NCBI GenBank assembly: GCA_016212105.1
Contig: JACRHJ010000034.1
Location: 23,581-87,580 of the forward strand
DNA length: 64,000 nt
From: Nitrospirota bacterium
GTDB lineage: Bacteria > Nitrospirota > JACRHJ01
Reading direction: 5' to 3'
Positions 1 through 64,000 of the stretch are shown here, piece after piece. The position numbers were made by a program, and so were the translations under genes. Each line of letters starts with the position of its first letter. The first letter of the stretch is position 1. The notes beneath the pieces are model-generated. The model was given only the letters and a program-made list of their open reading frames with translations. It was not told the origin of the DNA and did no database searches.

Positions 1-276
1 GGCATAACGATGGTGATGTCCACGCACAACGTGGACATGGTGCCGCTGTTCATAGACAGGCTGTACATATTGAGCAAGGGCAAGGTGGCGCGCGAGGGCT
101 CTCCGGCAGAGGTGTTCAACGCCTCGTCGCAGTTGAAGGGTATAAAGCTCAGGCTTCCCCAGATAGCCGAGCTGATAGAGCAGATGAAGGACGAGGACCG
201 GGTATCGTTCGACCGGCTGCCGCTGACCATCGGCGAGGCGAGACGGGAGCTGGTGAAGAGGATGCCGGGGCATTAA
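1..276 (+). CDS. cbiO: Energy-coupling factor (CbiO-type) ABC transporter ATPase, C-terminal part
   Basis: The gene is cut by the window edge; frame 1 is open from base 1 to the TAA at 274. The visible 91 residues begin inside the nucleotide-binding domain: MSTHNVDMV is the H-loop (switch histidine) context typical of cobalt/nickel ECF ATPases, followed by the D-loop-distal strand and the IPLFIDRLYIL-like region with SKGKVAREGSPAEVF, the usual C-terminal regulatory segment of CbiO. Walker A/B and the signature lie upstream of the window. It would energise uptake of cobalt or nickel with membrane partners that are not visible. The family assignment rests on a short C-terminal piece, so the metal substrate is uncertain. 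Confidence 0.75.
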   Translation, partial: GITMVMSTHNVDMVPLFIDRLYILSKGKVAREGSPAEVFNASSQLKGIKLRLPQIAELIEQMKDEDRVSFDRLPLTIGEARRELVKRMPGH

Positions 277-539
277 GACCGTCATTCCCGTCCCGGCTTT
301 AGGTATACCGGGGCAGGCTCCAGCGGGAATCCAGGAATTTCATAACGCCCCCCACCCCCCCTCTTATCTTAAGAGGGGGGATATTTGAAGGGCGGGCATT
401 GCCCGCCGATTTTTTTTGTAGGGGCCGACCCGCGTGTCGGCCCTTTTGGTCATTGCGAGGAGCAAGGCGACGCGGCAATCTCAGCCTTTAAGAACTGAGA
501 TTGCCACGCTCCGCTCGCAATGACATACAAGGCGCGCAT
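277..539. repeat. Intergenic block of dispersed repeats
   Basis: No gene is seen here. The block holds, in order: a long-armed hairpin of the GTCATTCCCG...GGGAATCCAG kind (282-335; similar copies near 7855-7905 and 47148-47200), a CATAACGCCCCCC...AAGAGGGGG element (341-380; other copies 31756-31795, 44551-44590 and, inverted, 63765-63806), a GGCGGGCATTGCCCGCC hairpin that doubles as terminator, a GGGCCGACCC...GTCGGCCC palindrome (419-445), and a TCATTGCGAGGAG...GCGGCAATCTCAG element followed by its inverse (about 449-525). Confidence 0.8.
391..417 (+). terminator. Rho-independent terminator after cbiO
   Basis: GGCGGGC and GCCCGCC form a seven-pair stem with a three-base loop, followed after GA by a run of eight T on the + strand. 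It lies 115 bases after the cbiO stop codon, in the right orientation. The stem sequence is the same as a dispersed repeat family of this genome (GGCGGGCA...TGCCCGCC), so a mobile palindrome may have become the terminator. Confidence 0.65.
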
Positions 540-1259
540 TTACCTCTTAGCCGCCTCGGCCACATCGTCCCGCAGCCCCTGCGCCGCCGGGTTTGTCACG
601 TCCGCCGTTACCAGTATGTCCGCCGGACGCACGTCCCGTCCGTAGTAGGCCTTGTTGCCGCCGTCGTCTATGCCGATTACGGCGCCCTCGAGCGCCAGGC
701 CGATGTACGCACCCTCGGACTTGATGAACGACACGAACGCCGCCGTCGGCACCGGCGCAAGCGCGCCCTCCGCGCCCGCGCCCACGGGCCCGACCGCTAT
801 GGAGAAGTCGGCCCCGAGCTTGACCGAGGACGAGTACAGCTTCTCCGCCGCGCTCCTGTTCATGGCGAGCACCACGACCTCGGACTTCGACGCCCCTATC
901 TGGAGCCCGAACGAGGCCTCGCCGATGTTGACGAACGCCGGCCCGCGCCACACGCCGGTCTCCCTGTCGCGCGCGAGGTACACGCCGTTGCCGCCCGCGC
1001 CGCCAAGGAAGAAGCCCGCCTTGTAAAATGCCGGGACTATGATTATCCCCGCCGCGTCCTTCAGCGAGTCGCGGAACCAGACCATGTCCGGGTCGTCCAT
1101 GAACGCCTTGAGTGTAATCCGCGCCTGGTCCACGTTCACCTGCTCGTCGGTAGGCTCCTGTGCGTAAGCCGTCGCCGCGCCCGCCATGCATAGTACGGCA
1201 ACCGTCAGGAAAACGGCCATGCCCAGGGCGGTCAGGCCGCCTAAGAGTCTCGCTCTCAT
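540..1259 (-). CDS. SYLF (Ysc84-type) lipid-binding domain protein, exported
   Basis: A 239-residue protein. Start chosen at the ATG at 1259 because an AGGAGG Shine-Dalgarno lies just upstream; the longer reading frame (to 1283) begins ahead of that site. The N-terminus is a signal peptide or anchor (AMAVFLTVAVLCMAGAATAYA). The rest is one SYLF domain: DSLKDAAGIIIVPAFYKAGF, GGNGVYLARD, GPAFVNIGEASFGLQIG and a glycine/alanine-rich GPVGAGAEGALAPVPTA stretch are characteristic. SYLF proteins bind phosphoinositides in eukaryotes; in bacteria they are envelope proteins of unclear role. It stands alone between repeat-rich gaps. Confidence 0.85.
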   Translation of the reverse strand: MRARLLGGLTALGMAVFLTVAVLCMAGAATAYAQEPTDEQVNVDQARITLKAFMDDPDMVWFRDSLKDAAGIIIVPAFYKAGFFLGGAGGNGVYLARDRETGVWRGPAFVNIGEASFGLQIGASKSEVVVLAMNRSAAEKLYSSSVKLGADFSIAVGPVGAGAEGALAPVPTAAFVSFIKSEGAYIGLALEGAVIGIDDGGNKAYYGRDVRPADILVTADVTNPAAQGLRDDVAEAAKR

Positions 1260-1374
1260 AACTTCCTCCTCATGTTGGCGCAAGGTATGCGCAGTTTGTT
1301 AATTTGTCCGGTCATGTATATAATATAACACAATATCGGCCCGGAGCGCGCTTTCGGGGCGTCGCCTGTTTTAC

Positions 1375-1404
1375 TTGACATATGCACTCCCCGGCGTGTA
1401 GAAT
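1375..1404 (+). promoter_or_regulatory. Candidate sigma-70 promoter of the small lipoprotein gene
   Basis: TTGACA at 1375-1380 matches the -35 consensus exactly and TAGAAT at 1399-1404 is a one-mismatch -10, with an 18-base spacer. It sits about 60 bases ahead of the start codon at 1470 and could also serve nadB and the genes coupled to it. Confidence 0.5.
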
Positions 1405-1469
1405 GCATTGATTATAAAGGCGTTACAGAGTCGCCCGGCCCGGCCGGTCATCACATGGAGGTGTTAAAC

Positions 1470-1943
1470 TTGTTTAATTTAAGGTCTTATGGAAAGATAT
1501 TGGCGCTGGCCGTATCCCTGTTCGCCCTGATACCCGCTTCCGGATGCGGGAAGGACGAGGTCATCCCGCCATCCGCGGAGGCGGTCAAGGCGGAGCGTGC
1601 GCTCGACGCACTGGCGAAGATGGAGGCCGCATACAAGGCGAGGGACATTAACGGTGTATTGCAGCCGGTCTCGCAGGACTTCGCCGGCGGACTTGGGGCG
1701 CTTGAGGCCAGCGTCCGGAAGGACATGGAGACGTTCGTGAGGGTGTCCCTTGAGACGCACGTAGACCGTGTCGTCGAGTCCGGCAACGACGTCAGCGTTA
1801 TGATGCACTGGAACGGCAAATGGTGGGACAAGTCCGGCCGCGAGGTCGAGGGGCGCGGCAACGCGGTATTCAGGTTCACGGACACGGGTGAGATGCGGCT
1901 TTTCTCCGTCACCGGCGACAACCCGTTCGCGGTCGTCCGGTAG
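1470..1943 (+). CDS. Small lipoprotein, possible NTF2/SnoaL-like fold
   Basis: A 157-residue protein starting at TTG 1470. The ATG at 1455 is less likely because the GGAGG ribosome site (1457-1461) overlaps it and sits eight bases before the TTG. A hydrophobic N-terminus ends in a lipobox (IPASGC), so it is a predicted lipoprotein. After it come RALDALAKMEAAYKARDINGVLQPVSQDF and a mixed beta region with HWNGKWWDKSG and FRFTDTG, a pattern like NTF2-like single-domain proteins. The partner and ligand are unknown. It ends 7 bases before nadB, so the two are probably co-transcribed. Confidence 0.7.
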   Translation: MFNLRSYGKILALAVSLFALIPASGCGKDEVIPPSAEAVKAERALDALAKMEAAYKARDINGVLQPVSQDFAGGLGALEASVRKDMETFVRVSLETHVDRVVESGNDVSVMMHWNGKWWDKSGREVEGRGNAVFRFTDTGEMRLFSVTGDNPFAVVR

Positions 1944-1950
1944 CGCCGCC

Positions 1951-3513
1951 GTGCAGATAAAATCCGGGGTACTTTCCACCGACTACCTGGTCATCGGCTC
2001 CGGCGTCGCGGGCCTGCGCGCGGCTATAGAGCTTGCGATGGCGGGCTCCGTCCTGGTCATAACCAAGGACAAGGTGTCGGAGTCGTCCACCGAGTACGCC
2101 CAAGGCGGTGTCGCGGTCGCGCTCTCGGACGAGGACGAGATACGGTTCCACCTGCAGGACACGCTCGAGGCCGGGGACGGGCTGTGCGACGAAGAGAACG
2201 TCGGCATACTCGTATCCGAGGGCCCGGAGCGCATAAAGGAACTCATATCCTGGGGTGCCGAGTTCGACAAGGAGGGGAGCCGTCTCGCCTTCACGCGCGA
2301 GGCTGCGCACAGCCAGAACAGGATACTCCACGCCAAGGGCGACTCGACCGGCAAGGAGATAGAGCGGGCGCTCCTCGCCAAGGTCAAGGCGACGGGCGGC
2401 ATCACCAAGTACGACTTCTCCTCCACGGTGGACCTTATAGTCAAGGGCGGGGCTGTCGTCGGCGCGCTTGTCCTGAAGGAGCGTGAGAAGAAGCTCGTCG
2501 CGGTCTACGCGAAGGCGGTGGTCCTCGCCACCGGTGGGCTCGGGCAGGTCTACCAGCGTACTACCAACCCGACCGTCGCCACGGGCGACGGGATGGCGAT
2601 AGCGTACAGGGCTGGCGCGACGATGGTGGACATGGAGTTCGTCCAGTTCCACCCGACGTCTCTTTTCGTGCCGTCCGCACCGCAGTTCCTCCTGTCCGAG
2701 GCGATAAGGGGCGAGGGCGCGCACCTGGTCAACGTGGCCGGGGAGAGGTTCATGCCGGGCTACCACACGATGGCGGAGCTTGCGCCGAGGGACGTCGTCT
2801 CCCGCTCGATAGTGTCCGAGATGGCGAAGACGGACTCCGACCACGTCTACCTCGACCTGTCCGGGATGGGCGCGGAGTTCGTGAAAAAACGCTTCCCGAG
2901 GATATACGCCACCTGTCTCACGTACGACATAGACATAACCGAGGAGAGGGTGCCGGTCTGCCCCGCCGCGCATTACATGATGGGCGGCGTGAGGACGGAC
3001 AAGGACGGCGCGACCGACCTGCCGGGCCTGTTCGCCGCGGGCGAGGTCGCGTGCACCGGCGTCCACGGCGCGAACCGGCTCGCGTCAAACTCGCTCCTCG
3101 AAGGCATAGTCTTCGGGGCGAGGGCCGGGGCTGCCGCGGACGAATTCGGCAGGGGCGTCAGCCTCGGCCCCGGCCTGCTCAAGCCCGTCACGTGCAAGGG
3201 CCGCGAGATAAAGCAGCTCGACCTGGTAAAGCTCAGGAGCAGCCTGAGGCGGCTGATGTGGTCCAAGGCCGGCATCATCCGCTGCGGCAGACAGCTCTCC
3301 GAGGCTTTGACAAAACTCGATTCATGGGCATACCTGGAGGACGGGACGTTCATGTCCCGCAGGGAGCTCGAGATAAGGAACATGGCCGTCGTCGGGACCC
3401 TCATAGCGAGGGCGGCCTCCGAAAGGAAGGGCAGCGTCGGCGCGCATTACAGGAGCGACGCGAAGGACAGGGGCGTGGACTGGAGGAAGCGTTTCACATT
3501 CAAGAGAGGCTGA
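1951..3513 (+). CDS. nadB: L-aspartate oxidase
   Basis: A 520-residue FAD enzyme that oxidises L-aspartate to iminoaspartate, the first step of de novo NAD synthesis. The GTG at 1951 is taken as start because it directly precedes the Rossmann motif (DYLVIGSGVAGLRAAIELA); the frame is open further upstream but overlaps the lipoprotein gene. Family marks are SSTEYAQGGVAVA, GGLGQVYQRTTNP, EFVQFHPTSL, CPAAHYMMGGV and GANRLASNSLLEGIVFG, all in the usual order, with the helical succinate-dehydrogenase-like C-terminal domain. nadA and nadC are not in the window. The following gene starts 2 bases after the stop, indicating coupling. Confidence 0.95.
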   Translation: MQIKSGVLSTDYLVIGSGVAGLRAAIELAMAGSVLVITKDKVSESSTEYAQGGVAVALSDEDEIRFHLQDTLEAGDGLCDEENVGILVSEGPERIKELISWGAEFDKEGSRLAFTREAAHSQNRILHAKGDSTGKEIERALLAKVKATGGITKYDFSSTVDLIVKGGAVVGALVLKEREKKLVAVYAKAVVLATGGLGQVYQRTTNPTVATGDGMAIAYRAGATMVDMEFVQFHPTSLFVPSAPQFLLSEAIRGEGAHLVNVAGERFMPGYHTMAELAPRDVVSRSIVSEMAKTDSDHVYLDLSGMGAEFVKKRFPRIYATCLTYDIDITEERVPVCPAAHYMMGGVRTDKDGATDLPGLFAAGEVACTGVHGANRLASNSLLEGIVFGARAGAAADEFGRGVSLGPGLLKPVTCKGREIKQLDLVKLRSSLRRLMWSKAGIIRCGRQLSEALTKLDSWAYLEDGTFMSRRELEIRNMAVVGTLIARAASERKGSVGAHYRSDAKDRGVDWRKRFTFKRG

Positions 3514-3515
3514 CC

Positions 3516-5276
3516 GTGGACGACGCTCTGGGATCTGTACTCCCTGACTACGATGGACGCGAAAAGGACGCCGAGCGTATAAAAGCCCTCGCGGCGCTTG
3601 CCCGCGACGTGGTCATGGTGCTCGTGAAGACGGTCAAGGCCACGAAGATTTACCTGCCCAACAACCCCATCTACCAGAAGTTCCACGAAGAGCTTGGAGA
3701 GAGGTTCGGCGCGTTCTTCGAGCATGAGGAGAGGCTCGGCATCCAGGTGCGGCCGCACGAACTCGCCTTCATGGGACAGCAGGTCTACGAGAACCTGGAA
3801 AGGGACGACAACCTCGCCCTGATGTTCTTCCGGGACGGCATCCGGGAGATATGCTTCGAGAAGGGCGTCACGCCTTACGAGACCAGGGGTTTCATCGACA
3901 TCCTCAGGCAGGGCTCCGGCGGCATGGAGCTTGACGACGACCTGGTGACGCTCCTCTGGGACCGGGACTTCACGAACATAACGTACACCCTCACAGAGGA
4001 GGAGACCGAGGAAGAGGCGGCCGAGGAGGCCGCGCTCATGTACGAGATAATACCGTCGTCCGCGGGCGGAGAGGATATGCAGGGCGCGGAGGCCGGCACG
4101 GCATTTACCGCCGCCTTCCGGCCGGACACGGACAGGCCGCCCGTGGTATCGGATGCGGTAAGGTCGACCTCGGCGTCCGGGGCGGCGGAGATGCCCGTTC
4201 CGTACATAGACTACCAGGCCATCAGGGGCACATTCTCCGCGCCGGACGACCTGGCGCTCCTGGGGGAGCTTACGGAGATATTCCACGAGGTGCTGCTGAC
4301 CGGGCGGGACAGCGGCCTCTCGGAGACGGTGGCCGACAGCATGGCGAGAGTGGTGGAGCTGTATGTGAGGCGCGGGGACCTTGCGTCCGCCGCCGGCATC
4401 CTCGCGAGGGTAAACGGCCTCGCGTACGACCCGCTCGCGGGCGACGTCCGGGATGCCGTGGAGCTGATACAGGGGCGTGCCCGCTCCGCCGACGTCGTCG
4501 TGGCGGCCGGCGAGGTCATCGACCGGGGCGTGGCGGGGTCGATAGAGGCCGCCGTGAGCTACTTCATGCAGCTCGACGATAGGGCGGTCCCGGAGCTTGT
4601 GGGCCTGCTGGACGCGCTCCAGGACAGGAGGGCCAGGAAGGCGGCCTGCGACGTCGTGGCGGAGCTTTGTCATGGACGGGGCGCGCCGCTTTTGCCGTAT
4701 CTGTCCCATCCCCACTGGTACGTCGTCCGGAACGTCGTCATGATGCTTGGCATGATAAAGGACCCGGAGACGCTGCCCGCCATAGGCGGCGCCGTGTCGC
4801 ACCCGGAGACCAAGGTCAGGCGCGAGGCGCTCACCGCCCTGGCGTCCATGAAGGCCGAAGCCGCCGTCCCGTACATCGAGCAGGCGCTTTCCGACCCGGC
4901 CCGGCCCATCCGCATGGTCGCCGGCAGGGTCCTCGCCGAGGCCGCTCCGGGCCGTGCTTACAGGGCGTTCATGGCGATGGTGTCCGGCAAGGACTTCGAC
5001 GGCCTCCTGACGGACGAGAAGAAGGAGATTTACACGCTCCTGGGACGCGCTGGCGGCGGCAAGGCGCTCCCGTTCCTCGCCGAACGCTTTAAGAAGAAGG
5101 GGCTTCTGGAAAGGCTCAAGGGAGACGGGGACAGGGTGCTCGCTGCATACGGACTGGCCGCGACGGGGCTGCCGGAGGCGGCGGAACTGCTTCGGGAGGG
5201 TGCCAAGTCCGGCTCAGACGCGGTAAGGCAGGCCTGCGAGACCGGGCTGAAACGCACCGGGGGGGCAGGACAATGA
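3516..5276 (+). CDS. HEAT-repeat domain protein
   Basis: A 586-residue protein. Start GTG 3516, two bases after the nadB stop, with GAGAGG upstream; the open frame continues back through nadB in another phase but is a shadow there. An N-terminal helical domain (NNPIYQKFHEELGERF, then RPHELAFMGQQVYENLERD) is followed by an acidic low-complexity linker (residues about 165-220) and C-terminal HEAT repeats (about residues 350-560; LLPYLSHPHWYVVRNVVMML, then ETKVRREALTALASM). The N-terminal sequence type is often seen beside HD-GYP genes, and here the next gene is HD-GYP with a 4-base overlap. A scaffold or signalling-partner role is inference. Confidence 0.8.
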   Translation: MDDALGSVLPDYDGREKDAERIKALAALARDVVMVLVKTVKATKIYLPNNPIYQKFHEELGERFGAFFEHEERLGIQVRPHELAFMGQQVYENLERDDNLALMFFRDGIREICFEKGVTPYETRGFIDILRQGSGGMELDDDLVTLLWDRDFTNITYTLTEEETEEEAAEEAALMYEIIPSSAGGEDMQGAEAGTAFTAAFRPDTDRPPVVSDAVRSTSASGAAEMPVPYIDYQAIRGTFSAPDDLALLGELTEIFHEVLLTGRDSGLSETVADSMARVVELYVRRGDLASAAGILARVNGLAYDPLAGDVRDAVELIQGRARSADVVVAAGEVIDRGVAGSIEAAVSYFMQLDDRAVPELVGLLDALQDRRARKAACDVVAELCHGRGAPLLPYLSHPHWYVVRNVVMMLGMIKDPETLPAIGGAVSHPETKVRREALTALASMKAEAAVPYIEQALSDPARPIRMVAGRVLAEAAPGRAYRAFMAMVSGKDFDGLLTDEKKEIYTLLGRAGGGKALPFLAERFKKKGLLERLKGDGDRVLAAYGLAATGLPEAAELLREGAKSGSDAVRQACETGLKRTGGAGQ

Positions 5277-6733
5277 CGCCCGGCCATCCGGACATGCAGT
5301 CCTTCGACGACGGCTTCAGGCAGAAGGGCCTGACCTACGGGCGCGTCCTCGTCAACAAGCTCGCCATACTGGTCAGGGTCGCCCAGATGCACGCGGCGGG
5401 CAACGTCGCCGTGGACAACGCCGCGGAGGCGGCGCTTGCCGTCCTCCGCGAGATGTTCGGGGAGCGCGGCAGCTTCTCACTGACGCTCATAGGCGAGTAC
5501 TTCTTCCTCGAAGGCGAACGCATAAAATACCGGGCCGAGGACTACCCGAACTTCGAGCTGCTCGTCTCCGAGTTCAAGAGGCGCAGGCTCGGCTCTCTCA
5601 GCTTCAACTCCGTCGTGGACGCGGCCGAGCTGGTGTCTTTCGCGCGCGTGTTCCTGGCCTCGGACATCTCCGGCCAGGACGCGTACCACGACCTCGCCAG
5701 GAGGCTCGGCGCGTCCGGGGTGTCCGGCCTGGCGACGGGGGAGGTCCGGGCGGCGAAGGCCAGGCAGGACGAGGACGACAGGCCGGGCTCTTCCGGGTCT
5801 GCCAGGCGTTCCTACGTCCGCGTGGTCGCCGCGACCAGGCGGCTGATGACCGGCATAGCGCAGGGCCAGCCGCCGGACATCAGGATGCTGAAGCGCGCGA
5901 CGCAGTCGCTGGTCGAGACGGTGTACGCAAACGAGCCGGAGCTGATACGGCTCTCGGCGGTCAGGAGCGGTGGAAACGTCCTGAACCGGCATTACGCGAA
6001 CGTGGCCGTCCTGTCTCTCTGCCTGGGCAAGAGGCTCGGGCTTTCGAAATACCAGATGGGCCGTCTCGGCATTGCCGCGCTACTGCACGACATAGGCCGC
6101 CTCGACTTCCCGGAGGACATACTCGACAAGGCGGACGACCCGGCGAGCGCGGCCGGGAAGCTTTTCAGGAGACACCCGGAAATCGGGCTCCAGACGCTCC
6201 TCAGGTTAAAGGGCTTGAACGAAGTCGCGGTTTCGGCTATGATAGTGGCCTACGAGCACCACAGGAACCTGGACGGCACAGGCTACCCGGCTTCCGTGAG
6301 GAAGAAGGAGATGAACCTCTTCTCCAGGATTGTCAGGGTGGCGGACAACTACGACGCGACGACTTCGTCCGGCATTTACGGCATGATACCCGTCCTGCCG
6401 TACAAGTCGGTCGAGTTGATGCTCACCCGCTCGGGCCAGTATTACGACCCGGGCATCCTGGAGCTATTCACCGCCATGGTGGGCGTGTACCCGGCAGGCT
6501 CTCTCGTCATGCTGTCGGACGGCCGGATGGGCGTGGTCAGCGAGCCGGGCCGCGCCGTCGCGGGCAGGCCGAGGGTGCGTATTGTGATGAGCCGCGTGCG
6601 CACGGGCGGTTATGTATGGGAGGAGGTGGACACGGGCGGCAAGGACGAAAACGGAAACTACAAGGTGGACGTCGCCGGGGCTCTCGACCCCTACAAGTGC
6701 GGCGTGGACATATACCGTTACCTGTTCGACTAA
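5273..6733 (+). CDS. HD-GYP domain protein, probable cyclic-di-nucleotide phosphodiesterase
   Basis: A 486-residue protein whose ATG overlaps the stop of the HEAT gene (ATGA). The N-terminal ~200 residues have no domain I can name; the C-terminal half is an HD-GYP domain with NVAVLSLCLGKRLG, LLHDIGRLDFPEDIL (HD pair) and YEHHRNLDGTGYP (the GYP motif, present as GTGYP), then IVRVADNYDATTS. These residues bind the di- or tri-iron centre that hydrolyses c-di-GMP or cGAMP in the family. No transmembrane segment is seen, so it is probably cytoplasmic. Overlap with the HEAT gene suggests that the two act together. Confidence 0.9.
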   Translation: MTPGHPDMQSFDDGFRQKGLTYGRVLVNKLAILVRVAQMHAAGNVAVDNAAEAALAVLREMFGERGSFSLTLIGEYFFLEGERIKYRAEDYPNFELLVSEFKRRRLGSLSFNSVVDAAELVSFARVFLASDISGQDAYHDLARRLGASGVSGLATGEVRAAKARQDEDDRPGSSGSARRSYVRVVAATRRLMTGIAQGQPPDIRMLKRATQSLVETVYANEPELIRLSAVRSGGNVLNRHYANVAVLSLCLGKRLGLSKYQMGRLGIAALLHDIGRLDFPEDILDKADDPASAAGKLFRRHPEIGLQTLLRLKGLNEVAVSAMIVAYEHHRNLDGTGYPASVRKKEMNLFSRIVRVADNYDATTSSGIYGMIPVLPYKSVELMLTRSGQYYDPGILELFTAMVGVYPAGSLVMLSDGRMGVVSEPGRAVAGRPRVRIVMSRVRTGGYVWEEVDTGGKDENGNYKVDVAGALDPYKCGVDIYRYLFD

Positions 6734-6795
6734 GCCACGGGATTTTTAACCCGGCGGGTAAATAGCTATATTAATCGACGTAAGAGGACTTAAGA

Positions 6796-6908
6796 ATCCG
6801 GCGGGCGAAGCTCGCCATAATTTGGCTTCCATCCATACAGGATCGAGGGGATACAAGGGGGAACGTTTCCCCCTTGTCCGGGGGTACAAGGGGGTCGCGC
6901 CCCCTTGA
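6796..6908 (+). repeat. Dispersed ~113-bp repeat (long family), copy 1 of 3
   Basis: Begins ATCCGGCGGGCGAAGCTCGC, contains a CAAGGGGGAACG...CCCCCTTG palindrome and ends in a GGGGGTCGCGCCCCC palindrome. Near-identical copies lie at 9187-9299 (inverted) and 31823-31935. It occupies most of the gap between the HD-GYP and TPR genes; a GGGCCGACACGAC...GTCGGCCC element follows at about 6960-6987. No ORF is carried, so it is a non-coding repeat (MITE- or REP-like). Confidence 0.8.
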
Positions 6909-7008
6909 GAGCAAGAAGGGCAGGCACTGGGACCCGCCCCTGCACAGAGACAAAGGCATGGGCCGACACGACGGTCGGCCCCTACAATTTTGAAGGGGAT
7001 TTATTTAG

Positions 7009-7749
7009 ATGATCAACATCGCAATATCGGTTTCTTCGAGCGTCGCTGTTTTCTTCCTGCTGAAAATCCTCACCGGCTACTACCAGTGGGGGCTGGTCGG
7101 CGCGACGCTGTCTTTCTTCGGGCTCAACTACTTCCTGGCGAAGCGCGTAATAGCGAAGGTCGAGGCGCTTATGGCGCAGGTCACGAAGGAGCTGCAGGCC
7201 CAGAAGTTCGACAAGGCCATAAAGACGCTCAAGTCGGGATACCCGCTCGGCAACTGGCAGTTCTTCGTCAAGGCCCAGTTGGACGCGCAGATAGGCGTCA
7301 TATACTACCTGATGAAGGACGACGATGAGGCATTCAACTACCTCAAGCAGGGTTTCAACAAGCACTGGATGGCCATGGGCATGCTCGCCATCCTGTACAT
7401 GAAAAAGAAGGACCTCAAGATGATGACCGAGACCTTCGAGAAGGCGGTCAAGTCCAGCCCCAAGGAGGGCATGCTCTGGAACCTCTACGCCTACTGCGTC
7501 CTGAAGGAGGGCGACCGCGACAAGGCGCTCGAAATCCTCGCGCGCGGCCTAGCGAAGATTCCCGGCGACGAGAAGCTCCTGGCCAACCAGACCGCCGTCG
7601 CCAACAAGCAGAAGATGAAGATGAGGGGCTACGGCGAGCTGTGGCTCCAGTTCTACCTGGAGAAGACGCCGCAGATGGACCAGAAGGTCCCGCAGTACAT
7701 GCAGGGCCTGGCGATGGCCCAGGGCAGAAGGCGCATCATCCGCAGGTAA
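7009..7749 (+). CDS. Membrane-anchored TPR-like protein
   Basis: A 246-residue protein, ATG 7009 preceded by GAAGGGGA. Two hydrophobic N-terminal segments (AVFFLLKILTGYY and WGLVGATLSFFGLNYFL) anchor it to the membrane. The remaining ~190 residues are helical tetratricopeptide-type repeats: FDKAIKTLKSGYPLG, DDEAFNYLKQGFNKHW, MMTETFEKAVKSSPKEG and DRDKALEILARGLAKIPGD. TPR proteins are scaffolds; the partner is unknown. It has repeat-rich gaps on both sides and no operon partner. Confidence 0.75.
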   Translation: MINIAISVSSSVAVFFLLKILTGYYQWGLVGATLSFFGLNYFLAKRVIAKVEALMAQVTKELQAQKFDKAIKTLKSGYPLGNWQFFVKAQLDAQIGVIYYLMKDDDEAFNYLKQGFNKHWMAMGMLAILYMKKKDLKMMTETFEKAVKSSPKEGMLWNLYAYCVLKEGDRDKALEILARGLAKIPGDEKLLANQTAVANKQKMKMRGYGELWLQFYLEKTPQMDQKVPQYMQGLAMAQGRRRIIRR

Positions 7750-7970
7750 GTGGCGCTGTCAATATCCGGCTTCGACGAATTGTAGGGGCCGACCGTCGTG
7801 TCGGCCCTGCCTGTCGCCCCCGTGAAAACAGGGGCCCATTTTGACTTTAAAATGGATTCCCGCTGGAGTCTACCCCGGTACGCCTAAAGCCGGGGCGGGA
7901 ATGACAAACCTAAGGGCCGACACGCGCTTCGCTTGGTGCGGCCCCTACCTATGAACCTGGCATCCACGAC

Positions 7971-8444
7971 ATGAAAACCATCCCGTACATCCTGCTTATC
8001 CTGTTGCTTGCCGTGTCCGCCGTGCTGCACGGGTGCGGCGGCGAGCAAACGGACGAGGACCTTATAAAGGCCGCCATACAGGAGATGGCCGAGGGCGCGG
8101 AGGCAAAGGACCTAGGCCGCGTCAAGGGGCACATCTCTGACGGCTACAAGGACCCGGCCGGCAACGACTACCAGGCGCTCAAGGGCATCATGGCGTTTTA
8201 CTTCATGCAGCCCGAGTCGATAAACGTCTTCCTGCGCAGGCAGGAGGTCGAGATACGGGACGGCAAGGGTTACGCGACGGTGCGCGCGGTAATTTCGCGC
8301 GGGGCAAAGGCGGAGAGCGTCACCGACCTCGTCCCGTCCGAGGCTGGCGGCTTCATCTTCGACTTCACCTTCGAGAAGGAGGGCGGCGACTGGATGCTGA
8401 CGTCCGCCATCTGGAGGCAGGTGGGGATGGCCGAGGCGTTATAA
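7971..8444 (+). CDS. Small lipoprotein, possible NTF2-like fold
   Basis: A 157-residue protein with a hydrophobic N-terminus and lipobox (AVLHGC). The mature part begins GGEQTDEDLIKAAIQEMAEGAE and runs through GHISDGYKDPAGNDYQALKGI and a beta-rich C-terminus, which is the order of elements in NTF2-like/DUF4440-type domains; this is a pattern judgement only. It resembles the lipoprotein at 1470 in length and layout. The gene ends convergently with the glycosyltransferase on the other strand with a 6-base overlap. The leader region is filled by a palindromic repeat (7913-7948). Confidence 0.65.
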   Translation: MKTIPYILLILLLAVSAVLHGCGGEQTDEDLIKAAIQEMAEGAEAKDLGRVKGHISDGYKDPAGNDYQALKGIMAFYFMQPESINVFLRRQEVEIRDGKGYATVRAVISRGAKAESVTDLVPSEAGGFIFDFTFEKEGGDWMLTSAIWRQVGMAEAL

Positions 8445-9113
8445 CTCCCTGTACCACATCGCAAGCCTCTCCGGCGGCACGCCCGCCATGTACCCGAGTA
8501 TCACCGCCTGGTTTATCAGCGTCGTCCTCAGGACGCCGAGCCTCTCCCACCGCCTCGCGGACGTGACCACGCTCGCGTGCGCGAGCTTGACCTGCCCGAA
8601 GCGGCCGACCCGGCGCATGAAGGCGAAGTCCTCCATGATGGGCATTACAGGGAATCCGCCCGCGACGCGGAACGTCCCGGCGAGGATGAATATCGCCTGG
8701 TCTCCGTAAGGCAGTCCGAACGCCCTGCTCCGGAAATTGGCGAGCCGCTCTATCAGGCGCAGCGCCGGGTGCTGGGATGCAACCTTCAGCCTGAACGCGC
8801 CCGCGACCACGTCCGGCCTGGTGAACATCCCGCGCACGTGCCGGTCGAACCCATCAGGGAGCGTCGTGTCCGCGTGCAGGAACACCAGCGCCTCGCCGGT
8901 CGCGGCCTTCGCCCCGGCGTTCATCTGCGCCGCGCGGCCCCCGGATGCGGTGACGACCTCCGCGCCGCACTCGCGCGCGATGCGCGCCGTCCCGTCGGCG
9001 CTGCCGCCGTCCGCGACTATTACCTCGACGCCGGGCGTCCGCCGCGCGCGGCGCACCGCGCGGGCGATGTACGCCGCCTCGTTTAGGGTGGGTATTATGA
9101 TGGATATTCGCAT
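8439..9113 (-). CDS. TIGR04283-type family 2 glycosyltransferase (arsenosugar-type)
   Basis: A 224-residue GT-A glycosyltransferase. Start at ATG 9113, directly before the first strand (MRISIIIPTLNEA). Motifs: VIVADGGSADGT, GRAAQMNAGAKAATGEALVFLHADTTLP (the DXD-like acid is HAD), and GFPVMPIMEDFAFMRRV near the C-terminus. The GGRAAQMNAGA and IMEDFAF signatures are those of the TIGR04283 group, which is often found with arsenosugar genes. The flavoprotein and ArsS genes on the same strand upstream support that context. The donor and acceptor are unproven. Confidence 0.85.
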   Translation of the reverse strand: MRISIIIPTLNEAAYIARAVRRARRTPGVEVIVADGGSADGTARIARECGAEVVTASGGRAAQMNAGAKAATGEALVFLHADTTLPDGFDRHVRGMFTRPDVVAGAFRLKVASQHPALRLIERLANFRSRAFGLPYGDQAIFILAGTFRVAGGFPVMPIMEDFAFMRRVGRFGQVKLAHASVVTSARRWERLGVLRTTLINQAVILGYMAGVPPERLAMWYREL

Positions 9114-9186
9114 AAGGCGTTGACCGTTGTGATACAATTAAGCCGACGGATAAATATCCGGACGTCCTCGTCTGTATTACGCGCAT

Positions 9187-9299
9187 TCAAGGGGGCGCGG
9201 CCCCCTTGCACCCCCAGACAAGGGGGAAACGTTCCCCCTTGCATCCCCTCGATCCTGTTAGGATGGAAGCCAAATCATGGCGAGCTTCGCCCGCCGGAT
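9187..9299 (-). repeat. Dispersed ~113-bp repeat (long family), copy 2 of 3
   Basis: Inverted copy of the element at 6796-6908: it reads TCAAGGGGGCGCGGCCCCCT at its left end and finishes CGAGCTTCGCCCGCCGGAT on the right. It fills the gap between the glycosyltransferase start and the flavoprotein stop. The central palindrome AAGGGGGAAACGTTCCCCCTT is conserved. Confidence 0.8.
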
Positions 9300-9325
9300 T
9301 TAAAACAACCTGGCCACAACCAGCC

Positions 9326-10855
9326 TCACCGCATCCTCTCCAGCCACCGGGCAACCCACTTCTTTACCCGAGGCGTAAGCCGCGTCCGGTTGTACATGTC
9401 CGCTACGTGCTTTATGCCTTCGGCCATCGTGGGGTACGGCTGTATGACGTCCGCGAGCGCGCCGAGACCGATGCCCCTGGATATGGCGAGCGTCAGCTCG
9501 CCCAGCATGTCGCCCGCGGACTGTGCGACTATGGTCGCGCCGAGTATCCTGTCCGAACCCTTTACGACGTGTACCTTGACGAAGCCCTCCTCGCGTCCTT
9601 CGAGCACCGCACGGTCCACGTCCGAATACCGCCTGACGAACGTCTCGACCTCGATGCCCTGACGCCGGGCCTCGTCCTCGTACAGCCCGACATGCGCGAC
9701 CTCCGGGTCTGTGAACGTGCACCACGGCACGGTAACGTCCGAGAGCTTCTTCCGCCCCTTGAACAGCGCGTTCTGTATGACGATCCGCGCGGCCGCATCC
9801 GCCATGTGCGTGAACTTGTACCTGCCGCACACGTCGCCCGCTGCGAAGACGTCCGTGTTCGTGGTACGCAGGTGGTCGTCCGCGAACACTCCGGAACGCG
9901 GGTCGTACCGGACGCCCGCGGCGTCGAGGCCGAGCCCGTCGACGTTCGGGACGCGTCCGACGGACACCAGCACCTGGTCGGCCGCTATGACCCGCTCCTC
10001 CTCGCCCCTGAACATGTGGAGCAGCTTCTCGCCGCCTCGCGTCTCTACCCTTCTCAAAGTCCAGTCGCCGTAGATAACACTAATGCCCTCGCGGGAGAAT
10101 ACCGCCTCGACTACCTTCGATGCGTCCGGGTCCTCCTTGTCCATGAGACGGGTGGACCTGTGGAGTATCGTGACCTCCGAGCCGAGCCGGGCAAAGGCCT
10201 GCGCCATCTCGCAGCCTATCGCCCCGCCCCCGAGGACGGCGAGCCGCTTCGGAAGTACCGTAAGGTTGAATATGTTCTCGTTCGTCAGGTAGCCGCACCC
10301 GGCGAGCCCCTCGACCGGTGGCATCAGCGGGTGCGCCCCGGTCGCTATAACCGCCTTCCGGAACCTCAGCGTCCTGCCGCCGGCCTCAACCATGTGGTGT
10401 CCGGTGAATACGCCCGCGCCGAGGAATACGTCCACGCCAAGCTCCCGGAACCGGGCCGCCGAGTCGTTCCGGCTTATCCGCGCGCGTAGCCTGCGCATCC
10501 GCTCCATCACGACGGGAAAGTCCGCGTCCGCGCCGCACAGGACGCGTATGCCGTGCCCGCCCGCGTCCTTCACCCCCTCCATGACGCGCGACGAGCTGAT
10601 GATGGTCTTGGACGGGACGCAGCCGAGGTTCAGGCAGTCCCCGCCCATCATACGTTTCTCAACCAGCGCGACCTTTGCGCCGAGCCCCGCCGCGCCCGCC
10701 GCCGCGACCAGCCCGGCCGTACCCGCGCCTATCACAACGAGGTTGTAGACCGGCGCGGGCTCCGGGTCCGTCCAGCCTTCCGGGCGGACGTTAGCCAGAA
10801 GCTCCCGGTCGTAGCGGTCGTCCGGGAGGATAACCTCTTGTTCTTTGTCGGGCAT
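9326..10855 (-). CDS. Mercuric-reductase-like FAD/NAD(P)-dependent disulfide oxidoreductase
   Basis: A 509-residue flavoprotein. Start ATG 10855 is chosen because AAGGAG lies just upstream; the frame extends ten codons further. It has the FAD-binding motif (NLVVIGAGTAGLVAAAGAAG), the redox-active cysteine pair (GGDCLNLGCVPSK), the NAD-binding motif (LAVLGGGAIGCEMAQAFARLG), the second FAD motif (TNTDVFAAGDV) and the dimerisation domain. It lacks an N-terminal HMA domain and a C-terminal vicinal Cys pair, so it is not a classical MerA. Such proteins are common beside ArsS and TIGR04283 genes. The electron acceptor is unknown. Confidence 0.85.
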   Translation of the reverse strand: MPDKEQEVILPDDRYDRELLANVRPEGWTDPEPAPVYNLVVIGAGTAGLVAAAGAAGLGAKVALVEKRMMGGDCLNLGCVPSKTIISSSRVMEGVKDAGGHGIRVLCGADADFPVVMERMRRLRARISRNDSAARFRELGVDVFLGAGVFTGHHMVEAGGRTLRFRKAVIATGAHPLMPPVEGLAGCGYLTNENIFNLTVLPKRLAVLGGGAIGCEMAQAFARLGSEVTILHRSTRLMDKEDPDASKVVEAVFSREGISVIYGDWTLRRVETRGGEKLLHMFRGEEERVIAADQVLVSVGRVPNVDGLGLDAAGVRYDPRSGVFADDHLRTTNTDVFAAGDVCGRYKFTHMADAAARIVIQNALFKGRKKLSDVTVPWCTFTDPEVAHVGLYEDEARRQGIEVETFVRRYSDVDRAVLEGREEGFVKVHVVKGSDRILGATIVAQSAGDMLGELTLAISRGIGLGALADVIQPYPTMAEGIKHVADMYNRTRLTPRVKKWVARWLERMR

Positions 10856-11132
10856 GGGGCTCCTTAAAGACAAAGTCAACTGCAAGGTCCCGCCTTTTTG
10901 GAAAAAGGCGGCCCAAAAACTTTCAATAGGTAGGGGCCGACCCGCGTGTCGGCCCTTGCATTTGCTTTTACGGTGTCATTCTGAGCGAAGCGAAGAATCT
11001 GCCTGTATATAATAATATTGTAGGGGCGCAGTTCACTGCGCCCGCACATTATGTTGTCATTCCCGCCAGTTCGGCTTCGCTCAGAATGACACCGTTAAAA
11101 CCATGACAACGGAACTATGCCCGCCCCCACGT
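10856..11132. repeat. Repeat-rich gap between flavoprotein and ArsS genes
   Basis: Contains a CCCGCCTTTTT...AAAAAGGCGG palindrome (10886-10923; family with copies at 35724-35763, 48934-48974, 53724-53762 and 58341-58381), a GGGCCGACCC...GTCGGCCC palindrome (10931-10958), a TCATTCTGAGCGAAGCG element (10977-11003) and a GCGCAGTTCACTGCGC palindrome (about 11027-11043). No gene seen. Confidence 0.75.
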
Positions 11133-12086
11133 TTATACAAGCGCTCCCTTACACGACGAGCCGCAGCCCGCGGCGCAGCCGAAGCAGTGCTCGCCCGTCA
11201 CTATTCGCCGGCCGGAGAGCGCGTCCGCGTCGAAATCCCGGACGTGGCCGGGACAACCGTCCCCGACCGGCAGGCCGAGCGCGAGGTTGAAGTCGCAGTC
11301 GAACAGCGCCCCGTCCCACCGCACGCTGACCATGTCCCTGCACATGAGGCCATCGAGCGTGCCGGGGTTGAACGACTCCTTCAGAAGACGCAGGTATTCG
11401 CGGCCCTTCTCCTGCCTGCCGAGCCCGGCCCAGTAACGCCCTACCGGCATGTTGGTTATGGTGAAGAGCCGCGAGAAGGATATGCCGAACCGCGCGTCAA
11501 GCTCGCGCCGGTAGTCCGCCTCGAGCGCGGCCTGGCCGGGCGGCAGGAACGTCCCGCCGGGGTTGTACACGAGGTCGAGCGAAAGCGCCGGGTCGATGCC
11601 GTACCCGATGGAGTTCAGCCGCCTTATCGCCTCCACGCTCGTCTCGTACACGCCCTCGCCCCGCTGGCTCCGGACGTTCTCCTCCAGGTAGCAGGGCAGG
11701 GACGCGACAAGGCCGGCGCCGTGCTCACGGAGGAATCCGGGCAGGTCGGACTTGCCGGGCAGCATCATCGCGGTCAGGTTCGTACGCACCTGCACACGGA
11801 CTCCGAGGCCGGCTATAGTCTCGACGAACTCGCGGAAGAACGGGTTCAGCTCCGGCGCGCCGCCGGTCAAATCCACAAGCGACGGACGCGCCCTCCGCAC
11901 CGCATCCGCCACAAGGCCCATCGTATGCCGGTCCATGGACTCGGTGCGGATGGGCGAGGCCGAGACGTGGCAGTGCCTGCACTGCTGGTTGCACATCAGG
12001 CCGAGGTTCACCTGTATGGTGTCTATGCCCCTGCACCTAAGCACGGAGCCGGTGGCCTCCTCCACGCGCCCGTCGAAACTGTCCAT
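11133..12086 (-). CDS. arsS: Arsenosugar biosynthesis radical SAM protein ArsS
   Basis: A 317-residue radical SAM enzyme. Start ATG 12086 with AGGAG nine bases upstream; that ribosome site lies in the end of the preceding desaturase gene, so translation is likely coupled. The radical SAM cluster motif is CNQQCRHCH (residues about 33-41), followed by LVDLTGGAPELNPFF and the C-terminal DUF3641-type region with further cysteines (MCRDMVSV, DCDFN, GEHCFGCAAGCGSSC) that should hold auxiliary Fe-S clusters. In other bacteria ArsS attaches the ribose-type sugar to methylated arsenic. No ArsM methyltransferase is in the window. Confidence 0.88.
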   Translation of the reverse strand: MDSFDGRVEEATGSVLRCRGIDTIQVNLGLMCNQQCRHCHVSASPIRTESMDRHTMGLVADAVRRARPSLVDLTGGAPELNPFFREFVETIAGLGVRVQVRTNLTAMMLPGKSDLPGFLREHGAGLVASLPCYLEENVRSQRGEGVYETSVEAIRRLNSIGYGIDPALSLDLVYNPGGTFLPPGQAALEADYRRELDARFGISFSRLFTITNMPVGRYWAGLGRQEKGREYLRLLKESFNPGTLDGLMCRDMVSVRWDGALFDCDFNLALGLPVGDGCPGHVRDFDADALSGRRIVTGEHCFGCAAGCGSSCKGALV

Positions 12087-12091
12087 ATGGC

Positions 12092-12967
12092 TCACTCCTG
12101 AATTATGTCTGGGTCGGACGCGCCCGCCGGGCCTGGACGCGAAAGCGACTCGCCCCCGTCCGGACGCGTCCAGTACGCCCGTTGAACGGTAAATGGCATG
12201 GCGATGACCCGCCACAGCCGGTTGTCGTCCGCTCCGAGGTACGCCGGGACGCCGATGGTCACGGCGCCCTGCGGGACGGCAAGGTTCAGCGTGCCGAATA
12301 GCGCGTCCCACCAGCGGAACACGACGGAGTAGTTCGAGTTGGTCTCGGCGCGCACCGCCGAGTGGTGTATCCCGTGCATCCGGGGCGTGACGATGAAAAT
12401 GTTCAGGAGACGCTCCGCGCCGACCGGCAGGCGCAGGTTGCTGTGGTGCAGCGCGGTCCCGCATGTGAACACCGTCTGGTATACGAAGAACGTAAGCGGC
12501 GAGACGCCGATGACGAGTACCTGCGCCGCGCGGAAAGCGGTCGAGTACAGTATCTCGACGAAATGGAACCTGAACGAGGTCGTGACGTCCAGGTCAGGGT
12601 CTATGTGGTGCACGTTGTGGAACCGCCACAAAAGCGGCGCCTCGTGGTTCGCCCTGTGCCACCAGTAAAACGTCATGTCGAGGAGCAGGAAACCTGCCGC
12701 GAATCCGGGCCAGGTCGGAACAGACGCCCACCCGAGCAGGCCGAAGCGGGCCACCTGCGTCCATTCGAGAAGCCAGGCCGACGTCCCGGTCACGGCGTAC
12801 GAGCCCATTACGAAGACGGCAACGGTAAGCGCGAGGTTCACCGGCAGCCTCGAAATGAAAGTGCGCGTCCTCGTCCTGAGCGGGTACAGCCTCTCGATGA
12901 GGAAGAGGAGGGCGAATACGGCCGCGACAATATGCGGCGTGATGTCCTTGATGCCGGTGTCCGTCAT
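12092..12967 (-). CDS. Sterol desaturase / fatty acid hydroxylase superfamily protein
   Basis: A 291-residue integral membrane di-iron enzyme. Start taken at ATG 12967 (MTDTGIKD); no clear ribosome site, and the frame is open 26 codons further. It has about four transmembrane segments and the full histidine set: WWHRANHE, FHNVHHIDPD and MHGIHHSAVRAETN. Members hydroxylate or desaturate lipid alkyl chains with O2. It lies 5 bases upstream of arsS on the same strand, a link that is suggestive of lipid modification beside arsenosugar synthesis, but that is inference. A very short upstream AT-rich stretch may hold its promoter. Confidence 0.85.
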   Translation of the reverse strand: MTDTGIKDITPHIVAAVFALLFLIERLYPLRTRTRTFISRLPVNLALTVAVFVMGSYAVTGTSAWLLEWTQVARFGLLGWASVPTWPGFAAGFLLLDMTFYWWHRANHEAPLLWRFHNVHHIDPDLDVTTSFRFHFVEILYSTAFRAAQVLVIGVSPLTFFVYQTVFTCGTALHHSNLRLPVGAERLLNIFIVTPRMHGIHHSAVRAETNSNYSVVFRWWDALFGTLNLAVPQGAVTIGVPAYLGADDNRLWRVIAMPFTVQRAYWTRPDGGESLSRPGPAGASDPDIIQE

Positions 12968-13189
12968 GTTGCAGGGTAACACGTGTTTTATGGAATATAT
13001 CAGCGTAATATATAGCATAGCATAATTATCAAGTAATAAAGGCAATATTTGACAGGCGCATACGGGAATGGGGTACCGGGCACAGCCATTTCAGCGCGTG
13101 AGGGTGTCTGGCGCAAGCGCATCTATCAGTGATGGAATGGGTGCATTTCCAATGCGGCAGGTGGCGGAGGTGTAGAAGTTTAGGGCTGG

Positions 13190-13420
13190 TTACGCGGTTC
13201 TGACCGGCAGGGCGTGCCCGAGTTTCAGACCCGCCAGTATCCAGTCCTCAAGCGTGGAGTGAAGCTCCTCCTCGCATTCGCGGAGCGTACCGCCGAAGGC
13301 CAGGACCCCCTTGCAGTCCGGTATGCGTCCCGATAACGAGCCGTCCTCCAGCTTGTCATAGACCGCCTGGCCCAGGGCAAGCTCCACGTACTCGCTGAGG
13401 ATGTATCTTGCGGTTGCCAT
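13190..13420 (-). CDS. HicB-like (UPF0150) antitoxin-type protein, orphan
   Basis: A 76-residue protein, start ATG 13420 with GGGAGG upstream. The sequence YILSEYVELALGQAVYDKLEDGSLSGRIPDCKGVLAFGGTL followed by RECEEELHSTLEDWILAGLK matches the HicB N-terminal partial RNase-H-like fold. No helix-turn-helix or ribbon-helix-helix tail follows. HicB is normally preceded by the ~60-residue HicA toxin; here the upstream small gene is a Cys/His-rich peptide that does not look like HicA, so this is an orphan or a family member with another role. Confidence 0.65.
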   Translation of the reverse strand: MATARYILSEYVELALGQAVYDKLEDGSLSGRIPDCKGVLAFGGTLRECEEELHSTLEDWILAGLKLGHALPVRTA

Positions 13421-13461
13421 TTCGCGCCTCCCGTGTCCGGTTAGCAAAAGAGTTTTTCTAA

Positions 13462-13650
13462 TTATAGTCCACCAATGAAACACGTGCAATCGCTATGATC
13501 ATGATGGTCAGAATGCCTATCACTATAATTTGAATGGTTGGCGCAACAATACGAAATAGCTCGCTTCAAGGCTTTATTGTTAGTCAAATTTACATCGATT
13601 TCTTTCAGCTTGAGGATATCGTGAATTTCCGATAAGTTAGTATTCTCCAT
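13462..13650 (-). CDS. Small Cys/His-rich peptide, candidate RiPP precursor
   Basis: A 62-residue peptide. Start ATG 13650 with a strong AGGAGG upstream. It overlaps the end of the radical SAM gene by 14 bases. The N-terminal half is a plausible leader (MENTNLSEIHDILKLKEIDV, then LTNNKALKRAI); the C-terminal half is unusual: SYCCANHSNYSDRHSDHHDH followed by SDCTCFIGGL, with four Cys, six His and alternating His/Ser/Asp. That leader/core split and the position behind a radical SAM/SPASM enzyme suggest a ribosomally made, modified peptide. I do not recognise the family. It could alternatively be a metal-binding peptide. Confidence 0.6.
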   Translation of the reverse strand: MENTNLSEIHDILKLKEIDVNLTNNKALKRAISYCCANHSNYSDRHSDHHDHSDCTCFIGGL

Positions 13651-14782
13651 GGATGTTCCTCCTGTTAGTAAGCGCATCTATGTCAAGTTTCACTGCGTTG
13701 TATACATGCTGGTAGATTTTTTTAAACCCGTTGCAATTATTATCCGGAGCATAAATAGTGCCGAAATTAAGAAATGCTTCATACATGCATCCAGAAAAAC
13801 ATTTCAATTTTATATCGCATATTGAACAATCTGGTATGTTTCCAGGAACCCTTCTGATAAATTTATCAAATCTTCCTAAATCGTAGATATCTTGAAAGTT
13901 TTCTGAAGAAATGTTCCCTAATTTAAATAGATCGTTTGTTGTTGTTCGTCCGCATGTATAACAATCACCATTCGGAACAATTGTTAGATGTTTTGTGGAA
14001 CAATTGCTATTGTAACAAGAACCATAACCGCTCCCTTTTAAAACTAATGTCATCATTTGAAATAAGTTCTCAACCATTACTTCTTGGTTTTTATCATAAT
14101 ACCATGTATCGAATAATTTAATCAAAAAATCTGTATATTCATCAATCGTTGTTTCAAGGGTTTCACGATTTTTCAGAGCCCGTCCGTGATAAAAGATAGG
14201 GTTCGTCTTGAAATTCATATTAATTTCTGAAAAGAAATCATAGATTTCGTTAACGTAGTTCAATTTATCTTTAGTTATAATGCAAATGGCACCAAGTTTT
14301 AAGCCATGTGCCCTAGCTAAGCTAACATTGTTCAATACGATGGAGTGTATATCCTTACCAGGCGTTGCTCTGTTTTTGTTGTGCAAATTCTTAGGACCGT
14401 CAATTGATGTACTTAAAGATACGGAATGCTCACTAAATAATATAGCATATTCCTCATCCAGTAAGGTAAGATTTGTCTGTATCGCTATATCGAACGATTG
14501 ATTTTCAACCGCGCTTAATTTTGTTATGTAGCTAAGAAGTTTATCATAATACTTATGTCCTAAAAGAAGCGGCTCCCCTCCATGAAATGTTATATTAATT
14601 GCCCCATTCATGTCGTTGTGTTTTCTGTATGAGACTATCTTCTCGATAATCTCTTTGGACATTATTAAGTCTATTTTATTATTTGACGATAAATTATTGT
14701 CATCATGATAACAATAGTTACATCTTAGATTGCAATTCAGAGTGGTCTGTATTGTTATAAAATTTAGGGATGGTATTTGCAC
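13637..14782 (-). CDS. Radical SAM/SPASM enzyme, candidate peptide maturase
   Basis: A 381-residue protein starting at GTG 14782, three bases after the upstream gene. The radical SAM motif is CNLRCNYCYHDD (residues 16-27), followed by NITFHGGEPLLLGH. The C-terminal SPASM-like region has many cysteines: YGSCYNSNCSTKH, GDCYTCGRTTTN, DCSICDIKLKCFSGC and NNCNGF, enough for two auxiliary 4Fe-4S clusters. Length and layout match anaerobic sulfatase-maturase-like and peptide-modifying enzymes. Codon use is AT-rich, unlike the GC-rich neighbours, suggesting acquisition. The overlapping small peptide gene is the likely substrate (inference). Confidence 0.82.
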   Translation of the reverse strand: MQIPSLNFITIQTTLNCNLRCNYCYHDDNNLSSNNKIDLIMSKEIIEKIVSYRKHNDMNGAINITFHGGEPLLLGHKYYDKLLSYITKLSAVENQSFDIAIQTNLTLLDEEYAILFSEHSVSLSTSIDGPKNLHNKNRATPGKDIHSIVLNNVSLARAHGLKLGAICIITKDKLNYVNEIYDFFSEINMNFKTNPIFYHGRALKNRETLETTIDEYTDFLIKLFDTWYYDKNQEVMVENLFQMMTLVLKGSGYGSCYNSNCSTKHLTIVPNGDCYTCGRTTTNDLFKLGNISSENFQDIYDLGRFDKFIRRVPGNIPDCSICDIKLKCFSGCMYEAFLNFGTIYAPDNNCNGFKKIYQHVYNAVKLDIDALTNRRNIHGEY

Positions 14783-14785
14783 GGC

Positions 14786-15589
14786 TCACCTGTTTTTTCT
14801 GGAATCTGTTCTCTTCACGACCATTCTCGTTGAACTATGATCGGTTAAAGTCCTAAATTTAAATAACGACGTTTCAATTTCTGCAATGCCATCTATGGCT
14901 GACCAAAGAACAGGCAATGACAAGACTCTTTTAATGAAATCAACTTGCTCATTAAAACCAGCGCGGTTGCCGATTGCTAGTAGCTGTTCCCCTATATAAA
15001 TAGACTTTTCGCACTGGTGATTGCAAGGTAAGTGAAGAACACTCCGTAATCCTACCCCGCGTAGCATTACATTTGTTTCTAACGGGCCTTTAACAACGCA
15101 TCCATTATTATTTAATATAGCTCCATCAGTAGCGATAGACATTTGCCACGTAGTATCGATAAGCTTGTTTTCTTCCCAAAATATCTTAAAGAACGTTCGA
15201 CAGCATTTAGGATAACCTAATAAAGAACCTATTAACTCGTTATTATTATTTTCCCATGCGTCTTTGAATTCCGAGACATCATTGCTCGCGCCAATGGCGC
15301 AGAGGTAATTATACTGTTCTCCCGGCATTGGCCACTTAATTGAGGCCTGATATGATTGGCCTTTAGCTACTTTTGCAATAGGCAGGATTGAGATGCCATA
15401 ATTATCTACACGGCATGATAATTGTTTAATCCTTTCGACGTTTATAGTAGCTAAAGCGCACCGCCTCAAGCCGTAAGCAATCGAAAGCCATTCTATTTCC
15501 TGCCAAGCTAGTAGTGCTTGGGTTAATTGTGATTTCCAGTATGGATGTTCTCTTTCACATGATAGTGAGAAGTCTATGATGTGGGACAT
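14786..15589 (-). CDS. Unknown Cys-rich protein of the radical SAM island (DUF483-like motifs)
   Basis: A 267-residue protein, ATG 15589, AT-rich. No transmembrane segment. It carries two cysteine signatures: SLLGYPKCCRTFF (about residues 123-135) and LHLPCNHQCEKS (about 182-193), plus an isolated NNNGCVVKGPLE. The GYP-CC-FF / PC-C pairing resembles what I recall of DUF483-type proteins, but I cannot check this. The stop is within the ribosome site of the radical SAM gene, so translation is coupled. It may be a partner that binds peptide or an additional metal centre; no activity can be assigned. Confidence 0.65.
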   Translation of the reverse strand: MSHIIDFSLSCEREHPYWKSQLTQALLAWQEIEWLSIAYGLRRCALATINVERIKQLSCRVDNYGISILPIAKVAKGQSYQASIKWPMPGEQYNYLCAIGASNDVSEFKDAWENNNNELIGSLLGYPKCCRTFFKIFWEENKLIDTTWQMSIATDGAILNNNGCVVKGPLETNVMLRGVGLRSVLHLPCNHQCEKSIYIGEQLLAIGNRAGFNEQVDFIKRVLSLPVLWSAIDGIAEIETSLFKFRTLTDHSSTRMVVKRTDSRKNR

Positions 15590-15603
15590 AACCCTACTTT
15601 GGC

Positions 15604-15631
15604 ATTATATTGTTATTTGACTCTATGTCAA
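15604..15631 (-). promoter_or_regulatory. Consensus sigma-70 promoter of the radical SAM/RiPP-like island
   Basis: On the minus strand TTGACA (15631-15626) and TATAAT (15609-15604) both match consensus exactly with a 16-base spacer. The predicted transcription start is only about eight bases before the ATG at 15589, so the first gene would have a very short leader. Confidence 0.7.
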
Positions 15632-15724
15632 GGTATATTAAAGGATTGGGGACGCTACGGTTAATCGCCCAACCGATTAAGTTTCACCCGCCTCACTTTT
15701 CCCCCAAAGCCCGCCGCAAGCCGA

Positions 15725-16843
15725 CTACAACCCCTTCCCATAAACCCGATACTTCTTATAAAGCTCGCACCCCATCGCCATAATCCCCTTGTTGATGAGG
15801 TCGTTGTCCTCCAGCGTCCAGGACAGCTCGGCGCCCGTCATCCCCATCTCCTTGCCGCGCATCAGCGCCTCGATGTACAGCACCGCGTCGAAACCCTTGC
15901 CCCGGTACTCCGGCAGGATGCCGAGCGCGAACAGACGCCCCTCCTTTATCTTCCGCCGGTAGTACAGGAACTTCAGCCAGCCGAACGGCAGGAGCTTACC
16001 CCCCATCTTGATGAGTACCCGGTTCATGTCCGGTATGATTATGGAGACCGCGACCGCCCTGCCGTCTATCTCTATGAAGTGGACCATCTCAGGTATTATG
16101 ACGGGTTTGAGCTTCGCGGCCATGAAGTCCACCTCCGCCTCGGTCATCGAGGCGAAGTCCCAGTTCTTCTCCCAGGCCGCGTTGTATATCTCCTTCACGC
16201 GGCCGATCTCCGCGCGGAAGTCCTTCATGTTTATGTGCCGGATGGTGAGGTTGTTCCTCTCCTTGACACGCTTTACGACACGCTCGACCCGCTCCGGCGG
16301 GTCTATGGCCATGGACGAGTACCAGGCATAGAGGTCCTTGACCTTTGCGAAACCCTCGCCGACGACCAGCTTGTGGTAGTACTCCGGGTTGTAAGCCATC
16401 ATGATGCACGGCGGCTTTCCGTACCCTTCGAGGAGCATCCCCGCCTCGTCGTTGAGCGTAGGGCTCGCCGGGCCAAGTACCTCGGTCATGCCGCGTTCCT
16501 TCAGCCATCCGCACGCGGCCCGGAACAGTGCGCGCGCCACGTCCGGGTCGTCCACGCACTCGAAGAACCCGAACCAGCCGACCTTCTTGTCGTGGTACTT
16601 GTTGTAGTTGTGGTCTATGATCGCGGCGATGCGGCCGACCGGCTCGCGCCCCTCGCGGGCGACGAAGTACTCCGCCTCCGCGTGCTCGAATAGCGGGTTC
16701 TTCTTGCGGTTGAGAGTGGTCTTGACGTCGAAGGTCAGAGGCGGCACCCAGTTCGGGTCGCCCTTGTATATGATGTGCGGGAGCTTGAGGAAGTCTCTCA
16801 TCTCCTGGTCGCCGTAGACGGTGTACACAGCCGGGTAGCTCAT
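15725..16843 (-). CDS. GNAT-type N-acetyltransferase family protein (YghO-like)
   Basis: A 372-residue protein, start ATG 16843 with GAGG upstream; the longer frame to 17020 is not needed. The N-terminal part (MRDFLKLPHIIYKGDPNWVP, then NPLFEHAEAEYFVA) and the central GWFGFFECVDDPDVARALFR with EVLGPASPTLNDEAG are typical of the YghO-like branch of acetyltransferases. The C-terminal acyl-CoA-binding core includes FALGILPEYRGKGFDAVLY, the RGKG being the pyrophosphate-binding loop. The substrate is unknown. Monocistronic between the AT-rich island and the Phd/RelE pair. Confidence 0.8.
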   Translation of the reverse strand: MSYPAVYTVYGDQEMRDFLKLPHIIYKGDPNWVPPLTFDVKTTLNRKKNPLFEHAEAEYFVAREGREPVGRIAAIIDHNYNKYHDKKVGWFGFFECVDDPDVARALFRAACGWLKERGMTEVLGPASPTLNDEAGMLLEGYGKPPCIMMAYNPEYYHKLVVGEGFAKVKDLYAWYSSMAIDPPERVERVVKRVKERNNLTIRHINMKDFRAEIGRVKEIYNAAWEKNWDFASMTEAEVDFMAAKLKPVIIPEMVHFIEIDGRAVAVSIIIPDMNRVLIKMGGKLLPFGWLKFLYYRRKIKEGRLFALGILPEYRGKGFDAVLYIEALMRGKEMGMTGAELSWTLEDNDLINKGIMAMGCELYKKYRVYGKGL

Positions 16844-16996
16844 GTCTGCCTCATGGGGTGTGGTTTCGGGCCTCTTCGCGTATAAATATAACACGGAGCG
16901 GGCCGGAAGCAAAAGGATAATTGTTGACAAGCGGGCGTCGATGTCATAACCTAAAATATGTAAGATGTCAGCACAGGTTGCATTATGGAGGTTAAC

Positions 16997-17290
16997 ATGG
17001 CGGGGTCGGCCACCAGGCACAGGGTAGAGGGCATCGGAAGGGTTGTCCCGCTTTCCGGGCTCAAGAAAGATATCCTCAACATCGTCACGGAGGTATCGGA
17101 GTTCGACGAGAAGGTGACGATTACAAAGGACGGCGAACCGGCGGTAGTCATGGTGAACGCCGAGTATTACGAAGGGCTCATCGAGACGCTGGAGATACTT
17201 TCGGACAAGAAGTCCGTATCGGGTATAAGGCAGTCCCTCAAGGACATCCGGGAGGGGAAGGTCCAGACGCTTGACGAGGTGTTCGGGTGA
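16997..17290 (+). CDS. Phd/YefM-family antitoxin
   Basis: A 97-residue protein. Start ATG 16997 with GGAGG upstream; the ATG at 16985 overlaps that site. It has the Phd/YefM fold marks: VVPLSGLKKDILNIVTEVSE, FDEKVTITKDGEPAVVMVNAEYYEGL, followed by a C-terminal helix (LEILSDKKSVSGIRQSLKDI) that would wrap the toxin. In the family the N-terminal domain binds the operon operator and represses it. It overlaps the toxin start by four bases (GTGA). Confidence 0.88.
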   Translation: MAGSATRHRVEGIGRVVPLSGLKKDILNIVTEVSEFDEKVTITKDGEPAVVMVNAEYYEGLIETLEILSDKKSVSGIRQSLKDIREGKVQTLDEVFG

Positions 17291-17568
17291 GGGTACTCAT
17301 CGCCGAGCACGCAGCGAAGCAGATAAAGAAACTCGACCAGCCTCTCAAGGACCGGCTGAAAAAAGCCGTCATACACATCTCGGAAAACCCGTCCATTGGC
17401 AAGTTCCTCGAAGACGAGCTCAAAGGCCTTCAGTCATACAGGTTCAGCAAGTACCGTATCATCTATTAGTTCCAGAAGAAAGAAGACGTGCTCTACGTGG
17501 TCTGGTTCGGCCACAGGGCGGACGTTTACGACGAAGTCGAGAAGGCGCTCAAAGACCACAGGTCATAG
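17287..17568 (+). pseudogene. RelE/ParE-family toxin interrupted by an in-frame amber codon
   Basis: Starts at GTG 17287 overlapping the antitoxin stop. The first 60 residues are a normal RelE/ParE beginning (RVLIAEHAAKQIKKLDQPLK ... FSKYRIIY). A TAG at 17467-17469 then stops the frame, but the same frame continues with FQKKEDVLYVVWFGHRADVY, the conserved C-terminal strands with the family's GHR-DVY ending, to a second TAG at 17566. One base change (for example CAG or GAG to TAG) explains this. The short product lacks the C-terminal active-site region, so the toxin is probably dead; readthrough is possible but unsupported. deoB starts on the next base. Confidence 0.8.
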
Positions 17569-18804
17569 ATGCTCTCCCGCTCCATAATCATAGTCCTCGA
17601 CAGCCTCGGAGTCGGCGCCCTGCCGGACGCGGCCACTTACGGCGACGCGGGCTCGGACACGCTCGGCAACATGGCCCGGGCCCTTGGCGGCCTGACTCTC
17701 CCGAACCTCGAAGCGCTGGGGCTCGGGAATATCGGCGATTTTCCGGGCATCGCAAAGCGGCCGGACGCGCTGGGCTCCTTCGGCAGGATGGCCGAGGCCT
17801 CGGCCGGCAAGGACACGACCACCGGCCACTGGGAGATGATGGGGATACGCCTCGACCGCCCCTTCCCGACGTACCCGGACGGCTTCCCGGCGGAGGTCAT
17901 GGACGCGTTCTCGAAGGCTACGGGCCGCAAGGCCCTCGGGAACAGGGCCGCGTCCGGCACCGGGATTATCGCCGAGCTTGGCGCGGAGCACCTGCGTACC
18001 GGCTCGCCCATCGTGTACACGTCCGCGGACAGCGTATTCCAGATTGCCGCTCACAAGGACGTCATACCGCTCGAAGAACTCTACCGCATCTGCGGCGTTG
18101 CACGCGAAATACTCACCGGCCCGCACGGCGTGGGGCGTGTCATCGCTCGGCCGTTCGTCGGCGGGCCATCGGCCGGTTCAGCCACTGACGGGGGGCCAAG
18201 ACAAGGGCTGACACGCGCTTCGCTTGGTACGGCCCCTGCAGGTTTTGTCAGGACGCACGAGCGGCGCGACTTCTCGCTCGCCCCGCCGGAGCCAACGCTG
18301 CTTGACCTTGCGAAGGAGGCCGGCCTCCCGGTTATAGGCATCGGGAAGATCGGCGAGATATTCGCCGGGCGCGGCGTGACGGAGTCCACGCACACCGAGT
18401 CCAACGCGGACGGGATGCGGAAAACGCTGGACGCGGTCGGGCGCGTAAGTAGCGGTATTATATTTACAAACCTGGTCGAGTTTGATATGTTGTACGGGCA
18501 CAGGAACGACCCGGCGGGGTACTATCGCGCGCTTCGGGAGTTCGACGACTGGCTGCCGTCGTGCATTGCCGCGATGGGCGCGGGCGACATGCTCGTCATC
18601 ACCGCCGACCACGGCTGTGACCCGACGACTCCCTCGACCGACCACTCGCGGGAGTATGTGCCGGTGCTGGTGTATGGCCCGGGACTTCGGCCCGGCGTTT
18701 CACTCGGCACGCGGGCGAGCTTCTCGGACCTCGGGGCTACGGTTGCGGAGGTGTTGGGGCTGCGGCTTTCGTGGGGGCGGAGTTTTTATGGGGCGATAGC
18801 GTAA
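17569..18804 (+). CDS. deoB: Phosphopentomutase, with an internal repeat-derived insertion
   Basis: A 411-residue alkaline-phosphatase-fold enzyme interconverting ribose/deoxyribose 1- and 5-phosphates in nucleoside salvage. Motifs: [15 protein letters not shown] (first metal ligand), [12 protein letters not shown] (phosphorylated Thr region), [15 protein letters not shown] and [20 protein letters not shown] (second metal set). ATG 17569 follows directly on the second stop of the toxin pseudogene. Between [10 protein letters not shown] and [12 protein letters not shown], which family members join by only a few residues, there are about 24 extra residues encoded by a dispersed repeat (18204-18240 and flanks). 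The insertion keeps the frame, so the enzyme may still work. Confidence 0.92.
18204..18240 (+). repeat. Intergenic-type palindromic repeat inside deoB
   Basis: The 37 bases starting AGGGCTGACACGCGCTTCGC and ending TTGGTACGGCCCCTGCA match, with few changes, intergenic copies at 7913-7948, 20503-20539 (inverted) and about 57399-57434. In deoB it is read in frame as about a dozen residues ([13 protein letters not shown]). The left arm is slightly decayed (GGGCTGAC against GGGCCGAC). Confidence 0.85.
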
Positions 18805-18830
18805 CACACCGCAAGGAATTCGGTTACATC

Positions 18831-19256
18831 ATGGTCGAACGCTTTCAAGACGACGGCTCCTGGATTGGCGACTTCTCGGACGAAGTGCTCGTGGTATGCC
18901 CAAGATGTTCCGGCATGGCGACGCTTACCGCTGTCAAGGACAAGGACGGCCGCACCGCCGAACATAGAAGGGTATGCACGTCCTGCGGCAGCACCCACAC
19001 GTTCGGCCAGGTTGCGGACTACTCGCTCTGGCTCGTGACGGAGTGCAAAGGGAATACCCTGATGGCGCTGAACGAACGGCACCTGGACTACATGGAGTCC
19101 TACGTGAAGGCTGAGCTTAGAGAAGGCAACCGGGACGGCTCCGCGGTCTACAGGAACAAGACGGTCGCGAGCAGGCTCCCAGCCTGGATAAAAAGCGCCA
19201 AGAACAGGGACGACGTCCTGAAGTGCATAAAGCGGCTGCGGGAGCGGATTGGGTAA
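18831..19256 (+). CDS. TFIIB-type zinc-ribbon-containing protein
   Basis: A 141-residue protein taken from ATG 18831 (AAGGAA upstream); a longer frame overlaps the end of deoB. It has a zinc ribbon with knuckles VCPRCSG and VCTSCGS about 28 residues apart, then YSLWLVTECKGNTLMALNERHLDYMESYVKAELRE and KTVASRLPAWIKSAKNRDDVL ending in a KRLRERIG helix. This layout is a conserved bacterial family usually labelled TFIIB-type zinc ribbon. The role is unknown; nucleic-acid or protein binding is possible. Confidence 0.78.
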   Translation: MVERFQDDGSWIGDFSDEVLVVCPRCSGMATLTAVKDKDGRTAEHRRVCTSCGSTHTFGQVADYSLWLVTECKGNTLMALNERHLDYMESYVKAELREGNRDGSAVYRNKTVASRLPAWIKSAKNRDDVLKCIKRLRERIG

Positions 19257-19375
19257 TAGGCAGGGCGGTGTGCTGCATTACCGGGCGGGCCATGAATGTT
19301 TAGCTTACCCGTTCCCGCCCATTTTGGTATATAATTAAACTAAGTATATATACCGCAATCATAGATAGAGGCCAC

Positions 19376-20416
19376 GTGAACATCAGGCAGCAGACGGAGG
19401 AAATAGAGAAGCTCATCCTCAACGAAAAGGCGGCGCGCGCCGCCGAGTCGAGGGGTCGGGTGAAGCCGGAGAAGGAAGGACTCATCCGCACGGTCTACCA
19501 GAGGGACCGCGACCGGATTATCCACTCGAAGTCCTTCAGGCGCCTGAAACACAAGACGCAGGTTTTCCTCGCGCCGAGGGGCGACCACTACCGGACGCGG
19601 CTCACGCACACGCTGGAGGTGAGCCAGATTGCCCGGACGATCGCCCGCGCGCTCAGGCTTAACGAGGACCTGACCGAGGCGATAGCGCTCGGCCACGACC
19701 TGGGCCACACGCCGTTCGGCCACGCGGGCGAGGCGGTCTTGAACGCCATACACCCCGGCGGCTTCAACCACTACGTCCAGAGCCTCAGGGTGGTGGACGT
19801 GCTGGAGAAGAAGGGCCAGGGCCTGAACCTCACGCACGAGGTCCGGGACGGGATACTCCACCACTCCAAGGGCAAGGGAGTGATGTTCCCGGAGGACGGA
19901 CACGGCCGGGCGGAGACGCTCGAGGGCCAGGTGGTACGGGTCGCGGACGGCATCGCATACGCGAACCACGACCTCGACGACGCGCTCCGGGCGAAGGTCA
20001 TCAAGGCTTCGGACGTTCCCAGGGAGCTTATACAGACGCTCGGCGGGACACACGCGCGCCGCATAGACACCATGGTCAAGGACACGATATTCACGAGCCT
20101 CGACGCGGGGCTGGACGGGATAAGGATGGGCGACGCGGTGCGGCAGGCGACGGAGGAACTCCGGAGCTACCTGTACGCGAACGTGTACGAGAACGACATG
20201 ACGCACGGCGAGTTCGTCAAGGCGACGAAGATACTGACCGAGCTGTACGGGCACTTCATGGAGCGCCCGGAGGACGTGCCGGGCGATGCAGTACCCGGCG
20301 GCGAGGGCGAGCCACTGGAGCGCAGGGTGTGCGACTTCGTGGCCGGCATGACCGACCGCTACGCCATGATGCTGTACAACAACATCTTCCTGCCCAAGCC
20401 GTGGGGGGAGATGTAA
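19376..20416 (+). CDS. dgt: Deoxyguanosinetriphosphate triphosphohydrolase-like protein (dGTPase)
   Basis: A 346-residue HD-superfamily enzyme; start GTG 19376 with GAGG upstream. Motifs in order: RDRDRIIHSKSFRRLKHKTQ, RTRLTHTLEVSQIAR (first metal His), EAIALGHDLGHTPFGHAGE (HD pair and following His residues) and GQVVRVADGIAYANHDLDDA. This is the dGTPase type that removes triphosphate from dNTPs, in the shorter bacterial branch. A TATAAT box at 19330-19335 may be its -10, but no good -35 is visible. Downstream lie repeats, then the DUF4388 gene. Confidence 0.92.
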   Translation: MNIRQQTEEIEKLILNEKAARAAESRGRVKPEKEGLIRTVYQRDRDRIIHSKSFRRLKHKTQVFLAPRGDHYRTRLTHTLEVSQIARTIARALRLNEDLTEAIALGHDLGHTPFGHAGEAVLNAIHPGGFNHYVQSLRVVDVLEKKGQGLNLTHEVRDGILHHSKGKGVMFPEDGHGRAETLEGQVVRVADGIAYANHDLDDALRAKVIKASDVPRELIQTLGGTHARRIDTMVKDTIFTSLDAGLDGIRMGDAVRQATEELRSYLYANVYENDMTHGEFVKATKILTELYGHFMERPEDVPGDAVPGGEGEPLERRVCDFVAGMTDRYAMMLYNNIFLPKPWGEM

Positions 20417-20639
20417 AGCAAATCCCACCTTTTTCAAAGGGGGGGATGAACCGGTTTACCTCCCCTTTGAAAAAGGGGGACTGAGGGGGATTGGGGTTTA
20501 ATGTAGGGGCCGTACCAAGCGAAGCGCGTGTCGGCCCTTAATTATAAACGCCCGATAAATCGGGCAACTACAACTTCCTGGATTCCCGCTTTCGCGGGAA
20601 TGACGGGATTATGTGTCGCGGGTTTATTCTGGAGGCCCT
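20417..20639. repeat. Repeat block between dgt and the DUF4388 gene
   Basis: Contains a CCCACCTTTTTCAAAGGGGG...CCCCTTTGAAAAAGGGGGA inverted pair (about 20425-20484) that may terminate transcription, a GGGGCCGTACCAAGCGAAGC element (20503-20539), the same family as inside deoB, and a TGGATTCCCGCTTTCGCGGG hairpin (20579-20604). The last is the most frequent family; further copies are at 22399, 26621, 30035, 40274, 45800, 46255, 53654, 60520, 62031 and inverted at 55792 and 63930. Confidence 0.8.
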
Positions 20640-21530
20640 TTGGACGCGGAAGAGGCAGGTTTTTACGAAGAGACGCTCGCGAGGATAAGGGAGATCGTCC
20701 GGGAGGAGCTAAGGCAGGGGCTCAGGAAGACGTCGGGCGCGGAGCACCCCTCGCCGCCTGCCACGGAGCCCTCCGGCCGCGTGCTGTCCGGCGACGTGAG
20801 GCACTTCCGCATGCCGGAGGTGCTCCAGCTCGTCTCGCTCCAGAGGCTCACGGGCAGGCTGTCGCTGTGGCACGGCGACCAGACGGTGGACGTCTACATG
20901 CGTGACGGCCGGGTTGCGTACGCGACCGGCGAGAAGCGCAGCCGCAGGGAGCAGCTCGGGACGATACTGGTAAACATGGGCCGCATCACCCAGGCCGCGC
21001 TCGAGGCCGCCCTCGAGAGGGGCTCGAAGACCGGCGCCAGGCTCGGCCGGATGCTTGTCGAGGAGGGCCTGGTCAAGAAAGACGACATACGCGCCGCGCT
21101 CCACAAGCAGGCCGAGCGGTCGGTGTACAAGGCGATGGCCTGGGACGAGGGACGTTTCACGTTCGACATATGCGTCCTGCCGGACTTCGTCGAGGACGTG
21201 CCGATAGCGATCCGGGTCGAGGACCTGATACTCGAGGGCGTGAGGCGTATCGAGGAGGGCAGGGTGATTGCCGAGAAGATACCGAGCCTCGATATAGTGT
21301 TCACGAAGACGGTGCAGGCCGACGAGGAGCTGGAGGGCATGGGCCTGAAGGAGGACGAGAAGAGGGTGCTCGGCGCCGTGGACGGCAAGCGGGACGTGAG
21401 GGAGCTTATCGAGGCCACCGGCCTCGCGGAGTTCGCGCTCATGAGGGCGCTCTTCGCGCTGTACTCGGCGGGTATCGTCAGGAAGTCCGCCCCGGCGCTG
21501 AAGGCGGCGGACAGGACGCAGTACCTGTAA
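20640..21530 (+). CDS. DUF4388 (PatA N-terminal-type) domain protein
   Basis: A 296-residue protein from TTG 20640 behind GGAGG; the ATG at 20613 lies in the tail of a repeat. After an acidic N-terminal helix comes a DUF4388 domain: LSGDVRHFRMPEVLQLVSLQ, RLTGRLSLWHGDQTVDVYMR, DGRVAYATGEK. The middle (LGTILVNMGRITQAALEAAL, LGRMLVEEGLVKKDDIRAAL) is the repeated winged-helix-like motif seen in type II secretion/pilus ATPase N-termini and DUF4388 proteins. The C-terminal part resembles another helical module. Signalling or motility scaffold by context in related species; unproven here. Confidence 0.8.
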   Translation: MDAEEAGFYEETLARIREIVREELRQGLRKTSGAEHPSPPATEPSGRVLSGDVRHFRMPEVLQLVSLQRLTGRLSLWHGDQTVDVYMRDGRVAYATGEKRSRREQLGTILVNMGRITQAALEAALERGSKTGARLGRMLVEEGLVKKDDIRAALHKQAERSVYKAMAWDEGRFTFDICVLPDFVEDVPIAIRVEDLILEGVRRIEEGRVIAEKIPSLDIVFTKTVQADEELEGMGLKEDEKRVLGAVDGKRDVRELIEATGLAEFALMRALFALYSAGIVRKSAPALKAADRTQYL

Positions 21531-21647
21531 GGTCATTGCAGGGGCCGGCCCGTATGCCGGCTCGCTTATACCGGGTCTGGGCACAGGACAGGGCGCCTGT
21601 CGACGGTACGGCCGCCGGGGACAGGCCGCGACACAAGGGGGAGAGAC

Positions 21648-22238
21648 ATGCCTAAGCTTACCGACATAGTGAAACGGGAAGTCGACAAGATCAAAGAGAT
21701 ACTCTACTCGGACAAGGTCACGATCGTCGGGAAGACCATCGCGCTCAAGGAGCTTGGCAGGAAGATCGCCGAGGAGCTATATACCGCCCAGTACAACTCG
21801 CTCGACGAGTTCTACGCGGACTACGACAGGGGCGCGGACCCTATGCAGGCGCTCGAGGGCAGGGGCACCCGGAAGGGCGACCTCGTGATTCTCGACGACT
21901 GCCCGGTCGCCGGGCTGCACGACTCCGCCATAGACCTGTTCAAGGAGGGCGGCGCCTTCCCGCCGGAGTGGGACGCGATAGTCGAGGAGTACAAGCAGGT
22001 GTTCAAGAACGAGGCCATCCTGCACCCGCTCTGCATAGTTCACCAGAGGATAAGGGAGGAACTGGCCAAGAAGATACCCAAGGGTACCAGCTACGTACAC
22101 GCTACCGAGGTCGCCTGCCGCTCCATGAAGACCGGCAAGATAGTCATGTCCGACTGGGGCATGCAGCTCTCCGGAGAGGCGAAGGAAGAGATAGAGAAGC
22201 TGATAGACAAGAAGGCGTGCATATACTATATCGCGTGA
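21648..22238 (+). CDS. Conserved hypothetical protein with four cysteines
   Basis: A 196-residue soluble protein, ATG 21648 preceded by GGGGGAGAG. I do not recognise the family. The N-terminus is helical (KREVDKIKEILYSDKVTIVG ... LGRKIAEELY), the middle is rich in acids and Pro, and the cysteines lie in ILDDCPVAG, HPLCIVHQ, EVACRS and KKACIYYI. The regular codon use and good ribosome site make it a real gene. The Cys/His content is compatible with a metal or Fe-S site (inference). It lies between the DUF4388 and response-regulator genes, on the same strand. Confidence 0.7.
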   Translation: MPKLTDIVKREVDKIKEILYSDKVTIVGKTIALKELGRKIAEELYTAQYNSLDEFYADYDRGADPMQALEGRGTRKGDLVILDDCPVAGLHDSAIDLFKEGGAFPPEWDAIVEEYKQVFKNEAILHPLCIVHQRIREELAKKIPKGTSYVHATEVACRSMKTGKIVMSDWGMQLSGEAKEEIEKLIDKKACIYYIA

Positions 22239-22648
22239 GGGCAGGCGCATCATTGGTTGTCGTCCCGACCGAAGTGGAGGGACCTGCTGTTGGCCTTCAA
22301 GGCATTGGCAGATTCCTCGGCTTCGCTCGGAATGACAGTCACGGGCTGCAATGCCGGTCAGGCGACGTAGCCACAACCTCTGCATGCAAGAAACTTCCTG
22401 GATTCCCGCCTTCGCGGGAATGACGGTCGATGCAGGAGGTTGCCGCGCCGCTTCGCTCCCCGCAAAGACGGCGGCCCATTGCGCTTGTCCGGTCCGCGCC
22501 GCTTCCGGGGATGTATCCATTTCCCCGCCCTAAATTCCCGCCTATAACAAATATGCTTGATTTTATTCGTGATTTGTAATATATATATACTAATTGCCCG
22601 AGAGGTACGCGGGCCGGTATGCGCATACCGAAACTTAGGAGGAAAATG
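22239..22648. other. 410-base gap: repeats, then a candidate promoter
   Basis: The left part holds copies of the CGAAGTGGAGGGACCTG / TTCCTCGGCTTCGCTCGGAA type element (about 22260-22340) and a TGGATTCCCG...CGGGAATGA hairpin (22399-22424). The right part (22540-22600) is AT-rich and has TTGATT (22557-22562) and TATATA (22580-22585) 17 bases apart, a plausible sigma-70 promoter for the response regulator. No gene seen. Confidence 0.6.
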
Positions 22649-23860
22649 ATGGCCCACAAGCTTCTTTTGGCGGACGACAGCATTACCATCCAGAAGGTGG
22701 TGGAGCTTACACTTTCGGAGGAGGACTTCGACGTCACCGCGGTAGGCGACGGCGAGGCCGCCCTCGAAGCCGCCAGGACGCTCATCCCGGACATCATCCT
22801 CGCGGACGTCTTCATGCCCAAGATGGACGGCTACGAGCTGTGCGGCAAGGTCAGGCAGGACCCGGCCCTCAGGGGCATACCGGTCGTCCTGCTTGCCGGC
22901 ACATTTGAGAACTTCGACGAGACGAGGGCGGCGCAGGTAGGGGCCTCGGGCCACCTTACCAAGCCGTTCGAGTCTGGCGAGCTTATATCCAAGGTCAAGA
23001 GGCTTGTGGACCAGAGAGGCTCCGTGGCGGGGGTGGCCCCGGCCGTGGCCATGCCCGCCGCCGCGACGGCAGCCGCCGCGTTCGACGAGCCGTTCGGCGA
23101 CGTGGCCCTCGCGGAAGAGGTCGAGGAGGCCGCTGCCGTGGACGACGCGGACGACCTCTGGAGCGTTGTGGACATGGGCAGCCCGGGCCAGCCGCTCGCC
23201 GGCGCCACCGCCGCGATAAGCGAGGACGACCTCTGGAAGAGGGCGAACATCCTGGGTGACAGCGGAGAGACCGCGGCCTTCCCCAAGGAGGACGACAGCC
23301 TCTGGGCCACCGCCGCACCGGTCGCTGAGCCTGAGATGGAACTGGCCGGCGAGATGGTCGAGGACGAGATGATGGCGGCCGAGATGGAGGACGACTTCCC
23401 CGAGGCGGCGCTCGACGATACCCCCGCCTCCGACAGGACGGCGGTGCTCGACATGGACAGCCTCAACCTCTCGGCGTACGGGCGTCCTGCCCCGCAGCCG
23501 GAACCGGAGCCCGTGGAACTCGCCGAGGTATCCGGGCCGTCCGAGTTCATGGCCTTCGACGGGCTCCACCAGGCTACCGCCGCGGAGGAGCACACGCAGC
23601 GCCCGCAGCCGGCATACGCGCCGCAGCCCGCGGCCGCGCAGGCGCGCCCAGTGGCGTCCGCGGGCCCGGCTTTGTCTCCGGAGATGATAAGGGAAGAGGT
23701 GGCCAGGGCGGTCGGCGACCTCCTCGACAGGAAGATAAAAGAGGCGCTCGCCGGCCTCAGCTCAGAGATGATAGAGAAGGTCGTCTGGGAGGTCGTGCCC
23801 GACCTCGCGGAAGAGATACTGGTAAAGGAGATAGACAGGCTCAAGGCCGGGACGAGTTAG
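22649..23860 (+). CDS. Response regulator receiver protein with long acidic linker
   Basis: A 403-residue protein; the ATG at 22649 sits six bases after AGGAGG (22637-22642), better spaced than the ATG at 22646. Residues 1-120 are a CheY-like receiver: LLADDSITIQKVVELTLSEE, DIILADVFMPKMDGYELC (phosphorylated Asp), and HLTKPFESGELISKVKRL. Next comes a long Ala/Glu/Asp/Pro-rich low-complexity stretch, then a C-terminal helical region (MIREEVARAVGDLLDRKIKE, MIEKVVWEVVPDLAEEILV). Single-receiver proteins of this kind are common in Deltaproteobacteria and likely act by protein contact. No DNA-binding output domain. Confidence 0.88.
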   Translation: MAHKLLLADDSITIQKVVELTLSEEDFDVTAVGDGEAALEAARTLIPDIILADVFMPKMDGYELCGKVRQDPALRGIPVVLLAGTFENFDETRAAQVGASGHLTKPFESGELISKVKRLVDQRGSVAGVAPAVAMPAAATAAAAFDEPFGDVALAEEVEEAAAVDDADDLWSVVDMGSPGQPLAGATAAISEDDLWKRANILGDSGETAAFPKEDDSLWATAAPVAEPEMELAGEMVEDEMMAAEMEDDFPEAALDDTPASDRTAVLDMDSLNLSAYGRPAPQPEPEPVELAEVSGPSEFMAFDGLHQATAAEEHTQRPQPAYAPQPAAAQARPVASAGPALSPEMIREEVARAVGDLLDRKIKEALAGLSSEMIEKVVWEVVPDLAEEILVKEIDRLKAGTS

Positions 23861-23958
23861 ACAGCCCCGGCTTCGTGGTATTTACGCAAGTGTGAGCGAG
23901 ACCTCCCCCACGGTCGTGACGCGACTTTTTTCACACCAAGTAACGACAGAACCACGCC

Positions 23959-25614
23959 ATGAAACTGCCCGAAATCGACAGAGTCCTAAGCAGTGCCAGG
24001 GCCGAGGCGGCGTTCGTCCTGGCCGCCTGCGTCCTTGCCGCGCTGTACCGTGGCGCAGGCGTCATGTCAGTACTCCTGGGCGGCATCCCGCCAATCAGCC
24101 ACATCAGCTACGACGGCGTCTACTACGCCCAGATAGCGAGGAACATCCTCGCGGGTGACGGCCTCGGATGGGAGGCGATGATATTTCCGGCGCTCCAGCC
24201 GGTGTTCATTGCCGCCATAGCATACGTCACGGGGATAGACAACCTCGCGTTTCTCTCCGGATACGTCTCGCAGGTCGCAGGCATCGCGCTCCTCGTACCC
24301 GTATACCTGCTCGTGCGGGACCTGCTCGGGAAGAGTGCCGCCGTGGCGGCCGTCTTCGTGATAATACCATACCCGCACCTGGTCGCCATATCCTCGGCGG
24401 ACACCGTCGAGTCGCTGTACGCCTTCTTCGTGTTCCTCTCGATATACCTCGGGTACCGCGCCCTCTCCGGAGCGCCGCCCGTCTGGCTCGCGTTCACAGG
24501 CATCAGCCTCGGCCTTACGTACCTCGCCCGTCCGGAGGGGCTCATCGTCTTCGCCGGGTTCCTCCCCATCGCGGCCTGGAGGCTTTACGAGGCCGGAGGG
24601 CGCGGCCTCGCGCTGCGCGGGCTCGGCATCATCGCCGCCGCGTTCTTCGTGGTCTCGCTTCCATACATGGTCTTCCTCACCAAGAGCTATAAAAGGGTGG
24701 TCCTCAGCCCCAAGCTACCCTACGAGTCCGTGGTCATGAAGAGCAAGGTCTTCGGCGAGGACATGAGCTTCCGCGACGTGGAGGGCCTGACAGCGAAGGG
24801 CGAGATAGTCTGGCGCGAGAAGGGCGGGGCGGGCCTGGTCCTCGGGTACTTCCGCGAAAACCCGGCGAGGTTCGTCCGGTCTTACCTGGGCAACCTCGTC
24901 AGCGAGCTGCCGTGGAACGTCGGTAACAGCAGCCACCTCGAAGGCTACCCGATAGTCTACCCGGTCTACATCTGGCTCCTTGCCATGGCGGGCTTCGCCT
25001 TCCTCGTGCTCCCGCCCGGCAGGAGGTGGGCCGCGCTCCTGCTGCTCGCCCCGTTCGCCAACCTCTTCGTCTACCCGGTGTTCACGAAGGGCTTCTGGAT
25101 ATACCACGCCCCGTACGTCCCGGCGCTGGTTACGTTCGCGGCCGGCGGCGTCCTGCTCCTGTCCAGGGAGACCGAAAGGCTCACCGGCAGGGCGGTCCCG
25201 CTTCTGCTCGTCCTGGTGCTGACATGGGGCGGCTACTCCGCCTACATCAGGTACAGCTGCAGCCCGCAGCAGGTGGAGGCGGTGAACTTCAAGTCGGTCA
25301 TCTCCGAGGAGTCCAAGAAGGTCGGACGGTGGGCGCGCGTGAACATCGGCACGGACGTGACGTACATGACGACCTGGAGCAGGCTGGTCTACTACCTGGG
25401 CGGAAGATGGGTCTCCATCCCGATGGACGACCACAAGCGTGTCGTGTCCTACGGCATCAAGAACCATGCCGACTATATCGTCGAGGAGCTTGTCGGAGAC
25501 GCCGCGATTGCCGGCCCGGAGTACACCGACGTGCCGTCGCTCGAGCATTACTTCACGTACCAGTCGCCGGACGCCCCGTACGCGGTCGTGTTCTGGAAGA
25601 TAAAAAACAGGTAG
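23959..25614 (+). CDS. GT39/PMT-type membrane glycosyltransferase
   Basis: A 551-residue protein with about ten transmembrane segments. The first periplasmic loop carries the acidic site expected in GT-C enzymes (SHISYDGVYYAQIARNILAG; YD-YY-IA-NI), followed by PALQPVFIAAIAYVTG and ARPEGLIVFAGFLPIAAW (the RPEG motif of this family). The C-terminal soluble part ends FWKIKNR. It should transfer a sugar from a polyprenyl-phosphate donor to lipid or protein outside the membrane. The next gene is a UbiA-type enzyme that could provide a polyprenyl-phosphate sugar, which fits. Substrate unproven. Confidence 0.82.
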   Translation: MKLPEIDRVLSSARAEAAFVLAACVLAALYRGAGVMSVLLGGIPPISHISYDGVYYAQIARNILAGDGLGWEAMIFPALQPVFIAAIAYVTGIDNLAFLSGYVSQVAGIALLVPVYLLVRDLLGKSAAVAAVFVIIPYPHLVAISSADTVESLYAFFVFLSIYLGYRALSGAPPVWLAFTGISLGLTYLARPEGLIVFAGFLPIAAWRLYEAGGRGLALRGLGIIAAAFFVVSLPYMVFLTKSYKRVVLSPKLPYESVVMKSKVFGEDMSFRDVEGLTAKGEIVWREKGGAGLVLGYFRENPARFVRSYLGNLVSELPWNVGNSSHLEGYPIVYPVYIWLLAMAGFAFLVLPPGRRWAALLLLAPFANLFVYPVFTKGFWIYHAPYVPALVTFAAGGVLLLSRETERLTGRAVPLLLVLVLTWGGYSAYIRYSCSPQQVEAVNFKSVISEESKKVGRWARVNIGTDVTYMTTWSRLVYYLGGRWVSIPMDDHKRVVSYGIKNHADYIVEELVGDAAIAGPEYTDVPSLEHYFTYQSPDAPYAVVFWKIKNR

Positions 25615-25679
25615 CCGCCCATCATAACGCTTGAAGGGCGGCAATACGGCCGCGTCCCGCAAGAGGCATACGCACCCAG

Positions 25680-26603
25680 GTGAGGCTCGTCAAAGACATA
25701 CTGGCCATGATGAGGCCCCACCAGTGGATAAAGAACCTCTTTGTCTTCCCGGCCCTCATATTCTCGAAAAACCTCTTCCACCCGTACTACCTCGCCGAAA
25801 GCCTATCCGCGTTCGCCCTGTTCTGCGCGGCATCGGGCTCCATATACATCTTCAACGACATCATGGACGTCGAGGAGGACAGGCACCATCCGGTCAAGAG
25901 ACAGAGGCCGCTCGCGGCCGGAAGGGTGTCGTCCCGGGCAGCGTGGACCGCGTCCTGCCTGATTGCGGCGGCCAGCCTCGCCCTCTCGTTCGTCCTCGGC
26001 ACCGGGTTCGGGGCGATACTCCTCGTGTACATCGTCATGAACCTGGGCTACTCGATGGGGCTGAAGAGGGTCGTCATCGTGGACGTGCTGATAGTCGCGC
26101 TCGGGTTCGTCATGAGGGCGGCGGCGGGCGGAGTCGTCCTGTCGGTCGAGGTCTCGCCCTGGCTCCTCGCGTGCACGATACTGATCGCGCTCTTCCTGGT
26201 GCTTGCCAAGAGGCGGCACGAGCTGACGCTGATGGACGACCGCGCCAACATGCTGCTCGAACTCTCCATAGCGTCGGACGACGGCGACAGGGCGGTCAGG
26301 TACAGGAAGAGCCTCGAAGACTATAGCCCGTACTTCCTCGACCAGATGATCGCGGTCACGACCGCGTCCACGCTCATGTGTTACATCTTGTATACGCTTT
26401 CCGAGGATGCTATAATCAAGTTCGGCAGCCACAACCTCGTATACACGGTGCCGTTCGTCATATACGGTATATTCCGGTACCTGTACATCATACACCGGAA
26501 GAGGGAGGGCGGCAGCCCGACGCGGGACCTCGCGGGCGACGCGCCGCTCATCGTGGACGTGCTCCTGTGGGGCGCGTCGGTCGTCGCCGTGCTGTATATT
26601 TAA
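25680..26603 (+). CDS. UbiA-family prenyltransferase, decaprenyl-phosphate phosphoribosyltransferase-like
   Basis: A 307-residue polytopic protein from GTG 25680. It starts LVKDILAMMRPHQWIKNLFV, the RPHQW-KN sequence typical of DPPR synthases, and has the first Asp-rich motif IFNDIMDVEEDRHHPVKRQR, the RPLAAG following it, and a second acidic loop near YKNAKRRHELTLMDD-like sequence (KRRHELTLMDD). Such enzymes move phosphoribose from PRPP to polyprenyl phosphate. It follows the GT39 gene on the same strand at 65 bases, suggesting a shared cell-envelope sugar pathway. Specificity is inferred from motif resemblance. Confidence 0.8.
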   Translation: MRLVKDILAMMRPHQWIKNLFVFPALIFSKNLFHPYYLAESLSAFALFCAASGSIYIFNDIMDVEEDRHHPVKRQRPLAAGRVSSRAAWTASCLIAAASLALSFVLGTGFGAILLVYIVMNLGYSMGLKRVVIVDVLIVALGFVMRAAAGGVVLSVEVSPWLLACTILIALFLVLAKRRHELTLMDDRANMLLELSIASDDGDRAVRYRKSLEDYSPYFLDQMIAVTTASTLMCYILYTLSEDAIIKFGSHNLVYTVPFVIYGIFRYLYIIHRKREGGSPTRDLAGDAPLIVDVLLWGASVVAVLYI

Positions 26604-26730
26604 CATGCAACCAAAGCCACTGGATTCCCGCTTTCGCGGGAATGACATTAATTGCTTGTCGTCCCCGTGAAAACGGGGACCCGGCGACTTATTAGTAATT
26701 TGCCGCATAGGATAATTATTGGAGGGTAAC

Positions 26731-27816
26731 TTGGCAAAGTCAGTCGTCGCTGTGCTCAAGACAAGGCCCGAGACCGTGCTGGAGGACTACGGCCGCCTGA
26801 TGCGGATGGCCGGGTACCAGGACGTCATCAAGAAAGACCGCGACACCGCGCTCAAGATTAACATATCGTGGCACGTCTTCTACCCCGCATGCTCGACCAC
26901 GCCCTGGCAGCTGGACGGCGTCATAAAGACGATGCTTGAGGACGGATACGACAGAGACCTCATACACGGCTGCCACAACCGGACCGTGGTCGTATCGGCC
27001 AAGCGCGGCGAGGTCTTGAACAAGCACAAGCCGGTGATAGAAGCGCACGGCCTCAGGAACGTCCACCTCTACGAGGACGAGGAGTGGATAACATACGTCC
27101 CCAAGGGCAGGATGCTCGTCCTGAACGAGATATACCCCGAAGGCATACAGATTCCCAGGAGGTTCATCGGCGAGAACATCATACACCTGCCGACGATGAA
27201 GACCCACGTCTTCACGACGATGACCGGCGCGATGAAGAACGCCTTCGGCGGGCTGCTCCACGAGAAGCGGCACTTCACGCACTCGGTCATTCACGAGACG
27301 CTGGTGGACCTGCTCACCATCCAGAAGGAGATACACCCCGGCGTCTTCGCGGTGATGGACGGCACCTTCGCGGGCGACGGCCCTGGGCCGCGCTGCATGG
27401 TCCCGCACGTCAAGGACTACATCATCGCCTCCGCCGACCAGGTGGCGATAGACGCGGTCTCGGCGAAGATGATGGGCTTCGACCCGATGTCGCTCCCGTT
27501 CATCAGGCTCGCGCACGAGGCGGGGCTCGGCTGCGGCGAGCTGAAGGACATAGAGATAAAGGGCGAGGACATCTCGGAGGTCAACTGGCATTTTTCGAAG
27601 GGGCAGAACACCTTCGCCTCGAAGGGCCAGAAGATGATATACTGGGGGCCGCTCAAGCCCTTGGAGAAACTCCTGCTCAGGACGTTCATAGCCCCCTGGT
27701 CGTACGTCGCCTCCATAGGCTACCACGACTGGTACTGGTACCCGCTGATAGGGAAGCACCGCGTTCGTCAGGCGCTGTACGGCACGAAATGGGGCGAGCT
27801 TTTCCGGAAATACTGA
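26731..27816 (+). CDS. DUF362 domain protein
   Basis: A 361-residue protein. The TTG at 26731 follows GGAGG and is preferred to the TTG at 26719. DUF362 marks: ALKINISWHVFYPACSTTPW, HGLRNVHLYEDEEWITY, ENIIHLPTMKTHVFTTMTGAMKNAFGG split across the core, and SADQVAIDAVSAKMMGFDP. The family often has ferredoxin clusters, but none of the CXXCXXC type is visible here. Function in the family is unknown. A repeat hairpin (26621-26646) lies upstream; the PH-like gene follows 23 bases downstream. Confidence 0.8.
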   Translation: MAKSVVAVLKTRPETVLEDYGRLMRMAGYQDVIKKDRDTALKINISWHVFYPACSTTPWQLDGVIKTMLEDGYDRDLIHGCHNRTVVVSAKRGEVLNKHKPVIEAHGLRNVHLYEDEEWITYVPKGRMLVLNEIYPEGIQIPRRFIGENIIHLPTMKTHVFTTMTGAMKNAFGGLLHEKRHFTHSVIHETLVDLLTIQKEIHPGVFAVMDGTFAGDGPGPRCMVPHVKDYIIASADQVAIDAVSAKMMGFDPMSLPFIRLAHEAGLGCGELKDIEIKGEDISEVNWHFSKGQNTFASKGQKMIYWGPLKPLEKLLLRTFIAPWSYVASIGYHDWYWYPLIGKHRVRQALYGTKWGELFRKY

Positions 27817-27839
27817 ACCTGTCATAGAAAGGCCTCGAC

Positions 27840-28283
27840 ATGAACTGGACCCTGTCCAACAAGCTTATACCCGGCGAGGAGGTAGTCGACCAGCCGGACG
27901 AGAACGGCGGCTTCGGGATGAAGGCGGTCTACACGCCCGTGCTAACGAACCGCCGCGTCATATTCAAGTTCAACAGCCTGTCCACCGGGCTCGTCCAGTC
28001 GTTCTACTACGACGAGATTACCGACGCCCGCCCCACCAGCAGGCTTCTGGTCAAGTACCTCAAGCTGACCGCGCGCGGCAGGGAGCACGTGCTCCACGTA
28101 TACGAGCCGGACTCATGGGCGTGGAAGATAATGGAGTACAAGGAGCAGTTCGGTGGAGGCGCATCGGATAAGGCCGCGAAGCCGTCCGCCGCGGACCTGC
28201 TCGTGATGCTCAGCACGCTGAAGGACAACGGGCTCCTGACGGACGCGGAGTTCGAGGAGAAGCGCGGGAGGCTAAACAGATAA
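27840..28283 (+). CDS. PH-like domain protein with C-terminal SHOCT motif
   Basis: A 147-residue protein. Residues 1-95 form a small beta-rich domain (EEVVDQPDENGGFGMKAVYT, VLTNRRVIFKFNS, YYDEITDARPTSRLLVKYLK) like bacterial PH domains. The C-terminus is a SHOCT helix pair: ADLLVMLSTLKDNGLLTDAE followed by FEEKRGRLNR, typical at the end of membrane- or oligomer-associated proteins. The SPFH gene starts 10 bases downstream with GGAGG in the gap, so they form an operon. Confidence 0.8.
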   Translation: MNWTLSNKLIPGEEVVDQPDENGGFGMKAVYTPVLTNRRVIFKFNSLSTGLVQSFYYDEITDARPTSRLLVKYLKLTARGREHVLHVYEPDSWAWKIMEYKEQFGGGASDKAAKPSAADLLVMLSTLKDNGLLTDAEFEEKRGRLNR

Positions 28284-28293
28284 GGAGGCGCGC

Positions 28294-29454
28294 ATGCCGC
28301 AGTACCTTGAGGTAGTACAGTTCATAGACACCACCGGCGAGGAGATGGTCCACCGTGTGCCGGAGTCCGGCTCAGGGGACCTCAAGTACGGCGCGCAGTG
28401 CATCGTGCGCGACACCCAGGCCGCCGTCTTCTTCAAGGACGGCAAGGGGACGGACGTGCTCGGCCCGGGCCGGCACACCCTCTCCACGAAGAACATACCG
28501 GTCCTGACCAAGATACTGATGCTCCCCTGGAAATTCGAGAGCATCTTCAAGGCCGAGGTCTACTTCGTAAACCAGAAGGTCTTCACCAACCTCCGCTGGG
28601 GCACCCGCGACCCGGTCGTCTTCAAGGACAGCGAACTGGGCATGGTAAGGCTCCGCGCCTTCGGCATCTACACCCTCCAGATAACGCAGCCGCTCCTGTT
28701 CGTGAACACCATCGTGGGCACGCAGGGCGCAAGCTTCAACGACACCATCAAGGACTACCTCCGGGACGTCATCGTCTCTCGGCTGAACGACCTCATCGGC
28801 GAGAGCCTCGACACGATACTCGACCTGCCCAAGGAGTACGACGAGATAGCGGCCGTGGTCAAGTCGCGCCTCGCCAAGGACTTCTCGACCTACGGAATGG
28901 AGCTGAAGGACTTCTATGTCACCTCCATCACGCCGACGGAAGAGGTACAGGCGGTGATAGACAACCGCACCCAGATGGGCGCGGTCGGCGACATGGACCG
29001 GTTCCTGAAGTTCAAGGCGGCGCTCGCGCTCGGCAAGGTCGGCGAGGGGCTCGGGGCCGGGGCGGCCTCCGGCGGGTCCGGCGGCATGGGCGAGGGCCTC
29101 GGGGCCGGAATGGGCATGGGCATGGGCGCGGGCATGGGTATGATGCTCCCCGGGATGATATTCAAGACGCTGAACGGCGGCATGGGCACGCCGGAAAAGA
29201 TAGCAGAAAAAGGCTCGGTGAACTGCCTGAAATGCCACGGGGAGGTGCTGCTCGACGCGCGTTTCTGCCCGCACTGCGGACACCAGATGGTCGTCTCGAA
29301 CAAATGCCCGAAATGCGGGAAGGACCTCCCGCCGGAGGCTAACTTCTGCATGAAGTGCGGGGCCTCGCTCGGCCAGAAGCTCACATGTCCCGGCTGCAAG
29401 ACGGAACTGCCGCCCGGCACGAAGTTCTGCACGGGGTGCGGGGAGAAGATATAG
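28294..29454 (+). CDS. SPFH-domain protein with C-terminal zinc ribbons (YdjI-like)
   Basis: A 386-residue protein, ATG 28294. The N-terminal two thirds is an SPFH/Band-7-type domain (VVQFIDTTGEEMVHRVPESG, GKGTDVLGPGRHTLSTKNIP, KDYLRDVIVSRLNDLIGESL). A Gly/Met-rich low-complexity linker (about residues 250-290) leads to three zinc knuckle pairs: CLKCHGE/CPHCGHQ, CPKCGKD/CMKCGAS and CPGCKTE/CTGCGEK. This architecture matches YdjI-like 'virion core' SPFH proteins, which bridge membrane and cytoplasmic partners. It sits with the PH/SHOCT protein and, after an inserted small gene, a second zinc-ribbon protein. Confidence 0.87.
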   Translation: MPQYLEVVQFIDTTGEEMVHRVPESGSGDLKYGAQCIVRDTQAAVFFKDGKGTDVLGPGRHTLSTKNIPVLTKILMLPWKFESIFKAEVYFVNQKVFTNLRWGTRDPVVFKDSELGMVRLRAFGIYTLQITQPLLFVNTIVGTQGASFNDTIKDYLRDVIVSRLNDLIGESLDTILDLPKEYDEIAAVVKSRLAKDFSTYGMELKDFYVTSITPTEEVQAVIDNRTQMGAVGDMDRFLKFKAALALGKVGEGLGAGAASGGSGGMGEGLGAGMGMGMGAGMGMMLPGMIFKTLNGGMGTPEKIAEKGSVNCLKCHGEVLLDARFCPHCGHQMVVSNKCPKCGKDLPPEANFCMKCGASLGQKLTCPGCKTELPPGTKFCTGCGEKI

Positions 29455-29567
29455 CAGGAGTGCGTTCGTTTCTTATTGTTCGAGTGGAAGAAACCACCTT
29501 GGAGCATGCATGCGGCCCGTGTTCCTCAAGTTTGTCATTCTGAGCGAAGCGAAGAATTGCCTTTGAC

Positions 29568-29849
29568 TTGACGTATTACGTATACATACTGACGAACGAA
29601 TACAAAAAGCTCTATACAGGAGTCACGAACAACATCGTGAGGCGCATGGCGGAGCACAAGAGCGGTCTGGCCAAAGGCTGGGCCGTGAAGTATAAGCTCG
29701 ACAAGCTCGTTTATGTCGAGGAAACAGGCGACATAAGAGAGGCGATAACAAGAGAGAAGCAGATAAAAGGATGGCTGAGGGAGAAGAAGAACGCCCTGGT
29801 TTCATCGGCTAACCCCGAGTGGCGGGACTTGACCGGCGACCTTTGGTAG
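29568..29849 (+). CDS. GIY-YIG family nuclease-like protein
   Basis: A 93-residue single-domain protein: TYYVYILTNEYKKLYTGVTN (the GIY-YIG variant YYVYIL...LYTGVT), NNIVRRMAEHKSG with catalytic-type Arg, and a C-terminal EKQIKGWLREKKNALV helix. The start is TTG 29568, at the end of a TCATTCTGAGCGAAGCG repeat, with no convincing ribosome site, and the stop is followed by the same repeat inverted (about 29862-29882). It thus lies as a repeat-bracketed cassette between two zinc-ribbon genes. UPF0213-type members have no settled role. Confidence 0.8.
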   Translation: MTYYVYILTNEYKKLYTGVTNNIVRRMAEHKSGLAKGWAVKYKLDKLVYVEETGDIREAITREKQIKGWLREKKNALVSSANPEWRDLTGDLW

Positions 29850-30074
29850 TCAAAGGCAATCCTTCGCTTCGCTCAGGATGACACAGTTATATCCGTGTCT
29901 TTTATGGAGGGGCCGGCCCACGTGTCGGCCCTTCAAATAATGCGGCTTCAACAAATCTCCCCTCGCCCCTTGCGGGAGAGGGGCCGGGGGTGAGGGTGTT
30001 TTTGGCGGTGGGCCATGCCCACCCTGCAAATTCCTGGATTCCCGCTTTCGCGGGAATGACGAGCAAGGTTGAAA
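29850..30074. repeat. Repeat block between GIY-YIG and zinc-ribbon genes
   Basis: Holds an inverted TTCGCTTCGCTCAGGATGA copy, a GGGCCGGCCCACGTGTCGGC palindrome (29910-29934), a CTCCCCTCGCCCC...GGGAGAGGGG element (about 29956-29996; same family as the two copies in rnpB) and a TGGATTCCCG hairpin (30035-30060) that ends just before the next start codon. No gene seen. Confidence 0.75.
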
Positions 30075-31604
30075 ATGCCCATCACCGTATCCACCAAATG
30101 CCCGTCCTGCGCGGGCGAGGTCGAGTTCGAGCAGGGTACGAACGCGGTCCACTGCGGGTTCTGCGGCTCGGACCACCTCGTCACCGGCCGGGGCCGGGTG
30201 CTGTCGTACTACGTCCCGGAGAAGGTGCCGGTCTGGGAGGCGCTCGCCCGCGCGCGTGAGGCGCTCGCGGGCGTCGGCATACCGGACGCGAAGACACGCG
30301 ACGCTACTCTGTTCTTCGTCCCGTTCTACCACCTCATCGGCCAGGCGCTCCACTGGGAGGCGAAGGAGGACGCGGAGCGCAAAAAGTCGTGGAGTACGTC
30401 GGGCGTTTCGGTCACCATGACCAGCTCCGATACCGAGGACGGCGCGGGGTTCGGACAGTCCGGCATGGGTTCGCTGTTGATGGAGGGCCTGGGCGGTAAC
30501 CTCCTCAAAGCCCTGAAGGGAGACGGGGCGCCAAACCTCGTCCGGAAGACGTTCGAGCCCAGGTCGGCCTACATCAGCAGGAGCGCGCCCGCACTCGACA
30601 TCCCGGAGCTGAAGGTACCGTCGCTCGGCGTCAGGGCGGACGTCCTCAAGCTCGCGCTGTTCGAGAAGGCGGCGGTCACGGTGCGCGGCCAGGTAGTGCC
30701 GGTAAAGGCTTCGTTGCCGGACTACGAGGCCAGGGGTTACGCGCCATCAGGGTCCGAGGAGGCGGTGGCGAGGACGGTATTCGGCAAGGTGCGCTCGGTC
30801 ATCTACTTCCCGTTCTGGCTGGTCGAGTCAGGCGGCGCGCCCGGCGGGCCCGGCTCGTTCACGGTCGTGGACGCGGTCAGCGGCGAGGTCGCAAACCCGC
30901 TCGCCCCGGCGGAGATCCTCGACAAGCTGGTCGCCAGAGACGGGATAAGGTTCGACGTCGCGGGCCTCAGGCCGCTCAAATGCCCGGACTGCGGCAACGG
31001 CCTGCCGGTAAAGCCCAGGGACGCGGTCTTCGTCTGCGGCACGTGCAGGAAGGCGTGGATGGTGAGCGGAGACGGGTTCGAAGGCATACCCTGCTCCATC
31101 GCCGCGCCGCAGAAGAAGGGCTCGGGGGAGCCGGTATACTTCCCGTTCTGGGTGGTTACCGCGAGGCTAAGCACGCCGGACCTGACGGTCGAGAACAAGT
31201 ATGACCTGGGCCGGCTGATGCCCGGGCTGAGGGTGCCTACCGAGGAGGACAAGGCGCTCCCGCTCAGGTTCTTCGTGCCCGCGCTCCGCATCGGGAGCCA
31301 GCTGGCCCTCTCCCGTCTCGCGACCAACTTCACGCGGTTCCAGCCGACCTGGGAAAAGGACATCCCGTACAGCATTAGCGCCAAGGGCTGCCACATCACG
31401 CAAGACGACGCGCTATCGCTTATCCCGCTTATACTCTTCGCAATGGCGCCCAAGGACAACATACACAAGGTACGGTTCGCGCTCGAGGCGAAGGTTGAGC
31501 CATCCGGGGTCGAGCTGGTGCTCATCCCGTTTTACAAGGGGCGCGGCGACTACGTGGACTCGATCCTCGGCCAGTCACTTCAGGCGGCCGCCGTCAAGGA
31601 CTGA
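30075..31604 (+). CDS. Double zinc-ribbon protein of unknown function
   Basis: A 509-residue protein from ATG 30075. An N-terminal zinc ribbon (KCPSCAGEVEFEQGTNAVHCGFCG) resembles those of TFIIB-like or primosomal proteins; a second ribbon lies near residue 300 (LKCPDCGNGLPVKPRD, then FVCGTCRKAW). Between and after them are globular beta-rich segments, each with a VIYFPFWLVES or VYFPFWVVTA-like strand, suggesting a duplicated domain. No transmembrane helix. Its neighbourhood with the SPFH/zinc-ribbon protein suggests a membrane-linked assembly, but I cannot name its function. Confidence 0.72.
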   Translation: MPITVSTKCPSCAGEVEFEQGTNAVHCGFCGSDHLVTGRGRVLSYYVPEKVPVWEALARAREALAGVGIPDAKTRDATLFFVPFYHLIGQALHWEAKEDAERKKSWSTSGVSVTMTSSDTEDGAGFGQSGMGSLLMEGLGGNLLKALKGDGAPNLVRKTFEPRSAYISRSAPALDIPELKVPSLGVRADVLKLALFEKAAVTVRGQVVPVKASLPDYEARGYAPSGSEEAVARTVFGKVRSVIYFPFWLVESGGAPGGPGSFTVVDAVSGEVANPLAPAEILDKLVARDGIRFDVAGLRPLKCPDCGNGLPVKPRDAVFVCGTCRKAWMVSGDGFEGIPCSIAAPQKKGSGEPVYFPFWVVTARLSTPDLTVENKYDLGRLMPGLRVPTEEDKALPLRFFVPALRIGSQLALSRLATNFTRFQPTWEKDIPYSISAKGCHITQDDALSLIPLILFAMAPKDNIHKVRFALEAKVEPSGVELVLIPFYKGRGDYVDSILGQSLQAAAVKD

Positions 31605-32005
31605 AGGCTGCCCGCCCGTCCAGTTCCCCCCATCCTCCCTTTTTTCGAGGGGGAGGTATGCTATTGCCAACCCGCCCCGTCTGTGATAAAATCCGGAAGT
31701 TTTCCACGCAATTATTAAACCGGCGGCTGAATATTTGGATTCATCGCCGATACTTCATAACGCCCCCCGGCCCCCTCTTATCTTAAGAGGGGGAGTCATA
31801 GGTTGGGGGCAGATTGTTATAAATCCGGCGGGCGCAGCTCGCCATAGTTTGGCATCCATCCATATAGTATCGAGGGGATGCAAGGGGGAACGTTTCCCCC
31901 TTGTCCGGGGGTGCAAGGGGGCTGCGCCCCCTTGAGGCCGCTATACCCAAGAGGATGTCCGGATTTTTAACCGACGGATTAATAACACAGGACAAAGGGC
32001 AACAC
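31605..32005. other. Repeat-filled 401-base gap before the M16 peptidase
   Basis: Contains a CATAACGCCCCC...AAGAGGGGG element (31756-31795) and copy 3 of the 113-bp long repeat (31823-31935). An open frame runs through the repeat into the peptidase gene, but it reads repeat sequence and is not taken as coding. TAATTATTAA-like AT-rich sequence at 31700-31735 might hold a promoter; none is clear. Confidence 0.7.
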
Positions 32006-33355
32006 ATGCGTTCCGTCATACATATATTACTCGGCATTATAATATTCGCGTCGCTCGCCGGCTGCGCCGCTCCGGGCAGGCGCGTAGGCACGGCGTCCAA
32101 GCCCGTTGTCGTCAAGAAGTCCGTCAGGACATTCGTCCTGGGCAACGGCGCGACACTGATAGTGAAGGAGGGCAGGAAGCCCGGCCCGACCGCGCTCCAG
32201 GTCTGGGTTACACAGGGCAGCCTGTCCGACCCCGAAGGCATGCCGGGTATCTCGCACTTTGTCGAGCACATGCTTTTCACCGGCTCGCTCCACCTGCCCA
32301 AGGGCAGGATGGAGCATTACCTGGAGTCCATGGGCGGGCGGCTGTCCGGGCATACCGGGCGGGACTTCAGCTACATCGGCGTGACGCTCCCCGGCCCCGG
32401 CTGGCAGCGCGGCCTCGACATCCTGTACGACCTCGCGGCCTACCCCCTGTTCAAGCCCGAGGACGTCGGGAGGCAGAAGAAGGTGGTCCAGCTCGAGATT
32501 GCCCAGAGGGAGAGAGAGCCGGACACGCTGGTCATCGACAACCTGTTTGGAGCGGCCTACGTCACGAACCAGTACAGGAACCCTGTAACCGGTACGGAGA
32601 GAGACGTGGCCGGGTTCACGAGGGACGACGTCTCGGGATACTACAGTGAGACATACGTCCCGTCGAACATGGTCATAGTGGTGGTTGGCGACGTGGACAC
32701 GGCCGAGGTCAGGGCCGCTGCCGAGAAGACGTTCGGCGCGATAGCCATGCAGGAGTACACCCCGCCCCGCGCAAGGCCGGAGGCCTTCCAGGCGCACACC
32801 CGCACGAAGTCCGCCGAGGGGCCGTACAGCCTGACGTACATGGCGATGGGCTGGCACATCTGCTCCGCGTCCGACCCGGACATGTACGCGGCCGAGGTGC
32901 TGCGCGCGATACTGGGGCAGGGCAAGGGCTCGCGGCTCTACCAGGAGCTCCGGGAGAGGATGGGCGCCGCGTTCGACGTCGAGGCCGAGCTGTTCCCGCT
33001 CCGGGAGCCGGGCCTGTTCGTCCTTACCGCGCACCTCAAGGCGGACGACCTGCGCCGCGTGACCTCCGAGGTCCTGCGCCAGGTGAACAAGCTGAAGGAC
33101 GAGTACGTCACGGACGCCGAGCTTGCGCGCGCCGTGGACTCCATCGAGGCCGGCTACCTGCTCGACAACGAGACCGCCGAGGGCCAGGCCTACGGGCTCG
33201 GCTACTGGGCCACGGTGCACGGCGAGGACGACCCAGGCATGTACGTCGAGAACATCCGGAGGGTTACGCCGGAGGACCTGCGCCGCGTCGCCCAGAAGTA
33301 CCTCGGCGAGGGTAACTACACGCTGTCGCTGGTGGGGCCGGAGGGCGGCAGGTAG
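32006..33355 (+). CDS. M16 family (insulinase-type) zinc peptidase, lipoprotein
   Basis: A 449-residue protein, ATG 32006 after AAAGGG. The N-terminus is a signal peptide with lipobox (FASLAGC), so it is predicted to be lipid-anchored in the periplasm. The catalytic inverted zinc motif is ISHFVEHMLFTG (HXXEH), with the third ligand Glu in VVQLEIAQREREPD some 75 residues later. The C-terminal half has the M16 fold with the usual RLYQELRERMGAAFDVEAEL substrate-binding region. Length fits a single-subunit bacterial M16 with two domains. Substrate peptides unknown. Confidence 0.9.
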   Translation: MRSVIHILLGIIIFASLAGCAAPGRRVGTASKPVVVKKSVRTFVLGNGATLIVKEGRKPGPTALQVWVTQGSLSDPEGMPGISHFVEHMLFTGSLHLPKGRMEHYLESMGGRLSGHTGRDFSYIGVTLPGPGWQRGLDILYDLAAYPLFKPEDVGRQKKVVQLEIAQREREPDTLVIDNLFGAAYVTNQYRNPVTGTERDVAGFTRDDVSGYYSETYVPSNMVIVVVGDVDTAEVRAAAEKTFGAIAMQEYTPPRARPEAFQAHTRTKSAEGPYSLTYMAMGWHICSASDPDMYAAEVLRAILGQGKGSRLYQELRERMGAAFDVEAELFPLREPGLFVLTAHLKADDLRRVTSEVLRQVNKLKDEYVTDAELARAVDSIEAGYLLDNETAEGQAYGLGYWATVHGEDDPGMYVENIRRVTPEDLRRVAQKYLGEGNYTLSLVGPEGGR

Positions 33356-33359
33356 CTAT

Positions 33360-33671
33360 ATGATAATAGTCCCGTCGGTAAACGGAGTGCCCATCCGCCT
33401 GACGCAGGAGCGCTGGGCGCACATAGTCCGGAACCACCCCGAGATGGACGGGTGGAAGGATACGGTACTGGACACGCTGGCGCACCCGGACATGGTCCAG
33501 GAGGGCGATTACGGCGCGCTGATCGCCCTCGGATATCACGAGGAAACCGTTTTGGGTTCTAAGTGGATGGTGGTAATATATAAAGAGACGGACGTCGACG
33601 ACGGTTTTGTGCTTACCGCATATTTCACTCGCAGGCCGTCGGCTTCAAGGAGGGTAGTATGGAAGCGTTGA
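33360..33671 (+). CDS. Small protein, possible toxin partner of the DUF2283 protein
   Basis: A 103-residue protein from ATG 33360, four bases after the peptidase stop. The sequence VPIRLTQERWAHIVRNHPEM, DTVLDTLAHPDMVQEGDYGA and ETVLGSKWMVVIYKETD resembles small RelE/barnase-EndoU-like or DUF4258-type proteins (W-HI-HPE...TL-PD), a group often found as toxin-like partners. It overlaps the DUF2283 gene by 13 bases, the arrangement of two-gene toxin-antitoxin modules. The toxin role is inference from resemblance and gene pairing. Confidence 0.6.
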   Translation: MIIVPSVNGVPIRLTQERWAHIVRNHPEMDGWKDTVLDTLAHPDMVQEGDYGALIALGYHEETVLGSKWMVVIYKETDVDDGFVLTAYFTRRPSASRRVVWKR

Positions 33672-33874
33672 AGATACTCGAAAGGAATGAAAACCTGAGC
33701 TGGGATTATGACGGGGAGGCGGACGTTCTGTACATAAGCGTCGGCGAACCCGGCAACGCCCTCGGCGTGGACGTGGGCGATGGCGTTGTCATCAGGTACA
33801 ACGAAGATACAGGCGAGATGGTCGGCCTGACCATCATCGGCGTCCGCCAGAGAAGCATATCCGCCTTGAAGTGA
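33659..33874 (+). CDS. DUF2283 domain protein
   Basis: A 71-residue protein that starts within the end of the previous gene (GGAGGG upstream). LSWDYDGEADVLYISVGEPG followed by VDVGDGVVIRYNEDTGEMVGLTII is the DUF2283 signature. These small proteins frequently sit next to DUF4258-like genes and are suspected antitoxins; no DNA-binding motif is visible. Confidence 0.8.
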   Translation: MEALKILERNENLSWDYDGEADVLYISVGEPGNALGVDVGDGVVIRYNEDTGEMVGLTIIGVRQRSISALK

Positions 33875-34058
33875 CAATCCGCTCGCGGCTGTGTTATAAA
33901 GACTTGACGATGCGGGCGCGATTAATCGCGCCCATACGATTTTAGATACAGGCGGATTCTTCGCACAGCCTGCCCCATAATGCAACCCGGCGCGCCGAGG
34001 GCGTCGCGCCCTACAAATGACAAGCAGATTATCACCCATACACAGGAGGCATTATAAA

Positions 34059-35711
34059 ATGGCAAAGGTAAAGAGGGCGCTCATAAGCGTCTCGGACAAG
34101 ACGGGCGTAATAGATTTCGCCAGTAAGCTCGCGAAGATGGGCGTCGAGATACTCTCGACAGGCGGCACCGCCAAGGCGATGCGCGACGCGAAGGTCGCCG
34201 TCAAGGACGTGTCCGAGTTCACCGGATTCCCGGAGATGCTCGACGGCCGGGTAAAGACGCTGCACCCCAAGGTGCACGGCGGGCTGCTGGGCCGCCGCGG
34301 CGACAAGTCGCACGTCGCCCAGATGAAGGAGCACGGCATCGAGGCCATAGACATGGTCGTCGTCAACCTCTACCCGTTCGAGGCGACGATAAAGAAGGAC
34401 GGCTGCGGCTTCGAGGACGCCATCGAGAACATAGACATCGGCGGCCCGGCGATGATACGCTCCGCCTCCAAGAACTTCATGGACGTGGTCGTCATCGTGG
34501 ACCCGGCGGACTACGACGCCGTGGCGAAGGAATTGAAGGACGGCGCGGTATCGCCCAGGACCCGCTTCCGTCTCGCGGCGAAGGCATACGAGCACACAGC
34601 GAAGTACGACACGATGATATCGTCATTCTTCAAGGCCGCGGGCGCGATAGATACCGAGTACCCGTTCTTCCACAAGTCGGAGATGAAGACGACCAAGTCA
34701 CGCCCGTACCCGGAGGCCGTGCCCGCGCACTTCTCGGAGCAGGGCAAGGCGGACAGCCCGTTCCCGATATTCACCTCGCTGCCGCTCATCAAGGTGCAGG
34801 ACCTCCGCTACGGGGAGAACCCGCACCAGAGGGGCGCGTTCTACAGGGAGCCGGTCGTCACCGAGCCGTCCGTCGTCACGTCATGCCAGCTCCAGGGCAA
34901 GGCGATGTCGTTCAACAACTACCTTGACGCGAACTCGGCCCTCGAACTCGCCAAGGAGTTCACCGAGCCGGTCTCGGTCATCATAAAGCACAACAACCCC
35001 TGCGGCGTGGCGACGGCGGACAGGATTGTGGACGCATATGTACGTGCGAGGGAGATCGACCCGGTCTCCGCCTTCGGCGGCGTCCTCGCGTTCAACCGCA
35101 AGGTGGACGCGGCTACCGCGAAGGAGATAACCTCCACGTTCGTCGAGGTCGTCATCGCCCCGGGCTTCGACAGGAAGGCGCTTGAGCTGTTCAAGAAGAA
35201 GGACAACATACGCCTCCTCGACATCGGCTCTGCGATGCACGGTACGGCGTCCGGCTTCGACATGAAGCGCGTCGTCGGCGGCATGATAATTCAGGAGCGC
35301 GACCTCGGCATGATTGGCGACATCAAAAAGCTCAAGGTGGTGACCAAGCGCAAGCCGACGGCGGAGGAGTACAAGGGCCTCGCCTTCGCATGGAAGGTGG
35401 CGAAGCACGTCAAGTCGAACGCGATAATCTACTCATACGGGACGCACGTCATAGGCATCGGCGCGGGCCAGATGTCCCGCGTGGACAGCACCCGCCTCGG
35501 CGCATTGAAGTCCAACTTCCCGACCAAGGGCGCATGCCTCGCGTCCGACGCCTTCTTCCCCTTCCGGGACGGCATAGACGAGTGCGCGAAGCACGGCGTC
35601 ACGGCGATAATCGAGCCGGGCGGCTCGCTCAAGGACCCGGAGGTCATCGCCGCCGCGAACGAGTACGGCATAGCGATGGTGTTCACCGGGATGAGGCATT
35701 TCAGGCACTAA
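34059..35711 (+). CDS. purH: Bifunctional AICAR transformylase / IMP cyclohydrolase
   Basis: A 550-residue enzyme for the last two steps of IMP synthesis. Start ATG 34059 with AGGAGG upstream. N-terminal MGS-like cyclohydrolase domain: RALISVSDKTGVIDFASKLA, STGGTAKAMRDAKV, LDGRVKTLHPKVHGGLLGRR. C-terminal transformylase: LRYGENPHQRGAFY, IIKHNNPCGVATA (catalytic Lys-His) and TKGACLASDAFFPFRDGID. Complete and intact. purD follows only at 38864, with six accessory genes between, although the two are often adjacent. Confidence 0.96.
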   Translation: MAKVKRALISVSDKTGVIDFASKLAKMGVEILSTGGTAKAMRDAKVAVKDVSEFTGFPEMLDGRVKTLHPKVHGGLLGRRGDKSHVAQMKEHGIEAIDMVVVNLYPFEATIKKDGCGFEDAIENIDIGGPAMIRSASKNFMDVVVIVDPADYDAVAKELKDGAVSPRTRFRLAAKAYEHTAKYDTMISSFFKAAGAIDTEYPFFHKSEMKTTKSRPYPEAVPAHFSEQGKADSPFPIFTSLPLIKVQDLRYGENPHQRGAFYREPVVTEPSVVTSCQLQGKAMSFNNYLDANSALELAKEFTEPVSVIIKHNNPCGVATADRIVDAYVRAREIDPVSAFGGVLAFNRKVDAATAKEITSTFVEVVIAPGFDRKALELFKKKDNIRLLDIGSAMHGTASGFDMKRVVGGMIIQERDLGMIGDIKKLKVVTKRKPTAEEYKGLAFAWKVAKHVKSNAIIYSYGTHVIGIGAGQMSRVDSTRLGALKSNFPTKGACLASDAFFPFRDGIDECAKHGVTAIIEPGGSLKDPEVIAAANEYGIAMVFTGMRHFRH

Positions 35712-35783
35712 AAGCCGAGAGGCAAAGTCCCGCCTTTTTGTAAAAAAGGCGGCCCAAAAACTTCTGTGCGGGAAACATCAAAG

Positions 35784-36410
35784 ATGAAAATATTCATTGC
35801 CGTGTTGCTGCTCTTGTGCCTTGCCATCCCCGCATACGCGGAGGACGAGGGCGTCGACGCCAGAGGAGATATTGTATCGTCGTCGCACTACGACATCGAC
35901 GGAGACGGCGAGCTGGAGAGGGTGGACATATACCTCGCGTCCGGAAGGCGGTACGTGGACGATACGGACTGGTGCGGCAAGGGCGAGAAGTGGGAGGGCG
36001 AGTTCCATGTCCGCATCACGGACAACAAGAAGCTCCTCCGCGACAACCCGGAACCGCTCCATGTCGAGTTCTTCTGGCTGCCTGCCTTCGAACTGAGGTT
36101 CGCGGACTACAACTCCGACGGCAACGTTGACTTCAACGTAACCGGGTATTCCGGCTGCAACCTCCGCGAGGTCTACCTCTACACGATATACCCCGGCGGC
36201 AGGGTCGAGCGGCTCGATGTCGACGGCGACATACTTGCGTCCACGTCAGAGAGCTCGACCGGCATCGTCAACGCGCTTGGGGACGGCTGCCTGACCACCC
36301 AGCACACCGACGATGAGCAGGGCGTGGTGCAGGAGACCTGGTGCTGGAACAGCAGCATGTTCTTCCTGAAGGACACGATACTCGTCGGCGGGGAAGAGGG
36401 AGTGGAGTAG
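35784..36410 (+). CDS. Exported protein with calcium-loop-like repeats
   Basis: A 208-residue protein from ATG 35784; a signal peptide (MKIFIAVLLLLCLAIPAYAE) directs it outside the cytoplasm. SSHYDIDGDGELERVDIYLA and FADYNSDGNVDFNVTGY are Asp/Gly loops like EF-hand/dockerin or FG-GAP calcium sites. Cysteines (DWCGKG, SGCNLRE, DGCLTT, TWCWNS) could form two disulfides. The function is unknown. A CCCGCCTTTTT...AAAAGGCGGCCC repeat (35724-35763) fills the gap after purH. Confidence 0.7.
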   Translation: MKIFIAVLLLLCLAIPAYAEDEGVDARGDIVSSSHYDIDGDGELERVDIYLASGRRYVDDTDWCGKGEKWEGEFHVRITDNKKLLRDNPEPLHVEFFWLPAFELRFADYNSDGNVDFNVTGYSGCNLREVYLYTIYPGGRVERLDVDGDILASTSESSTGIVNALGDGCLTTQHTDDEQGVVQETWCWNSSMFFLKDTILVGGEEGVE

Positions 36411-36419
36411 GCACTGGGC

Positions 36420-37067
36420 ATGAAAACCGGCGGGCGATACGACACGTCAGGCCTTGCCGAGGCCCGGTCCGAGCCGGGCTCCCGTGGACGCGTGCTCAGG
36501 AACAGGCTCGGCATTACCCGCAAGCGGGAGATGGACGCGGCGGAATACAATGCGTATAACGCCGCTATCGTTTCCCTGTTGAAGTCGTATGGGCCGGAGC
36601 ACCGCTTCACTGCATCTGACATCCAGAAGATGCACCGCCTATGGCTGGGTGGCATCTACGAATGGTCGGGCGAGTACCGGCAGGTGAACGTGAGCAAGGG
36701 CGGCTTCTTCTTTGCCGCCTCAGGGCAGATACCGCTGCTCATGGCCGAGTTCGAGAAGGGGCCGCTGAGTCGGCATACGCCGTGCGCGTTCAAGGACATG
36801 CCGAGGGTCATCGAGGCGCTGGCCGAGGTACATGTCGAGCTTCTGTTGATCCATCCGTTCCGGGAAGGCAACGGACGGCTTGCGAGGCTGCTCTCAGTTT
36901 TGATGGGAACTCAGGCGGGTTTGCCGCTCTTGGACTTCTCATGCATAAGAGGGAAAAAGAAGGAAGAATACTTCGCAGCCGTGCGGGTAGGGCTGGACAG
37001 GGATTACAAACCGATGGAGAGGATATTTGAGCTTGTGATAGACACGGCGCTCAAGGCTTCTTGCTGA
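36420..37067 (+). CDS. Fic/DOC family protein
   Basis: A 215-residue protein with the complete Fic active-site motif HPFREGNGRLARLL (about residues 140-153), so it should transfer AMP (or a related group) to a protein hydroxyl. The flap region precedes it (YEWSGEYRQVNVSKGGFFFA). I see no inhibitory S/T-XXX-E-G/N helix in the protein itself, which points to a class I Fic needing a separate antitoxin; a small convergent gene (37051-37230) carries such a motif. The fic gene sits 9 bases after the exported-protein gene, and its 3' end overlaps the convergent gene. Confidence 0.88.
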   Translation: MKTGGRYDTSGLAEARSEPGSRGRVLRNRLGITRKREMDAAEYNAYNAAIVSLLKSYGPEHRFTASDIQKMHRLWLGGIYEWSGEYRQVNVSKGGFFFAASGQIPLLMAEFEKGPLSRHTPCAFKDMPRVIEALAEVHVELLLIHPFREGNGRLARLLSVLMGTQAGLPLLDFSCIRGKKKEEYFAAVRVGLDRDYKPMERIFELVIDTALKASC

Positions 37068-37230
37068 CGGTTGCCAACCTGGTTGCCGGTTTCGCGGGTG
37101 CGGCGGTTGCCTGGCGGACGTGTATACCCTCTATGGCGAACGAGGATACTGCGTGCCTGGTGATAGCCTCTTGCAGCGCCTTGGGGTCTTTGAGGTACGG
37201 GTTGGTTTCGATAAGGCTCTTCTTTTTCAT
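37051..37230 (-). CDS. Candidate Fic antitoxin, convergent to fic
   Basis: A 59-residue protein (ATG 37230), MKKKSLIETNPYLKDPKALQ then EAITRHAVSSFAIEGIHVRQ. SSFAIEG fits the Fic inhibitory motif (S/T)XXXE(G/N), whose glutamate blocks the ATP gamma-phosphate site. The last 17 bases overlap the 3' end of fic on the opposite strand. In known class I modules (VbhA/VbhT type) the antitoxin is upstream on the same strand, so this tail-to-tail layout is unusual. The role is inferred from the motif and location; short genes of this kind elsewhere are unannotated. Confidence 0.6.
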   Translation of the reverse strand: MKKKSLIETNPYLKDPKALQEAITRHAVSSFAIEGIHVRQATAAPAKPATRLATVSKKP

Positions 37231-37288
37231 GGAAATATGATAGCATGGGGGGGCCTTGAAGTAAAGGGGGATGTGGGGGGGCGTTTGA

Positions 37289-37630
37289 GGTCGCAAATTG
37301 CGACCGCAAAACACGTAACACATTGATTATCAAGGGTTGTTTGAGATCACAAATTGTGACCTCAATTGCCAATTATTTCAATGGGTTGCGAGCTTGAGGT
37401 CGCAATTTGCGACTTCATGTTTGTAACTTGTTGATTTTGCAGGGCTGTATGAGGTTGCAATTTGTGACCTCAAACTCCTAATCATCTTGATGGGTTATGG
37501 ACTTGAGATCACAGATTGTGATTTCAAGTTGGCAATATACAGCTTTTCAGGGGATTTGCGGTTGCAAATTGTGACCGCAAATCTATTGCCATATCAGATA
37601 GTTACGTGTTTGTGGTCACAAATTGTGACC
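37289..37630. repeat. Seven-unit array of 17-bp palindromes, period about 54 bp
   Basis: Seven copies of a GGTCGCAAATTGCGACC-like palindrome centre at 37289-37305, 37345-37361, 37398-37414, 37453-37469, 37507-37523, 37560-37576 and 37614-37630; starts are 56, 53, 55, 54, 53 and 54 apart. Copies vary by transitions that usually keep the symmetry (GGTCACAAATTGTGACC). Between them the sequence is AT-rich and different. Read in the right frame many units spell L-R-S-Q-(I/F)-(A/V)-T, as in the ORF6N gene just downstream. It ends 24 bases before the ORF6N start, so it may be an operator array. Confidence 0.85.
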
Positions 37631-37654
37631 GCAAATTACGGTTGCGGAGGCTAA

Positions 37655-38170
37655 ATGGAGTCCAGCGTTATACCAGCGGAGCGAATCGAACATTCGATAT
37701 ATGCTATACGAGGTAAGCGAGTCATGTTGGATTCCGACTTGGCAGAGGTATACAACGTATCTACGAAGGTACTCAACCAGCAGGTTAAACGAAACCTTGA
37801 CCGTTTTCCTGAAGACTTCATGTTTCAGTTGAACCGGGAAGAGTTCAACCGTTTGCAGTCGCAAATTGCGACCGCAAGTTTGACCAAGCGACGCACCGCT
37901 CCCTACGTCTTCACCGAGCACGGCGCGGTCATGCTCGCGAGTGTCTTGAACAGCCCGGTCGCGGTAGATGCGAGCGTGCAGGTCGTGCGCGCGTTCGTGA
38001 AGCTCCGGCAGTTGCTCGCGTCGCATGCGGACCTTGTGCGGAAGATTCACGCGCTTGAGAAGAAGTACGACTCGCAGTTCTCGGCCGTCTTCAAGGCGAT
38101 TAACGAACTGATGGAGCCGGTAGAGAAGGGCAAGAAGAAGGTGGTTGGGTTTCGGGCTGGGGGGAAGTGA
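37655..38170 (+). CDS. ORF6N (KilA-N-type) domain DNA-binding protein
   Basis: A 171-residue protein, ATG 37655 with GGAGG upstream. It has the ORF6N domain: IRGKRVMLDSDLAEVYNVST, KVLNQQVKRNLDRFPEDFMF, QLNREEFNRLQSQIATASLT and APYVFTEHGAVMLASVLNSP, then a helical C-terminal tail (LRQLLASHADLVRKIHALEK). ORF6N proteins are phage- or mobile-element-linked DNA binders. The DNA for LQSQIATA contains the same 17-bp palindrome as the upstream array (37857-37873). GC-rich relative to the array. Confidence 0.87.
   Translation: MESSVIPAERIEHSIYAIRGKRVMLDSDLAEVYNVSTKVLNQQVKRNLDRFPEDFMFQLNREEFNRLQSQIATASLTKRRTAPYVFTEHGAVMLASVLNSPVAVDASVQVVRAFVKLRQLLASHADLVRKIHALEKKYDSQFSAVFKAINELMEPVEKGKKKVVGFRAGGK
37857..37873. 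repeat. Intragenic copy of the array palindrome within the ORF6N gene
   Basis: AGTCGCAAATTGCGACC, differing at one end base from array unit 1; the match extends to both sides (CGTTTG...GCAA). It encodes residues SQIAT of the ORF6N protein. Confidence 0.85.
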
Positions 38171-38198
38171 GCGGGCGAGGACGTAAAGGGGGATGCAC

Positions 38199-38843
38199 AT
38201 GTCGGACTTAATTAACCAGGAAGATGTAAAGTTAAGTATTTTGCGAGGAATCGCAGATGCCCATCAGGACTATTTGCACCTGTCTGGTGGCGAATGGCTC
38301 GAGTGGGCTCCTGAATATTTTATTACAACAAGTATCGCACGCTCGGTAAAGAGGTCTATTCCATTAGATATATTTCTTGAAAACAATACTCGTGAAGCAG
38401 CTCAAGACTCTGGCGCACATGGAAAAGGCCGTCTATCTAAATTAATAAGGCCTGAAGGGCGCATAGATATACTTATATATGGTTTACCGGACTCTGAAGA
38501 AAATATATATCCCAAAGTGGTCATTGAAGTTAAGCACAGAGTTTATTCATTTGAAAAAATTAGACCTGATTTGGAAAGAATAAAGGGATTGCTTCGTCGC
38601 GATAAAACAGACAACACAACAATGCAGTTTGGAGCGCTGGCTTTTTATATTTCAAGAAATGATGGAGAGAGAGGGAAAAGTGATAATAGGATTAGAACAA
38701 TATTGGACAAAATCGAAACCGAGTCAATAAAGTTCTTCGGTGAATCATGTCATGTCGAGCTAAGCTATAATCTATATGTAGAGGTGAAAGATGCCTGGAC
38801 GGCGGCGTGTATTATGATCATACCGAAGGAAACTAGCGTATAA
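38199..38843 (+). CDS. AT-rich hypothetical protein, possible PD-(D/E)XK nuclease fold
   Basis: A 214-residue protein from ATG 38199 (AAGGGGG upstream; ATG 38193 is too close to it). Its base composition is clearly more AT-rich than purD and purH around it, a sign of transfer. RPEGRIDILIYGLPDSEENI followed by PKVVIEVKHRVYSFEKIRPD shows the D-x(n)-(E)XK spacing of PD-(D/E)XK nucleases (RID...VEVK-type). No transmembrane segment, no obvious partner. It could be a defence or mobile-element nuclease; assignment is by motif shape alone. Confidence 0.6.
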   Translation: MSDLINQEDVKLSILRGIADAHQDYLHLSGGEWLEWAPEYFITTSIARSVKRSIPLDIFLENNTREAAQDSGAHGKGRLSKLIRPEGRIDILIYGLPDSEENIYPKVVIEVKHRVYSFEKIRPDLERIKGLLRRDKTDNTTMQFGALAFYISRNDGERGKSDNRIRTILDKIETESIKFFGESCHVELSYNLYVEVKDAWTAACIMIIPKETSV

Positions 38844-38863
38844 CACCTTCACGGAGGAAATAA

Positions 38864-40135
38864 ATGAAAGTCCTGGTAGTCGGCGGCGGAGGCCGCGAAC
38901 ACGCCCTGGTCTGGAAGCTCACGCAGAGCAAGAAGGTCAGGAAGATATTCTGCGCGCCCGGCAACGCGGGCATCGGCAAGATGGCCGAGTGCGTCAACAT
39001 CAAGGCGGACAAGGTCGAGGAACTCCTGAACTTCGCCCGGTTCGAGGGCATCGACCTGACAGTCGTCGGCCCGGAGGCCCCGCTCACGCTCGGCATCGTG
39101 GACCTCTTCGAGAAAGAGGGCAAGCGCGTATTCGGCGTCAGCAAGGCTGCGGCCCAGTTAGAGGGCTCCAAGGTCTTCGCCAAGGAGCTGATGCGCCGGT
39201 ACAACATCCCGTCGGCCGAGTACAAGGTCTTCTTCTCGCCCATAGAGGCGGAGAAGTACGTCCGGATGAAGGGCGCGCCGATAATCATCAAGGCGGACGG
39301 GCTCGCCGCCGGCAAGGGCGTCTTCGTCTGCACCACGGTCGAGGAGGCGGTCGAGGCGCTCGACATAATCATGCGGAAGCGGGCGTTCGGCGCGGCCGGC
39401 GACCGTGTCGTGATAGAGGAATGCCTCATCGGCGAGGAGGCCTCGTTCATGGCCTTCTCGGACGGCGAGACGGTCGTGCCTATGGCGTCCTCGCAGGACC
39501 ACAAGCGCGTCTTCGACAACGACAAGGGGCCGAACACCGGCGGCATGGGCGCGTACTCGCCCGCCCCGGTCGTGACACCGGAGATGGAGGAGCGCATCAT
39601 GCGCGAGGTCATGCTCCCGACGGTGCGCGGCATGAAGCAGGAGCGGATGCCGTACAAGGGCGTCCTGTATGCGGGCATCATGATGACGGAGTCCGGCCCC
39701 AAGGTGCTGGAGTTCAACGTCAGGTTCGGCGACCCGGAGGCCCAGCCGATACTGATGCGGCTCGACAGCGACATACTCGACATAATGCTCGCGGTCTCGG
39801 ACGGGACGCTGAAGCCCGAGATGGTGCGCTGGAAGAACGACGCGTCGGTCTGCATAGTCGCTGCGGCGAAGGGCTACCCCGGTTCATACGAGAAGGGCTT
39901 CCCAATCACCGGGCTGGAGGAGGCGGCCGCGATGGAGAACACGTTCGTCTTCCATGCAGGGACGGCCGACAGGAAGGACGCGGTCGTGACCAACGGCGGA
40001 CGCGTCCTCGGCGTCACGGCCATAGGCCAGGACGTCGCCGAGGCCATCAGCCGCGCGTACGCCGCGATAACGAAGATACACTTCGACGGGATGCATTACA
40101 GGAAGGACATCGGGGCAAGGGCGTTGAAGAGGTAG
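38864..40135 (+). CDS. purD: Phosphoribosylamine--glycine ligase
   Basis: A 423-residue ATP-grasp enzyme making glycinamide ribonucleotide in purine synthesis. ATG 38864 behind CGGAGG. Motifs: VLVVGGGGREHALVWKL, FCAPGNAGIGKMAE, VVGPEAPLTLGIVD, IIIKADGLAAGKGVFVC (ATP-grasp loop), QDHKRVFDNDKGPNTGGMGA and EFNVRFGDPEAQPIL (Mg site). Full length. No other pur gene than purH is in the window. Confidence 0.96.
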   Translation: MKVLVVGGGGREHALVWKLTQSKKVRKIFCAPGNAGIGKMAECVNIKADKVEELLNFARFEGIDLTVVGPEAPLTLGIVDLFEKEGKRVFGVSKAAAQLEGSKVFAKELMRRYNIPSAEYKVFFSPIEAEKYVRMKGAPIIIKADGLAAGKGVFVCTTVEEAVEALDIIMRKRAFGAAGDRVVIEECLIGEEASFMAFSDGETVVPMASSQDHKRVFDNDKGPNTGGMGAYSPAPVVTPEMEERIMREVMLPTVRGMKQERMPYKGVLYAGIMMTESGPKVLEFNVRFGDPEAQPILMRLDSDILDIMLAVSDGTLKPEMVRWKNDASVCIVAAAKGYPGSYEKGFPITGLEEAAAMENTFVFHAGTADRKDAVVTNGGRVLGVTAIGQDVAEAISRAYAAITKIHFDGMHYRKDIGARALKR

Positions 40136-40351
40136 TGCATAGGGTGTCATTCTGAGCGAAGCGAAGAATCTGCTTGTATACGATTACTGTAGGGGCCGAC
40201 CATCGTGTCGGCCCTTGTTTCTTTTCAATGTAGGGGCGGGTCCCCGTGCCCGCCCTCTTGCATTTATAATTCCTGGATTCCCGCCTTCGCGGGAATGACG
40301 GACAAACAAGGGCGGGCACGGGGACCCGCCCCTACATAAATTCAAAATCCT
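40136..40351. repeat. Repeat block after purD
   Basis: Consists almost wholly of dispersed repeats: TCATTCTGAGCGAAGCG (40145-40170), GGGCCGACCATCGTGTCGGCC (about 40193-40214), two GGGGCGGGTCCCCGTGCCCG-type copies facing each other (40231-40254 and 40310-40335) and a TGGATTCCCG hairpin between them (40274-40299). The facing pair can fold into a long stem between two convergent genes. No gene seen. Confidence 0.75.
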
Positions 40352-42295
40352 TTACAGCCCCGCCTTCCTTATCTCCGCAATCCCCGCCGCCGGGTCGTGC
40401 TCCCCGACATCGCGGACCTTCCTGAGCTTCCGCGCAAGCGGCTCATAATCCTTGCCTGTCTTATCAAGCGATGCGAGGCGGGCCTCGACCCGCGCGGCCT
40501 CACTCCGGAACGCGGCCTCGCTTGCAACGTATGCGCGGTATTTGCCCGCGTCCGCCTTGGGGATGGAGAAGTCTCCTTTGACCCGGAAGAAGTCTCCCAT
40601 GTACAGCCAGGCGGCGAAGTCCCACGGCTCCGCGTCGCCAATCAGGTTTATCTCCGAAGTCGGCCGGATATTCACGACCCGGAGGCCTCCCTCGTCCGCC
40701 TCGACGTCCTGCTCCCCGGTGAAAGGCTCCGCGCCCGCGTAGTTCAGGTACTCCCATGTGGCATGCGCCTTCTGCGCGGTGGAGTCATGACAGGAGCCGC
40801 ATGTGCGAGCCTTTGCCGGCCCGTGCCCGACCGCTTCGAGTTGCAGCCAGCCGAGCGCCTTGTTCGCGCCGGGGAGCCCGGAGAACGTCCCGAGCATCGC
40901 GTAGGCGTCACGGGTCTCTCCGTCCGGCCAGCGGAAGGTGACGCCGTCCTTCCTCGCCACTTCGTCCTTCATGTTCGTCGCCATGTTCGGCCATACCTTG
41001 TACGGCGTGTAGAACCCGTCCTGGTCCTTTATGATGATGGGCCGCTCCATGACGCCGTAGTACAGGCTGTACTTCTTGAAGGGCGACGGTTTGCCCGCGA
41101 TATGCCCCTTGCCCCATACGGTCATCTGGTATCCGCCGAGGCTTGCGGTGTGGCATGCGGTGCAGCGGAGCTTTTTGTGGACGCCTTTCTCGTGAGCGAG
41201 AGTGGCGGAGTAGTGGCAGCCGCCGCAGTCGACCGCACGCTGTATGTCACCCATGCCCGAAGCTCCTGTCTCGTGGCAGTCAACGCATTCGAGGCCGGCC
41301 TTTACGTGGACGTCAGGCGGCATGCCCGCCGGCTGGGAGAACTCATTGCCCAGGTATGTGTCGCCGCGTCGCCGCTCCTGCGTTCCAGCGTGGCACATCC
41401 CGGTGCCGCGCCCGCCTCCGTTGCAGTTGGTGGACGGCACGCGCCGCGTGAAGGTGTGTATGCCGGTCTTTGCATTCGGGTCGAAGTGGCAGTCCATGCA
41501 GCCGCCGTGGCAGAGGTTGCAGAAACGCTGCCTGTCCTTCGCGTTCTCGTATGTGGACGGGCAGGAAAGCTGGCCCTTGATGATATTGTAATTTGCATCG
41601 GAGAAGCCCGCGGACGCGCCGGCCTCGGGTGGCAGGTCGGCCCAGGACGGGCCGCAGTTGTTCGGGCCGTGCGTGTCCGTCCAGTGGCGCATCGAGCGCT
41701 GCCGGACGTTTCCGCCCATGATGGTCTTCGCCCACTGGCCGGTCTCGTCGGGGTGGCATCCGGACTTCCCGCATGTCTTCTTCGCAATCTCAGGGTCGTA
41801 ACCGAGCGTCACGGGGTCGCGGTCGTGCCAGAGGACTGTGAAAACGTCCGGGTTGGGGTATAGCTCGCCGTCCTCGATAACCTTGGGAAAGTGCGCGTAC
41901 ATGCGGTTATCGCCGGTGGGAGCGATGCTGTCCAGGACACCCTTCCTCGGCATGGGCGTGGCATTCTGGTCTATGACCAGCATCTTCAGCATCCCGGCGT
42001 GGGCCTTGTCCTTGTCGCGGCTCCTGCCGTCGCCCAGGTGGCAGTCCCGGCATGTCACGCCGGGCATCCGGGACTCCTTTTCCACCTGCTCGCGTGTCAT
42101 GAAGAACTGGGGGTATCCGTCCGCCTCCATCCGGGCCTTGTCGGCGTGGCAGTAGAGGCAGCCGTCGGAGGTCTCGCGGTTATGCCAGGACGCGGCGAGG
42201 GCGACCAGGACTACGAACTGGACGATGAAAAAGGCTAGCACTATCGGCCTCGCCATTAAATCGCCAAGAGCCCCGATGTTCAAGTATTTGGACAC
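40352..42295 (-). CDS. Membrane-anchored multiheme cytochrome c
   Basis: A 647-residue protein from GTG 42295 (AAGGG upstream). One N-terminal transmembrane anchor (PIVLAFFIVQFVVLVALAAS) places the rest in the periplasm. Heme sites: CLYCH, CRDCH, CNLCH, CMDCH, CVDCH, CGGCH, CTACH and CGSCH (eight CXXCH) and one CGKSGCH (CX4CH) that may bind a ninth heme. RMPGVTCRDCHLGDGRS occurs in many large cytochromes of Desulfobacterota/Nitrospirota. It is not clearly a hydroxylamine, nitrite or tetrathionate reductase by length or motifs. Likely an electron carrier or terminal reductase in anaerobic respiration. Confidence 0.85.
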   Translation of the reverse strand: MSKYLNIGALGDLMARPIVLAFFIVQFVVLVALAASWHNRETSDGCLYCHADKARMEADGYPQFFMTREQVEKESRMPGVTCRDCHLGDGRSRDKDKAHAGMLKMLVIDQNATPMPRKGVLDSIAPTGDNRMYAHFPKVIEDGELYPNPDVFTVLWHDRDPVTLGYDPEIAKKTCGKSGCHPDETGQWAKTIMGGNVRQRSMRHWTDTHGPNNCGPSWADLPPEAGASAGFSDANYNIIKGQLSCPSTYENAKDRQRFCNLCHGGCMDCHFDPNAKTGIHTFTRRVPSTNCNGGGRGTGMCHAGTQERRRGDTYLGNEFSQPAGMPPDVHVKAGLECVDCHETGASGMGDIQRAVDCGGCHYSATLAHEKGVHKKLRCTACHTASLGGYQMTVWGKGHIAGKPSPFKKYSLYYGVMERPIIIKDQDGFYTPYKVWPNMATNMKDEVARKDGVTFRWPDGETRDAYAMLGTFSGLPGANKALGWLQLEAVGHGPAKARTCGSCHDSTAQKAHATWEYLNYAGAEPFTGEQDVEADEGGLRVVNIRPTSEINLIGDAEPWDFAAWLYMGDFFRVKGDFSIPKADAGKYRAYVASEAAFRSEAARVEARLASLDKTGKDYEPLARKLRKVRDVGEHDPAAGIAEIRKAGL

Positions 42296-42330
42296 AAAAA
42301 CCCTTGATTTAAGGTGGGTTATCGACTAAT

Positions 42331-42360
42331 ATAATAACACTGTCGAAGGCCGCGAGTCAA
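42331..42360 (-). promoter_or_regulatory. Candidate sigma-70 promoter of the multiheme cytochrome gene
   Basis: On the minus strand TTGACT (42360-42355) and TATTAT (42336-42331) are separated by 18 bases, about 36 bases before the GTG start at 42295. The DUF2318 gene diverges from the same 80-base gap. Confidence 0.5.
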
Positions 42361-42376
42361 CGGGTATCTACTGGAC

Positions 42377-42832
42377 ATGATAACCAACCGTATATATGCG
42401 TGTGCCCTGGCCGCGCTCCTTGCGCTCGTGATGGCGTCTGTCGCGTCATGCGCGAAAGCCAGGGACAAGGGCGCGCCGGTCATGCCAGAGGGCGGGGTAT
42501 TCCGCATAGACGCTTCCGGCATCGGCAGGAACGAGGTAAGGTTCTTCAGATACGAGACCGGCGGGAAGGACGTGGTCTTCTTCGTCGCCCGCTCCCCCCA
42601 GGGCGACATAAAGACCGCCTTTGACGCCTGCATCACCTGCTACCCTCACAAACGCGGCTACCGTCAGGAGGAGGACTGCGTCGTCTGCATCTTCTGCGAC
42701 ACGCCGTTCCGCATCGAGGAACTCGAACAGGGCAAGGGAAACTGCGTCCCGATAAGGATAGAGCATACCCTCGACGGGGACTCCGTCGTCATCGAACGCT
42801 CCGCCATCGAGGCCGGGGCCGCCTGGTTTTAA
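42377..42832 (+). CDS. DUF2318 domain lipoprotein
   Basis: A 151-residue protein. The hydrophobic N-terminus ends at a lipobox (MASVASC). The mature part has the DUF2318 cysteine set: FDACITCYPHKRGYRQEEDC, VVCIFCDTPF and GKGNCVPIRIEH. DUF2318 proteins are linked to iron or metal transport and redox centres, and occur with FTR1-type permeases elsewhere; here the neighbour is a multiheme cytochrome transcribed divergently. The cysteines should bind a metal or an Fe-S cluster. Confidence 0.85.
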   Translation: MITNRIYACALAALLALVMASVASCAKARDKGAPVMPEGGVFRIDASGIGRNEVRFFRYETGGKDVVFFVARSPQGDIKTAFDACITCYPHKRGYRQEEDCVVCIFCDTPFRIEELEQGKGNCVPIRIEHTLDGDSVVIERSAIEAGAAWF

Positions 42833-42950
42833 ACTCCATCGCACAAAAATCTGCGCATTCCATGAACGTACCGGCATTCCGCATGCGTAGTAGCGCGCAA
42901 GAAAAAGGAGTAGGTCGAAATATTATCCTGCAATAACAAGCTGTTAAGTT

Positions 42951-42966
42951 TGGCACGCTTGTTGCA
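42951..42966 (+). promoter_or_regulatory. Sigma-54-type promoter ahead of the histidine kinase
   Basis: TGGCACG (42951-42957), four bases, TTGCA (42962-42966): an exact match to the RpoN consensus with GG and GC ten bases apart. It lies 93 bases before the kinase start. Transcription would need an enhancer-binding activator, not found in this window. Confidence 0.75.
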
Positions 42967-43058
42967 TAATAAAATTACAGCACTTTGGAGCATTAAGTAG
43001 TCTTAATATGTATTTCGGCTTAAGTAAGACGCCTGACTCCCATAATCCAGGAGGCGTT

Positions 43059-44102
43059 ATGAAAAAGCTCGTCGCGCTCTTGTCCAGCCTGCCCGACCCC
43101 GCCATGATTATCGGCAGGGACCTGACAATCACATACCAGAACGAGGCGTCTAAGAAGGCTATCGGCGAGTGGCAGGGCGTCAAGTGCCACAACGCGGTCG
43201 AGGACGACTGCTACCCGTGCGCGGACTGCCCGGCCGTTACGGCCTTCGAGGAAGGCGAGCACAGGCAGGTGCTCCGGACTTCAGGTGGGCACGGGTTCGG
43301 CCCGCGCAGGTACCTCGAGGTCAGCGCGACGCCGCTCAAGGACGAGTCCGGCTCGTTTTCCGAATGCCTCGTGCTGCAGCGCGACCTGACCGACGTCAAG
43401 GAGACCGAGAAGCAGAAGAAGGACCGGCTTTCGATGCTCTCGCACGACCTGCGGTCGCCCCTGACCATCATCCATTCCTACACCGACCTTCTGCTCGACT
43501 CCACGCCCGGCCACGATACGGAAATGCGCGAGATGCTATCCCACATCAAACGCTCGGCGGAAGTGTCCGTCAAGCTCCTCGACGACTTCCTTACGCTGTC
43601 CACGATAGAGGCCGGGAAGATGAAGCTGTCGGTGGCCGAAGCGTCTCTCGGCGGTCTGGCCAGGCTGCATGCCGGACAGTTCAGCGCGCTCGCCATGGAA
43701 AAGGGCATCACTCTTCACGTGGACACGGGAGACGGGTTGCCGGCGGTAAGGCTCGACGAGAAACAGTACGGGCGGGTCATATCCAACATCATAGCGAACG
43801 CGATAAAGTACAGCGGGCACGGGACGAACGTCTGGGTCAGGACCGGGACCCTGCGGGAGGACCCGTTCAAGGTATACCTGGAGGTCGCGGACGAGGGGCC
43901 GGGCATCCCGGAGGACGACCTGCCGCACGTGACGGAGCGTTACTACCGCGCGGACGCTCCCGGCCGGTCGCAGGGGACCGGGCTCGGACTGACTATAGTC
44001 AAGGCCATCACCGAACTGCACGGCGGGGCCGTTGAGATAACGAACCGCCCGGAGGGCGGGACGAGCGTCCGTGTCGTCCTGCCTACCTCTTCCACTCACT
44101 GA
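43059..44102 (+). CDS. PAS-domain sensor histidine kinase
   Basis: A 347-residue soluble kinase, ATG 43059 after AGGAGG (the frame begins earlier). PAS domain at residues 1-110 (LSSLPDPAMIIGRDLTITYQ) with the cysteine cluster KCHNAVEDDCYPCADCP, the C-PCXXCP type thought to sense redox or metal. Then HisKA (LSMLSHDLRSPLTIIHSYTD, His near residue 133) and HATPase (N box NIIANAIKYSG, G1 DEGPGIPED, G2 GTGLGLTIVK). No transmembrane segment, so it senses inside the cell. No response regulator adjoins it. The gene ends convergently with nosL-like 44083 with 20 bases of overlap. Confidence 0.9.
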   Translation: MKKLVALLSSLPDPAMIIGRDLTITYQNEASKKAIGEWQGVKCHNAVEDDCYPCADCPAVTAFEEGEHRQVLRTSGGHGFGPRRYLEVSATPLKDESGSFSECLVLQRDLTDVKETEKQKKDRLSMLSHDLRSPLTIIHSYTDLLLDSTPGHDTEMREMLSHIKRSAEVSVKLLDDFLTLSTIEAGKMKLSVAEASLGGLARLHAGQFSALAMEKGITLHVDTGDGLPAVRLDEKQYGRVISNIIANAIKYSGHGTNVWVRTGTLREDPFKVYLEVADEGPGIPEDDLPHVTERYYRADAPGRSQGTGLGLTIVKAITELHGGAVEITNRPEGGTSVRVVLPTSSTH

Positions 44103-44505
44103 CCGAGCCAGCCAGCGCCTCGTCGTAGGTTATTACCCTGCCGCCGTGCTCCTTTACGAATGCCTCGGCGGCGGATTTGTCCTTGAAGGCTATGCGGGAT
44201 ACGTCGCTCATCACCGCCTTCGCGTCGCTCCCCTCAACCCAGGCCGCATCGGACGCGGTCAAGACCTCGCCTGTAACGTAGTCCACCGTCGTCACGGACG
44301 CGACCCCGGCGCCCTCGCGCTCAAGCTCCATGCTGGCGCAGTACAGGCCGCACACGGCGTGCTGGCCCCCGTCCTTCATGGTCACGACGACCTTGACCTT
44401 CGATTCGTCGTGCACCTTCATCCGGCAGTTGTCGCATCGCTCAAGCGCGTGGGAGGGGACGGCCATCGCCGCTACGAGCAGCATCCCGAGCATGAACCTT
44501 TTCAT
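44083..44505 (-). CDS. NosL-family protein (first of two)
   Basis: A 140-residue protein, ATG 44505 behind GGAGGT. It has a signal peptide (MLGMLLVAAMAVPSHA) and then LERCDNCRMKVHDESKVKVV, the CXXCXM metal site typical of NosL, VCGLYCASMELE, VDYVTGEVLTASDAAWVEGS and AFVKEHGGRVITYDEAL. NosL is a copper-binding accessory of nitrous oxide reductase, but such proteins also occur without nosZ, as here. No lipobox is seen. Same strand and style as the NosL at 48988. Confidence 0.85.
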   Translation of the reverse strand: MKRFMLGMLLVAAMAVPSHALERCDNCRMKVHDESKVKVVVTMKDGGQHAVCGLYCASMELEREGAGVASVTTVDYVTGEVLTASDAAWVEGSDAKAVMSDVSRIAFKDKSAAEAFVKEHGGRVITYDEALAGSVSEWKR

Positions 44506-44622
44506 AAGACCTCCGGTACTTCCGCAACCAACGATAGCCATGCGGCGCTTCATAACGCCCCCCGCCCCCCTCTTAGCTTAAGAGGGGGAGTTAAAGGATG
44601 CGGCCAATTAAGGCATGTTATG

Positions 44623-44658
44623 CACGCGGCGGGCGCGGGAGGCCGCGCCCGCCGCGTG
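44623..44658 (-). terminator. Strong 16-pair hairpin after the beta-barrel gene
   Basis: CACGCGGCGGGCGCGG and CCGCGCCCGCCGCGTG pair perfectly around a four-base loop, directly behind the barrel stop at 44663 on the minus strand. There is no T run, so it may act as an mRNA 3' stabiliser or an attenuator ahead of the nosL-like gene. Confidence 0.55.
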
Positions 44659-44662
44659 AGTT

Positions 44663-45670
44663 CTACCAGCCGGCAGAGATACCGGCGATGACGCGGTAGT
44701 CGGTCATCTGCGAGATGTCGGGCGTGTGGGTGTAGAGCGGGCACTGCACCTTCACGTCCACCGTCCAGTTGTTAAACGGCAGGAACTGTACGCCGGGTGA
44801 TAACCATATGCTGTCCTCGCCGGTGTAGCCGGAGTAGTCAGTCAGCCTCTTCGAGTCGTTGCCGTTGTACTTGTTGTCCGGGTCGTCGTTCTGCTCTGCG
44901 TGGAAGTAGTTAAGCCCGAGCGAGACGTTCATCCAGTCGAGCGCGTTGTAGCTGAGGCTCGTGTTGAGCGAGGCGGTGTCGCCGAACTCGTAGTTCAGGC
45001 TGCCCGGCATGCCTATCTGGTAGTTGGCGTCTGCGGTCAGGAGGAAGTCGCTGTTTATCATGTTCATGTAGGTTGCGGAGAAGACGGGGTCCCACGAGCC
45101 GGAGCCGGGCTGCATGTGGGCGTGGACTCGGTTCTTAGTCCCGGACGACGTGACCGTGGACTCCCCGGTCGGCATCTTGACGCCCGCGCCCACTGTTATC
45201 GCCCTGGCGGGCATGACGTCCCTGTCCCTGTATATCATGTAGTTGCCGGAGAGCACCACGTCGCCGAGGCCGCTGACGGTGTCCATCGTCCCTGTCCTCC
45301 ACATGCCGCCCATGAACATCGACATCACCATGTTGTTCTTGACGTAAGGGATAGCAAGGTTTACCGTGACCCTGTCCATAGGGGAGTAGGCGGCCGAGAC
45401 GGTGAACCGTTCCATGTCCATGACGTCCGGCACGACGCCGTTCATCTTCCGGAAGCGCGGGTCGGACTTTACCTCGTCTATGTCCTTCTCGGCGCTGCCG
45501 CTGATTATGCGCTCCATGTGCGAGACCGCGTAGTCGAGCCTGAGGCTCGTGTTGCCGGAGCCGGTCGTGCCGACGCCGGTCGGCATCTGGCAGCAGAAGC
45601 CGCCCGCGGAAGAGGCGGACGGGACGAGGAGCAGGGCGGAAAGAATTACTGCGTATAACTTGGTCTGCAT
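44663..45670 (-). CDS. Outer-membrane beta-barrel (porin/transporter-like) protein
   Basis: A 335-residue protein from ATG 45670 with AAGGAG upstream. Signal peptide (MQTKLYAVILSALLLVPSAS) followed by GGFCCQMPTGVGTTGSGNTS. The body has alternating strands with aromatic girdles (LRLDYAVSHMERI, ANYQIGMPGSLNYEFGDTAS, VSLGLNYFHAEQNDD) and ends VIAGISAGW with a C-terminal aromatic, as outer-membrane barrels do. It has several Met-rich stretches (NNMVMSMFMGGMWRTG, HMQPGS). The Met content and the NosL neighbours suggest a copper link, but that is inference. Confidence 0.72.
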   Translation of the reverse strand: MQTKLYAVILSALLLVPSASSAGGFCCQMPTGVGTTGSGNTSLRLDYAVSHMERIISGSAEKDIDEVKSDPRFRKMNGVVPDVMDMERFTVSAAYSPMDRVTVNLAIPYVKNNMVMSMFMGGMWRTGTMDTVSGLGDVVLSGNYMIYRDRDVMPARAITVGAGVKMPTGESTVTSSGTKNRVHAHMQPGSGSWDPVFSATYMNMINSDFLLTADANYQIGMPGSLNYEFGDTASLNTSLSYNALDWMNVSLGLNYFHAEQNDDPDNKYNGNDSKRLTDYSGYTGEDSIWLSPGVQFLPFNNWTVDVKVQCPLYTHTPDISQMTDYRVIAGISAGW

Positions 45671-45913
45671 ATGAAGGGTTCTCCTTGTATGAAAGTTGTG
45701 CATAAAATCCAGACTGCGGCGGCCTTCCCGCTGGGCGTGGCATACCGCCGCCGCGCCTGATAAATCGGGCGTCAATCCGGTAATGCAGGCCAAAGTCGCT
45801 GGATTCCCGCTTTCGCGGGAACGACGGCTACCGCGTGAAAACGGGGACGCAGCGACCTTTTTTCGCTTCTGGGCGCAGACAAGGCTATGTTGAGGTACCC
45901 GCCGGACGGCGGG
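45671..45913. repeat. Gap with repeat hairpin and low-complexity sequence
   Basis: Holds a TGGATTCCCG...CGGGAACGACG copy (45800-45825) and CGTGAAAACGGGGACGCAG next to it. The + strand is open for long stretches here, but it reads repeat and antisense sequence. No gene supported. Confidence 0.6.
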
Positions 45914-46231
45914 TCAGGCTTTCGGAGGTTTCTCGGTATCCCCGGCGAAGGCCGAGGCGACGGCCAGCGCCGGTTCCGCCGGGAGGGCGGATATGTCGGG
46001 AAAACAGTATGGAATGTCGATATGGGGGATGGCGGCCACGTCGAGGCTGGCAGGGGATACCGCCGTCCCGGCGTGGCCGCAGACGTTTACGGAGACGAGA
46101 CGGGGCGTGCCTCCCCTTGCGGCGGAAGCCTTCTGCCTGAATGCAGCGTGCCCGCCCGTCAGTGCCGCGGGGCCGAAGAGGAGGAGCATTATGAGGCAGA
46201 TGGCTGCCCTGTGCGCGCGCCTGTTAAGCAA
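45914..46231 (-). CDS. Small exported hypothetical protein
   Basis: A 105-residue protein proposed from TTG 46231, with AGGAG six bases upstream; ATG would lie inside repeat sequence. The N-terminus (AAICLIMLLLFGPAALTGGH) is a signal peptide or anchor, then SVNVCGHAGTAVSP and AAIPHIDIPYCFPDI hold two Cys and several His. This looks like the small copper/heme-associated secreted proteins seen near NosL, but I cannot place it in a family. It lies between the ABC ATPase and the barrel gene on the same strand. The TTG start and the absence of a known family keep confidence low. Confidence 0.45.
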   Translation of the reverse strand: MLNRRAHRAAICLIMLLLFGPAALTGGHAAFRQKASAARGGTPRLVSVNVCGHAGTAVSPASLDVAAIPHIDIPYCFPDISALPAEPALAVASAFAGDTEKPPKA

Positions 46232-46404
46232 GCTGGTCTCCTGGTCAAAGCCGCTGGATTCCCGCGTTCGCGGGAATGACAAGCATTTAGGTGTCACCCC
46301 GTGCTTGACACGGGGCCCAGTGACTTTGCCCTATTTAAAGCGTATTATTAACACAAACTTCCTGGACCCCGTGTCGAGCACGGGGCGACAGCAAGAGTAA
46401 TCTG

Positions 46405-47067
46405 TTACAGTTCCTTGAGGATGCCGCCGGTCATCGCGTAACGCTTCCTCGCCGCGCTGGCGAGGGACTGGTTGTGCGTGACGATGAGGAAGGTCACGCC
46501 GTCCGCGTTCTTCTTCCTGAATATGTCGAGAATCTCGGCCTCGGTGGCCTCGTCCAGGTCGCCGGTCGGCTCGTCCGCGAGGATTACCTTGGGCGAGTTG
46601 ACGAAGGCGCGCGCGATGGCGACGCGCCTCTGCTGCCCGCCAGAGAGCCTGCTCGGGTAGCTCTTCATCTTGTCCGCGAGGCCCACCATCTCTATGAGAG
46701 ACTTCGCGTACTCGTCGAGACCCTCGCAGCAGGAGCCGAACGCCGACGGCAGCATCACGTTCTCGAAGACCGTGAGCGTGGGCACGAGGGACGCGAACTG
46801 GAATATGAAGTTGACGTTCTTGTTCCGGAACTCGGACAGCGCGTCGTCCGGGAGCGACCAGATGTCCGTCTGGTCGATGACCACGCGGCCGGAGTCTGGC
46901 TTTGTAAGCCCGCCCGCGAGAGACAGCAGGGTGGTCTTGCCGCTGCCCGAGTGGCCTATAATGCTCACGAACTCGCCCTGCGCGACCGAAAGCGTGACGT
47001 TGTCCACGGCAGTTATCTTCTGGTCGCCGTCCATGTAGGTCTTCGTGAGACCCGCAATGTCTATCAT
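46405..47067 (-). CDS. ABC transporter ATPase (MacB/LolD/NosF-like)
   Basis: A 220-residue ATPase from ATG 47067. Walker A GHSGSGKTTLLS, Q-loop NFIFQFASLVP, signature LSGGQQRRVAIARA, Walker B VILADEPTGDLD and H-loop FLIVTHNQ are all present. GDQKITAVDNVTLSVAQGEF is the MacB/LolD-type start. It pairs with the permease at 47321 on the same strand, across a repeat-rich 253-base gap, and with NosL and DUF4418 genes upstream. It probably powers lipoprotein or metal-accessory export; the exact substrate is unknown. Confidence 0.9.
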   Translation of the reverse strand: MIDIAGLTKTYMDGDQKITAVDNVTLSVAQGEFVSIIGHSGSGKTTLLSLAGGLTKPDSGRVVIDQTDIWSLPDDALSEFRNKNVNFIFQFASLVPTLTVFENVMLPSAFGSCCEGLDEYAKSLIEMVGLADKMKSYPSRLSGGQQRRVAIARAFVNSPKVILADEPTGDLDEATEAEILDIFRKKNADGVTFLIVTHNQSLASAARKRYAMTGGILKEL

Positions 47068-47320
47068 AAAGGTTCCCTTTAAATTGGTTGTCATTGCGAG
47101 GAGTCCCGCGCCTTGCGGGACGACGCGGCAATCTCAGCCGTTATCCGTCATTCCCGCCCCGGCTTTATGCATACCGGGGTAAACTCCGGCGGGAATCCAG
47201 TAAGCAGATTTTATGTAGGGGCAGGTCCCCGTGCCTGCCCTCTTGCTTTCGCGTTGGGGCAGACCCGTGTGCCGGCCCGTGTATTCAACCGCGCAAGCAT
47301 GGTGACCGTCCGCCGGACGG
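47068..47320. repeat. Repeat block between ABC ATPase and permease
   Basis: Contains a TTGTCATTGCGAGGAG...CGGCAATCTCAG element (47091-47137), a GTCATTCCCGCCCC...GGGAATCCAG hairpin (about 47148-47202) and GGGGCAGGTCCCCGTGCCTG-type palindrome (47217-47243). It splits an otherwise coupled gene pair. No gene seen. Confidence 0.7.
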
Positions 47321-48526
47321 CTATTCGCCCTTCCTTATCGCGTTATAGGGCTCCATCCTCGCCGACAGCGCGGCCGGGTAGAGTACCGCCAGGACGCCGG
47401 TCACGAGCGAAACGAGTATGCATCCGGCGAGCAGTTCCACGATGAACGCGGTAGACGGCCAGAGGTACGGGACCTTGAGCTGTGTCGTTATCAGGTTCTT
47501 GAAGCTGAACACCATGATACCGCCGAGCGCCACGCCGACCACGCCGCCGGCGGTGGTGAGGAGCGCCGCCTCGGTGACAAGCAGCTTGAACATAAATCCC
47601 TTCTTCGCGCCCATCGCCCGGAAGAGGCCAATCTCCCTCTGCCGCTCGTTGACAATCATCGAGAACACGACCGCGATGAGGAGGAGAGCCATGACCCAGA
47701 CGATGCCGCCTATGGTAAGGAGGTACGTCAGGAGCTTGGAGAGCTGGTCCTTTACTGTCGCTATGACCTCGTCGGAGGGTATGGACTTGACCCCGTCCAC
47801 GGCGTAGTTTATCTTCACCGCGACCCTCTGCGGCGTGTAGTCCGGGGCTACCTTTACGAGCACCGCTGATATCTGGTCCGGGGTTACGGTAATAGGCTTC
47901 ACCGCCTTCTTCGCCGACTCCTCGGCCATCCTGTAGGCCGCGTCCATCCTGATGAAGGCGGAGCTGTCGAGGAAGGTCATCCCGGTCTGGGCAAGGACTC
48001 CGACGACGTTGAAGTCGTGTCCGTAGAACTTGAGCGTCCTGCCGACCATCGTGGGTATGCCGCGGCCCGCTATGATGTCGTCCGGGCCGAACTCCTTGAT
48101 GGAGAAGTCCGCCAGCCATGACTTGACCGAGAAGTCGGTCTGCGGGTCGAACCCGACCAGCATGGCGTTCCCGACGTAGCAGCAGGAAAACGAAGACGAC
48201 TCGATGAACACCTGCGGGGACACCTGGGCGACGCCCTCGACCGCCTTGACCTTGTCAAGCACAGAGCGGTCCATGTAGAAGGTGCTCGGCTCGCCGGAGA
48301 CGAGCACGCCGCGCGCCTTCGTCTCGGCGTCGGCCGGCACGACGAGTATGTCCGCGCCGAGCCGCTCGGTGCCGACCGCTATGCTCCTCTTGACGCTGTA
48401 TATGACCATCGTGGCCGAGAACAGCGTGCCCGCCACGACCGCGACCGACATCATTATCGAGACCGTCCGGAACAGCTTCCTGCGTATGTTCCTGACGGCG
48501 AGGTAGAACAGGCCCAGTTTCTTCAA
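47321..48526 (-). CDS. FtsX/MacB-type ABC transporter permease
   Basis: A 401-residue protein from TTG 48526 behind GGAGG, overlapping the DUF4418 stop by four bases. N-terminal transmembrane helix (LFRTVSIMMSVAVVAGTLFS), a large extracytoplasmic MacB_PCD domain (residues about 50-260), then three C-terminal helices including VWVMALLLIAVVFSMIVNER and REIGLFRAMGAKKGF, the cytoplasmic coupling segment that contacts the ATPase. A PCD with SSSFSCCYVG could bind metal or heme. Its partner is the ATPase at 46405. Confidence 0.9.
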   Translation of the reverse strand: MKKLGLFYLAVRNIRRKLFRTVSIMMSVAVVAGTLFSATMVIYSVKRSIAVGTERLGADILVVPADAETKARGVLVSGEPSTFYMDRSVLDKVKAVEGVAQVSPQVFIESSSFSCCYVGNAMLVGFDPQTDFSVKSWLADFSIKEFGPDDIIAGRGIPTMVGRTLKFYGHDFNVVGVLAQTGMTFLDSSAFIRMDAAYRMAEESAKKAVKPITVTPDQISAVLVKVAPDYTPQRVAVKINYAVDGVKSIPSDEVIATVKDQLSKLLTYLLTIGGIVWVMALLLIAVVFSMIVNERQREIGLFRAMGAKKGFMFKLLVTEAALLTTAGGVVGVALGGIMVFSFKNLITTQLKVPYLWPSTAFIVELLAGCILVSLVTGVLAVLYPAALSARMEPYNAIRKGE

Positions 48527-48921
48527 ACGGATTCCTCCCTGGCCATGAAGAACACCGCCGCCGACAGGAGCAGGATGCCCCCGCCGAGCAGGTTCCAGAC
48601 CGGCATCGTGCCGTAGTGGCAGGCCATCTGCGGGCTGCCGCAGATGCCTATCAGGTACGACGGGTAGAGTATGACGAAAACGCCCGCGACAAACGCCGGG
48701 ACGGACAGCATGCGCGGGGCCTCAAGGCCCTTTGCCGCGACAGAGGCGGCCGAGGCCGCTATGATTACCGCCGCCGTGCCAATCTCCGCCATGTAGCTGT
48801 AATAACAGTGCATCGGGGCCTCGCAGACCGGGAAGACAAACCTCGGCACGAGGACGACGAGTAGCGCGAGCGAGGCCTCAATCGCCACGATGATATTGAC
48901 AGTCTTTTTTCTGCCGGACAT
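48523..48921 (-). CDS. DUF4418 family membrane protein
   Basis: A 132-residue protein from ATG 48921 (AAGGG upstream) with four transmembrane segments: IIVAIEASLALLVVLVPRFV, GTAAVIIAASAASVAAKG, VPAFVAGVFVILYPSYLIG and VWNLLGGGILLLSAAVFF. FPVCEAPMHCYYSYMAEIG and GICGSPQMACHYG are Cys/Met/His pairs in extracytoplasmic loops, suited to copper or heme binding. The stop overlaps the permease start, so they are translationally coupled. A repeat hairpin (48934-48974) lies right upstream. Confidence 0.8.
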   Translation of the reverse strand: MSGRKKTVNIIVAIEASLALLVVLVPRFVFPVCEAPMHCYYSYMAEIGTAAVIIAASAASVAAKGLEAPRMLSVPAFVAGVFVILYPSYLIGICGSPQMACHYGTMPVWNLLGGGILLLSAAVFFMAREESV

Positions 48922-48987
48922 TATGGCACCCTTAAAGTCCCGCCTTCTTGTAAGAAGGCGGCCCAAGAACTTTTAATAGTTAACAGC

Positions 48988-49461
48988 TTATCTTCTATAA
49001 ACCTTAGAAGCCAATACCTCGTCGAACGAGAGGATATCTTTGCCGCCGCCCTTCTTCATGAACGCCGCGGCCGCCGACTTGTCCTTGAAAGCGAGTATGC
49101 CGTATCGCATCGGGGTCTTCACCTTCGAGCCGGTGAGGTACCACGCCGTCTTCCCGTCCGTCCAGGCCCCGGTATTGTAGTCCTTGACGTATATCGCGGC
49201 GATGTCCGCCCTCTTCTTCGATACCTCGTAGTGCAGGAACAGGTCGCCCAGGTCGCAGAAGAAGGCCGGTTTGCCCGTCTTCATGATCATCTCGGAGGCG
49301 AACTTTACACCGTCGCCCTTGACGTACATGCCGCACTCTTCGCAGTAGCACTCCGCCGGCGGGTCCACGGGCGCGGGACGCCCCGCCTGGGCCGCGGCGA
49401 CCGTCACCGAGGCGGCCAGGATAAAGCCTGCCATAAGGCTGTTTCTGAAATATTTAAACAT
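48988..49461 (-). CDS. NosL-family protein (second of two)
   Basis: A 157-residue protein from ATG 49461. Signal peptide (SLMAGFILAASVTVAAAQAG), then YCEECGMYVKGDGVKFASEM (the CXXCGM metal motif), FFCDLGDLFLHYE, AIYVKDYNTGAWTDGKTAWY and GGGKDILSFDEVL. It is longer than the NosL at 44083 and probably not a recent duplicate. It leads an operon with DUF4418, the permease and, after a repeat block, the ATPase: a NosL-ABC cassette. nosZ is not in the window. Confidence 0.87.
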   Translation of the reverse strand: MFKYFRNSLMAGFILAASVTVAAAQAGRPAPVDPPAECYCEECGMYVKGDGVKFASEMIMKTGKPAFFCDLGDLFLHYEVSKKRADIAAIYVKDYNTGAWTDGKTAWYLTGSKVKTPMRYGILAFKDKSAAAAFMKKGGGKDILSFDEVLASKVYRR

Positions 49462-49510
49462 AGAACCCATTCCTAATATTTTACACAACATAAGATGGCC
49501 TGTCCAGATT

Positions 49511-49547
49511 AAAAAGGCCTTCCGGGCCGTACCGGCCCGGAAGGCCT
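49511..49547 (-). terminator. Rho-independent terminator after the beta-propeller gene
   Basis: AGGCCTTCCGGGCCG and CGGCCCGGAAGGCCT form a 15-pair perfect stem with a three-base loop; on the minus strand it is followed by TTTTT. It lies 29 bases behind the propeller stop and separates that operon from the NosL cassette. Confidence 0.85.
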
Positions 49548-49575
49548 CGCTTAACCGTATTACTCAGGCATAAGA

Positions 49576-50616
49576 CTACTTCGCCCAGTCGACCTCGATG
49601 CCGCAGAGAAGCGGGGAGCCCTGGTCGATCGTGACCTGGATACCGGCCGCCTCGTGGCAGGCCAGGCAGAGCGAGGTCTCGCCGAGGACTTCGTGCGACG
49701 CTGTGTCGATGGTCAGCATGACGGAGTCGTTGGCATAGGTGCGGCAGGTGACGAGCGCGTACTTGCCATCCGGGGTGAACGCGAGGTCGTGCGAGAACGC
49801 GCCGTCCTCGGTCAGGTCTATCCTGGACTTGATCTCCTGCTTCTCGACGTCGATTATTACAACCTCGGCCTTGCCCTTGCCGGCGACGGAATTAGGCACG
49901 GGGCCGGTGGCCTCGACGGTGAACTCGTTGGCGGCCGTTACCCAGAACTCGGTCTTGGCGGGGTTCATGCGGCCCTGGTGGATGAAGGTGCCGACACCCG
50001 GTATGTCCTTTATGACCTTCTTGGTGGACCAGTCGAGGACGAAGACCTTGCCCTGGACCATGTCGGAGACGAACGCGTGCTTGTCGCCCTTGTCGAAGCC
50101 TATTCCGCAGACGGCCATGCCGACCGGTATGGAGTCGGCGGCCTTGTCCTTGGACGGGTCGAAGACGTAGACGTGGCCGTCAGCCATGTCCTCGCAGTAT
50201 AGGTTGCCGCCCGGGCCCATCACGGTGCCGCAGAACTTCTTGCCGACCTGGCCGAGGTCCTTCAGCTCCGCGGTGTCGAGGTTGTACTTCATCATCTTGC
50301 CGTTCAGGAGGCCGACGTAGAGGTTCCTGCCCACGAGCGCCTGGCCGTGGGTGCCGCCGCCCGCTTCCTTCGCGCTCGGGTCGAGGGTGAGGCCGGCTAT
50401 CTGGCCGGCGATCTCGCCGCCCGCGCCGGTGACTACGATCCTGTCGAGGTCGCCGGAGGCGAGGTTCAGGACGGCCAGGTGGCCGCCGTGGCCCGCGATG
50501 TAAGCGGTGCCCTTGAGCTTGGGCATCTCGCCCGCGGCCGAAACAGCAACGCCGGCACACAACACGGCCGAGGCGGCCATCGTTACTACAGATGCGTAAA
50601 AGCCCTGCTTCTTCAT
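49576..50616 (-). CDS. Exported beta-propeller protein with one CXXCH heme motif
   Basis: A 346-residue protein from ATG 50616 (GGGAGGAG upstream). Signal peptide (ASVVTMAASAVLCAGVAVSA), then repeats of a YncE/WD40-like propeller: LKGTAYIAGHGGHLAVLNLA, RNLYVGLLNGKMMKYNL, HVYVFDPSKDKAADSIPVG, KHAFVSDMVQGKVFVLDWS and GKYALVTCRTYANDSVMLTI. Near the C-terminus TSLCLACHEAAGI is a c-type heme site (CLACH). It follows the YeeE gene on the same strand after a GGGGGCA...TGCCCCC hairpin (about 50793-50813). A periplasmic redox or sensor protein tied to sulfur transport is inference. Confidence 0.82.
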   Translation of the reverse strand: MKKQGFYASVVTMAASAVLCAGVAVSAAGEMPKLKGTAYIAGHGGHLAVLNLASGDLDRIVVTGAGGEIAGQIAGLTLDPSAKEAGGGTHGQALVGRNLYVGLLNGKMMKYNLDTAELKDLGQVGKKFCGTVMGPGGNLYCEDMADGHVYVFDPSKDKAADSIPVGMAVCGIGFDKGDKHAFVSDMVQGKVFVLDWSTKKVIKDIPGVGTFIHQGRMNPAKTEFWVTAANEFTVEATGPVPNSVAGKGKAEVVIIDVEKQEIKSRIDLTEDGAFSHDLAFTPDGKYALVTCRTYANDSVMLTIDTASHEVLGETSLCLACHEAAGIQVTIDQGSPLLCGIEVDWAK

Positions 50617-50828
50617 TTTTTTCTCCTCCCGTATGTTCACGACATCTGTCCGGGCCGCCGGCATCGCCTATACCCCGCAGCCCGCACATGGGGACAATTC
50701 CCCGGTAAGCTCCCTGTTGCTTCCATGAGTTATGATGCCTGCCGTACCACCTCCTCCGGATTGGATGTTTTACCTATATATCTCAGCAGACAGGGGGCAT
50801 TTTGCCCCCCGCCGGATAATCCCATCGC

Positions 50829-51950
50829 TTATTCCCTGATGAACAGGAAGTAGACCATCGTCCAGCAGCCGAGTATGATGAATATGAGGCTCAGAAGGCT
50901 GCCGAGCGCGAGCGTCGCCATGCCGGTGAAGCCGTGTCCGACGTTGCAGCCGCCGGCCAGCGTGCCGGAGAAGCCCATCAGGAGTCCGCCGCCGAACTGG
51001 GTGGCGAGCGTCTGGGCCTTGGGGGAGCGCCAGCCGAACTCCTTGCTCCCTATGGCCGAGGTGAGCGAGCCGAGCACGAGGCCGGCCAGCATGAACATGC
51101 TCCATGTGGCGGTGCCGACCTTGGCGAGCTTCCCGCTCAGGTCGATCTCCTCCTCCATTGCGATAGCCTGGAACTCGTGCGCGGTATGCGAGCTGGTGAA
51201 CCACGCGGCCAGCTCGTCCAGCGGGCCGGAGAAGGACAGGCCCCTCGCGTACGGGATGCCGCCCCATATCTCGGAGGAGTAGAAGGCTGCTATGCCGATG
51301 AGGCCTATCATGATGCCGGTGCTCCACCAGATGAAGCCCTTCTGGCTCTCGGGCTTCTTGAAGCGGCCCTTGCTGATGAAGATTATCGCGGGTACCACGA
51401 TGAGGACGATGACCATCCAGCGGTTGACGCCGAAGATGTTGTATATGGTGACCGGGATGGGCTCGCCGGTCTCGGTGTTCATCGGGTAGTACATGAACTT
51501 CGCGGTGGCCGGGTCGGAGGCGTCGTAGCCGGGGCCGAACCAGAAGAAGTCGGCGACAGGCTTCAGGAAGCCGGAGAGAGTCGCGGACGCGGTCAGCATA
51601 AAGCCGATGGCCGCGAACCAGGAACCGATCATGCCCTCGCCGATCCTGTACATCGTGCCGGAGGCGCAGCCGCCGCCGATGACCATGGCCATGCCGAAGA
51701 TGTAGCCGCCGAGGATGTTGGCGACCCATGTGAACGGCGCGGGCCTGAGGTGGATTATTTCCATGGTGTCAAGGGCGTTCGCCCCGATTATGAGTACCAT
51801 GAGCGCGAGGATGTACGCGCGGAAGACGGTGAAGTCGCGGGAGAGAAGGACCTCCCTGAAGGCGGTGTTCATGCAGAAGCGGCCGTGCTGCAGCACGAAG
51901 CCGAACATGAAACCGACCAGAAGACCAGATACCATCAAAGGCAAATTCAT
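50829..51950 (-). CDS. YeeE/YedE family transporter (thiosulfate-type)
   Basis: A 373-residue membrane protein, ATG 51950 behind AGGAGG. About nine to ten transmembrane segments. The conserved cysteine motifs are FVLQHGRFCMNTAFREVL (residues about 17-34), MVIGGGCASGTMYRIGEG (about 88-105) and GTLAGGCNVGHGFTGMA (near 340), the three sites that pass thiosulfate in TsuA-type YeeE. Many Met near N-terminus. It lies behind a sigma-54-type promoter and a palindrome, and leads the propeller gene. Substrate may be thiosulfate or another sulfur anion; selenium is less likely because the other YedE (54643) has the selenium-type neighbours. Confidence 0.87.
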   Translation of the reverse strand: MNLPLMVSGLLVGFMFGFVLQHGRFCMNTAFREVLLSRDFTVFRAYILALMVLIIGANALDTMEIIHLRPAPFTWVANILGGYIFGMAMVIGGGCASGTMYRIGEGMIGSWFAAIGFMLTASATLSGFLKPVADFFWFGPGYDASDPATAKFMYYPMNTETGEPIPVTIYNIFGVNRWMVIVLIVVPAIIFISKGRFKKPESQKGFIWWSTGIMIGLIGIAAFYSSEIWGGIPYARGLSFSGPLDELAAWFTSSHTAHEFQAIAMEEEIDLSGKLAKVGTATWSMFMLAGLVLGSLTSAIGSKEFGWRSPKAQTLATQFGGGLLMGFSGTLAGGCNVGHGFTGMATLALGSLLSLIFIILGCWTMVYFLFIRE

Positions 51951-52027
51951 CTAATAAACCTCCTGTCGTACGATTATGATGTTTGACATGCCGTCCTGTC
52001 CGGCCCTGAGGCCCCTCAACCGCCTTA

Positions 52028-52053
52028 CTTTATCACCTCCCCTTATGATAAAG
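52028..52053. promoter_or_regulatory. Palindrome with purine-rich loop upstream of YeeE
   Basis: CTTTATCA and TGATAAAG are perfect 8-base arms around a 10-base loop; on the minus strand the loop reads TAAGGGGAGG, a ribosome-site-like sequence. It lies 78 bases before the YeeE start and inside its predicted leader, so it could be an operator or an mRNA structure. Confidence 0.5.
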
Positions 52054-52133
52054 ATGGCAAATGCTGTATCGTAACATTCACATATCATGACGAAAGCCGT
52101 GATGCATCTTATAGTAGAACAAGGTTATATTAT

Positions 52134-52149
52134 TGCAAAAGGGCTGCCA
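52134..52149 (-). promoter_or_regulatory. Sigma-54-type promoter of YeeE
   Basis: On the minus strand TGGCAG (52149-52144), five bases, TTGCA (52138-52134): the -24 GG and -12 GC are ten bases apart, with one mismatch to TGGCAC. Predicted start about 52122, giving a leader of about 170 bases. Confidence 0.55.
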
Positions 52150-52466
52150 TCCGGGGCATATACCGGATGTATTTTTTAATCACGTGTAAACCCAAGCAGA
52201 ATATAGGTATTTGTCAGCGCTGTATTAACGCGCCGCCCGCCCTACCGCGAGGCCCGCTGGGACTTTCGTGCCTCACACATTGCCCGTATGCCCCGAAAAA
52301 CCGGACTTTACTTGGGGTAGTTAAAAATGGGGCAGACATGCCCCAGTTATCCCTTTTTTGTCCCAAGAAAACGGGCTGCGCCGGGGCAGGTCGAGAGTCC
52401 CAAAAAATGCTTTTGTTTGACCTGATACTGTGCTAAAATGCAAATACTTTAGAAAATAACGGGCGA

Positions 52467-52482
52467 TGGCATGTTTATTGCT
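52467..52482 (+). promoter_or_regulatory. Sigma-54-type promoter of the PhnD-like gene
   Basis: TGGCAT (52467-52472), five bases, TTGCT (52478-52482): -24 GG and -12 GC spaced by ten bases, one mismatch in each element. It faces away from the YeeE promoter about 320 bases off. Confidence 0.5.
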
Positions 52483-52564
52483 CTACTACAATATACGCGT
52501 GCGCACGGCGCCCGGTCAACCGCAATGAGCCTTAAGTACATACATCAAAGGAGAGGTGAACCAG

Positions 52565-53491
52565 TTGTTCAGTAAAGGGATGTTCCGCTTAATTCTAAGC
52601 GCGCTCATTATATATGCGTTATTGTCGGGATGCAATAAAAAAGTTGACCAGCCGGCCGCGACGGACACAAAACCGGTCAGGATAGGCTTCATGATATGCA
52701 ACAGCAAAGAGGAGACCGAGGCCCGGTTCCGTCCTCTGACGGAATGGCTGTCCGGCAAGCTCGGCCGGAGGTTCGAGGCCGTGACGATAGACACCGTGGA
52801 CGTCGAGCAGGCGGTAAGGGACGGGCAGGTCGAGTTCACGCACACCAACTCGCTCCTCTACGTCATACTGAACAAGAACTACGGCGTCGAGGTCCTGGGC
52901 GCGGACATAAAGGGCAGGCACGGGTACAAGTCGAACGGTGCGATAGTCGTCCTCAAGGACAGCCCCATCAAGACCTTAAAGGATCTGAAGGACAAGCGGA
53001 TGGTATTCGGCCCGATGCTCGCGCCGACCGGGTATCTTTCGCAGTACGACATGATGCTGAAGGACGGCTTCGACCCGGAGGAGGGTCTGGCATTCTACAC
53101 GATCCCCAAGGGCTCGTTCAAGCACGACAAGGTGATATACTCGCTCCTGTTCGGCGCATACGACGCGGCCTCGGTCCCGATGCTCGACTTCGAACTGATG
53201 TCGAAGGACGGGCGCATCGACCCTGAGGATTTCAGGATAATAGCCGAGTCCGAGCCCATACCATACTGCACCTTCAGCGTCACGGAGGGCGTGGACGACG
53301 CGCTCGCGAAGCAGGTTAAAGACGCGCTGTTGTCTTTGAAGCCCGAAGACACGGTCGAGTACGACGGCGAGCGGGTAAAGGTCCTGAAGGCCGCGATGCT
53401 CGACGGCATAGCGGATGTGAAGGACTCCGAGTACGACCCGGTGCGCGAGATGGCCAGGCGCTGCAACATGCCGCCTTACCAGAAGTTCTGA
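52565..53491 (+). CDS. PhnD-like ABC transporter substrate-binding lipoprotein
   Basis: A 308-residue protein. Start TTG 52565 is preferred, since GAGAGG/AGGAG lies 8-11 bases before it; GTG 52556 is the alternative. Signal peptide with lipobox (YALLSGC). The mature part is a PhnD/SsuA-type binding fold: VRIGFMICNSKEETEARFRP, LTEWLSGKLGRRFEAVTIDT, GQVEFTHTNSLLYVIL, and RMVFGPMLAPTGYLSQYDMM. The family binds phosphonate, phosphite or sulfonate; Such lone lipoproteins also occur as sensor inputs. No permease or ATPase is adjacent, so transport is not assured. It may feed the sensing of YeeE-related anions. Confidence 0.82.
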   Translation: MFSKGMFRLILSALIIYALLSGCNKKVDQPAATDTKPVRIGFMICNSKEETEARFRPLTEWLSGKLGRRFEAVTIDTVDVEQAVRDGQVEFTHTNSLLYVILNKNYGVEVLGADIKGRHGYKSNGAIVVLKDSPIKTLKDLKDKRMVFGPMLAPTGYLSQYDMMLKDGFDPEEGLAFYTIPKGSFKHDKVIYSLLFGAYDAASVPMLDFELMSKDGRIDPEDFRIIAESEPIPYCTFSVTEGVDDALAKQVKDALLSLKPEDTVEYDGERVKVLKAAMLDGIADVKDSEYDPVREMARRCNMPPYQKF

Positions 53492-53784
53492 TGGAGGCCC
53501 CTCACCCCAACCCCCTTCGGCTTCGCTCAGGGCAGGCTCTCTCCCGCAAGGAGAGGGGATCAGATACAGGCAAAGGGGCGTGGGAAGAATGAGGTAATAA
53601 CACCGGTAAAACAGGGCGGGCACGGGGACCCGCCCCTACATAAGAGCACCCCCTGGATTCCCGCTTTCGCGGGAATGACGGTTATCGGGGAAACGTGCTA
53701 TTCATCCAAAGCCGTTACCTCGCAAAAGTTTTTGGGCCGCCTTTTTACAAAAAGGCGGGACTGTTGCTGAACTTGAGCAGTATT
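53492..53784. repeat. Repeat block upstream of the TPR gene
   Basis: Holds a long inverted block (CCCCTCACCCCAACCCCC...CTCTCCCGCAAGGAGAGGGG, 53508-53549), a GGGCGGGCACGGGGACCCGCCC palindrome (53613-53634), a TGGATTCCCG hairpin (53654-53679) and an AAAAGTTTTTGGGCCGCC...GGCGGGACT element (53724-53762) ending 22 bases before the next start. No gene seen. Confidence 0.75.
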
Positions 53785-54309
53785 ATGAATCTCGACAGGT
53801 TCGACGCCTTCAACATATTCGCCGCGCTCATGCTCGTGGCCGCGGCGGCCATCCTCGGGACCTCCGGGGGCGATACCCACGCGACCGGCGCGGTATCCGC
53901 GAAGGTCCGCTCCGAGGCCGCGACACCCCCCGATGCATCAACATTATACGCCACTGCCAAGCAGTTAATCGAGTCTGGCCAGCCGGAGGAGGCGGTAAAG
54001 TCTCTTGCCGGTATCGCGGAAAAGTTCCCGGCGGAGGCGGAGGCGCACTCGCTCCTCGGCCAGGCGTATGCGCGCATGCTCGACTACCCGGCCTCGATGA
54101 AGGAGTTCCGGCTGGCGCTTACGATAGAGCCGGACTACGTGGACAAGAAGTCCGGGAAGTTCATCGGGAAGCGCATCAAGGCGGTCGTGAAGGACGGGAT
54201 GTCCGAGGCGAAGGTCGCGCTCGAAAAGGCTCCGGAGGATGCCGCCGCGAAGGCCGCGCTGAAGGACGCGTACTACCTCGACCGGATGCTTGCGGGCGGG
54301 TGTGAATAG
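53785..54309 (+). CDS. Membrane-anchored tetratricopeptide-repeat protein
   Basis: A 174-residue protein from ATG 53785; the reading frame upstream is repeat sequence. One N-terminal transmembrane segment (FNIFAALMLVAAAAILGTSG), then periplasmic helical repeats: LYATAKQLIESGQPEEAVKS, LAGIAEKFPAEAEAHSLLGQ, AYARMLDYPASMKEFRLALT and IEPDYVDKKSG, the TPR consensus. There is a C-terminal Cys (GGCE). It lies ahead of the selenium module, but repeats separate them. Confidence 0.75.
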   Translation: MNLDRFDAFNIFAALMLVAAAAILGTSGGDTHATGAVSAKVRSEAATPPDASTLYATAKQLIESGQPEEAVKSLAGIAEKFPAEAEAHSLLGQAYARMLDYPASMKEFRLALTIEPDYVDKKSGKFIGKRIKAVVKDGMSEAKVALEKAPEDAAAKAALKDAYYLDRMLAGGCE

Positions 54310-54642
54310 TGGCGGGAAACTGTCAGGTATTGATATAAGGTTGTCATCTTTTGTAGGGCGCGACGCCCTCGGCGCGCCGAAGGTTGTCATTGCGAGGAGT
54401 CCCGCGTTTCGCGGGTGATGTTGAGGCCAAGCAATTAATATACAGGCAGATTCTTCGCTTCGCTCAGAATGACACCGTAAAGTCGAAGCCAGGGCCGCCG
54501 CACGGGTTGGCCCGACATAAAGGCATGGCGGGCAGTGCCCGCCCTACAGATCAATCATTCCCGCGATGCGGGAATACCCTGTTACTCCCCTCTCCTTCCG
54601 GGAGAGGGGCTGGGGGGTGAGGGCGCTCTTAGAAGTTCGGGG
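54310..54642. other. 333-base repeat-filled gap before the YedE gene
   Basis: Contains TTTTGTAGGGCGCGACGCCC...GGCGCGCCG (54352-54378), TTGTCATTGCGAGGAGTCCCGCG (54385-54407), an inverted TTCTTCGCTTCGCTCAGAAT copy (54451-54470), GGCGGGCAGTGCCCGCCC (54527-54544) and CCCCTCTCCTTCCGGGAGAGGGG (54588-54610). The ribosome-binding region of the next gene is the tail of the last repeat. No gene seen. Confidence 0.7.
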
Positions 54643-55713
54643 GTGTTTTTGCAGTACCTGAAGCAACACAAAGAAATCCTGACCGTAATCCTTGCCGGCG
54701 CGGTAATCGGCGGGCTCGGCATGTGGCTCGCCTACATGGGGAACCCGCGCAACTCCGGTATCTGCGTCTCCTGTTTTATGGAGAACCTGGCAGGGGCTAT
54801 GGGGCTGCACGGTAACGCCCGGATGCAGTACATACGCCCGGAGCTGGCCGGGTTCGTGCTGGGCGGGACGGCGGCGGCGTTCCTTGCGCGCGAGTTCCGC
54901 TCGGAGGGCGGCTCGTCGCCCCTGATACGCTTCATGGCGGGCGCGCTCCTCATTGTCGGCTGCTCGGTATTCCTCGGCTGCCCCATCAAGATGAGCCTTA
55001 GGGTTTCAGCGGGGGACCTCACGGCGCTCGCGGGCGTCGGCGGCCTTGTCTTTGGCATATGGCTCGGATACGTGTTCCTGAGGCGCGGGTTCTACCTGGG
55101 CGACTCGGTCTCGATGCCGCGCTTCAACGGCCTCGTGATACCTTTACTGATGGCCGGACTGCTCGGCCTGCTCATCATCAGGCCGGAGTTCCTTTACATC
55201 AGCGACAAGGGTCCGGCGGCGCAGAGGGCGCCGATACTCATATCGCTCGGTGTCGGGCTCCTCGCGGGCTACCTCGCACAGCGGTCGCGTTTCTGCGTCA
55301 CCGGCGGCATCGGGAACTTCATGGTATCCGGGGACAAGGGGCTTCTCTCCGGCGTAATCTCGATGATAGCTTTCGCGTTCCTGGTCAGCCTGATGCTCGG
55401 GCAGTTTGCACCCGGCGTCGAGGGGCAGCCGGGTTCGCACCTCTCATACGGCTGGAGCTTCGCGGGCATGGCGCTGGTCGGGCTTACTTCGATACTTATC
55501 GGCGGCTGCCCGTTCCGGCAGTTGATACTCGCCGGGCAGGGGAGCACCGACGCGGGCGCGGCGGTGCTCGGCATGGTCGCGGGCGGCGCGCTTGTCCAGA
55601 GCTGGGGGTTGACCAGCTCCAACCTCGGGCCGACGAACGCGGGCGAGGTTGCGACGCTTCTTGGGCTCGCGTTTGTGCTGATACTGGGTATTGTGATGCG
55701 GGTCAGGGACTGA
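54643..55713 (+). CDS. yedE: YedE-type selenium/sulfur transport membrane protein
   Basis: A 356-residue polytopic protein; start GTG 54643 (TTG 54649 also possible), the frame upstream being repeat. GNPRNSGICVSCFMENLAGA, LGCPIKMSLRVSAGDLTALA, RSRFCVTGGIGNFMVSGDK and LIGGCPFRQLILAGQGSTDA carry the cysteines that guide chalcogen anions in this family; it has about ten helices. The layout matches the TIGR04112 group linked to selenium metabolism. The next genes are a desulfurase, DUF3786 and DUF3343, as in selenium-related operons. Substrate inferred. Confidence 0.83.
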   Translation: MFLQYLKQHKEILTVILAGAVIGGLGMWLAYMGNPRNSGICVSCFMENLAGAMGLHGNARMQYIRPELAGFVLGGTAAAFLAREFRSEGGSSPLIRFMAGALLIVGCSVFLGCPIKMSLRVSAGDLTALAGVGGLVFGIWLGYVFLRRGFYLGDSVSMPRFNGLVIPLLMAGLLGLLIIRPEFLYISDKGPAAQRAPILISLGVGLLAGYLAQRSRFCVTGGIGNFMVSGDKGLLSGVISMIAFAFLVSLMLGQFAPGVEGQPGSHLSYGWSFAGMALVGLTSILIGGCPFRQLILAGQGSTDAGAAVLGMVAGGALVQSWGLTSSNLGPTNAGEVATLLGLAFVLILGIVMRVRD

Positions 55714-56021
55714 CTTTCGGTGTCATTGCGAGGAGCGCATTCGATTGCGCTCAGGGCAGGCTCCGCGACGCGGCAATCTCAGCCTTTGTCCGTCATTCCC
55801 GCGAAAGCGGGAATCCAGGAAGTTCGTAATTCCTGGACCCCGTGTCAAGCACGGGGCGACAAGCATTTAAGGTGCGGGCGCAGTGAACTGCGCCCCTACA
55901 AGAATTGTATACAGGCGGATCCTTCGCGGAGTTTATCCTGAGCGCAGCCGAAGGGCTCAGAATGACAGACAATAAGGGCCGACACGACGGTCGGCCCCTA
56001 CAATTTGGAACAAACCACACC
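55714..56021. other. 308-base repeat-filled gap before the desulfurase
   Basis: Holds TGTCATTGCGAGGAGCGCATTCGATTGCGCTCAGGG..CGGCAATCTCAG (55722-55785), an inverted TGGATTCCCG copy (55792-55817), CCTGGACCCCGTGTCAAGCACGGGG (55832-55856), GGTGCGGGCGCAGTGAACTGCGCCC (55871-55895) and GGGCCGACACGACGGTCGGCC (55976-55997). A + frame runs through them into the desulfurase but is not protein-like. Confidence 0.7.
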
Positions 56022-57179
56022 ATGATATACCTCGACAACGCGGCGACGTCGCACCCCAAGCCAGAGGCCGTTTACCGGCGCGTGGACGACGTGCTCCGGC
56101 ACGCCTCGGCAAACCCGGGCCGCGCGGGTCACCAGATGGCGGTCGAGGCGGACAGGGCCATCTTCGAGGCGCGCGAGTCCGTCGCCCGGCTCTTCAACAT
56201 AAAACATCCGGACAGGATTATATTCACACCGAACGCCACGGCGGCATTGAACCTCGCCATCAAGGGGCTGCTAAAACCCGGCGAGCACTGCGTGACGACG
56301 GCGATGGAGCACAACTCCGTCACAAGGCCGCTCAAGTTCCTCGCGCAGTTGGGCGCGGAGGTGGACAAGGTCCAGCCCTCCCCCAAGGGGGTCACGGACC
56401 CTTTCTCCATAAAAGCCGCGATCAAGACCAATACCACGCTCGTCGCGGTTACGCATGCCTCGAACGTCATCGGCACGATTACGCCTATAGGCGAGATAAT
56501 AGAGGCCGCGCACGCCCGTAACGTACCCGTCCTCCTCGACGCGGCCCAGACCGCCGGCAGCGTGAACATAGACGTGGAGGGCCTGGGTTTAGACCTGCTC
56601 GCCTGCCCAGGCCACAAATGCCTGTACGGGCCGCAGGGCACCGGCTTCCTGTACATCGCGCCGTCAGTAAGGCTGAAGCCCATACTCTACGGCGGGACGG
56701 GCAGCCGCTCCGACATGGACACCATGCCTGACTTCCTGCCGGACAGGTACGAGGCGGGGACTCTCAACACGCCCGGGATAGCGGGCCTCGGCGCGGGCTG
56801 CGAGTTCATCGTGTCCGAGGGCATAGCAAGGATCCGCTCGCACGAGGTCGCACTCTGCAAGCGCCTGATGGAAGGGCTTGCCGGAGTCCCCGGCATGAAA
56901 CTTTACGGCGTGGACGACCCCTGGGCGCGGGCATCGGTCGTGTCATTTAATATTATTGGCAACGTCGAGGGCATGGACCCCGCGTCGGTTGGCGACCGGC
57001 TCGACTCGGAGTTCGGCATCGCGGTGCGGGTCGGCATACACTGCGCCCCGGACGCGCACAAGACGATGGGGAGCTACCCCACAGGCGCGGTGCGGATGAG
57101 CCCGGGGTATTTCAATACGGCGGAAGACATCGACAAGGCAGTCGAGGCTGTGGCGGAGATTGCGCGGGGCGCGAGATAA
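56022..57179 (+). CDS. Cysteine desulfurase (selenocysteine-lyase-like, class V)
   Basis: A 385-residue PLP enzyme, ATG 56022 (no clear ribosome site; the frame upstream is repeat). IYLDNAATSHPKPEAVYRRV, TPNATAALNLAIKGL, TAMEHNSVTRPLKFL, the Schiff-base Lys in LACPGHKCLYGPQGTG and the catalytic Cys in GIHCAPDAHKTMGSYPTGAV (about residue 340). It is the Csd/SufS-like branch with a short active-site loop. In selenium-linked operons it would give S or Se from cysteine/selenocysteine to a carrier such as DUF3343. Its neighbours YedE and DUF3786 support that. Confidence 0.88.
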   Translation: MIYLDNAATSHPKPEAVYRRVDDVLRHASANPGRAGHQMAVEADRAIFEARESVARLFNIKHPDRIIFTPNATAALNLAIKGLLKPGEHCVTTAMEHNSVTRPLKFLAQLGAEVDKVQPSPKGVTDPFSIKAAIKTNTTLVAVTHASNVIGTITPIGEIIEAAHARNVPVLLDAAQTAGSVNIDVEGLGLDLLACPGHKCLYGPQGTGFLYIAPSVRLKPILYGGTGSRSDMDTMPDFLPDRYEAGTLNTPGIAGLGAGCEFIVSEGIARIRSHEVALCKRLMEGLAGVPGMKLYGVDDPWARASVVSFNIIGNVEGMDPASVGDRLDSEFGIAVRVGIHCAPDAHKTMGSYPTGAVRMSPGYFNTAEDIDKAVEAVAEIARGAR

Positions 57180-57482
57180 TGTCTTGACGGGTGGGCTACG
57201 CCCACCGGTTGTCATTCCGAGCGGAGCGAGGAATCTGCTTTTATGTAGGGTCCGACCCGTGTGTCGGCCCATGCACTTCAAATTGGTGCGGGCGCAATGA
57301 ATTGCGCCCCTACAAACAATCACATACAGGCAGATTCTTCGCGGAGTTTATCCTGAGCGTAGCCGAAGGGCTCAGAATGACACCGAAATAAACAACCAGG
57401 GCCGACACACGCTTCGCTTGGTACGGCCCCTACACAAAATCCCCTCTCCTCGCGGGAGATCGGTTGGGGCGAGCGGTATCCC
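57180..57482. other. 303-base repeat-filled gap between desulfurase and DUF3786
   Basis: Contains TTGTCATTCCGAGCGGAGCGAGG (57209-57231), GGTCCGACCCGTGTGTCGGCCC (57248-57269), GGTGCGGGCGCAATGAATTGCGCCC (57285-57309), a TTCTTCGCGGAGTTTATCC element (57333-57352) and the long-armed ACACGCTTCGCTTGGTACGGCC element (57407-57428), the family found inside deoB. No gene seen. Confidence 0.7.
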
Positions 57483-58295
57483 TTGACTCTTATCGAAATA
57501 TACAAGCTGACCGACAAGTCCAACTGCGGCGAATGCGGCCTTGCATCGTGCATGGCGTTCGCGCAGGCGGTGGCGACGGGCGCGAAAGACGCGCACGGCT
57601 GTACGCGCCTGCGTCCCCAAGACGCGGACATGATAACCGGGCAGACCGCGGGCGCGCAGGCGGGGCAGGGATTCGCTGCGTCCATTGAGGCGCTCAGGGA
57701 CAAGGTGCGCCGTACCGACCTGCGGGCAGCCGCGCCGGGCCTCGGCGCGGTGTACAAGGAAGGCACAGGCCTCTCGGTAAACATACTCTGCAAGGAGTTC
57801 GTCGTGGACGATAACGGGGCCGTCACGTCGGAGCTGCACGTCAACAACTGGATACAGTGGCTGATGCTGACGTATGCATCCACGCCGGACCCTAAAAAGC
57901 CGGAGGGCAGGTGGGTGCCGTTCGAGGAGCTTGCGGGCGGCCGGACGACCGCCGGTTATTTCAGGAAGAGGTTCGAGGAGCCGCTGCGGGTAATCGCGGA
58001 CGAGCACACGGACGTCCTGTTCGAGCTGTTGGGACTATTCGGCGGGCGGCATGTGGACGGCTATGACGCGGACTATGCGGTGGAGCTTCGGCCTCTGCCT
58101 AACGTCCCGATGCTGGTGCTTTACTGGCGCGCCGAGGAGGACTTCCCGTCGAAGCTCACGGTGATGTTCGACCCGGCCGCGGCCAGCTACCTCGGCCCGG
58201 AGCTTATTACCGGCATGGGGAGGGGGCTCGTCGAGATGCTCCAGAAGATAATACCCAGGCACGAGCAGGGCGTGCTGAAGATACAGTACCTGTAA
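57483..58295 (+). CDS. DUF3786 protein with N-terminal Fe-S motif
   Basis: A 270-residue protein starting at TTG 57483; no ATG precedes the domain. The first 40 residues are an iron-sulfur domain like that of corrinoid/acetyl-CoA synthase proteins: LTDKSNCGECGLASCMAFAQ then KDAHGCTRL. The rest is DUF3786: GTGLSVNILCKEFVVDDNGA, HVNNWIQWLML, RWVPFEELAGGRTTAGYFRK and DYAVELRPLPNVPMLVLYWRAEED broken across the core. The family's role is unknown, but it recurs with one-carbon, corrinoid and selenium genes in anaerobes. Confidence 0.85.
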   Translation: MTLIEIYKLTDKSNCGECGLASCMAFAQAVATGAKDAHGCTRLRPQDADMITGQTAGAQAGQGFAASIEALRDKVRRTDLRAAAPGLGAVYKEGTGLSVNILCKEFVVDDNGAVTSELHVNNWIQWLMLTYASTPDPKKPEGRWVPFEELAGGRTTAGYFRKRFEEPLRVIADEHTDVLFELLGLFGGRHVDGYDADYAVELRPLPNVPMLVLYWRAEEDFPSKLTVMFDPAAASYLGPELITGMGRGLVEMLQKIIPRHEQGVLKIQYL

Positions 58296-58340
58296 CTGGC
58301 GAGTGATGAGCCGGCCATCGGCCGGCGGCCGCCACCTAAC

Positions 58341-58381
58341 AAAAGTTTTCGGGCCGCCCTTTTACAAAAGGGCGGGACTTT
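58341..58381 (+). repeat. AAAAGTTTT...GGCGGGACTT repeat abutting the DUF3343 start
   Basis: Copy of the AAAAGTTTTTGGGCCGCC family with a CCGCCCTTTTACAAAAGGGCGG stem. It ends one base before the ATG at 58382, so the repeat supplies the whole ribosome-binding region (GGGCGGGACTTT). Other copies: 10886-10923, 35724-35763, 48934-48974, 53724-53762. Confidence 0.8.
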
Positions 58382-58600
58382 ATGCCTGACGATTTCAAGA
58401 TTATCGTCTTCAAGACGACCTACCTGACGTTCAAGGCCGAACGCGCCTTGAAGAAGGCGGGGATAGCGTACAAGATAGTCACGAAGCCGCGCGATATAAG
58501 CTCGGACTGCGGCCTCGCCGTGCGTGTGGACGCGGCCGACCTTGAGGTGGTCACCGCGTTCATGAACGATGGCGGGATAGAATTTATCGGTGTGTGGTAA
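58382..58600 (+). CDS. DUF3343 (putative Se/S carrier-like) protein
   Basis: A 72-residue protein: FKIIVFKTTYLTFKAERALK, KAGIAYKIVTKPRDISSDCG and LAVRVDAADLEVVTAFMNDG. This is the DUF3343 ferredoxin-like fold with the SSDCG cysteine that should carry persulfide or selenide. It fits with the desulfurase and YedE as an acceptor. The ATG directly follows a dispersed repeat. Confidence 0.85.
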   Translation: MPDDFKIIVFKTTYLTFKAERALKKAGIAYKIVTKPRDISSDCGLAVRVDAADLEVVTAFMNDGGIEFIGVW

Positions 58601-58845
58601 AACAACTCCCAAAGCCGCCCTGTAAGCCGAATTCTGTATCCAACCCCCTCGCAGGAGCCGGACGGCGACCATTCCTCTGGGACGCCGGTTACCCGGCGCC
58701 TCGTGCGACCTGACCCGGGGACCTCGGGCGGGCCGCCCTCAATCGTCCCCCTATTTGGTCTTGCTCCGGGTGGGGTTTGCCATGCCCCCGAATGTCGCCA
58801 CCGGGGCGGTGAGCTCTTACCTCGCCGTTTCACCCTTACCCCGCA

Positions 58846-58900
58846 TCCCCCTCGCCCCCGCCCCTCTCCCGCGAGGGGAGAGGGAACAAGGAAGAGAAAT
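58846..58900 (-). repeat. Repeat copy inside rnpB, distal (P9/P10 region)
   Basis: Contains CCCCTCTCCCGCGAGGGGAG. It matches the segment at 59002-59056 at about 50 of 55 positions, and shares its core with the dispersed CTCTCCC...GGGAGAGGGG family (29956-29996, 53508-53549, 54588-54610). Confidence 0.75.
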
Positions 58901-59001
58901 CAGCGCGGCGGTTTGTTTTCTGTGGCACTTTCCGTGGGGTTGCCCCCCCTGGACGTTATCCAGCACCCTGCCCTGCGGAGTTCGGACTTTCCTCTACCCC
59001 G

Positions 59002-59056
59002 TCCCCCTCACCCCCGCCCCTCTCCCGCGAGGGGAGAGGGTAAGAGGAAGAGAAGT
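59002..59056 (-). repeat. Repeat copy inside rnpB, proximal (P3 region)
   Basis: Near-identical to 58846-58900, including flanking GAAGAGAA. Folds as a GC-rich hairpin on its own, so it can sit as an extension of a peripheral stem without breaking the core. Confidence 0.75.
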
Positions 59057-59098
59057 CGCGGGACAGCGGCCGCCCGGACGGCCTTGGGAATTTTATGA

Positions 59099-59118
59099 GA
59101 AGGGGCTTTCGCCCCTTC
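59099..59118 (-). terminator. Short hairpin between RNase HI gene and rnpB
   Basis: GAAGGGGC and GCCCCTTC form an 8-pair stem with a TTTC/GAAA tetraloop just downstream of the RNase HI stop at 59166 on the minus strand. No proper T run follows (TCTCATAAAATT), so termination is weak or it serves another role. Confidence 0.45.
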
Positions 59119-59165
59119 GCCGTCGGAAGCGGGCTCCGCCCTGCCGGCGGCTACCCCCTCTGTGA

Positions 59166-59759
59166 TTATTTTATGCGTTTATCAATCGCCTCGTTGGCGA
59201 GGGCGTCGGCTTCCTTGTTCATCGCCCTCGGTATGTATTTTATCACGACACGGCCGAGCTTCGCCACAAGAATCCGGGCCTCGGCGTGGCGTATTTGCAA
59301 CCCCGCGTCCTTGACCTTGTACAGGCCGTTCATCTGCTTGACCATAAGCTCGGAGTCGGCGTAGACCTCGACCTCCTTAGCGCCCATCTCGATGGCCTTC
59401 TTCAGGCCCTCGATAAGCGCGGAGTACTCCGCCTGGTTGTTGGTAGTGCTGCCCAGGTAACGCGCGAGCTTGCCGACCACCTGGCCGTTTTCGTCCTCCA
59501 TGAAGACGCCGAGCCCGGACTCGCCGGGGTTGCCCCGTGATGCCCCGTCGGTATGGAGTATCAGTTTCCTGCTGGCCGCCTTCGCTGGGGCCTTGTGCGG
59601 AGCGGGCCTTGCAGGCTCGACATCCACCGGCCCGAGCGCGGCCGCGGCCTCCGTCAGGAGCCTCGATAGGCCGTCCCTGCCGAGCCCGTGGTACTCGTGG
59701 AGCAGGGTGTCGATGTCCATCCCCCTGGCGAGGCTTGTCAGTATCTCTGACTTTTTCAC
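59166..59759 (-). CDS. Ribonuclease HI family protein
   Basis: A 197-residue protein starting at GTG 59759, overlapping the stop of the upstream gene (GTGA). The N-terminal ~70 residues are helical and of unknown fold; then the RNase H domain: LILHTDGASRGNPGESGLGV (first Asp), NNQAEYSALIEGLKKAIE (Glu), VEVYADSELMVKQMNGLYKV (Asp) and NKEADALANEAIDKRIK (last Asp). All four catalytic acids are present. It is the branch often paired with the CT398-like zinc-ribbon gene, as here. It would cut RNA in RNA-DNA hybrids. Confidence 0.92.
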   Translation of the reverse strand: MKKSEILTSLARGMDIDTLLHEYHGLGRDGLSRLLTEAAAALGPVDVEPARPAPHKAPAKAASRKLILHTDGASRGNPGESGLGVFMEDENGQVVGKLARYLGSTTNNQAEYSALIEGLKKAIEMGAKEVEVYADSELMVKQMNGLYKVKDAGLQIRHAEARILVAKLGRVVIKYIPRAMNKEADALANEAIDKRIK

Positions 59760-60463
59760 GATTCCTTGAAGTAAAGTATCCTGCGGCAGTTGTGGCACTT
59801 GACGAGCGCCTCGCCCTTGCGCACGTTGTTGAAGGCCTGCGGAGGGATGATCATCCGGCAGCCTGTGCAGGAGCCGTTCGCGGCCTCCGCGACGGCGGAG
59901 TCCGGGAACATCTTGAGGAGGTAGTTGTAGTAGTCGAGTATCTCCTTTGAAACGGAGGCGACGATCTCGGCGCGCCTCGCGGTCAGCTCTCTCAGCTGCA
60001 CGTCTCCGGATACGAACTTCTCCTCGATGCGGGCCTTGTTCTCCTCGAACTTCGCGGTCTCGGCGGCAAACGCATCCGCCTTCTCCTTCAGGTCCGCGTC
60101 AGCCTTCTCGACACGCTCCATAAGTTCGAGGGACGACTCCTCGAGGCGGGTAATCTTCTTCTGGCACTCCTCGATCTCCTTGAGGTGCGCGAAGTACTCC
60201 TTGTTGTTCTTTATCTCGGAGGAGCGGTCCTTGAGCTTGCCGAGCCGGTCGGTCTCGGTGGAGAGCTCCATCTCGGCGTCGCGCTTCGACTTGTTGGCGG
60301 ACTCGGCGGCGGCCCTGGCGTCCGCCGTAATGGCCTCCGCGGAACGGAGGTCTTCGCCTGCTATGGCGACCAGCCTCGGGAGGCGCTCCTTGTCCTTCTC
60401 TATCTTGTGTATCTGCCTGTCGACTTCCTGCACCTCAATCAATATCCTGATGTCTTCCAGCAC
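59756..60463 (-). CDS. C4-type zinc-ribbon coiled-coil protein (DUF164/CT398-like)
   Basis: A 235-residue protein from GTG 60463 with AGGAGG upstream. Residues 1-170 are a long coiled coil (EVQEVDRQIHKIEKDKERLP ... IEECQKKITRLEESSLELME). The C-terminus is a zinc ribbon: GSCTGCRMIIPPQAFNNVRK, then LVKCHNCRRILYF. This family is thought to act as a scaffold near the flagellar/secretion or DNA machinery (CT398 interacts with RpoN). Its adjacency to the RNase HI and Nif3 genes is a common arrangement. Confidence 0.88.
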   Translation of the reverse strand: MLEDIRILIEVQEVDRQIHKIEKDKERLPRLVAIAGEDLRSAEAITADARAAAESANKSKRDAEMELSTETDRLGKLKDRSSEIKNNKEYFAHLKEIEECQKKITRLEESSLELMERVEKADADLKEKADAFAAETAKFEENKARIEEKFVSGDVQLRELTARRAEIVASVSKEILDYYNYLLKMFPDSAVAEAANGSCTGCRMIIPPQAFNNVRKGEALVKCHNCRRILYFKES

Positions 60464-60553
60464 GGTTCCTCCTGTTGCATTTTCCTTCATCATAATAATA
60501 CAGCCAACAACAAAGTCACTGGATTCCCGCGTTCGCGGGAATGACGGGCAAAG

Positions 60554-61357
60554 TTACAGCTGCGACCAGGGCTCTGCCTGGCCCTTGCTCACCAGTATCT
60601 CGACGTCCCAGCCCTTTTTCCCGAACGCCTTCTTGAGCATGCCAGCGAGGTGCGGGACCACCGGCATTTCGGAGCCGAAATGCCCGACGTCGAGGACGGC
60701 AATACCGAGTTCCAGCGCCTTCAGCGCGTCGTGGTACTTGACGTCACCCGTAATGTAGATGTCCGCCCCTGCGGACGCGGCCTCGCCGATGAAATCTGCC
60801 CCGCTCCCTCCGCAGACCGCGACCCGGCCGGCCATGACGCGCGGGTCGCCTATCAGACGTACCCCCTTCAGTCCGAACGCGGCCTTGAGCTTGGCCGCGA
60901 CACCGGCCACGGAAAGCCGGCCCGGAAGGTCGCCGATACGGCCGTAGCCGTAGCCAGCCGGCCACCCGGCCGCCTGGTTCAGCGGCCCGGCCTTCCTGAG
61001 GCCCAGCGGCTTGGCCAGCGCGTAGCTGACGCCCTCCGGTATCCTGTCGAGGCTCGTGTGGGCGCTGTATATGGCGACGCCTGACTTTATCGCCGCGCCA
61101 ACCGTCGCGCCGACGCCCTTGTCCAGGTCGAGGCTCCCGAGCGGCCTGAAAAAGAGCGGGTGGTGCGAGACCAACAGGCCCGCGCCGAGCCCGGCCGCAC
61201 CGGATACGATCTCAGGCAACGGGTCGAGCGCGACCATGACCCTGTCTACCTCCGTGGATGGGTCCCCGACCTGAAGGCCGGAGTTGTCCCATTCGGCCGC
61301 GAGCGCGGGCGGGGCCAGTGTTTCGATTACGGCGATTATGTCTGCCAGCGTCGTCAT
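60554..61357 (-). CDS. Nif3-like dinuclear metal centre protein (GTP cyclohydrolase I type 2-like)
   Basis: A 267-residue protein. Nif3 marks: APPALAAEWDNSGLQVGDPS, GLLVSHHPLFFRPLGSLDLD (HHP metal ligands), AIYSAHTSLDRIPEGVSYAL and ITGDVKYHDALKALELGIAV with the later DVGHFGSEMPVV. These residues bind two metals inside a hexameric ring. The biochemical role of the family is unsettled. It precedes the zinc-ribbon gene on the same strand; a repeat hairpin (60520-60545) fills part of the gap between them. Confidence 0.92.
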   Translation of the reverse strand: MTTLADIIAVIETLAPPALAAEWDNSGLQVGDPSTEVDRVMVALDPLPEIVSGAAGLGAGLLVSHHPLFFRPLGSLDLDKGVGATVGAAIKSGVAIYSAHTSLDRIPEGVSYALAKPLGLRKAGPLNQAAGWPAGYGYGRIGDLPGRLSVAGVAAKLKAAFGLKGVRLIGDPRVMAGRVAVCGGSGADFIGEAASAGADIYITGDVKYHDALKALELGIAVLDVGHFGSEMPVVPHLAGMLKKAFGKKGWDVEILVSKGQAEPWSQL

Positions 61358-61441
61358 CCAGCAGTCTCCGTCAACGACAAGTCAAACGCATCGGTGCGTT
61401 GCGACATCAGGATACCCGCCGGCCAATAAAGCCGCACGGGC

Positions 61442-61470
61442 AAAAAAAATGCACCCGGTTTACGGGTGCA
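61442..61470 (-). terminator. Rho-independent terminator downstream of the CAU tRNA
   Basis: TGCACCCG and CGGGTGCA form an 8-pair stem with a five-base loop, followed on the minus strand by eight T. It lies about 140 bases behind the tRNA at 61613-61688 and before the Nif3 gene. Confidence 0.85.
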
Positions 61471-61612
61471 GTCTATCTCTCGAACTTTCTCGCGGAGCCG
61501 TTTGTGGTTTTCGGGCATCCCGCCCACGGCTCAGTTATTTTGTATGCCTTTGAAAAACAATGGTAATGCGGGTTCATCATTCCCAGCCTTTTTCCCCTCG
61601 CAGTAGAGGGAG

Positions 61613-61688
61613 TGGTGGGCCCACCAGGATTCGAACCTGGGACAATCCGGTTATGAGCCGGGAGCTCTACCAACTGAGCTATAGGCCC
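61613..61688 (-). tRNA. tRNA with CAU anticodon (Met, or Ile2 if modified)
   Basis: 76 bases on the minus strand from GGGCCTATAGCTCAGTTGGT; the T loop is GGTTCGAATCC and the acceptor pairs GGGCCTA with TGGGCCC (one U-G). Anticodon loop CTCATAA gives CAU. CCA is encoded. Initiator features (C1-A72 mismatch, three GC pairs in the anticodon stem of the initiator type) are not evident. CAU could be elongator Met or lysidine-modified Ile2; I cannot decide without tilS identity elements being compared. Confidence 0.9.
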
Positions 61689-62134
61689 TCTCAGCATCTC
61701 AGAAGTCCAGTATTTTTCCATAAAGGCGGCCCAAAGTCAAGACCAAACTGGTTCCGGGAATAATTTTTCCAAATAACCCTTTATATCGGGCCTGTTTTCT
61801 ATTATAATCCAATGTTCGCGTGGAAGGCAAGGCCACAAAACGCAATTGATGCCCTGCTTGTCTTTGCGAGCGAAGCGAAGCAATCTCCTCGATGGCTATA
61901 TTCAATGGAGGAGATTGCCGCGTCGCCTTCGGCTCCTCGCAAAGACAGACAAGACAGGGGCGACCCGTGTGTCGGCCCAGATTGTCACCCCCGTGAAAAC
62001 GGGGGGGCCATTTTGTCATTGCGCATTAAATGGATTCCCGCTTTCGCGGGAATGACAATTTTATTCTTACCGCCCCGTGTCTGACACGGGGGCCAGGAAT
62101 TGTTGCAATATTATCCACACCGGAGGTCTTATAA
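61689..62134. other. 446-base gap before gltX: repeats
   Basis: Contains a TTTGCGAGCGAAGCG...ATTGCCGCGTCGCCTTCGG element pair (61862-61944), GGGGCGACCCGTGTGTCGGCCC (61958-61979), GTCACCCCCGTGAAAACGGGGG (61984-62005), a TGGATTCCCG hairpin (62031-62056) and CCCCGTGTCTGACACGGGG (62072-62090). No gene seen; the gltX ribosome site (CGGAGG) follows at about 62120. Confidence 0.7.
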
Positions 62135-63544
62135 ATGGACAACGTACGCGTCCGCTTCGCCCCGTCGCCGACGGGTTACCTGCACATAGGCGGCGTCAGG
62201 ACCGCGCTTTTCAACTGGCTGTATGCCCGCCGCCACGGCGGCACGTTCATACTGCGCATCGAGGACACCGACCAGGCGCGCTCCACCGACGAGTCCATGA
62301 ACGCGATAATACAGGGCATGGACTGGTGCGGCATGGACTACGACGAGGGGCCGGGCAAGGAAGGCCCGCACGGGCCGTACTTCCAGACGCAGCGGCTCGA
62401 CATCTACAAGGAGCATATCGACAGGCTGCTGGCGAACGGACGCGCGTACCGCTGCAAATGCACGCCGGAGGAGCTCGATGAGAGGAGGAAGGCCGCGATG
62501 GCCGAAGGCAGGCCGCCCAAGTACGACGGCCGCTGCCGCGACCTGGGCCTGACCGAGGGGGTCATCCGCTTCCGCGCCGTGGAGGAGGGCAAGACGGTCG
62601 TAAACGACCTGATAAAGGGGACGGTCACGTTCGACAACTCCGTCATGGACGACCTCATCATCATGCGCACCGACGGCTGGCCGACCTACAACTTCGCGGT
62701 CGTCGTGGACGACGCGACGATGGGCATGACCCACGTCCTCCGGGGCGACGACCACTTAAACAACACGCCGCGCCAGATACAGATATACGAGGCGCTCGGG
62801 TACAAGACGCCGGAGTTCGGGCACCTCTCGATGATACTCGGGCCGGACAAGGCGAGGCTGTCCAAGAGGCACGGCGCGACCTCCATAATGCAGTACAAGG
62901 AGATGGGCTACCTGCCGGAGTCTATGGTGAACTACCTCGTCCGGCTCGGCTGGTCGCACGGGGACCAGGAGATATTCTCGATGCAGGAGATGGTCGAGCA
63001 TTTCTCGCTCGACACCGTGTCGTCGTCCGCGGCGGTCTTCAACCCGGACAAGCTCAAATGGATAAACCACCACTACATAAACAACAAGCCGGCCGGGGAG
63101 ATCGCCGGGCTGCTCATGCCGTTCGTCGCACAGGAGGGCTGGGCCGCCGGGCAGGACTATGTCGAGAAGGTCGTCCTCGTCCAGCGGGAGAAATGCTCCA
63201 CGCTCGTGGAGATAATCGAGGCATCTCGCTACTTCTTCGTGGAGCCGGAGATGGACCCCAAGTCGGCGGAAAAGTTCCTGACCGCCGAGACAAATCCGGT
63301 GCTTCAGAGGCTTATCGAGCTTCTTGAGTTCATGATAGTGTTCACGCACGAGCCGCTCGAAGAGGCGTTCCACAAGGTTATGGAGGAGACCGGCCTCAAG
63401 ATGGGCAAGGTCGCCCAGCCTGTGCGCGTCGCCCTGACGGGCGGGGTAGTGAGCCCCGGCATATACGACGTCCTGGAGATACTGGGCAGGGAGAAGAGCC
63501 TGGACAGGCTGAAGAGGGCGGTGGCTTCCATTACGCCTGCGTAG
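62135..63544 (+). CDS. gltX: Glutamate--tRNA ligase
   Basis: A 469-residue class I aminoacyl-tRNA synthetase, ATG 62135 behind CGGAGG. VRFAPSPTGYLHIGGVRTAL is the HIGH region, ILRIEDTDQARST follows, and KARLSKRHGATSIMQYKEMG holds the KMSKS-equivalent (LSKRH). The zinc-binding-type insertion YRCKCTPEELDERRK is present as a partial Cys set (CKC). C-terminal anticodon domain complete. It charges tRNA-Glu and, if non-discriminating, also the tRNA-Gln encoded 60 bases downstream. Confidence 0.96.
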   Translation: MDNVRVRFAPSPTGYLHIGGVRTALFNWLYARRHGGTFILRIEDTDQARSTDESMNAIIQGMDWCGMDYDEGPGKEGPHGPYFQTQRLDIYKEHIDRLLANGRAYRCKCTPEELDERRKAAMAEGRPPKYDGRCRDLGLTEGVIRFRAVEEGKTVVNDLIKGTVTFDNSVMDDLIIMRTDGWPTYNFAVVVDDATMGMTHVLRGDDHLNNTPRQIQIYEALGYKTPEFGHLSMILGPDKARLSKRHGATSIMQYKEMGYLPESMVNYLVRLGWSHGDQEIFSMQEMVEHFSLDTVSSSAAVFNPDKLKWINHHYINNKPAGEIAGLLMPFVAQEGWAAGQDYVEKVVLVQREKCSTLVEIIEASRYFFVEPEMDPKSAEKFLTAETNPVLQRLIELLEFMIVFTHEPLEEAFHKVMEETGLKMGKVAQPVRVALTGGVVSPGIYDVLEILGREKSLDRLKRAVASITPA

Positions 63545-63603
63545 CGGAGGCCTAAAAACTCTTGACATCCACCCCGTAATCTGGTAATAATACCGCTTGT
63601 CAT

Positions 63604-63677
63604 TGGGGGATCGTCTAGTGGTAGGACGGCAGTCTCTGGATCTGTCTACTGGGGTTCGAATCCCTGTCCCCCAGCCA
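63604..63677 (+). tRNA. tRNA-Gln (CUG anticodon)
   Basis: 74 bases from TGGGGGATCGTCTAGTGGTA; acceptor TGGGGGA pairs with TCCCCCA, including the U1-A72 pair typical of tRNA-Gln, then discriminator G and encoded CCA. The anticodon loop CTCTGGA gives CUG; one T-T mismatch closes the anticodon stem. It follows gltX by 59 bases. Confidence 0.93.
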
Positions 63678-63688
63678 TGAAAGCCCGA

Positions 63689-63718
63689 GGGGCCTCGCTA
63701 ATAGCGGGGCCCCTTTTT
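63689..63718 (+). terminator. Rho-independent terminator after tRNA-Gln
   Basis: GGGGCCTCGCT and AGCGGGGCCCC form an 11-pair stem (one U-G) with a three-base loop, followed by TTTTT. It ends the gltX/tRNA-Gln transcript. Confidence 0.9.
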
Positions 63719-64000
63719 GTTGGCCATTCGAGCCCGTGCCTCAATATATTGGCCGCATCCTCTGACTCCCCCTCTTAAGATAAGAGGGGGCTGGGGGGCG
63801 TTATGAAGTACCGGCGACGAATATAATATTTATCCGGCAGCATTATATGCAAATCATGCTATTAACACGGTGGATAAATATGCGAACTTCCTGGACCCCG
63901 TGTCAAGCACGGGGAGACACAATACTACCGTCATTCCCGCGAAAGCGGGAATCCAGTGACTTTGTTTTGGTCGAAGCTATATGCATATTTAGTCGCCGGA
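63719..64000. other. Terminal gap: repeats
   Basis: Contains the inverted copy of the CATAACGCCCCC...GAGGGGG element (63765-63806), an AT-rich ATAATATTTATCCGGCAGCAT segment, CCTGGACCCCGTGTCAAGCAC (63891-63911) and an inverted TGGATTCCCG hairpin (63930-63955). No gene seen up to the window edge. Confidence 0.7.

What the first reader, a model, noticed from the sequence alone, without database searches (positions are those of the whole stretch)
13462..15631. AT-rich candidate RiPP cluster with an unusual Cys/His/Ser-rich precursor
Seen: three coupled minus-strand genes, clearly more AT-rich than both neighbours, with overlaps or 3-base gaps: a 267-residue Cys-rich protein (GYPKCC...LPCNHQC), a radical SAM/SPASM enzyme (CNLRCNYCY plus a Cys-rich tail) and a 62-residue peptide that splits into an ordinary leader and a core with four Cys and six His alternating with Ser/Asp (NHSNYSDRHSDHHDHSDCTC). 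Known: radical SAM/SPASM enzymes beside short peptides commonly install thioether or carbon crosslinks. Inference: a RiPP or modified metal-binding peptide of a class I do not recognise. The missing exporter and protease suggest a product kept in the cell or one matured elsewhere.
Basis: partly seen in the sequence, partly recalled or inferred. Interest (0 to 1): 0.78.

Follow-up and report, generated by a model that had tools for sequence, protein, structure and literature searches.

The report
Predicted cross-linked His-X-Asp repeat peptide
Three AT-rich genes encode a 62-residue peptide with five His/Tyr-X-Asp/Asn triplets, a radical SAM enzyme that would likely cross-link each triplet into a small ring, and a partner protein whose relatives sit in many viral DNA fragments beside a radical SAM enzyme and much longer arrays of the same triplet.

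Summary
An AT-rich island (36% G+C; rest of window 62%) carries a DUF483-like protein, a radical SAM/SPASM enzyme and a 62-residue peptide whose core reads HSN-YSD-R-HSD-HHD-HSD-CTC: five [His/Tyr]-X-[Asp/Asn] triplets (shuffle P about 2e-4; 0 of 13,759 control ORFs). The peptide has no detected homologue, but the gene set recurs. The partner is up to 35% identical to viral proteins. Of 80 viral loci fetched by the phage-type radical SAM enzyme, 73 carry the partner, 69 an ORF packed with [His/Tyr/Phe/Trp]-X-[Asp/Asn], 67 both; of 80 genome and 35 viral control loci, none carries either. The array is specific to spacing i to i+2. One archaeal genome has two cassettes, one with His-X-Asp and one with Tyr-X-Asp repeats. 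Spacing, His/Tyr interchange and Asp/Asn acceptor match three-residue cyclophanes (triceptides). I conclude: very likely a RiPP-type modification cassette; cyclophane formation is the likeliest chemistry (inferred, untested). New is the DUF483-like partner, seen with at least three radical SAM lineages. Against: the window's enzyme lies outside the viral clade and reaches no curated cyclophane cut-off. A 2024 paper noted the phage module but suggested DNA modification.

The parts
14786..15589 (-). 267-aa DUF483-like partner protein with YPKCC and LPCNHQC motifs (C129, C130, C189, C193)
   Evidence: weak PF04467 match (17.5 bits, cut-off 25); one database homologue P0002 at 24%; viral homologues up to 35% over 247 aa; confident AlphaFold2 model, mean pLDDT 92.7
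13637..14782 (-). 381-aa radical SAM/SPASM enzyme (CNLRCNYC and a Cys-rich SPASM tail)
   Evidence: Pfam Radical_SAM and SPASM above cut-off; NCBIfam peptide-maturase and sulfatase-maturase models match below their cut-offs, best DynA 229.7 of 450 bits; own clade with metagenome relatives
13462..13650 (-). 62-aa candidate precursor peptide
   Evidence: AGGAGG before the ATG; no homologue at E <= 1 other than itself; no family in NCBIfam or PHROGs and no Pfam family above cut-off
13489..13536 (-). core triplets HSN-YSD-R-HSD-HHD-HSD, residues 39-54, predicted cross-linking sites
13543..13650 (-). predicted leader, residues 1-36 (boundary is a guess)
   Evidence: sequence only

Best explanation
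The island is very likely a RiPP-type modification cassette in which the radical SAM/SPASM enzyme is predicted to join the ring of each His or Tyr to the beta-carbon of the Asp or Asn two residues on, turning the HSN-YSD-R-HSD-HHD-HSD core into a chain of up to five three-residue cyclophanes. The DUF483-like protein is inferred to be the enzyme's dedicated partner, probably metal-binding through its conserved CC...C/H...C residues, that presents the repeat substrate or finishes the product. Shown by sequence: the triplets, their spacing, the recurrence of enzyme plus partner beside repeat-rich proteins, and the viral relatives of the partner. Inferred: the cross-link chemistry, the partner's role, cleavage of the leader and the biological use. 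The four Cys may add metal binding or a further link.
For: (1) Five [HY]-X-[DN] triplets, beyond chance. (2) The partner family lies beside a radical SAM enzyme in an unnamed same-phylum genome (G211, L125), Paracoccus yeei plasmids (three of four records read), two haloarchaeal plasmids, three Thermus phages, an archaeal genome with two cassettes (G902) and a genome in the phylum of an Acidobacteria MAG (G1361). (3) Of 80 viral loci fetched by the A6 enzyme alignment (best 80 of 147), all 80 have the enzyme, 73 the partner, 69 a repeat-rich ORF, 67 both; controls 0 of 80 genome loci and 0 of 35 viral loci for partner and for array. (4) The array is specific to i, i+2: 69 loci, against 1 (i+1), 0 (i+3), 0 (i+4). 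(5) G902 has one cassette with Tyr-X-Asp and one with His-X-Asp repeats; viral cores also use Phe and Trp in first place. (6) A review describes triceptide cross-links between i and i+2, including Tyr C3 to Asp C-beta (YxdB) and His C2 to Ala or Arg C-beta (HaaB, YhhB) (PMC11002830, passages). (7) The enzyme's NCBIfam matches are peptide maturases, cyclophane formers among them, and sulfatase maturases; the solved ChlB radical SAM domain matches at 2.4e-13, and ChlB is called a multiple cyclophane synthase in a reference title. (8) The G211 cassette has an aKG-HExxH enzyme above cut-off, and the P. yeei ones a gene annotated so; such an enzyme hydroxylates Asp and His after cyclophane formation (PMC12636437, passages).
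Against: No chemistry was tested. The window's enzyme is not in the viral/haloarchaeal clade; its closest solved relative is an anaerobic sulfatase-maturating enzyme (1.7e-37) and its second-best NCBIfam match is the sulfatase maturase, so the same reaction is inferred from partner and motif. No curated cyclophane model reaches its cut-off, and the best model for the G211 enzyme is PapB, a ranthipeptide (thioether) maturase (165.7 of 340 bits). The neighbourhoods of the close metagenome relatives P0005-P0025 could not be read, so the window is the only locus of its enzyme clade with a known partner. Four of five viral partner proteins scanned match methyltransferase models at the C-terminus, one of them above a cut-off, which hints at methylation. 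Three proteins with weak partner-profile matches (G659, G793, G900) have no radical SAM match in the fetched stretches. I saw no repeat-rich ORF beside the Halorussus cassette. The G1361 tail is HDRD/HDRE rather than H-X-D, and the G211/P. yeei repeats have only short His/Phe-X-Asn motifs.
Confidence: 0.55

Rival explanations
1. A RiPP-type cassette with another radical SAM reaction on the triplets or Cys: thioether (sacti- or ranthipeptide), epimerisation, or links followed by methylation or hydroxylation.
For: The peptide has four Cys flanking the triplets; PapB (ranthipeptide) matches the window enzyme at 130.5 of 340 bits and is the best model for the G211 enzyme (165.7); four of five viral partner proteins match methyltransferase models, mostly below cut-off.
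Against: Cys is rare inside the viral triplets (13 of 2,334 middle residues), so Cys is not the shared target; the i to i+2 aromatic-to-Asp spacing has no known role in thioether or epimerase chemistry (recalled).
Confidence: 0.25
2. The peptide is an unmodified or hardly modified metal-binding (Cu, Zn or Ni) His/Cys peptide, and the enzyme acts on something else.
For: His/Asp/Cys-rich core; alternating His and Asp is a plausible metal ligand array (recalled, not tested).
Against: Peptide and enzyme genes overlap; repeat ORFs accompany the phage-type enzyme in 69 of 80 viral loci and 0 of 115 control loci; one cassette of G902 uses Tyr-X-Asp, which is no usual metal motif; phiLo and Cumys enzymes carry the repeats as their own C-terminal tail.
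Confidence: 0.1
3. The radical SAM plus DUF483 module modifies nucleic acid, as proposed for the Thermus phage module.
For: Authors of PMC11437467 suggest an unknown DNA modification; cyanobacterial homologues lie near deazapurine genes (passages read); methyltransferase-like fusions.
Against: The adjacent protein in Cumys and phiMa is itself a long His-X-Asp array, and such arrays, strong or weaker, accompany 74 of 80 viral cassettes, the other six lying at contig ends; the enzyme matches peptide-maturase models.
Confidence: 0.05
4. The 62-aa frame is not expressed and the other two genes are a decaying foreign fragment.
For: No detected homologue of the peptide; AT-rich foreign-looking island; the five other genomes of the family lack enzyme and partner at the thresholds used.
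Against: Intact frames, AGGAGG before the ATG, overlap with the enzyme gene and a core that repeats the substrate motif of the module.
Confidence: 0.05

Closest known systems
Triceptides / three-residue cyclophane-forming enzymes (XncB, OscB, MscB, YxdB, HaaB, YhhB)
   Same: Radical SAM/SPASM enzyme beside a ribosomal substrate with aromatic-X-acceptor motifs at i and i+2; Tyr-to-Asp known for YxdB, His as ring donor known for HaaB and YhhB (PMC11002830, passages).
   Different: DUF483-like partner; His-X-Asp arrays (five triplets here, up to 97 H-X-[DN] counted in one viral ORF); no NCBIfam cyclophane model reaches its cut-off; no cross-link shown.
Thermus phage Cumys/phiMa 'rSAM module' (PMC11437467)
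   Same: Radical SAM protein plus DUF483 protein plus a third protein of unknown function (passages).
   Different: Published as a possible DNA-modification locus; here the neighbouring protein is seen to be a His-X-Asp repeat protein, the module is counted in viral contigs, and the window has a 62-aa version with a different radical SAM lineage.
Dynobactin maturase DynA
   Same: Best NCBIfam match of the window's enzyme over nearly its whole length (229.7 bits).
   Different: Below the curated cut-off of 450; substrate and partner differ.
Anaerobic sulfatase-maturating enzyme
   Same: Closest solved relative (4k37, 1.7e-37) and second NCBIfam match (186.4 bits).
   Different: Below the curated cut-off of 349.45; no sulfatase named among the neighbours scanned.
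His-Xaa-Ser (Hxs) system
   Same: Radical SAM/SPASM maturase and a His/Ser-containing substrate; HxsB model matches at 140.8 bits.
   Different: Cut-off 370 not reached; the repeated triplet here ends in Asp/Asn, not Ser; one radical SAM gene in the island.

Membership tests
RiPP (ribosomal peptide with dedicated modifying enzyme) | Short precursor gene coupled to a peptide-modifying enzyme gene | tested here: met
   62-aa frame overlapping a radical SAM/SPASM gene
RiPP (ribosomal peptide with dedicated modifying enzyme) | Modified product demonstrated | not testable with these tools
   needs mass spectrometry
RiPP (ribosomal peptide with dedicated modifying enzyme) | Conserved leader with variable core among homologues | tested here: inconclusive
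   no homologue of the peptide found
Triceptides | Radical SAM enzyme with SPASM domain | tested here: met
   PF04055 and PF13186 above cut-off
Triceptides | Aromatic-X-acceptor motif with donor at i and acceptor at i+2 | tested here: met
   five triplets in the peptide; i+2-specific arrays in viral cassettes
Triceptides | Enzyme reaches the cut-off of a curated cyclophane-former model (GrrM/OscB, XyeB, FxsB, YhhB, AmcB) | tested here: not met
   119.1 of 310, 76.2 of 450, 95.1 of 370, 120.6 of 445, 112 of 425 bits; these models name subfamilies, not the whole class
Triceptides | C-C cross-link shown by NMR or MS | not testable with these tools
   bench experiment
Pfam DUF483 (PF04467) | Reaches the gathering score | tested here: not met
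   17.5 of 25 bits; P0002 20.5; I therefore write DUF483-like
His-Xaa-Ser system | HxsB cut-off | tested here: not met
   140.8 of 370 bits
Anaerobic sulfatase maturase | TIGR03942 cut-off | tested here: not met
   186.4 of 349.45 bits
Phage rSAM-DUF483 module | Radical SAM gene plus partner plus repeat protein | tested here: met
   order partner-enzyme-peptide in the window; partner homologous to viral partners at up to 35%
Phage rSAM-DUF483 module | Radical SAM enzyme of the viral/haloarchaeal clade | tested here: not met
   window enzyme lies in its own clade, 100/99; viral/haloarchaeal clade 100/100

The most novel reading that the evidence does not exclude
A phage-borne protein-modification system: radical SAM enzymes, each with a DUF483-like partner, weld dozens of His/Tyr-X-Asp triplets into a rigid chain of side-chain rings along tail-associated proteins. 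Bacteria and archaea carry trimmed-down versions, and the window's 62-residue peptide with five triplets and four Cys is the smallest intact one seen here.
Probability: 0.45. Interest if true: 0.9.

Novelty: new variant of a known kind. Interest (0 to 1): 0.8.

Why it matters
If right, it gives DUF483-like proteins a role (partner of peptide-cross-linking radical SAM enzymes), gives the published but unexplained Thermus phage rSAM module a protein substrate instead of DNA, and suggests that phages decorate tail-associated proteins with poly-cyclophane stretches. I found no such virion modification in the listings of nine literature searches of the open-licence library. The window's peptide is the smallest intact substrate found here and so the easiest one with which to test the chemistry.
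Full report
What is there. The island at 13462-15589 holds three minus-strand genes. In transcription order they are a 267-aa protein, a 381-aa radical SAM/SPASM enzyme and a 62-aa peptide. Its G+C is 0.363 against 0.615 for the rest of the window. The genes nearly touch or overlap, and the peptide start has an AGGAGG. The upstream neighbour is a GNAT protein and the downstream one a UPF0150-like protein, with G+C of 0.59 and 0.62.

The peptide. Residues 39-54 read HSN-YSD-R-HSD-HHD-HSD, followed by CTC: five non-overlapping [His/Tyr]-X-[Asp/Asn] triplets. Shuffling the core reaches five with P = 0.00019; shuffling the whole peptide, with P = 0.0048. No other ORF of 834 in the window, and none of 13,759 in 115 control loci, has five within 20 residues. 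The peptide has no homologue at E <= 1 but itself; that search needs shared five-residue words and is weak for so short a query.

The partner. The 267-aa protein had one database relative, P0002, at 24%, and a sub-threshold match to DUF483. A profile of the two found, among 395 genomes, G211 of the same phylum. There a partner homologue lies between a 235-aa protein with repeats of HVNSGPPGFVNGGGHANFDP and a radical SAM enzyme, followed by an aKG-HExxH enzyme, a 2OG-oxygenase-like protein (sub-threshold) and a TPR protein. Tblastn of P0002 found the same gene order on Paracoccus yeei plasmids (three of four records read) and enzyme-partner pairs on two haloarchaeal plasmids. In Halomicrococcus the preceding 206-aa protein ends in a His/Tyr-Ser/Thr-Asp array containing NHSNY and HSDH, which also occur in the window's core. 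Three Thermus phages carry the pair; in Cumys and phiMa the preceding protein holds about 240 residues of His-X-Asp, and phiLo has a repeat protein with 75 H-X-[DN] about 3 kb away on the other strand. The Cumys and phiLo enzymes have the triplets on their own C-terminal tail.

Systematic count. Alignment A6 (five phage and haloarchaeal enzymes) fetched 80 viral loci (best of 147). I scored all 80: enzyme in 80, partner in 73 (A4 or A5 profile over 25 bits), an ORF with at least 12 [HYFW]-X-[DN] per 80 residues in 69, both in 67. Control loci of other radical SAM relatives: 0 of 80 (genomes) and 0 of 35 (viral) for partner and for array; only 2 of those 35 pass my enzyme threshold of 60 bits, so the 80 genome loci are the better control. 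The thresholds are mine. A6 was chosen because its members stand next to the partner, so a high partner count is expected; the loci were not selected on the array, though four of the five seeds have one (L131, L132 and L126 beside the enzyme, L133 on the enzyme tail and in a nearby gene). The 80 include near copies; 60 enzymes differ by more than about 10%. The seven loci without a partner hit are L272, L274, L292, L322, L328, L334 and L337. Of the 11 loci below the array threshold, five have weaker arrays (L258, L278, L279, L290, L327), and in six the cassette lies close to the end of the contig (L272, L274, L276, L292, L328, L337), so the substrate gene may be cut off. The order is array-enzyme-partner in 55 of 67, array-partner-enzyme in 11, other in 1. 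A second set of 14 viral loci, fetched by partner alignment A5, has the enzyme and partner in 14 and an array in 13; it overlaps the first.

Spacing. In the same 80 loci the array test at i+1, i+3 and i+4 gives 1, 0 and 0 loci, against 69 at i+2. In 62 distinct repeat regions (12,160 residues) His to Asp/Asn at +2 occurs 2,014 times against 502 in shuffles; +3 and +4 are at 0.26 and 0.20 of shuffled. The first position is H 2,014, Y 150, F 141, W 29; the third D 2,004, N 330. These regions were chosen by i+2 density, so the height of that peak is partly by construction; the test of other spacings is the fairer control.

Donor interchange. G1361, in the phylum of an Acidobacteria MAG, has an enzyme with two partners and an upstream protein ending in HDRD/HDRE repeats, which read as His-X-Arg triplets only if one allows Arg as acceptor.

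Phage setting. PHROGs places tail proteins upstream of two cassettes (L338 central tail fiber J, 304 bits; L300 tail, 35 bits; two loci were scanned), and Cumys and Halomicrococcus have baseplate genes nearby. In 53 of the 80 loci the repeat protein also has a GS-X-W type motif, in the examples printed part of a short repeat in front of the array. That the repeat protein is a virion part is inferred from position.

Enzymes. The window's enzyme and 15 metagenome relatives form one clade (100/99), the viral/haloarchaeal enzymes another (100/100), and G211, P. yeei and G1361 a third, weaker group (91/60; G211 with P. yeei 100/100), in a tree of 52 chosen sequences. The partner thus occurs with at least three enzyme lineages, in the first of them so far only in the window. 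The close metagenome relatives of the window enzyme (41-60% identity, some of them fragments) could not be read in context. The closest solved enzyme is an anaerobic sulfatase-maturating enzyme (1.7e-37), then a thioether former (5wgg, 8.3e-16; its function recalled) and ChlB (2.4e-13).

The partner's nature. In 34 sequences P127, C129, C130, D145 and C193 are invariant and C189 nearly so; Thermus phages and L258 have His at 189. AlphaFold2 gives a confident model (mean pLDDT 92.7, pTM 0.89), but fold searches gave no significant match. Four of five viral partners scanned match methyltransferase models at the C-terminus, one (L306) above a cut-off; the window protein is shorter and has no such match. 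In a quick tree of 75 partner sequences the window protein falls among viral ones without a supported place.

Mechanism. Radical SAM/SPASM enzymes that link an aromatic residue to the beta-carbon of residue i+2 are known; reported pairs include Tyr-Asp, His-Ala, His-Arg, Tyr-Arg and Trp-Asn/Asp (PMC11002830, passages). The donor set, the i+2 spacing and the Asp/Asn acceptor seen here fit that reaction better than thioether or metal-only readings. The aKG-HExxH gene in the G211 and P. yeei cassettes fits too, since such an enzyme acts on Asp and His after cyclophane formation (PMC12636437, passages). His-to-Asp linkage itself is not in the passages I read. So: RiPP-type cassette very likely; cyclophane chemistry likeliest; partner role inferred.

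What is in print. PMC11437467 (passages read) describes the radical SAM plus DUF483 module of Cumys and phiMa, notes prophage and cyanobacterial relatives and suggests DNA modification; the passages do not mention the His-X-Asp composition of a neighbouring protein. The search for DUF483 lists seven papers; in the one other that I opened, the passages hold longer DUF numbers only. Searches for cyclophane or triceptide with phage, Thermus phage with radical SAM and His-X-Asp with radical SAM listed nothing else that describes this system; I judged by titles and abstract starts.

Noticed in passing
window 8439-12464: Minus-strand genes for a group 2 glycosyltransferase, a pyridine-nucleotide-disulphide oxidoreductase and a DUF3641 radical SAM protein; from memory this resembles an arsenosugar-type (ArsS) neighbourhood.
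   Followed up: partly
window 16985-17469: A Phd/YefM-type antitoxin gene followed by a ParE-like toxin gene, just beyond the GNAT gene.
   Followed up: no
L353 2531-4276; L126 2058-3674; L131 2376-2669: Genes just upstream of the repeat proteins end in a similar short tail (VPNGTNQWVGA, LPVGTDRWA, LPVGTDRWAP). Possibly an attachment or docking motif.
   Followed up: no
L131 3719-4969 and L133 3424-4872: The phage radical SAM enzymes themselves end in His/Tyr-X-Asp triplets (HGDYTDHGDAPHGDHWDG in Cumys), as if enzyme and substrate were partly fused.
   Followed up: partly
L309 8834-10629; L415 7231-9377: Two partner genes in tandem beside the enzyme; the second copy in L415 starts with what looks by eye like a signal sequence.
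   Followed up: no
L125 12333-15998: A 1,221-aa ORF near the G211 cassette, not identified.
   Followed up: no
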